Part shown: positions 1 through 21,081 of the stretch, one piece after another | How the letters are laid out: the number at the start of each line of letters is the position of its first letter | How positions within the stretch are numbered: the first letter of the stretch is position 1 | IMG/VR virus record: IMGVR_UViG_3300045241_000162 | Coordinates: 1 to 21,081 of that record | DNA length: 21,081 bases | DNA from: a virus | Reading direction: 5' to 3' (one strand) | Translations under genes and position numbers: made by a program | The notes under the pieces: model-generated | Databases searched by the model: none | Told to the model about the DNA's origin: nothing | Seen by the model: only the letters and a program-made list of their open reading frames with translations

Positions 1-1190
1 ACGATACCCTCCTTGGACATGAACTCGTTGGGCGAACCGTGACGGGCGCTTTCCAGCTTCGCATCGGTGCCCGAGCCGCCCAGGGCGCCCACCTGCGAGT
101 TGATGAACTGGGTGGCCAGCTTGTTGAATTCTTCCTGCGCGGCCACACCCTCGGTGACCTTGGGAGGGGCCACACCGAGCATCTGCGACAGGGCCCCCAA
201 CTGATAGGTCCAGTTCGCCTTTGGACCGGGCTGGAACTTGCCCAGCTGGTCGCGGATGTTGGTCAGAGCGGCTTTGACCTCGGGGACCTTCTCGGCGGTG
301 ACCCGGAGGGCTTGGGCCTGCTGGACGGCGCCGGTCGCTTCCCCGGTGGCACCCTCCGCCTCGCCGAGGGCCGGACCAGCTTGGCCCACAGGTCCGGTCG
401 CCATGCCGGGCGTCGCATCCCCCACCAGACCACCGCTGGGGACGAGCTTCGTGGACTGGGTGACCGGATCGTAGACCTCCACGAGGGCGGCCTTCTCGGA
501 GGGCGTGCGGCCCTTGGTGATCGCCCCGTTGATGGAGACCTCACCCGTCAGCGGGCTGACCGACTGGTTCACGATGTTGCCGCCCGTGTCGACATTGGTC
601 GGCGTGCCGAGCAGCGAGGCGATTCGCTCGGACGTCATGCTCGACTGCAGATAGGCCTTCTTCAGCGCATCGCGGATCCCCGCATCGTCGTTGGGGAGGG
701 TCTGAACGAACTTGGTCAGCATGCCCACCGACTGCTGGTCATTGAACATGCCTGAGCCGATCAGGTTGTCGGACAGGGTCTTGATCACCTCGTCGCGGGT
801 GAGAGGATCCTTCGCCGACAACAGGGTGCCTGCGGTGTCCCCCACCTTGGTCCAGCGGTCGCCGGCCAGCTTCAGTTCGGCAGAGCTGATGCCCAATTCC
901 TTCAGCTTACGCTCTTGGACCGCCGCGGCCAGTTCGGGCACCGCAAAGGCGCCTTGGGGATCTTGCGACAGAGCCCCGAGCCCCTTGGACCAATCCGTGA
1001 CGCCGGTCGCCGGATCGGTGGCCCCCGTGATGGCGCGGCCGAGCGCTTCCTTGCCGCCGATCTGTTGACCGAGCAGCCGGTTGTTTAGGATGCCCGCTTG
1101 GACGCCCTGGACCTTCCCGACCGTAGCCAGCGGATCGATGGGGGCCGTGGGGATGGCACGAAGGGGAATCGACGCATCGATCTCGGGCAA
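1..1190 (-). CDS. Large phage protein, probable ejection/internal virion protein (partial)
   Basis: The minus-strand frame is open from a TTG at 1190-1188 to the window edge, about 396 codons, so the C-terminus is missing. TTG is chosen because GGAGG lies 8 nt upstream, inside the last codons of the preceding gene; no ATG in this frame fits that site. The protein starts LPEIDASIPLRAIP and is rich in Ala, Gly, Thr and Gln with few hydrophobic stretches. It ends in the window with KLESARHGSPNEFMSKEG. I do not recognise a catalytic motif. It is the last gene seen of a P22-like cluster, where P22 has its ejection genes 20 and 16, and it follows another Ala/Gly-rich candidate. A role as a protein injected with the DNA, or a structural tail-hub protein, is inferred from position only. 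Confidence 0.75.
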   Translation of the reverse strand, partial: MPEIDASIPLRAIPTAPIDPLATVGKVQGVQAGILNNRLLGQQIGGKEALGRAITGATDPATGVTDWSKGLGALSQDPQGAFAVPELAAAVQERKLKELGISSAELKLAGDRWTKVGDTAGTLLSAKDPLTRDEVIKTLSDNLIGSGMFNDQQSVGMLTKFVQTLPNDDAGIRDALKKAYLQSSMTSERIASLLGTPTNVDTGGNIVNQSVSPLTGEVSINGAITKGRTPSEKAALVEVYDPVTQSTKLVPSGGLVGDATPGMATGPVGQAGPALGEAEGATGEATGAVQQAQALRVTAEKVPEVKAALTNIRDQLGKFQPGPKANWTYQLGALSQMLGVAPPKVTEGVAAQEEFNKLATQFINSQVGALGGSGTDAKLESARHGSPNEFMSKEGI

Positions 1191-1194
1191 TGTC

Positions 1195-2166
1195 TTATCC
1201 TCCCATCGAGGGGGTCCAGCCATAGCCCCCCTGTCCATACGTGGGCGTGGTTCCGCCACCCGTCTTGCCATACATGCCGAGCAGCTGGCTGGTGATCGCC
1301 GAATTGGCCACCCCAGTCAGGCCCGAACTGATCGCGCCGGCCGAGCCCACGGTGCCCGCGGCCGAGGCGTTCGCGCCTCCGATGAGGGAACCGGCCGCCC
1401 CTTGCGTGGCTTGGGTTCCGAACGCACCCGTCTGATTGGCCGCGCTTTGCCCAATGCCGGCCAGCTGGGTGAAGTTGCCCAGCTGCTGCTGATAGGTCTG
1501 GTCAGCCAGGCCGGTGACGAACCGGGCGATACCCTTCCCAAGCGACCCCGACAGGCCGCCGAGGCCCTTGGCGTTCATGCTGTTTTCCACAGCCTGCAGG
1601 CCTTGCTGCTTGGTGAACTGGTACCCGGGCAGGCTTTCCAGATAGGTCTGCATGGCCGTCTTGGGCGCATAGGTGCCGGCCAGCTGTTGCTGGGCCGAAA
1701 GGGTCGTGGGCGTATAGTTACGCACCTCCCCGGGCTGGCTACCGTATTGGTCCCAATGGGCCTTTCCCCAGGCGTTGATGTCACCGTTGGCGTTGAAAGC
1801 GTTGGGTTGCTCGGCGAAAACCTTGGCCAGGTCGGGGTTGTTGCGGACGTAATCGGCATAGTCGTTGAAAGGGGAGCCCGCGGTGCCCGGGGCGGCGGTC
1901 GCGCCCGCGACGCCCCCGACGTTGATTCCCTGCCCCCCGGTGAGACCCAGGAGCGCCTGAATGCCGGGGAGCGCCGTAGCGCCGACTTGGCGATAAGGAG
2001 CCAGATCGTCGCGAATGGTGTTGAACATGTTCAACTGCATGTCCGCGGCGTTGCTCGCCGCAGTGGCTTGGGTCTTGGCGGCGCTCTTAGCCGCGCTGGA
2101 CCCGATGGCCGCAGACCCTATGCTGGCGGCGGCTCCGATTCCTGCAATTGTGGCGCCAACCGGCAT
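1195..2166 (-). CDS. Ala/Gly-rich virion protein, candidate DNA-ejection protein (P22 gp7 position)
   Basis: This 323-residue protein begins MPVGATIAGIGAAASIGSAA, a small-residue stretch of about 28 residues followed by an Ala/Ser/Thr/Gln segment. Such amphipathic, membrane-compatible starts are common in podovirus ejection proteins and P22 gp7 is also Ala-rich. The middle (about residues 100-190) is more ordered and contains NDYADYVRNNPDLAKVF and WDQYGSQPGEVRNY. The C-terminal third is Gly/Ala/Thr/Gln-rich with a Tyr/Gly tail. The ATG at 2166 is preceded by a G-rich ribosome site and overlaps the end of the upstream gene by 49 nt, a large overlap that leaves the exact start a little open. 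The GGAGG for the next gene lies in its own last codons, so the two are probably translated in sequence. The function is inferred from composition and gene order. Confidence 0.8.
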   Translation of the reverse strand: MPVGATIAGIGAAASIGSAAIGSSAAKSAAKTQATAASNAADMQLNMFNTIRDDLAPYRQVGATALPGIQALLGLTGGQGINVGGVAGATAAPGTAGSPFNDYADYVRNNPDLAKVFAEQPNAFNANGDINAWGKAHWDQYGSQPGEVRNYTPTTLSAQQQLAGTYAPKTAMQTYLESLPGYQFTKQQGLQAVENSMNAKGLGGLSGSLGKGIARFVTGLADQTYQQQLGNFTQLAGIGQSAANQTGAFGTQATQGAAGSLIGGANASAAGTVGSAGAISSGLTGVANSAITSQLLGMYGKTGGGTTPTYGQGGYGWTPSMGG

Positions 2167-2888
2167 TTCAAGACCCCCATCTGGCCATCCCTTACCTCAA
2201 CGATGGCGTCTCGCACATCCACGAGGGTGGGGGAAAGAGCTTCGATGGTCGCATATCCCGCGAAGATCGACCATCTATTATAGAAGCTGACCCCCTTGGC
2301 CAGGTAGCCACCTTGGATCATGAGGGCGCAGGCCCCCACAGCACGGTCGTGAGCCTCGTCCTCGGGGTGGACAGGTAGGGTCGAGCCCGCCGCCACCTTC
2401 GCCGCCTCCAGGGCTTCGTGAAAGGCGCGCCCAGCGGTCAGGCATTCCTTGTCGCGCACGAACCAGTCGTCGACGCTGAACACCTGATAGCTGATCCCGA
2501 CGCCGGGGGCCCAAGCGTCCTCACGACGGAAGCGCTCGCGAAAGCCGATCACGCTAGCGGCCATTCGCGCCGGCCCGTTGTCGTCCGGGCACTTGGTGAC
2601 GATTTCCAGCGCGTCGGTGCGCGAGAACATCCATCGAAGCGCCTCGCGGGCCGCGGCGAAGTAGGCGCGCCCACGCCCTTCCGGCAGGAACATGGTGTGC
2701 AGTTCGTAGACGCTGGGCATGATCGCATGGAGCACCCAGCCGCCACCGTCGGTCTCCAGGAGGATGTTGGCGGGGTCGGCCGCCAACCCTTCCAGGTTCA
2801 GAACGCCATCCCCTCCCAGCCATGGGCGCACTTCGGGGTGATTGGCGACCTTGTTGAGAAAGGTCGCGTCCATGGTGCGCTTGATCAT
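2118..2888 (-). CDS. GNAT-like acetyltransferase-fold phage protein (P22 gp14 position)
   Basis: The protein has 256 residues from ATG 2888; a second ATG five codons later (2873) is possible and neither has a strong ribosome site. Residues about 50-125 look like a GNAT core: beta strands around WVLHAIMPSVYELHTMFLP, then EGRGRAYFAAAREALRWMF at the place of the acyl-CoA pyrophosphate-binding loop, then IVTKCPDDNGPARMAASVIG with the Asn-Ala-Met-Gly-Phe pattern of GNAT motif B. A helical extension of about 120 residues follows. In P22 the gene between the needle and gp7 is gp14, needed for DNA ejection, and this gene holds the same slot. Whether it acetylates anything or is only a structural GNAT relative cannot be told. 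It lies 20 nt after the adhesin gene and overlaps the next gene. Confidence 0.75.
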   Translation of the reverse strand: MIKRTMDATFLNKVANHPEVRPWLGGDGVLNLEGLAADPANILLETDGGGWVLHAIMPSVYELHTMFLPEGRGRAYFAAAREALRWMFSRTDALEIVTKCPDDNGPARMAASVIGFRERFRREDAWAPGVGISYQVFSVDDWFVRDKECLTAGRAFHEALEAAKVAAGSTLPVHPEDEAHDRAVGACALMIQGGYLAKGVSFYNRWSIFAGYATIEALSPTLVDVRDAIVEVRDGQMGVLKCRLAPQLQESEPPPA

Positions 2889-2908
2889 GATCTTCGGGCC
2901 CGGCTGGC

Positions 2909-4975
2909 TTAGGGGAAGGTGTAGTTGACCCCATTCTGTTGGACATTGGCCGAGACGTCCAGCGTGCCGGCAGCGGCCGGGGCCGGTCGGCCGATGCCCA
3001 CACTGCCGCTGAACGCCGCGTTGCCGGCGACAATCCCATTGCCCGGGATGGCGGTCATGTTGATGCCGCCCGCCGTGCAGAAGATGCCGGACGAGAAAGC
3101 CGCCCCCGCCCCATTCGAATGGAATTGGCTGTTGGCGACGAGGTCCGACGAGGCCGTGATAGTCGCCGCAGCCATGGCGCTGATAGCCGACACGTTGAAG
3201 CCCGCGATATTGCCCCCCAGAGCCGTGATCGATCCAGCCGTACAGATGATATTGCCCGCCGAAGTGGTGATCTGACCTGAGCATGAAAGCGTGGTCGCGC
3301 CTGTGAGGGCTCCCGTCATGTCAATGCGCCCCGCCAGGCCGGTGGGCGCGGTGTTCATGCCGATGCTGAAGTTGACTCGGATATTATCGACTGTGATGCC
3401 ATTGCCCACCACGCCCGTCGTGAAGGTCATGCCGCCCTGGGTGACTGTGATGCCTCCAGCACCGGTGAAGGCCGAAGCGCCGTTCGAATGGAAGGCGGTG
3501 CTCGCGATCAGGTCGGTCGTGGCGGTGATGGTCGCCGCCGTGATCGTGCCGAAGTTGCCGATGTTGATCGAATTGGGCAGGCACCCCATCACCACCGAGT
3601 TGGTGGGGCCCGTCGTCCAGACGACTGGGGCGGATGCGTTGTTGGTCAGGCGCGAGCCAGCAATGATCACGTTGTCGCCCGTAACCGAGATCCCAAAGTT
3701 TTGGATGCCCGCGCCAGAGTCCTTGGCCCGAATGCTGTTGATCTGGGCCGAGCCGCCGTCAATGCGGATGCCGGCCCAGGTCAGGCCGATGCCGCCTGAA
3801 CCGCGCAGCCCGTTGTTCACGAAGTTGCCACCCGTGATCATCACGTCGGTGGCGCCAACCGAGGTGATGCCGTCGAACCATGCCCCGGTGCAGTGGGAAA
3901 GCTTAATGATCACCGCATCGTTGTTCGAGGTCAGATAGATGTTCGAGTTGCCGGCCAGTTCGCAGAATTGAGGCGAAACGACATGGTTGTTGCCATAGGT
4001 GTCCAGGTAGATCAGATCGCCGGCATCGTTGCCGAAGAAGCCCCCCTCCAACCGGATGGATTGAAGGGGCTGCAGCGCCGTCCCGATCACCGAGACGCCA
4101 TGGTGGCCGTTGGCGAAGGTCACGCAGTTGATCAGGGTTCCCATGCTGGACCCCACCCCGGCGCCGCCGAAGGCCGTCCCGGTCACCGAGTAGCTGTAGC
4201 CATCATAGCCGTTGGCCTGCGAGCCGCAATTGGTCAGGATCCACTGAACGGGGCCACCCGTGGGGGTCCCGAACACATCGGAATTGCCGGTCGTGGTGAA
4301 TTTGAAGCCGACCTGGGCGTTGCCCAGCGCGTAGCTATCCCGGAAGTGACAGGCGAAGGCCTTCCCGAGGTTGCAGCCGTGATAGTTGCCGGCGAACAGG
4401 ACGTTGGACACCAGGCCGTTGTCGACCCAGTCGGTGAGCCCTTGGCCTTGAAAGAGGCCGTCGCCACCGACCGCCGTGGGAACTGTATGGGCAATCGTCA
4501 GGTCTTGGAGACCGAACCAGAAGATATTGTGCCAGAGGGTCACCACCGGGACCGCTGCGGTGTCGCAGACAATCTTGGAGACCCCGGCACCATCGCCGAT
4601 GATCGACTTGCCAGACTCCAGGATGATCGTCGTGGTGGTGTGGTAGAAGTTGTCCGGGTCGGCGATCCAAGGGACTGCCGGGACATAGGCATGGTCCTTG
4701 GCCGCCAGGGCCCGCACGAAGGCGCCGTCGTAATTGACGTCCCCTGTGTCGAGGAAGTCATTGACGTTGGCATAGTCCGAGAGGGCGACATTCAGTTCGC
4801 GCTGATTGGTCCCAGTGCCCGGGTTGACCAGGAGGGTGCCGATACCCCCGCCGCCGCTCGCACCCGTCCGATTCCAGAGGGTCACCAGCAATTGCCGCCA
4901 AGCCGAGGTGATGTTGAGGCCGGCGTCCACGAACGGCTGGTTGACGATGGGAAAGCCTTGGTTGTCGGTAGCCAT
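2909..4975 (-). CDS. Tailspike/tail-fibre adhesin with beta-helix and C-terminal repeats
   Basis: This is a 688-residue protein. Residues about 1-40 (…NQPFVDAGLNITSAWRQLL, then LWNRTG) resemble a short N-terminal module seen on podovirus tail fibres and needles and probably attach the trimer to the virion. Residues about 65-450 have the pectate-lyase-like right-handed beta-helix pattern: an early IILESGKSIIGDGAGVSKI segment typical of such spikes, then many short strands with Asn/Gly turns. Residues about 480-558 and 603-681 are two copies of one repeat, each with AATITA and FHSNGA. No catalytic triad or C-terminal auto-cleaving chaperone is evident. The start ATG overlaps the stop of the gp10-like gene (TGATG), so it is translationally coupled. 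A host-surface receptor-binding role is inferred; the host glycan or protein target is unknown. Confidence 0.85.
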   Translation of the reverse strand: MATDNQGFPIVNQPFVDAGLNITSAWRQLLVTLWNRTGASGGGGIGTLLVNPGTGTNQRELNVALSDYANVNDFLDTGDVNYDGAFVRALAAKDHAYVPAVPWIADPDNFYHTTTTIILESGKSIIGDGAGVSKIVCDTAAVPVVTLWHNIFWFGLQDLTIAHTVPTAVGGDGLFQGQGLTDWVDNGLVSNVLFAGNYHGCNLGKAFACHFRDSYALGNAQVGFKFTTTGNSDVFGTPTGGPVQWILTNCGSQANGYDGYSYSVTGTAFGGAGVGSSMGTLINCVTFANGHHGVSVIGTALQPLQSIRLEGGFFGNDAGDLIYLDTYGNNHVVSPQFCELAGNSNIYLTSNNDAVIIKLSHCTGAWFDGITSVGATDVMITGGNFVNNGLRGSGGIGLTWAGIRIDGGSAQINSIRAKDSGAGIQNFGISVTGDNVIIAGSRLTNNASAPVVWTTGPTNSVVMGCLPNSINIGNFGTITAATITATTDLIASTAFHSNGASAFTGAGGITVTQGGMTFTTGVVGNGITVDNIRVNFSIGMNTAPTGLAGRIDMTGALTGATTLSCSGQITTSAGNIICTAGSITALGGNIAGFNVSAISAMAAATITASSDLVANSQFHSNGAGAAFSSGIFCTAGGINMTAIPGNGIVAGNAAFSGSVGIGRPAPAAAGTLDVSANVQQNGVNYTFP

Positions 4976-6408
4976 CAGGTCTCAGCCCCCTCCGCCTCAA
5001 CCCAAGCCCCATTGAGGGCGGTCTTGTAGGGGAAGGTCCAGAACAACTCATACACCCGATCCCGGGCCATGCCGGTGCGACGAACCACCAAGGACCGATA
5101 ATACGGGTCAGTGATGCCCTGCATGGGAATGGTGATCGTGTTTCCCCACGTTGCTCCGCGGGTGTCCGACCAGCGAAGGAACAGGGACGGATTGCCGCTC
5201 GTCGCCCCCACCTCCATGTCGGCGATGAAGCTGGTGTAATTGAGGCGCTTTCCGTCCTTCACCAAGTGGGGGAAGCCTCGGCGACGGGTGATCACGTCTC
5301 CGGCGTCGTCATAGACGCTGAGGCTCCAGATGTAGATCTTTCCGTTCTGCCAATCGCCCACAAGGATGCGGCCATAGGCGAAGGCGCAGGCGTTGGCCCG
5401 GTGGCGGTGCTCGGTGCCCCCGCCATCGGTCCACGTGCGCTCATGCCACTGATCGGTCGACAGGTCATAGACCCAGGTCTTGTCCGCCGTGGGGAAGCAC
5501 AGGACATAGAACACATGGCCGTCCTGTTGATAGGTGAAGCCGATGGCGTCCGAGACCGTGCCGTAGCTCTGGAATTCCTTTTCGATGGCGTGGTTCGAGA
5601 CCCGGATCGCCTGGTAGTTTTCGCCCTTGAAGACGATGCATTGGCCCTGGCGATCCTGACCGAGGAAGAACACGGCGATGTCGGCCGCTGTGACGCTGAA
5701 GCTGGCCACCGAGCCGTGCTCGATGAAGACGCCCGGTTGACGTTCGAAGGGGAAGTCGACGGCCCCGGTGTCGTACCAGACCTCGGAAGTCAGGAAGCCA
5801 ACGATCCATAGCTCCCGATGCATGACGACCAGGAAGGCGATCTTGTCAGCGCCCCCCGTCTTGGAGGCGATCTGGGTGGGATCGAAGGGTGCGACCCCAT
5901 CCCAGTATAGGGGGCTGAGATAGAAGAAGCTGGTGAAGGCCAGGGCGAAGATGAAGAAGCCGTCGAGGAAGGTCACCACCGTGGCGCCCAAGAAGCTGGG
6001 GTCAACAATCGTCGTAAAGCTGCTGCCGTTGGCCGCGTCCCACCAATAGCCCTCGGCAACGTTCCCATCGACCAGCACGACGATGTTGCCATTGTCGGAC
6101 ATGGACACCGGCCCGGTCGTGGTGCCGATGGTGCCAATGAAGGTCGAGGTGAGACTGCCGTTGATGTAGTAAACGCCGTTCCCAACCACGACGAACAGGG
6201 ACCCGAGGGAGGTGCGGTACATGGCTCTGACGGGCGCCACGGCTGGCGTAACAGCCAGAGCGAGCCCCGGGGCCAAGTAGTGGGTCACGGGGACCGGCGC
6301 CTCGTTCTCGACCGGGTTCTTCTCGGGGTAGAGGTTCACGCAGCGCTGGGCATTGGCGATGATGCTGCGGGCGCTATAGGCCCCACCGAGGAGTTGTACG
6401 CGGGCCAT
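4975..6408 (-). CDS. P22 gp10-like packaged-DNA stabilisation / tail-hub protein
   Basis: At 477 residues it is almost the same length as P22 gp10 (472). The N-terminus MARVQLLGGAYSARSIIANA followed by QRCVNLYPEKNP is the family hallmark (a short strand, then S-x(5-7)-R-C-x-N-L-Y-P/E). The rest is a series of beta blades with WYDTGAVDFPFERQPGVFIEHG, FFLGQDRQGQCIVFKG and WVYDLSTDQWHERTW, matching the propeller-like repeat of the Phage_stabilise family. In P22, gp10 forms a hexameric collar below gp4, closes the portal after packaging and carries the needle and tailspikes. The ATG overlaps the TAA of the gp4-like gene as TAATG, with a run of G as ribosome site, and its TGA overlaps the adhesin ATG. 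Both contacts fit stoichiometric co-expression of tail parts. Confidence 0.9.
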   Translation of the reverse strand: MARVQLLGGAYSARSIIANAQRCVNLYPEKNPVENEAPVPVTHYLAPGLALAVTPAVAPVRAMYRTSLGSLFVVVGNGVYYINGSLTSTFIGTIGTTTGPVSMSDNGNIVVLVDGNVAEGYWWDAANGSSFTTIVDPSFLGATVVTFLDGFFIFALAFTSFFYLSPLYWDGVAPFDPTQIASKTGGADKIAFLVVMHRELWIVGFLTSEVWYDTGAVDFPFERQPGVFIEHGSVASFSVTAADIAVFFLGQDRQGQCIVFKGENYQAIRVSNHAIEKEFQSYGTVSDAIGFTYQQDGHVFYVLCFPTADKTWVYDLSTDQWHERTWTDGGGTEHRHRANACAFAYGRILVGDWQNGKIYIWSLSVYDDAGDVITRRRGFPHLVKDGKRLNYTSFIADMEVGATSGNPSLFLRWSDTRGATWGNTITIPMQGITDPYYRSLVVRRTGMARDRVYELFWTFPYKTALNGAWVEAEGAET

Positions 6409-7127
6409 TACCCCCCCTGATCGGAATAGACGTTATAGGCCGGCCCACGGCGGATCGGCAGCGGCATGCGCAGCCGGCTGATCTGGAAGTTGGAGGTGCG
6501 GATGGTCTTGAGGGCGGCCTTGGCCAGACCGGTGAAAACTTTGTTCTCGGGCAGCTGGTAGGCGGCGCGATTGCGCACGACGAGATTGAGATACAGGGCC
6601 TCCTCGTACTGAGGCGGCAACTGAACCGTGGTGCCCGTGTTGGCGAACTGCTGCAGCACCGCCTTGGTCAGGATGTGCAGTTCATAGGAACTGCTGGGGA
6701 TGGGCCACGGGTAGAGGACCCCGTTCGGATAGTCGGAGTCATAGAAGAACCGGTCGGACGGGCTGGCCGCCATCGTCTTGAGGGTGAGCTTGGCGTAGTC
6801 CTCGCGGCTGGTGATCTGCTCCAGGTACCAATCCACCGGGGTGGGCTGCGAGGGCACGATCTGGCGGATATAGGCCGCCTCGATGCGATCAGGACGAGCG
6901 ACGTTGAAGGCGCCCCCCGTCCCGACCGTGTAGCTGGTGGCGCCGGTGCAGGCGCAGGCCGTGTCCACCAGGTGATAGACCAGCCAGCGGCGCGTGGACC
7001 ACTGGCTGATCATCAGGTTGAGCCGCGTCAACGCATCGGCGAGATCGTCCGCCTGGGCCACCTGGCCCGTACCCAGAACGCCCGAGTCCTTGAGCGACAG
7101 GTTGATGAGATCCGCGGCCGTGGTCAT
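6408..7127 (-). CDS. P22 gp4-like tail accessory factor (head completion)
   Basis: The protein is 239 residues, longer than P22 gp4 (166). Its N-terminus is the best match: TAADLINLSLKDSGVLGTGQ, then a helix containing DALTRLNLMISQWSTRRW, the paired-helix start of gp4/gp6-type head-tail connectors. The C-terminal part ends with basic residues (RTSNFQISRLRMPLPIRRGP) and an open tail. In P22, gp4 binds under the portal dodecamer, is the first tail protein added after packaging, and is the platform for gp10. It sits directly before the gp10-like gene and starts 3 nt after the previous stop. The muramidase activity reported for P22 gp4 cannot be judged from this sequence. Assignment rests on the N-terminal pattern plus gene order. 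Confidence 0.82.
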   Translation of the reverse strand: MTTAADLINLSLKDSGVLGTGQVAQADDLADALTRLNLMISQWSTRRWLVYHLVDTACACTGATSYTVGTGGAFNVARPDRIEAAYIRQIVPSQPTPVDWYLEQITSREDYAKLTLKTMAASPSDRFFYDSDYPNGVLYPWPIPSSSYELHILTKAVLQQFANTGTTVQLPPQYEEALYLNLVVRNRAAYQLPENKVFTGLAKAALKTIRTSNFQISRLRMPLPIRRGPAYNVYSDQGG

Positions 7128-7130
7128 GGG

Positions 7131-7538
7131 TTAGACCACTTCCTGCCGGGCTTCGTCGATGGCGGCTTGGATGCGCGCCGTCGACCACGACTTGTCCACC
7201 ATGATGCCGGCGGTCTCGGCCGCCTGCAGGAGGGCCGTGCGCTCGTCTTCCGGGGTCTCCAGCCGGCTGACGCCCTTGGAGCCCGTCTGGACCAGTTTGG
7301 GGGCCTTGGGCGCGGGGGCCGATTCGGGCTCGGCCGGGGCCAGGTCCAGCGCGGCGCGGCGTTCGTCCTCGCTGGCGACCGTGACGGCCTCCTGCAGGAA
7401 CTTGCCGGGGCGCCGCGGGTCGGGGTCGGGCGTTTTGCCGCCGTCCTTGGAGCCCGGATAGACCATCATCGGGAACTCGCGGAATTCGTACTCGGGCCAC
7501 TCGGTGTTCTCGTAGCGGGGGTGTTCGCGTCGGGCCAT
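7131..7538 (-). CDS. Small phage protein with HeH/SAP-like C-terminal helices
   Basis: A 135-residue protein with an excellent ribosome site (AAGAGGAGG, 5 nt before ATG). Residues 10-31 hold the motif PEYEFREFPMMVYPG. The middle is Pro/Ala/Glu-rich and probably disordered. Residues about 98-133 (LLQAAETAGIMVDKSWSTAR then a second helix) resemble the helix-extended loop-helix motif found in small phage DNA-binding or scaffold-associated proteins. The gene lies between the coat block and the gp4-like gene. The first 25 residues resemble those of the neighbour at 7593-7982, so the two look like diverged duplicates. A role in head completion or in binding packaged DNA is possible but not shown. 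Confidence 0.75.
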   Translation of the reverse strand: MARREHPRYENTEWPEYEFREFPMMVYPGSKDGGKTPDPDPRRPGKFLQEAVTVASEDERRAALDLAPAEPESAPAPKAPKLVQTGSKGVSRLETPEDERTALLQAAETAGIMVDKSWSTARIQAAIDEARQEVV

Positions 7539-7572
7539 GCTGGCCTCCTCTTCGGGGTTTAAACGGGGTTAT

Positions 7573-7594
7573 AGCCGGGTTACAACCCCCGGCT
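7573..7594. other. Hairpin between two small phage genes
   Basis: A perfect 7-bp stem (AGCCGGG with CCCGGCT, 8-nt loop) begins at the stop codon of the 7593-7982 gene. It has no T-run, so it is not a convincing terminator. It could slow RNA decay or separate the two translation units. Confidence 0.4.
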
Positions 7595-7982
7595 ATTTGG
7601 CTTTGCGGGCCTTCGAGCCGCCGGGCTTGCCGTCGCCATCGTGGTTGAATTCGGCCGGGTCGGCGCCGTTGAAAGCGTCGTCGGCCGGGGGCACTTCGAC
7701 GCTGGCCACGAAGGTGTCGTCATCGGGTTCGCCCGAGTCGACGAGAACGTGGTTCGGGTCGCTATCGACCGCCGACCCCGCCGGGGGCTCCGGGAATTCC
7801 AGGTCGGCATCGGCCGGCGCTTCGGGAACGATGGAGACGAACCCTTCCGCCACCGCCTCGGCTTCTTCGGGGGCGGACTCCACCACACGGGTCTCCCCAT
7901 CGATGGCGCCGCCGGCATAGAGGGTCTTGGGGAATTCTTGATAGGTGTAGGGAGGGAAGTCCTGACCGTCGATCTTGGGCAT
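7593..7982 (-). CDS. Acidic small phage protein, paralogue of the next gene
   Basis: A 129-residue, strongly acidic, Pro-rich and probably disordered protein ending in a short basic tail (GGSKARKAK). The N-terminus contains FPPYTYQEFPKTLYAGG, which matches PEYEFREFPMMVYPG of the following gene at the pattern Y-x-(E/F)-F-P-x-x-x-Y-x-G. AGGAGC lies about 7 nt before the ATG. It is the first gene of the transcription unit that leads into the tail genes: a terminator and a possible promoter lie just upstream. No known domain is recognised. A virion decoration, minor capsid or assembly role is a guess from position. Confidence 0.75.
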   Translation of the reverse strand: MPKIDGQDFPPYTYQEFPKTLYAGGAIDGETRVVESAPEEAEAVAEGFVSIVPEAPADADLEFPEPPAGSAVDSDPNHVLVDSGEPDDDTFVASVEVPPADDAFNGADPAEFNHDGDGKPGGSKARKAK

Positions 7983-8019
7983 CGTGCGCTCCTGCGGGTT
8001 GGCGCTGGGTGAGGCCCGG

Positions 8020-8048
8020 ACTATCGGTCAAAGCGCGGCTTCGAGCAA
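8020..8048 (-). promoter_or_regulatory. Possible promoter for the tail gene block
   Basis: TTGCTC (8048-8043), a 17-nt spacer and GATAGT (8025-8020) lie directly after the terminator at 8056-8086 and 38 nt before the ATG at 7982. The -10 box sits within CGATAGTCCG, which recurs exactly upstream of the terminase block. The match to consensus is moderate; the context (terminator then gene) is what supports it. Confidence 0.4.
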
Positions 8049-8055
8049 TCCCATG

Positions 8056-8086
8056 AAAAAGCCCCCCAGCTTGCAGCTGGAGGGCT
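8056..8086 (-). terminator. Rho-independent terminator after the 23-codon gene
   Basis: On the minus strand AGCCCTCCAGCT pairs with AGCTGGGGGGCT (one G-T pair, 3-nt loop GCA) and TTTTT follows. It ends transcription coming from the mini-gene at 8113-8184 and separates the coat block from the tail block. Confidence 0.85.
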
Positions 8087-8112
8087 CTGGTTGTTTTCAG
8101 GCCGCTGGCGGG

Positions 8113-8184
8113 TTAGGCCGCGCCGCCGACGATGGGGCCGAGGGATTTGAACACTTTCTGGGTGCCGCTGAAACTTCGCCTCAT
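8113..8184 (-). CDS. 23-residue basic mini-protein between two terminators
   Basis: This ORF encodes MRRSFSGTQKVFKSLGPIVG followed by GAA. It has a near-perfect ribosome site (AAGGAG, then 8 nt, ATG). It sits alone between the coat gene's terminator (8267-8293) and another terminator (8056-8086), which suggests its own transcript. The peptide has four Arg/Lys and a small hydrophobic end, so it could be an amphipathic helix binding RNA, membrane or capsid. No homologue is recognised. It is too short for standard gene callers. The strong ribosome site and isolated position are the support; a chance ORF is the alternative. Confidence 0.5.
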   Translation of the reverse strand: MRRSFSGTQKVFKSLGPIVGGAA

Positions 8185-8266
8185 GGGGTGATCTCCTTGA
8201 TTATGTCGGCGATGGAAAACAAAGAACACCGGTATAGGGGCATCGAAAGCCGGGGCGGTCAAACAG

Positions 8267-8293
8267 AAAAAGGCCCCGAGTTTCCCCGGGGCC
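8267..8293 (-). terminator. Rho-independent terminator after the coat gene
   Basis: On the minus strand GGCCCCG pairs with CGGGGCC across a 7-nt loop and is followed by TTTTT. It begins 29 nt after the coat stop codon, as expected for insulation of a highly expressed gene. Confidence 0.88.
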
Positions 8294-8321
8294 CCTCTCA
8301 ACTTCAGTCGACTGCCGCCGA

Positions 8322-9533
8322 CTAGACGGTGTCGGGGATGGCCACGCACCATTCCGGCCGGATGAACAGGTACCCGAACAGGATGTCCAGCCGGGTGACC
8401 AGTTGGTCGGTCCCGGGCAGGTAGGCGGTGAGCATCCGCATGGACAGGCCGTCGAAGCGTTCGCGCGCGGCTTCCTCGACCTTCTTCGGCATGATCAGGT
8501 CGGCGGTCACCATGGTGATCGCGCTGGGCACGTAGGCGACGTTCTTGCGGTAGACCTCGGACGCCTGGTTGACCAGGGCCAGGGCCGCGCCGTTGGCCGG
8601 GGCCGCGGCGACGGTCTGGTACTGGACGGCGTTGCCGCCGACCGGGGCGATGATCGCCGGGTAGATCGGGATCGAGGTGGCGCCGGTCAGGACGTTGGCG
8701 GTCACGACGAACTGCTGCAGCATGCCGTCGTCCTGCTTGGTCACGCGGTTGACCGAGTTGACGCCCGCGATGGTGATGATGTCGCCGACACGGAAGGTGC
8801 CCGTGATGGCGTTCGTCACCAGGGTGGTGCCCGATTGGCCCGCGCCGTTGACGGTGCCGGCCGAGAACGTGCCCGTGGTGTGAACGAGGACGGTCTGATC
8901 CTCGAACCACTTATAGTTCAGAGCCTGATAGATCTGGGCCGTGTCGTACTGCTTCGAGATCTTGGTGCTGGGGTTGAAGAGCCCCTGCATGGTCTCGACC
9001 ATGTGCGCCATGGTGAACGGGTCGGCGACCAGGTTGCGATTGGCCATGGGCGCCGAGCGCTTGGACAGCAGGGCGCCGGACTCCAGAACGGTGCGGCTGG
9101 TCGGGCTGACGATGGCGCCGGACCCGTCCACGTTCGAGACCCAGTTGGACACGCCGCCTTCGACACCGCGCATGATCGTGGCCGCGACGTCGCCGCCGAG
9201 GTTGTTGATCATCGGGGCCAGCACGCGCTCGCTGTAGTCGTCCATCTGCATGGTGCGTTCGGCGGTGCTGAACCCGACGTCCACGCCCTTCTGGGTCGAG
9301 ACGACCAGGGTGGTGGACTGTTCGGCGGTGTCCTGCACCGAGAGCGCGGTGCCGGTGCGGACCACGTAGTCGTTGGGCAGGCGGATGCGCAGGTTGTAGC
9401 CGATCTTCGCGCCGTCGTTGGCGTATTGATCGTCGTACTGCCGGTCCAGGTTCTGGATGAAGGCGTTCGAGTTGCGGAACAGCATGATCGCCTCGCGGGT
9501 GATCATGTCGATAGTGAGAAGCGAATTCGCCAT
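8322..9533 (-). CDS. Major capsid protein, P22 coat family
   Basis: The 403-residue protein fits the P22 coat family (P22 itself is 430). ATG 9533 is chosen because MANSLLTIDMITREAIMLFR, with an N-terminal arm helix, is where the fold starts, and GGGGG lies 5 nt upstream; an upstream in-frame extension looks non-coding. Features include IRLPNDY (about 50-56), the TALSVQD segment, a region rich in beta structure at about 215-315 that matches the inserted I-domain of P22-like coats, and the C-terminus IRPEWCVAIPDTV, a strong family signature. It assembles with the scaffold into the T-number shell and would be the most abundant phage protein. Consistent with that, it has its own leader, possible promoter and terminator. 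Confidence 0.92.
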   Translation of the reverse strand: MANSLLTIDMITREAIMLFRNSNAFIQNLDRQYDDQYANDGAKIGYNLRIRLPNDYVVRTGTALSVQDTAEQSTTLVVSTQKGVDVGFSTAERTMQMDDYSERVLAPMINNLGGDVAATIMRGVEGGVSNWVSNVDGSGAIVSPTSRTVLESGALLSKRSAPMANRNLVADPFTMAHMVETMQGLFNPSTKISKQYDTAQIYQALNYKWFEDQTVLVHTTGTFSAGTVNGAGQSGTTLVTNAITGTFRVGDIITIAGVNSVNRVTKQDDGMLQQFVVTANVLTGATSIPIYPAIIAPVGGNAVQYQTVAAAPANGAALALVNQASEVYRKNVAYVPSAITMVTADLIMPKKVEEAARERFDGLSMRMLTAYLPGTDQLVTRLDILFGYLFIRPEWCVAIPDTV

Positions 9534-9567
9534 AGTGGCCCCCAAGGCGCGCATCGGCGCGCTGTGT

Positions 9568-9636
9568 GTTGCTGGAAAACCGGAGCCAGAGACCGGCAAA
9601 AACTGGCATCCAGGGCTTTAGAGGGAGCCCAGCAAC
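9568..9636 (-). promoter_or_regulatory. Folded 5' leader of the coat gene
   Basis: The 215-nt gap between the scaffold terminator and the coat gene has no convincing ORF. An 8-bp stem (GTTGCTGG at 9568-9575 with CCAGCAAC at 9629-9636) encloses smaller stems: CCGG/CCGG, CTGG-CAT-CCAG and GGGCT/AGCCC. In the transcript this makes a branched structure about 35 nt before the start codon. It could stabilise the coat mRNA or act in translation control. It lacks a T-arm and is not a tRNA. Confidence 0.4.
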
Positions 9637-9710
9637 CCACCATGGCTATCGAGCCAAGACCGAGGGACTGTTTGATCATCGGCGCCGCCCCTACGCGATC
9701 CGATGGCGGC

Positions 9711-9739
9711 AAGGTATCGCTAGATCGTCGGCTTGTAAA
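9711..9739 (-). promoter_or_regulatory. Weak candidate promoter for the coat gene
   Basis: TTTACA (9739-9734) with a 17-nt spacer and TACCTT (9716-9711) lies 10 nt after the scaffold terminator. The -35 box is good but the -10 box is poor. The terminator just upstream implies that some promoter should lie here if the coat is strongly made. Confidence 0.28.
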
Positions 9740-9748
9740 TCGGGCATG

Positions 9749-9781
9749 AAAAAGGCCCCGGCAATGGTGTTTGCCGGGGCC
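9749..9781 (-). terminator. Rho-independent terminator after the scaffold gene
   Basis: On the minus strand GGCCCCGGCAA pairs perfectly with TTGCCGGGGCC (11 bp, 6-nt loop) and is followed by TTTTT. It closes the portal-to-scaffold unit. Confidence 0.9.
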
Positions 9782-9804
9782 CTCTGGCTACTCTGTGGGG
9801 CGAT

Positions 9805-10734
9805 CTACCCGCGGCGTTGTTCGCGGTCGGCGCGCCGCTCGGCCGGCGACTTCCACCCCTTGGCGTAGTCGTCCATCGTCTCGGCGCCTTCGCGCTCGCC
9901 GCCGCCCCCTTCGCCGTTCACCACCTCGATGGGGGCCGGCGCCCGGGAGACCGCAGGCCCCTTGGGCTTGGCAGCGGCCTTGGTCGACAGCTGCGCCAGT
10001 TCGATGCCCAGATCGACGGGGCCCATGCTGAGAACTTCGGCCATGTGATCCAGGTCTCCGGTGAGGTGGTGATAGACGTCCGCCCCGTTGGGCAACTTGG
10101 CGATGGCCTGAAAGAGGTCGACGCGGGTGGCCAGATCCTTGCCGAAGGCCTGCCCGGCGGCATCGATGCGGGTCTTCCAGTCGGGCCCGTACTTGGTCTG
10201 GCCGTCCTGATAGAGCCCGTCCAGGCGCTCGTTCAGACGATCATTCTCCGCGCGACGGGCCACCTCCGCCTTGAAGTCGTCCTCGGTGTAGACCCGCGCG
10301 CCTTCGGGAACAGGAGGCGTCACGACCGGTTGGGCGCCCGTGCCGTCCTGCTTGCCGTACAGGGCCTCGAACGCAGCCAACTGGGCCTTGGCTTCGGCCG
10401 CCTCGGTCTCGGCCTTCTGGCGCGCTTCCTCGGCCGCGCGCTTCTCGGCCGTGAGGGCGTCGATGCGCTTCACCTGCCAGGGCGTGCGCGTCTTTACGGG
10501 TTCGGCCGGCGGTTCTTCGCCCCCGGCTTCCTCCTCGCCTCCTTCGGCGCTAGCTGCGGGTTCAGCGCCGGCATCGGGAGCCGCGGGGACGTCACCTTCA
10601 GCAGCCGGCGCCGCGGCGGGGGCCGGCGCACCGCCCCCTCCCCCAGCACCGCCCTCCCCGGCGTCGTCATCGACGGTCAGGGCCAGACGGCTCACGCCAT
10701 CGATCAGCATGGAACGCAGATTGCGGTATTTCAT
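9805..10734 (-). CDS. Scaffolding protein, P22 gp8-like
   Basis: The protein has 309 residues (P22 gp8 has 303) and lies directly before the coat gene, the usual scaffold place. Residues about 22-85 are Ala/Gly/Pro/Glu-rich and disordered. Residues about 90-135 form a long charged helix (LTAEKRAAEEARQKAETEAA). A helical region around 160-250 follows. The C-terminus (MDDYAKGWKSPAERRADREQ) is a basic helix, matching the coat-binding helix-turn-helix end of P22 scaffold in position and charge. It would nucleate procapsid assembly and leave before or during packaging. GAAGAGG lies 6 nt before the ATG. No protease motif is seen. The GWKSP motif recurs in the small protein at 16317-16502. Confidence 0.85.
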   Translation of the reverse strand: MKYRNLRSMLIDGVSRLALTVDDDAGEGGAGGGGGAPAPAAAPAAEGDVPAAPDAGAEPAASAEGGEEEAGGEEPPAEPVKTRTPWQVKRIDALTAEKRAAEEARQKAETEAAEAKAQLAAFEALYGKQDGTGAQPVVTPPVPEGARVYTEDDFKAEVARRAENDRLNERLDGLYQDGQTKYGPDWKTRIDAAGQAFGKDLATRVDLFQAIAKLPNGADVYHHLTGDLDHMAEVLSMGPVDLGIELAQLSTKAAAKPKGPAVSRAPAPIEVVNGEGGGGEREGAETMDDYAKGWKSPAERRADREQRRG

Positions 10735-10745
10735 GGGAAGCCTCT

Positions 10746-11084
10746 TCAGGTCTTGCTGGTCGGGAAAATGATCGGGCTGGCCGGCTTGGCCATCTTCTTG
10801 GGGTTCACCGCCCCGTCGCGCAGAAGGGCGTCATGGATGAGCGCCTTCTTCTCCTCGGAGTAGTTCGGGTTCCCCAACATGCCGGTCAGGATGGCGCGGG
10901 CGATCTCGATGTAGTTGGGCCAGAAGCGCCGCACGAACGTGGCCTTGTCGGGGTTGGCCTTGTAGAACTTGTTCTGCTGGGCCAGCGTCTCCCACTGGGC
11001 CTCGCAGCACCCCTTGGCCGTGTCGGCGATCATCTTGTGGACCATACCCTTGGCCTTCAGGGGCGGGGCGATCTGGTTGGTCAT
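10746..11084 (-). CDS. Phage protein of unknown function, 112 residues
   Basis: I do not recognise the family. The protein has a basic, mostly helical middle (WETLAQQNKFYKANPDKATF, then RRFWPNYIEIARAILTGML) and a Pro/Lys-rich C-terminus (NPKKMAKPASPIIFPTSKT). Two adjacent Cys occur at about residues 26-27. The ATG shares bases with the TGA of the exonuclease gene (TGA at 11083-11081 within ATGA), so it is translationally coupled to it. The scaffold starts 11 nt after its stop. Coding status is supported by the tight packing and the high GC at third positions. It could be a minor head-assembly factor or an accessory gene carried with the exonuclease. Confidence 0.75.
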   Translation of the reverse strand: MTNQIAPPLKAKGMVHKMIADTAKGCCEAQWETLAQQNKFYKANPDKATFVRRFWPNYIEIARAILTGMLGNPNYSEEKKALIHDALLRDGAVNPKKMAKPASPIIFPTSKT

Positions 11085-11788
11085 AGGTGTGGCCCTGTCC
11101 AGCGATGGTTCATATCGTCCTGCATACCACGGGTGCTTTGATCACCCAACGATGGCCGCAGACAGGTGGCCGGGAACTGATCGTGGTGAACGACGCCGTC
11201 CACCATCCAGACCAGCTTTACCCAAGTGCCTGTCTGATCATACTCGACGCACATTTGGGGACCGCCCGACTTCAGATAGGCCGAGTCGCCGACCTTGAAG
11301 CGGTGGCAGGTCTCGGGTCCTGGTTCTGGGACGCCCTCCTCCTCGATCTTGGCCTTGAGGGCCAGAGCATCCCACCAAGCGTTGTGCTGCACGGCGTTTT
11401 CGACCGTGGTGGGATAGGCATCCACCCGTTTGACCTCCATGCGCAGGCCAGGGATCGAGATCATTTCACCGGGTCCGGTGATGATCAATTCGCAGAAATG
11501 GCGCAGATCATCGGGCCAGTCGGCGATGATCACGGGGTCCTCGTCACCCGACAGAAACTTGGCGATATAACTCGCAGCGCCGGGTTCGGTGAGGACGAGC
11601 GGGGGCTCGGGACAATCACGCAGGATGGGGATCACGTTCTGCAGGACCCATGGGTCGACCCCATCATCCATCGCCACGGCGCCCCAGGCCAGCATGAAAT
11701 AGATCGACCGGCCGTCCTCGCGGATCAGGGCCATGCTGATCAACCGGCCGCCAAAGCCGTTGAACTCGGTGTCGATGTAGTAGCGCAT
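11081..11788 (-). CDS. DEDDh 3'-5' exonuclease fused to a DUF2158 (YodC-like) domain
   Basis: From ATG 11788 the 235-residue protein starts MRYYIDTEFNGFGG, the usual first strand of Rv2179c/YadP-type exonucleases, with Asp6 and Glu8 as ExoI metal ligands. IIADWPDDLRHF (about 88-98) supplies the ExoII Asp, and QHNAWWDALALK (134-145) is a classic ExoIII H-x4-D (His135, Asp140). Residues about 162-213 (FKVGDSAYLKSGGPQMCVEY then WMVDGVVHHDQFPATCLRP) match the small DUF2158 protein family, normally free-standing. The nuclease would trim RNA or DNA 3' ends; the tail could bind nucleic acid. The ATG is in the same open frame as the upstream gene but sits on a TGATG overlap if that gene's frame shifts, so a separate start is preferred. 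Read without a shift, the two make one 338-residue protein from ATG 12097. Confidence 0.8.
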   Translation of the reverse strand: MRYYIDTEFNGFGGRLISMALIREDGRSIYFMLAWGAVAMDDGVDPWVLQNVIPILRDCPEPPLVLTEPGAASYIAKFLSGDEDPVIIADWPDDLRHFCELIITGPGEMISIPGLRMEVKRVDAYPTTVENAVQHNAWWDALALKAKIEEEGVPEPGPETCHRFKVGDSAYLKSGGPQMCVEYDQTGTWVKLVWMVDGVVHHDQFPATCLRPSLGDQSTRGMQDDMNHRWTGPHL

Positions 11789-12097
11789 CAGATTTCCATC
11801 CAGAGCATGGGAGGGGCCCGCAGCTGACCCCGGGCGATGTGTTGAACCTCGCCCAACCTGCGTTCGAGGGATGTAGACCCGCGACAGGGTATAGCCACGA
11901 AGGTGATAGGGTTCCTGATCCAGGACATAGGCGCGGGCGTTGGGGTGCTGCGGATGTCGGCCGTCCCGGAAACCCGCATGTCGAGCCGCCGAGTAGTGGC
12001 CAAACACGTACAGTTCGACGGCTTCGATGGGTTGGCGCGCCGCAAGGTTGATCATGCTGGGAAGGTCGGGCGCGATGAACGTTTTGGACTTGGCCAT
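11788..12097 (-). pseudogene. Phage protein of unknown function with an apparent frameshift near its 3' end
   Basis: ATG 12097 lies in a TGATG overlap with the previous gene. The frame reads MAKSKTFIAPDLPSMINLAA, continues well through YVLDQEPYHLRGYTLSRVYI, then turns into an atypical Gly/Ser/His/Pro-rich stretch that runs straight into the exonuclease. The frame one base further on (+1) gives ERRLGEVQHIARGQLRAPPM then LWMEI and a stop that overlaps the exonuclease ATG as TGATG. Third-position GC over this stretch is about 20/26 in the shifted frame against 13/25 in the unshifted one. A one-base insertion, programmed +1 shift or sequencing error near 11864-11900 is the simplest reading; the intact product would be about 102 residues. 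Function is unknown. A true fusion with the exonuclease is the alternative. Confidence 0.6.
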
Positions 12098-12318
12098 CAG
12101 CGCCGCTCCCCCCACGTCTCGTTGCAGTCGGGGCAGAAGAAGTGGACCCAGTCGCCGCCGGCCGCCACCCTCCAGCGCTTGCGGTGCGTGATGCAGCACC
12201 AGATCGTTCTTCGCAGGGCGCTGAACCAGTTGGCCTTAACGATCACTGAGGGGCCATCGGGTGACCGGAATTCTATGGTTGAGCCATTGCTGCTATGGCG
12301 CGGCTCGCGGCGGATCAT
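12097..12318 (-). CDS. Small Cys-rich protein, possible zinc ribbon
   Basis: The 73-residue protein has WCCITHRKRW at about 40-49 and FFCPDCNETWGERR at the C-terminus. Two Cys/His clusters about 20 residues apart, one of them CPDC, suggest a single zinc-binding ribbon. The first 20 residues are polar and basic. It starts the accessory block between portal and scaffold. The ATG is preceded by AAGGGA, which lies at the foot of a 9-bp stem (12319-12360), so translation may be controlled. The stop overlaps the next ATG. A nucleic-acid-binding adaptor is a reasonable guess; the family is not recognised. Confidence 0.65.
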   Translation of the reverse strand: MIRREPRHSSNGSTIEFRSPDGPSVIVKANWFSALRRTIWCCITHRKRWRVAAGGDWVHFFCPDCNETWGERR

Positions 12319-12360
12319 GGTCGGTTCCCTTCGGTTTCGCTCTGGCGAAGCGAACCGACC
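12319..12360 (-). promoter_or_regulatory. Stem-loop in the leader of the accessory block, next to the start codon
   Basis: GGTCGGTTC (12360-12352 on the minus strand) pairs perfectly with GAACCGACC (12327-12319), which ends at the base before the ATG. An inner TTCGC/GCGAA stem lies in the loop. The ribosome site AAGGGA overlaps the 3' arm, so folding should mask it. A weak promoter-like pair (TTGCGG, 18 nt, TATGGT) lies just upstream. Confidence 0.5.
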
Positions 12361-12392
12361 ATAGTCTCAGCGCTGGCGTTCCCGCAAGTGGT

Positions 12393-14633
12393 CTAGATCG
12401 CGGGTCCGCTAGGCGCGCCGCCCGGCGACGGGGCTGGCCCCGTGGTCATGTCGTTGGGCGACTCGTTGGGCATGACGCCGCCGCCTGTGTCCGCAGGCCC
12501 TGGCCCTCCAGGAGCCCCAGGAGGGGCGCCGGGGGGCGGCTGCTGAGGCATGACGTCCTGCGCGGTGATCGGGGCGTCCTGGGTGAGCGCTGGCGACAGA
12601 CCTTCGGCCGACGTCGACTCGGCTTCGATCATCACTTGCTTGACCAATTGGACCAAGTTTTCCGGGTCGACCAGCAGGTGGTCCTTGAGGGCGGCCAGGC
12701 GCTTGGTCTGGGAGTCGTAGGCGGAGACCGCGAGCTTCTCCTGGTCGTTGATGTGGGCGGCGGTCTTGTCGGCCAGCTTGGCGGTCACCTGTTTCACCAG
12801 CGAGGTCAGGGCCTCGATCTGCTGCTTGGCGGCCATCAGGTCGGGCGAGGGGCCGTCCTCCAGGGCTTGCTGGGGCACCATGCGCTTCAGACGCTTGGCG
12901 ATCTCCTCGGCGCCGGGGAAGTCGGCCGCCTTGAAGGCCAGGTCGCCGATGATCATCATGAGATCCTTGTTCTCGCTGATGATCTGCGTGTAGGCGGTCC
13001 AGGCTTCTTGGCGCGCCGTAGCGAACGCCGGGCCCACGTCGGCCTCGACCTCGTATTTGCCTACCTTCGGGTTGAAGATGGCCGCGATCTCGGCGCGGTC
13101 CTCCTCGACCTTCTGATAGGCCTTGTCGGCGTTGGGGTCGATCTTGACCTGGGTCTCGTTGCCATCGTCGCCCATGATCTTCAGCACGCGCTCGGTGTCG
13201 TAGACCTTGGGGATGAGGTCGATCAGGATCTTGCCGGTGAAGCGGATGGCGATGGACTGGTGGTCGAGGAAGTGGAAGGTGGCGTTATCGCCCTGGCGCT
13301 GCCGGGCTGTGATGGCCACACCGCTGCGCTCGTTGGACGGGGCGCCCATGTCGGCTTGGTACTGGCCCGACACCATGCGCATCCACTCGGCGGCGTCCTG
13401 CATGCCCTGCATGAACACCGGGGCGCCGCGGGGCGGCTCCTGGCGCTGCGGCGCCGGGATGGGGGTGCCCTCGTCGTCCATGTGGTTGAACGGCAGATAG
13501 GCGGCGTTGTCGATGTTGGCGTTGTTCCACTGGTCCTCATAGCCCTCGATAGCGTCCGCAGGGCCGACATACGGGGTCTTGCTCTGCAGCGCGCCGAATT
13601 CGACCGAGCCCGAGGCGTTGTAGTTGAACATCCGCTGGGGGTCCTTGAGGGCCCGGGTGTGGCCCTTGCGGTCCAGTTTGCCATCGATGACGGTTTCCTC
13701 GCCCACGCAGCGCACGATGGGGATGTAGATGCCGGGCCACGGGCGCTCGTCCACGATCTCGTTGCCGACGATCTTGAACCACTCCACCTTGTGGGTCTTG
13801 ATCGGCCGCACCTGGGTGGTGCGCAGCTTCAGTAGCGCCTTGACCATGTCGTCGGGCAGCGCGCTGGCCCGCACCACCTTCATGACCTTGCCCTCCTCGT
13901 CGTCGGGGTCGACATAGGCCAGCAGGCGGTCCTTCACCTCGACGCGGCGGAAATACTCGGCCTTGCGCACCGTCTTCTCGCGCACCCACGTCTCGCCGCC
14001 CAGCAGGGTGTCGCCCCCGACGTTCTGCTTGTCGGGGTATTCCAGATCGTATTCGTCGCGGGGCATTTCGGTGAAGACGAAGCCGAAGCGCGCATCGGAC
14101 CCATCGAACTCGTTGATGTCGGGGTCCAGGTAGACGCTGAGGGTGTCTTTCACCCGGCGGATGAAGATCTCCTGGTCGAAGCTATCGTCGTTGGCGTACT
14201 CGGTCACGACGCGCCAGTAGCCCCATCCGCCCCGCACCGCGGCGCTGAGGGCGTGCTGATAGGCCATGCCGGCGTTGCTGATGTACTCGATATGGCGGGT
14301 CACGCCCATGAACAGCTGGGCGGAGTCGAACGAGGCGCCGTCGCCCGTCGGCCGGATCTTGATGGCCACCTTCGACTGGCGGGCGTCGTTGAGGATGTCC
14401 AGGCAGTGCTGCTTGGTCTTGTTGATCGTCAGGATCGCCCGGCTGTCCCCCTCCAGGCGATTGCGGATTTCCTCGGGCCACTGGTAGAGGTTGTCGCTGT
14501 CGCCCTCGCAGAACTTGATGTCGTTGATATAGCGTGACCGAGCCGTCGACTCCCAGTTTTGGCAGCGTTTGAACCGCGTGCGCGCCTCGCGCAGCACCGA
14601 TTGGTGACGGGTCTCTTCGGTACGCTTGGCCAT
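12393..14633 (-). CDS. Portal protein, P22 gp1-like
   Basis: At 746 residues it is the size of P22 portal (725), much longer than the 400-550 of most portals. Family features include the N-terminal helices, DIKFCEGDSDNLYQWPEEIR (about 38-57), LTINKTKQHCLDILNDARQS (about 69-88), the GWGYWRV segment and DTLSVYLDPDINEFDGSDAR. The last 70 residues are Pro/Gly-rich (QQPPPGAPPGAPGGPGPADT) in place of the P22 barrel, and a helical region with conserved Gln/Glu precedes them. The portal forms the dodecameric vertex through which terminase packs DNA and to which gp4-like protein binds. It starts 9 nt after the terminase stop with AGGGGGC as ribosome site. Confidence 0.93.
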   Translation of the reverse strand: MAKRTEETRHQSVLREARTRFKRCQNWESTARSRYINDIKFCEGDSDNLYQWPEEIRNRLEGDSRAILTINKTKQHCLDILNDARQSKVAIKIRPTGDGASFDSAQLFMGVTRHIEYISNAGMAYQHALSAAVRGGWGYWRVVTEYANDDSFDQEIFIRRVKDTLSVYLDPDINEFDGSDARFGFVFTEMPRDEYDLEYPDKQNVGGDTLLGGETWVREKTVRKAEYFRRVEVKDRLLAYVDPDDEEGKVMKVVRASALPDDMVKALLKLRTTQVRPIKTHKVEWFKIVGNEIVDERPWPGIYIPIVRCVGEETVIDGKLDRKGHTRALKDPQRMFNYNASGSVEFGALQSKTPYVGPADAIEGYEDQWNNANIDNAAYLPFNHMDDEGTPIPAPQRQEPPRGAPVFMQGMQDAAEWMRMVSGQYQADMGAPSNERSGVAITARQRQGDNATFHFLDHQSIAIRFTGKILIDLIPKVYDTERVLKIMGDDGNETQVKIDPNADKAYQKVEEDRAEIAAIFNPKVGKYEVEADVGPAFATARQEAWTAYTQIISENKDLMMIIGDLAFKAADFPGAEEIAKRLKRMVPQQALEDGPSPDLMAAKQQIEALTSLVKQVTAKLADKTAAHINDQEKLAVSAYDSQTKRLAALKDHLLVDPENLVQLVKQVMIEAESTSAEGLSPALTQDAPITAQDVMPQQPPPGAPPGAPGGPGPADTGGGVMPNESPNDMTTGPAPSPGGAPSGPAI

Positions 14634-14642
14634 AGCTGCCCC

Positions 14643-15971
14643 CTATCGCGCCAGCCACCCGTGGCGCCCGGTGACAGCCTTCGGACGAACCTTCGTCTTG
14701 AGCTTGGGCTTGGGTGTATCTTCCTTCAATGCCACACCCATCGCGCGGAAACCATCGGCCCCGTGCGATGACCAATCATGCTCCGGGTTCTTCGACCGGG
14801 TGCCGTCGTCCTTGACCTCGTAGTGATAGGCCCGCAGGCAGGCCATCCCCTCCTCGGTGTTCTCCTCGTCAAACCAGCAGTTGGCGAAGATCACCCGGGC
14901 CGCCTCGATGCCAAGCGCGATGCTGATCTTGGGGACGATGCGCACCCGGTGGCCCGCATCCTCGGCCTGTTGCCGGATGGTGCGCCTGGCCCCCAGCAGC
15001 TTGGCCTCGGCGTCGTGGGGCAGGTAGTGGGTCCCATAGAACCAGCCGCGCTCTTGCCGAAGCTCCTCGATCTTGGCCAGGTAGTGATCGAACACGAACC
15101 CGTTGTTCTGGTAGTAGTGGACCACGCGATACTGGAAGCCGACGATCTGCACGAACCAGATGGCCGTCATGTCGCCGCGGCCAAGGTCCCAGAAGGTGAG
15201 TACCGGCTTGGACTTCTCGATGGGGACCACGCAGATGCGGCCCTCCTTCTTGGCGCTGCGCAACTCGTTGGCGTAGACGGCGCCTTCCAGCGCGATGCGG
15301 CAGTGGCCCTCCCAGACCCACAGGTAATCGTCGTAGTCTGTGGCCTTGAGATGATCCTTCTGGGCCCGAAGCTCCTCGGTGAGCCAGGGGTTATCGCGCC
15401 AGGTGACATAGACGACCATGCTGTTGGGCGGGGGCGTCTTCTTGACGAACAGATCGTAGAGGTAGTCGGTCTCCAGTTCGGGATTGAAGGTGATCCAGAT
15501 CTGCGAACCGGGCTTGCGGATGGTGGGGTCCAGCTTCATCCAGCTGGCCTTGGTGACCGTGCGGGCTTCCTCGATCCAGCAGACGTCCACACCCTCGGTG
15601 GACTTCAGCGCCTCGGGGTCGCTCAGGCCCTTGAAGGTGAACAGCGTGCCATCGGGGCCGCGGATCTCGGCGTCCAGGGCCCGGTAGTGGCCAGAGCCGC
15701 CCTCGGACTTGGGCCCGATGCCCATGATCTTCATCTGATCCTTGAGCAGCTGGTGGACCGACTCCTTCATGGACGATTGCACCTCGCGGGCGCACAGCAC
15801 CCGGAAGTTGCCTTCCAGCCCGAGGATCAGGAGGGCCCTGGCATAGGCCCACGACTTCGCGCCGCCGCGGCCCCCATAGGCGACCTTGTAGCGAGCCTTC
15901 GATTCAAGCAGGAACCGGAACTTGCGGGGAAACTGGGCCTTGACCCGCAGGGTTGGCGCTTCGGCGGCCAC
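14643..15971 (-). CDS. Terminase large subunit (ATPase and nuclease)
   Basis: The 442-residue packaging motor has Walker A GGRGGAKS (33-40), Walker B VDVCWIEEA (128-136, with the catalytic Glu pair) and a coupling motif TFNP (161-164). The C-terminal RNase H-like nuclease has its metal ligands in FWDLGRGD (Asp262), LPHDAEAK (Asp320) and SSHGADGFRAMG (Asp406). This arrangement is the PBSX/Terminase_3 type. It cuts the concatemer and pumps DNA into the procapsid through the portal, probably by a headful mechanism as in P22-like phages. The start is GTG at 15971, supported by AGGAGG 5 nt upstream; no ATG fits. A recognisable small terminase is missing from its usual place just upstream. Confidence 0.95.
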   Translation of the reverse strand: MAAEAPTLRVKAQFPRKFRFLLESKARYKVAYGGRGGAKSWAYARALLILGLEGNFRVLCAREVQSSMKESVHQLLKDQMKIMGIGPKSEGGSGHYRALDAEIRGPDGTLFTFKGLSDPEALKSTEGVDVCWIEEARTVTKASWMKLDPTIRKPGSQIWITFNPELETDYLYDLFVKKTPPPNSMVVYVTWRDNPWLTEELRAQKDHLKATDYDDYLWVWEGHCRIALEGAVYANELRSAKKEGRICVVPIEKSKPVLTFWDLGRGDMTAIWFVQIVGFQYRVVHYYQNNGFVFDHYLAKIEELRQERGWFYGTHYLPHDAEAKLLGARRTIRQQAEDAGHRVRIVPKISIALGIEAARVIFANCWFDEENTEEGMACLRAYHYEVKDDGTRSKNPEHDWSSHGADGFRAMGVALKEDTPKPKLKTKVRPKAVTGRHGWLAR

Positions 15972-15980
15972 AGGGGCCTC

Positions 15981-16067
15981 CTAGCGGCTGGACGTGCCCA
16001 CCATGGCCAAGGCCAGGCGGACCGCGAGCACCCGAATGAGGGCAACCACAGCCACACCGGCCGACAT
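15981..16067 (-). CDS. Possible 28-residue membrane mini-protein
   Basis: ATG 16067 opens a short frame, MSAGVAVVALIRVLAVRLAL then AMVGTSSR, that looks like one hydrophobic helix with two Arg. It fills the 100-nt gap before the terminase, and its TAG overlaps the terminase ribosome site. No good ribosome site precedes it, so it may be a chance ORF. Confidence 0.22.
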   Translation of the reverse strand: MSAGVAVVALIRVLAVRLALAMVGTSSR

Positions 16068-16084
16068 TTCCAAGGGGGTGGAGA

Positions 16085-16315
16085 TCACTTCTTGCCCTTG
16101 GGTGCGCACTTGGGCACCTCGATCTTGGGCTTGGTCGGCGAGAAGACCTCGCTGTAGCCCTTGTCCGTCGACCGGCTCACGATGTAGCCGTTGTCGATGG
16201 GGCGCACGCTGACGCTCTCATAGCCCCCACGGCCGGCGCTGGGGACGGCAATCGATCGATTGGCCGACGACTTCTTGCCGGCGCCGGCGATCACTTTGCT
16301 GCTGGGCTTGGCCAT
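16085..16315 (-). CDS. Small basic phage protein, 76 residues
   Basis: The protein starts MAKPSSKVIAGAGKKSSANR and ends PKIEVPKCAPKGKK, with a central GYESVSVRPIDNGYIVSRST that could form a beta hairpin. Both ends are Lys-rich. The ATG is one base after the TGA of the previous gene. It has no recognised domain. It lies two genes before the terminase, where a small terminase would be expected, but it is shorter than usual and lacks an obvious helix-turn-helix. DNA binding is possible from the charge only. Confidence 0.7.
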   Translation of the reverse strand: MAKPSSKVIAGAGKKSSANRSIAVPSAGRGGYESVSVRPIDNGYIVSRSTDKGYSEVFSPTKPKIEVPKCAPKGKK

Positions 16316-16316
16316 G

Positions 16317-16502
16317 TCAGTGCTTCGACTTCGGGGGGTTGAAACCGCTTTTCTTCCAGGCGCCGGCCGTCGGGCCCTTGCTGTCCTTGGAGTCCTTGCC
16401 GCTGCACTTGGGGCTCGCGCTGACCGCCTCGCGCTTCTCTTCGGCCTTCTGCTCGGGCGATTTCCAGCCCTTCGCGAACTGCTCCATCGATTTCTTGGCC
16501 AT
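16317..16502 (-). CDS. Small basic protein sharing the scaffold's C-terminal GWKSP motif
   Basis: The 61-residue protein is MAKKSMEQFAKGWKSPEQKA followed by a Lys/Ser-rich tail (GAWKKSGFNPPKSKH). AKGWKSP at 9-15 and the helix after it repeat the end of the scaffold (DDYAKGWKSPAERRADREQ). The start ATG 16502 has AAGGGGGA about 7 nt upstream; further upstream codons look non-coding. It is the first gene of the terminase-portal unit, behind a candidate promoter. It may compete with or help the scaffold in binding coat, or the motif may be a general phage assembly signal. Confidence 0.72.
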   Translation of the reverse strand: MAKKSMEQFAKGWKSPEQKAEEKREAVSASPKCSGKDSKDSKGPTAGAWKKSGFNPPKSKH

Positions 16503-16526
16503 GGCGGTCCCCCTTCGGTGACGCGG

Positions 16527-16554
16527 ACTATCGCACGAACGGGGCAATTGTGAA
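16527..16554 (-). promoter_or_regulatory. Candidate promoter of the terminase-portal unit
   Basis: TTCACA (16554-16549), a 16-nt spacer and GATAGT (16532-16527) lie 25 nt before the first gene, after a terminator and an inverted repeat. The -10 box sits in CGATAGTCCG, found again upstream of the 7982 gene. Confidence 0.45.
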
Positions 16555-16573
16555 TAGGGGAGGCGCAGCAACC

Positions 16574-16617
16574 CCGATGTACGCCTAACCTGGCTCCATT
16601 CGTGAGGTTAGCATCGG
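16574..16617. repeat. Imperfect inverted repeat upstream of the terminase unit
   Basis: CTAACCT (16585-16591) and AGGTTAG (16605-16611) form a perfect 7-bp stem with a 13-nt loop. Outside them CCGATG (16574-16579) and CATCGG (16612-16617) also pair, with a 5-nt bulge on one side. It ends 20 nt upstream of the candidate -35 box and could be an operator or a leader hairpin. Confidence 0.5.
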
Positions 16618-16876
16618 TCGCTTGTCCGCGGGGCCTGGCTACCGCGCCGACGCCAGATTGCCCATGTGGGGAAAAGCGTCAAGGGGTGCCACTGACCTGG
16701 GGAGAAAAGGGGCACCCCTCTTACGCTACTCGCTGCAGGCCGGGGAGCTATTCCCGACAAGGCGCTGATCGCCACCTCGGTGCAAAACCCCTGGACCGAC
16801 CATTGCTGGTTCGGGAGCCGGTAGAGCCGAGAGCCTTTTGGCTGCAACACCATTCACATAACATCGTCTCAGGGCA
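16618..16876. other. Non-coding gap between two phage units
   Basis: Together with the flanking control elements this makes a 470-nt stretch (16503-16972) without a convincing gene. Short open frames on both strands lack ribosome sites and read like noise. A 9-bp perfect stem (AGGGGTGCC at 16682-16690, GGCACCCCT at 16711-16719) is the only clear structure and lacks a T-run. Confidence 0.5.
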
Positions 16877-16911
16877 ATAAAAAGCCCCCGGCGCTGGAGA
16901 CACCGGAGGGC
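16877..16911 (-). terminator. Rho-independent terminator after the small helical genes
   Basis: On the minus strand GCCC(T)CCGG pairs with CCGGGGGC (8 bp with one bulged T), followed by TTTTTATT. It closes the tRNA-Gly/small-gene unit. Confidence 0.78.
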
Positions 16912-16975
16912 AAGGTCTTGGGAATATGAGGCTGTTGGCGATGCCAGCCCGTAGGCTGCAGCGAGGCCTATTCAG

Positions 16976-17173
16976 CTATGCGCTTCCCTGCGTGTCGGTC
17001 AAGGGCTCGCGCCCCTCCACCCGCAGTCGCTCGGCCTCCTCGCGCAACTGCTTGGCCAGCTTGAGCAGTTCGTCGTTCTTCGGATGCTTGGGTTTGGCCT
17101 CGACCAGATCCTCACGCAGCTTGGCGGCGGCTTCCAGTGAGGCGATCTGGGCGGCGCGCTGTTCGGGGGACAT
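16976..17173 (-). CDS. Small helical phage protein, paralogue of the preceding gene
   Basis: The 65-residue protein is MSPEQRAAQIASLEAAAKLR, then a linker with KPKHPKNDELL and a second charged helix. It is a likely two-helix coiled coil. ATG 17173 shares bases with the TGA of the upstream gene (TGATG) and has GAGGTG 5 nt upstream, so the TTG just before it is not needed. It matches the neighbour at the pattern M-(S/T)-x-E-x-R-A-x2-I-A-x-L … P-x-H-P … E-L. Function unknown. Confidence 0.72.
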   Translation of the reverse strand: MSPEQRAAQIASLEAAAKLREDLVEAKPKHPKNDELLKLAKQLREEAERLRVEGREPLTDTQGSA

Positions 17174-17346
17174 CAATGCACCTCGGTGGGGACGTTCAGG
17201 GCGTCGCGCTCGGCCTTCAGACCGATGATCTTCGCGGCCAATTCCTCGCGCCGCGGGTGGAGCGGCTGCGTGGTCAGGATCCGCTCACGTTCCTGGATGC
17301 CCTGGTCCAACTGGGCGATCATGCCGGCGCGTTCTTCGGCCGTCAT
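17173..17346 (-). CDS. Small helical phage protein, 57 residues
   Basis: The protein is MTAEERAGMIAQLDQGIQER followed by ERILTTQPLHPRREELAAKI and a final charged helix. Two helices joined at LHPRREEL suggest a hairpin. It is a diverged duplicate of the next gene. It starts 2 nt after the stop of the upstream gene and overlaps the next start, so the three small genes form a coupled set. No known family is recognised. Confidence 0.72.
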   Translation of the reverse strand: MTAEERAGMIAQLDQGIQERERILTTQPLHPRREELAAKIIGLKAERDALNVPTEVH

Positions 17347-17348
17347 GG

Positions 17349-17519
17349 TTACGACTCCACGGGCGGAACGGGGAGCCCTTGGATCAGGAACTCGAAATAG
17401 GTCTGGGCACGCCCCACCGTGGCCGCCGCGTCTTCCATGGCTTCGCCCTTCGAGGCGATCTGGAAGGCGGCTTGCTGGGCCAGTTGAAGGGCCTGGTAGC
17501 GGATTTGATCGATGGGCAT
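17349..17519 (-). CDS. Small helical phage protein, 56 residues
   Basis: The product reads MPIDQIRYQALQLAQQAAFQ then IASKGEAMEDAAATVGRAQT and ends in FLIQGLPVPPVES. It is mostly one or two amphipathic helices rich in Ala and Gln. ATG 17519 is chosen over an upstream in-frame ATG at 17549, which lies inside the tRNA, because AGAGG sits 6 nt before 17519. The ribosome site lies only about 10 nt after the encoded CCA of tRNA-Gly, so tRNA and mRNA are probably one transcript. Function unknown. Confidence 0.7.
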   Translation of the reverse strand: MPIDQIRYQALQLAQQAAFQIASKGEAMEDAAATVGRAQTYFEFLIQGLPVPPVES

Positions 17520-17538
17520 CGCAACCTCTTCGGGAAGA

Positions 17539-17612
17539 TGGAGCGGCATGAGGGAATCGAACCCTCGTCTTCAGCTTGGAAGGCTGTGGCTCTACCACTG
17601 AGCTAAGACCGC
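17539..17612 (-). tRNA. tRNA-Gly (anticodon TCC)
   Basis: The cloverleaf runs from GCGGTCT at 17612 to CCA at 17539: D stem GCTC/GAGC, anticodon loop CTTCCAA (TCC), T arm GAGGG-TTCGATT-CCCTC, discriminator T and an encoded CCA. There is a mismatch at 6-67 in the acceptor and at 27-43 in the anticodon stem, so the gene is slightly degenerate. It lies 33 nt from the insertion element. Confidence 0.88.
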
Positions 17613-17637
17613 GAAGAGGCCCGACATTGCCACGGAC

Positions 17638-17645
17638 AAATGAAA
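17638..17645. repeat. Target-site duplication, left copy (AAATGAAA)
   Basis: The 8 bp immediately outside the left inverted repeat are identical to 19750-19757 outside the right one. Eight base pairs is the usual duplication for IS1595-family elements. Confidence 0.9.
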
Positions 17646-17670
17646 GGCGTCTATATATTTTGCAAACACG
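17646..17670. repeat. Left terminal inverted repeat of the IS1595-family element
   Basis: The 25-bp end starting GGCGTCT and ending TTTGCAAACACG matches the complement of the right end at 23 of 25 positions. Confidence 0.92.
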
Positions 17671-17730
17671 CGCTACGCCCGTTTCTGGCGCAGCAATAGA
17701 GCAAAGTCAGGCGCATCAAGGGATTGCGCC

Positions 17731-18669
17731 ATGTCTCACCTTTCAGCCCCACACTTTCACAACGAAGAAGCTGCATTCGCCTTCGTCGAGGGGATCATTT
17801 GGCCTGAAGGGCCTATTTGCCCGCACTGCGGCGGTGTTGAGCGCATCACGGCGATCAGGCCCAATCCCGAAAAGCGCATCCGTCATGGCTTGAAGCGCTG
17901 CGGCCAGTGCAAGGGTCAGTTCACCGTTCGCATGGGCACGATTTTCGAGGAGTCCAAGCTTCCTATGACCAAATGGCTACAGGCCATTTTCCTCATGTGC
18001 GCGAGCAAGAAGGGGGTTAGCGCCCATCAGCTACATCGCACCCTCGACACTACCTATAAGACCGCTTGGTTCCTTGCCCACCGCATCCGTGAGGCCATGC
18101 GCTCGGGTGATCTGGCACCGTTTGGCGTCGAGGGTGGCGCTGTTGAGGTTGACGAGACCTATATCGGCCGTGACCCGGGCAAGCCCGTGCGCCGCGCCTT
18201 CCACCACAAGATCAAAGTTCTGACGCTCGTTGACCGCACGAGCGGCCAGGCCCGCAGCATGGTCGTGAACGACATCCGCCCGGCCACACTGGCCCCGATC
18301 ATCCTCGAAAACCTCGACCGCGAGGCGCGCTTGATGACTGACGAGGCTGGTCATTACCTGCATGTGGGGCGCGAGTTCGCCCAGCACGGCGTCGTCCGAC
18401 ATGGGCGCGATGAGTACGTGAACCCGAGCGACCGCACGATCCACACCAACACGATTGAGGGCTATTTCAGCATCTTCAAGCGCGGCATGAAGGGAGTCTA
18501 CCAGTGCGCCTCGAAGAAGCACATGCACCGCTATTTGGCGGAGTTCGACTTCCGCTACAGCAACCGCATCGCCCTCGGGGTGGACGATCAGGCTCGCACG
18601 CGCGTAGCCTTGCAAGGCGTGGTCGGGAAGCGCCTGACCTATCGGCGGACTAACGAGGCCCACGGGTGA
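17731..18669 (+). CDS. IS1595-family transposase (ISXO2/DDE type)
   Basis: The 312-residue enzyme is full length. An N-terminal zinc ribbon (CPHC at 30-33, CGQC at 57-60) for DNA binding is followed by the helical KGVSAHQLHRTL region and a DDE-type catalytic core: VEVDETYIG (Asp141), LMTDEAGHY (Asp204) and HTNTIEGYFSIFKRGMKGVY, where IS1595 members have Asn or Glu as third residue (Asn240, Glu243). It cuts the element ends and joins them to an 8-bp staggered target. AAGGGA lies 8 nt before the ATG. The GTG of the next ORF overlaps its TGA, so that ORF is co-translated. No frameshift or missing catalytic residue is seen. Confidence 0.95.
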   Translation: MSHLSAPHFHNEEAAFAFVEGIIWPEGPICPHCGGVERITAIRPNPEKRIRHGLKRCGQCKGQFTVRMGTIFEESKLPMTKWLQAIFLMCASKKGVSAHQLHRTLDTTYKTAWFLAHRIREAMRSGDLAPFGVEGGAVEVDETYIGRDPGKPVRRAFHHKIKVLTLVDRTSGQARSMVVNDIRPATLAPIILENLDREARLMTDEAGHYLHVGREFAQHGVVRHGRDEYVNPSDRTIHTNTIEGYFSIFKRGMKGVYQCASKKHMHRYLAEFDFRYSNRIALGVDDQARTRVALQGVVGKRLTYRRTNEAHG

Positions 18670-18833
18670 AATCGAAAACGCCAAAGCCGGACAATCCAGC
18701 CCAGAGCCGGAAGTTCATCGAGGCCGCAAGGGCGCTAGAGGCCGCTGGTCAACTCGACCCCATCGACGCCTCCGAAAAGTTCGAAAGCGCGATGCGGACA
18801 ATAGCGAAGCCTAAGTCCAAGGATTCGACTTAG
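18666..18833 (+). CDS. Small basic protein coupled to the transposase
   Basis: A 55-residue ORF with a GTG start overlapping the transposase stop (GTGA). It begins VKSKTPKPDNPAQSRKFIEA then ARALEAAGQL. Its pattern K-P-x-N/D-P-x-Q-S-x-x-F-I-E-A-A is one I associate with small ORFs downstream of IS1595-type transposases, from memory and unverified here. Likely a helical accessory protein of transposition or a regulator. Its short length and GTG start make it easy to miss. Confidence 0.65.
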   Translation: MKSKTPKPDNPAQSRKFIEAARALEAAGQLDPIDASEKFESAMRTIAKPKSKDST

Positions 18834-18872
18834 ACACCCATCCGTGGAATCTATCGCCCGTCGTCACTCGGC

Positions 18873-18997
18873 TTGAACACCGCTGGCGATGCGCTTCACG
18901 CGCACACACAGGAGCCCCGCTTTGTCGGGCGGCTCCCGAAATAAAACACCTCTCGTAGGGAATACGGGGGGCGCGTTCCCTGTGTGCGCGTGTTCAA
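18873..18997 (+). ncRNA. Folded region upstream of the lipoprotein gene
   Basis: CACGCGCACACACAGG (18897-18912) pairs with CCTGTGTGCGCGTG (18979-18992) with one 2-nt bulge. Inside, GGAGCC (18911-18916) pairs with GGCTCC (18931-18936), sharing two G with the long stem. Outside, TTGAACAC (18873-18880) can pair with GTGTTCAA (18990-18997). It lies in the 200-nt gap before the lipoprotein and could be a leader or a separate RNA. Nothing else is seen in this gap. Confidence 0.4.
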
Positions 18998-19035
18998 CCG
19001 TCCCGGCTCAGGTCGGACGAACACGGGGGAATCTG

Positions 19036-19305
19036 ATGCTTCGTATCGTGACCATTGCGGCTGTTCTGGCGTTGAGTGCCTGCGCCTCGTCTAGCGGGGC
19101 CTATCAGGTGGGTGACAACACCTACCGCATCACTGCCTCGGCCTGGACCAGCATGGGTGGTCAGGGCACTGCCAAGGGATCCGCGGTCAAGACAGCCAAT
19201 GCAACTTGCGCCGCCAAGGGGATGCATCCCGTGGTCGTGGCGGAGAATGGCAATGCGCAGTTCACCCAAGGCAGCGTGGATGTGACCTTCAAATGCGTTC
19301 CGTGA
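19036..19305 (+). CDS. Small lipoprotein carried by the IS1595 element
   Basis: The 89-residue protein has a signal peptide MLRIVTIAAVLALSACASSS with lipobox LSAC, so Cys16 would be lipidated and the mature protein held in the outer or inner membrane. The mature part (about 74 residues) has YQVGDNTYRITASAWTSMGG, then alternating strands and the end VDVTFKCVP, with a Cys pair (NATCAAKG and FKC) likely to form a disulphide. Small periplasmic lipoproteins with NTYR and a C-terminal F-x-C are common in Proteobacteria, with no clear function. ATG 19036 has GGGGGA upstream. As a passenger in a phage genome it might alter the cell surface, for example against superinfection; this is speculation. Confidence 0.82.
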   Translation: MLRIVTIAAVLALSACASSSGAYQVGDNTYRITASAWTSMGGQGTAKGSAVKTANATCAAKGMHPVVVAENGNAQFTQGSVDVTFKCVP

Positions 19306-19309
19306 CGCC

Positions 19310-19477
19310 GTGTTGGTCTTTCAAATCGCCGGGGGAATTCTGCTCGCTTGGGCAGTAATCAGCTATCCACGCCAAGCTCTGGGCTGCGTGATCATGCTGG
19401 CCGGCGTTGCGGCGGTCATTCTGATCTTCGCGCTCGTGCTCATGTGGCGCGGTGCTGGCCCCTGGAGGGCTGGCTGA
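19310..19477 (+). CDS. Small two-helix membrane protein carried by the IS1595 element
   Basis: GTG 19310, 4 nt after the lipoprotein stop, opens a 55-residue frame: VLVFQIAGGILLAWAVISYP, then RQALG, then VIMLAGVAAVILIFALVLMW and the tail RGAGPWRAG. Two hydrophobic helices of about 18 residues with a short Arg-containing loop are clear. There is no ribosome site, so translation probably depends on coupling to the lipoprotein. The hydrophobic pattern is unlikely by chance, but the start is uncertain (TTG 19313 is the next candidate). Function unknown. Confidence 0.55.
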   Translation: MLVFQIAGGILLAWAVISYPRQALGCVIMLAGVAAVILIFALVLMWRGAGPWRAG

Positions 19478-19508
19478 CTCAATGATCGAATCGTGATCCG
19501 CTCACATT

Positions 19509-19702
19509 GACGCCCCGAGGCTGACCTTTACCTCGGGGCGTCTCAGCTGCCGGTTCGGAGACGGTAGCCGTGTCGAGATGCTGGGGCGACCGTACCGCCA
19601 GCATCTATCAGGAGGTTGACCACCTCCAGTGGGAACCCGCACTGCGGTGCGGGGTAGTCGGTGGGACTAAGGGGCGATGCCGTTGGATGCGGCATCGCCC
19701 CT
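19509..19702 (+). ncRNA. Array of six perfect hairpins at the right end of the IS1595 element
   Basis: The 272-nt gap after the membrane-protein gene holds no ORF but six consecutive perfect stems: 12 bp (19509-19520/19531-19542), 9 bp (19576-19584/19598-19606), 6 bp (19611-19616/19622-19627), 7 bp with tetraloop TGCG (19636-19642/19647-19653), 5 bp (19655-19659/19665-19669) and 13 bp (19670-19682/19690-19702). CGGTA at 19562-19566 could also pair with TACCG (19593-19597) in the second loop as a pseudoknot. No T-run follows any stem, so these are not plain terminators. The density suggests a structured RNA or a single-strand recombination substrate. The strand is not certain, since stems fold on both. 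Confidence 0.5.
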
Positions 19703-19724
19703 CCGCCACACGCGAAACGGATCA

Positions 19725-19749
19725 CGTGTTTGCAAAGTATACAGACGCC
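19725..19749. repeat. Right terminal inverted repeat of the IS1595-family element
   Basis: Inverted copy of the left end (23/25), running from CGTGTTTGCAAA to AGACGCC; the mismatches are single bases at two inner positions. Confidence 0.92.
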
Positions 19750-19757
19750 AAATGAAA
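19750..19757. repeat. Target-site duplication, right copy (AAATGAAA)
   Basis: Identical to the 8 bp at 17638-17645. Its last three bases are the beginning of the terminator of the decoration genes, so the target was the tail of that terminator. Confidence 0.9.
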
Positions 19758-19782
19758 AGGGCCACCCCGTAGGATGGCCCTT
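19755..19782 (-). terminator. Rho-independent terminator after the decoration genes
   Basis: On the minus strand AAGGGCCA pairs with TGGCCCTT (8 bp, 10-nt loop) and the T-run TTTTC follows. It ends the unit starting at 20765 and lies at the junction with the inserted element. Confidence 0.82.
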
Positions 19783-19806
19783 CCCCCCGCACCCACTGCG
19801 ACGCTG

Positions 19807-20283
19807 TTAGGCGCCGAGCAGCGTCACCCAGGTGCCGGCGGTCCCCAACCCGTCCCCGGTCACCCCGAAATACAGCTTGCCCTTGCCGGCGGCTTGGGCA
19901 TTACCCGTCGCCGAGGCGACGCCGTCGATGGTGTCGGTTCCGAACCCGAACACGGTCATGGAGTCGGCGGCGTCGGCGTTGCGCAGGTAGACCAGGGCCC
20001 CGGGATAGGCCGCCGGCAGCTTGATCGAGTCGGCCGCGGTGGCCACGACCGTGACGGTATTGCTGCCATAGCCGGCCTGCGTGGCGTTGGTCTGCCCCCC
20101 GCCGGCCCGGGCGGTGAGGGCGGCGTTGGCCATCGGAACGAAGGCGCCGAGGATGGTGGTCGTCAGCGCGGCGCTTTGCGGGGTCGAACCCCCGGTCGCC
20201 AGAGTGTCGCAGGGAATGCGCTCCAAGCCGGTCAGCTGGGTTTGCGTGAGGGCCGGAAAGCCCGGGGTGACGAAGCCGCCCAT
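19807..20283 (-). CDS. Putative head decoration/virion surface protein, copy 2
   Basis: The 158-residue protein starts MGGFVTPGFPALTQTQLTGL. The C-terminal half carries DSIKLPAAYPGALVYLRNAD, then SMTVFGFGTDTIDGVASATG and ends GTWVTLLGA. This beta-rich block (LP-x-A-x-x-G-x-x-V … N-x-A … G-x-G-T-D-T-I-D-G) occurs in many short phage virion proteins thought to decorate heads or tails. It is shared with the upstream gene at 20355-20765. GAGGATC lies about 9 nt before the ATG. The location away from the coat, near the tRNA genes and on its own promoter and terminator, suggests separate control. Confidence 0.75.
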   Translation of the reverse strand: MGGFVTPGFPALTQTQLTGLERIPCDTLATGGSTPQSAALTTTILGAFVPMANAALTARAGGGQTNATQAGYGSNTVTVVATAADSIKLPAAYPGALVYLRNADAADSMTVFGFGTDTIDGVASATGNAQAAGKGKLYFGVTGDGLGTAGTWVTLLGA

Positions 20284-20354
20284 GATGATGATCCTCGAAC
20301 TGATATGCTGCCATCCCCGGCAGCGGGGTTCCTAAGCCGTTGTGGCCGAGAGGG

Positions 20355-20765
20355 TTAGGTGGCGCTGGTGGTGAACCAGGCCCCCGTAGTCAGGCAGGTG
20401 AGCGTCTTGGCCTTGGTGGTGGCCAAGGTGGCCGCCGTGGCGGTCGACGCGCCATCGATGGTGTCGGTGCCCTTGCCGTAGAAGTTCAGGGTCTGGGCGC
20501 CCGAATTGATGATCTGAACGATGGATCCGGCGATGGCCTTGGGCAGCAGCACCGAGTCGTTCAGGGTGGCGCAGACCGAGACGCGGTTCAGCGTGGCCAC
20601 CAGCGGCCGGGCTGCGGCCTTGGTGCCCCCCGGCGTCGCCGTGATGCCGTCCTCGCGGCTCAGGCCGCCTTGCAGGACTTCGGTGAGCGCCAGATTGAGG
20701 GCGGACCCGCTGATCAGTCGGAACCCCGGCTGAAAGTTGATCTTACCATAGGGGTCACGGGCCAT
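20355..20765 (-). CDS. Putative head decoration/virion surface protein, copy 1
   Basis: The 136-residue protein starts MARDPYGKINFQPGFRLISG and shares with the next gene the block DSVLLPKAIAGSIVQIINSG, then LNFYGKGTDTIDGASTATAA. The Pro/Gly and Thr-Asp-Thr-Ile-Asp-Gly core is the same, while the first 45 residues differ. It is therefore a tandem, diverged paralogue. GGGAG precedes the ATG. A consensus -35 box lies upstream, so this is the first gene of the unit. A short 6-bp hairpin lies in the gap before the second gene. The function is inferred from the family pattern only. Confidence 0.75.
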   Translation of the reverse strand: MARDPYGKINFQPGFRLISGSALNLALTEVLQGGLSREDGITATPGGTKAAARPLVATLNRVSVCATLNDSVLLPKAIAGSIVQIINSGAQTLNFYGKGTDTIDGASTATAATLATTKAKTLTCLTTGAWFTTSAT

Positions 20766-20800
20766 GTTGCTCTCCCACCGAGGGCCAAAACGATGGGCAC

Positions 20801-20829
20801 AACATCGGGCCGAATGGTCAGGCTGTCAA
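20801..20829 (-). promoter_or_regulatory. Promoter candidate for the decoration genes
   Basis: TTGACA (20829-20824, perfect consensus) with a 17-nt spacer and GATGTT (20806-20801) lies 35 nt before ATG 20765. It is between the tRNA-Thr gene and the first decoration gene. Confidence 0.5.
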
Positions 20830-20842
20830 TCGGGCTGGGAAT

Positions 20843-20918
20843 TGGTGCCGGCGAGAGGGATTGAACCCCTGACATCCGAATTACGAAGACGGCGCTCTGC
20901 CAACTGAGCTACGCCGGC
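20843..20918 (-). tRNA. tRNA-Thr (anticodon CGT)
   Basis: The acceptor GCCGGCG/CGCCGGC is perfect, with D stem GCTC/GAGC, T arm AGGGG-TTCAATC-CCTCT, discriminator A and encoded CCA. The loop TTCGTAA gives anticodon CGT with U33 and A37. The anticodon stem (CCGTC/TTCGG) pairs only at its outer three positions, so it is imperfect. Confidence 0.85.
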
Positions 20919-20920
20919 AA

Positions 20921-20995
20921 TGGAGGGTGCTGTCGGGATCGAACCGACGACCGGCGGGTTAAAGGCCCGCTGCTCTACCGCTGAGCTAAGCACCC
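20921..20995 (-). tRNA. tRNA-Lys-like (anticodon TTT) with C33
   Basis: The acceptor (GGGTGCT/AGCACCC), D, anticodon (GCGGG/CCCGC) and T (GTCGG/CCGAC) stems are all perfect, with encoded CCA. The anticodon loop CCTTTAA reads TTT at 34-36, but position 33 is C instead of the near-universal U. The discriminator is T, unlike the usual A/G of tRNA-Lys. The amino-acid identity is therefore uncertain. Confidence 0.75.
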
Positions 20996-21046
20996 ATCAT
21001 GGTGCAGTCGCCAGCAAGGGCGACTAGCGTGTCAGCGGTTTGAGAA

Positions 21047-21081
21047 TGGCTCTCGGGGAAGGGGTCGAACCCTCGCCTTCG
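21047..21081 (-). tRNA. 3' part of another tRNA, possibly Ser (partial)
   Basis: The window edge cuts this gene. The T arm GAGGG-TTCGACC-CCTTC, acceptor CCCGAGA, discriminator G and CCA are visible. Discriminator G is typical of tRNA-Ser, but the anticodon lies outside. Confidence 0.6.

Follow-up and report, generated by a model that had tools for sequence, protein, structure and literature searches.

A phage-borne IS1595 passenger transposon with a dense hairpin array and a candidate cis-acting leader related to sRNA-Xcc1

Clean insertion of an IS1595 element is expected to leave an 8-bp duplication of the target. The RNA family sRNA-Xcc1 (RF02221) was reportedly called a trans-acting sRNA in a 2011 paper. 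Mapping in Xanthomonas gave an sRNA-Xcc1 of 88 nt, and on Northern blots its signal appeared near 100 nt (PMC2996969). There it precedes symE within an integron cassette (PMC12444791), and Xylella harbors seven copies (PMC12189769).

The element analyzed here resembles IS1595 passenger transposons in its transposase and zinc ribbon, inverted repeats, 8-bp duplication and passengers between the transposase and the right end, but differs in its right-end hairpin array, with a comparable array in 0/34 other delimited elements. The array shares with hairpin terminators, including clusters that lack a U-tract, GC-rich stems that directly follow a unit's last gene and are usable in both directions, but consists of seven hairpins in a row, is closed by a basal stem, and has a U-tract in none of them. 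The leader upstream of the first passenger gene has the P1 (GUCGGG/CCCGGC), the P2 (with AAUAcAAuACC and GGGAAUA) and the P3 hairpin of sRNA-Xcc1 and likewise precedes a gene on a mobile element. Unlike sRNA-Xcc1, it stands directly upstream of a lipoprotein gene, and its longer P3 loop pairs with an extra upstream strand; it scores 30.6 bits, below the gathering score of 53.

An intact IS1595 element in a viral record

The window, meaning the whole stretch of DNA analyzed, is a 21,081-bp IMG/VR virus record that encodes a P22-like portal and a large terminase. It carries an IS1595-family element whose order on the + strand is transposase, small basic ORF, leader, lipoprotein gene, 53-aa ORF, hairpin array and right inverted repeat:

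17646..19749, + strand: IS1595-family passenger transposon, 2104 bp, intact
17646..17677, + strand: left terminal inverted repeat
17731..18669, + strand: IS1595 transposase, 312 aa
about 18666-18833, + strand: small basic ORF
18892..19030, + strand: structured leader RNA, sub-threshold sRNA-Xcc1 relative, upstream of the passenger lipoprotein gene and ~600 bases from the array
19036..19305, + strand: passenger gene starting immediately 3' of the leader and encoding an 89-aa protein with an apparent lipobox signal peptide
19316..19477, + strand: possible second passenger ORF, ~53 aa, membrane-spanning by eye
19487..19732, + strand: seven-hairpin domain, closed by a basal stem (19487-19500/19718-19732)
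19718..19749, - strand: right terminal inverted repeat, the inner part of which forms the 3' arm of the basal stem

The transposase contains DDE_Tnp_IS1595 and zinc-ribbon domains (PF12762, E=1.5e-30; PF12760, E=2.6e-10), the ends match those of relatives, and the 8-bp target duplication AAATGAAA, read from the sequence, occupies both flanks (17638-17645 and 19750-19757). Inverted repeats, duplication and transposase together confirm the bounds of the element and the original prediction that the array lies within it.

Pfam returned no match for the 89-aa lipoprotein, the 53-aa ORF or the window's copy of the small charged ORF at ~18666-18833, and a protein query with the lipoprotein, run without a positive control, retrieved no relatives from viral contigs or 249 genomes. 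The lipoprotein of another element (L081) shares with that of the window (19036-19305) a C-terminal TF(K/D)C(V/I)P-like motif, which suggests distant kinship. Short charged ORFs of the kind at ~18666-18833 (pattern like KFxxLAR...EKLKKV...PKPP) recur in the IS1595 passenger elements L004, L006 and L011 and, as judged by eye, in L003.

A seven-hairpin array at the right border

The segment 19509-19702 was originally described as six consecutive perfect stems of 5-13 bp. All six are present; a further hairpin containing a G-U pair (19546-19568) had been overlooked, and the true total is seven:

19509..19542, + strand: hairpin 1, 12 bp, perfect Watson-Crick
19546..19568, + strand: hairpin 2, 7 bp with one G-U, absent from the first count
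19576..19606, + strand: hairpin 3, 9 bp, perfect Watson-Crick
19611..19627, + strand: hairpin 4, 6 bp, perfect Watson-Crick
19636..19653, + strand: hairpin 5, 7 bp, perfect Watson-Crick
19655..19669, + strand: hairpin 6, 5 bp, perfect Watson-Crick
19670..19702, + strand: hairpin 7, 13 bp, perfect Watson-Crick

The array is non-random. Its perfect stems amount to 52 bp in 194 nt, compared with a mean of 12.5 (sd 6.3, maximum 30) in 300 dinucleotide shuffles, and 0/3465 other windows of background DNA matched this value. Folding z-scores of -6.9 for the + strand RNA, -8.0 for the - strand RNA and -7.4 for DNA bear out the dense folding first noticed (z about -7 to -8), and the segment including the basal stem (19485-19735) gave -7.7. 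This stem has a 9-bp perfect core (CGTGATCCG at 19492-19500 with CGGATCACG at 19718-19726) and, beyond a bulge, reaches 19487/19732. The final passenger ORF stops ~31 nt before hairpin 1, and the right end of the domain falls within the right inverted repeat. A proposed pseudoknot between CGGTA (19562-19566) and TACCG (19593-19597) has to be given up as an addition to the fold: the CGGTA bases already belong to the 3' arm of hairpin 2, so the pairing competes with that hairpin. The observation that no hairpin is followed by a T-run or U-tract holds for all seven, on either strand. No promoter-like site for the array was found.

We then compared the array with related elements. Loci with related transposases were fetched from bacterial genomes (40) and viral contigs (4), and both ends could be defined in 27 elements. 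These share the transposase and similar ends and, where the cargo was read, differ in it; none has a comparable array, which speaks against the idea of an IS1595-conserved RNA. Hairpin density at sampled offsets, scored against 34 other elements (the 27 and 7 delimited later), reached 51 in the window's element, 45 in L133 and 37 in L078, and in the final 450 bp before the right end it was at most 33 in all 34 others. A strong fold 3' of the passenger in L071 was set aside as a counterpart: it consists of chromosomal palindromes outside that element.

Homology searches gave a similar picture. At the DNA level, the searches covered phages, plasmids, 398 Caulobacterales genomes and 131 genomes from a single genus, and apart from one 35-nt match they yielded only chance-level matches; the genome searches scored few candidates per genome, so that a diverged copy could escape. 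The 35-nt match (31/35, in L085) was rejected, as it did not extend and scored 8.4 bits with the array covariance model. Pattern scans of IMG/VR produced either nothing or two unrelated single-hairpin matches. A covariance model built from the array alone (R1) recovered, among the relatives, only the window's own array, and Rfam gave no credible match at gathering or permissive thresholds, in line with the original failure to place the array in a known family. The array thus appears to be an orphan, so far unique among the genomes, phages and plasmids searched, and because no homolog was found, the data do not allow it to be called a conserved RNA.

Possible roles of the array

We tentatively read the array as the folded 3' end of the passenger transcription unit, a possible rather than a probable role, in which it would most likely act as a two-way transcription block at the right border and protect the 3' end of the mRNA. 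The unit would comprise the leader RNA, the lipoprotein gene, the small membrane ORF and, reaching into the right inverted repeat, the seven-hairpin domain. If transcribed, the array would arrest RNA polymerase without a U-tract, blocking rightward passenger transcripts and leftward phage transcripts, and would shield the passenger mRNA at its 3' end. Almost every pair in the stems is Watson-Crick, which lets the two strands fold to the same degree, as expected of a two-way barrier. On the right side, the next phage genes are encoded on the - strand and point at the array (orientation from ORF length and start; no Pfam match).

Two other elements offer parallels. L133, a second, unrelated IS1595 element in another viral contig, has a dense hairpin run of unrelated sequence 3' of its transposase gene; the last hairpin of this run (11 bp) carries a partial T-run. 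In L078 the corresponding place is occupied by a textbook terminator hairpin followed by a T-run. These cases suggest that units in the IS1595 group can repeatedly acquire hairpin clusters at their ends, without sequence homology. The run in L133 (~1701-1837, between transposase and leader) also contains CACCTCCTTTCT, which we take to be identical to the 16S rRNA 3' end, possibly by chance.

Several features argue against the 3'-end role. The stem-loops are GC-rich, as an intrinsic terminator requires, but the U-tract that should follow is absent from every hairpin, and the array is therefore not a canonical intrinsic terminator. Seven hairpins exceed what a terminator needs, most IS1595 relatives manage without such a structure, and the basal stem hints that the hairpins form one folded unit and not a series of independent terminators.

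That one folded unit could be a discrete structured non-coding RNA, either an independent sRNA or a ribonucleoprotein scaffold, forming a multibranched domain on the basal stem. The very strong fold (z -7.7 over 19485-19735) with a stem closing the whole set, the lack of a convincing coding sequence, and the single G-U pair of hairpin 2, which favors a + strand RNA, are consistent with this proposal. Neither Rfam, BLAST nor the single-sequence covariance model supplied a relative, however, and the array has neither a promoter-like site nor an associated protein gene except the passengers; we regard a discrete RNA as unlikely.

Folded DNA is a more doubtful alternative, whether as a substrate for recombination or transposition, as a single-strand origin, or as what is left of a small nested element ending at the right inverted repeat. 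Near-perfect stems on both strands, the single-stranded DNA fold (z -7.4) and the position of the basal stem's right arm within the terminal inverted repeat would suit it. Yet the integron attC motifs RYYYAAC and GTTRRRY are absent as a spaced pair, leaving the earlier suggestion of a folded single-stranded recombination site unsupported; the element has no second gene for single-strand processing, and the array has no copy elsewhere in the record or in 398 Caulobacterales genomes and is missing from the 34 other delimited elements.

Least probable is the capture of host intergenic REP-like palindromes as functionless cargo: palindromic repeat clusters do lie beside elements in related genomes (the L071 flank and L022) and the cargo of this IS group is highly variable, but REP-like units are multi-copy and mutually similar, whereas the seven hairpins differ from each other and the array is single-copy in the 21-kb record, with only chance-level matches in the 398 Caulobacterales genomes searched.

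The leader and the sRNA-Xcc1 family

The general idea of a structured RNA on this mobile element stands, at a different place: the region with comparative support is the leader at ~18892-19030, outside the hairpin array. Its parts, all on the + strand, are:

18906-18912, + strand: PK5' strand
18924-18929/19002-19007, + strand: P1
18933-18938/18965-18970, + strand: P2
18971-18975/18987-18991, + strand: P3, with its loop at 18976-18985
19021-19030, + strand: Shine-Dalgarno region

A passenger-region query identified DNA relatives of window positions 18843-19029 in 16/299 Caulobacteraceae genomes; two further weak matches (L063 and L064) involve other parts of the query and are not counted among the 16. 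The segment 18924-19015 has the P1, P2 and P3 core of RF02221 with the conserved AAUACAAUACC and GGGAAUA motifs, and matches that family below threshold (E 9e-4). Sub-threshold matches occur at the corresponding place in 14/17 homologous loci (29.8-39.3 bits). A covariance model of the leader (R2) recovers its homologs and further members. Among 22 contigs returned by a motif scan of IMG/VR, R2 matches 18 strongly, and the other four carry bona fide RF02221 members at 78-80 bits (L130 5721-5805, L137 6110-6194, L138 10510-10594 and L142 86-170). Separately, one viral contig (L145, 8181-8259) contains a suhB/mmgR RNA (RF00519, 47.6 bits).

In most Caulobacteraceae loci a gene follows directly after the leader, and in 14 of the 18 loci inspected by eye the N terminus of its protein is a signal peptide, lipobox or membrane segment. 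Besides the window, six loci (L071, L078, L081, L083, L133 and L134) hold the leader and a small passenger gene within an IS1595 element bounded by clear inverted repeats, and five of these elements also have direct duplications at their ends; their transposases are ~30-51% identical to the window's. The association of the leader module with the IS1595 family thus appears recurrent. Other contexts include the phage loci L130, L137 and L138, where the RF02221 member lies just upstream of an ORF judged antirepressor-like from its sequence, and a Providencia stuartii plasmid (L153, 3001-3088), where an sRNA-Xcc1-like sequence precedes an annotated Rha-family regulator by ~42 nt.

Pairing within the leader was assessed by permuting strands among sequences (5000 permutations) in sets of 23, 42 and 24 members with slightly different segment rules. 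Segment boundaries followed motif rules and the score was the best contiguous match, so the results speak to complementarity, not to a fixed structure. In the 42-member set, the P2 helix covaried, with pairing of 5.48/6 versus 4.45 permuted (z 8.3). The P3 loop was complementary to the strand that precedes P1, which defines a pseudoknot, at 26.2 versus 17.0 (z 13, 0/5000). The P3 loop also matched the post-P1 stretch that holds the Shine-Dalgarno sequence (21.0 versus 18.2, z 5.1, 0/5000). This loop-Shine-Dalgarno signal had been weaker in the first run of 23 members, where 138/5000 permutations reached it. In a thinned set of 24 dissimilar members it gave z 5.7, against 1.3 and -0.2 for two control stretches further downstream; the nearer control gave 2.7 in the full set, so some relatedness effect persists there.

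The same complementarity between P3 loop and downstream Shine-Dalgarno region is present, with differing sequences, in the bona fide RF02221 members of phages L130, L137 and L138, for example UCUCGUUG with CAACGAGG in L130 and CUUUGAG with CUCAAAG in L138. It was also seen by eye, outside the permutation test, in L153 (CUCAGAA with UUCUGAG) and L151 (CUCUUCAG with CUGAAGAG).

These patterns suggest that the leader works in cis as a translational switch instead of acting as a free sRNA. Pairing of the P3 loop with the upstream strand would leave the Shine-Dalgarno region free and the gene on; pairing with the Shine-Dalgarno region would close it and turn the gene off. The permutation tests support both pairings, and we infer that they would alternate in time in response to a trigger. 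Taken together, we consider it on balance probable that the leader belongs to a broad phage and IS1595 superfamily including sRNA-Xcc1, in which the P3 loop alternates between an upstream strand and the Shine-Dalgarno region, that RF02221 is a cis-acting switch rather than primarily trans-acting, and that the array forms the matching 3' end of the unit.

The array alone is a curiosity pending a homolog or a transcript, and the leader is the better lead. It would bring the passenger genes of IS1595 elements, phage antirepressor-type genes, Rha genes and a Xanthomonas integron cassette under a single RNA architecture. For a family whose annotation is that of a trans-acting sRNA, it also predicts a simple mechanism in which a loop pairs with the Shine-Dalgarno region.
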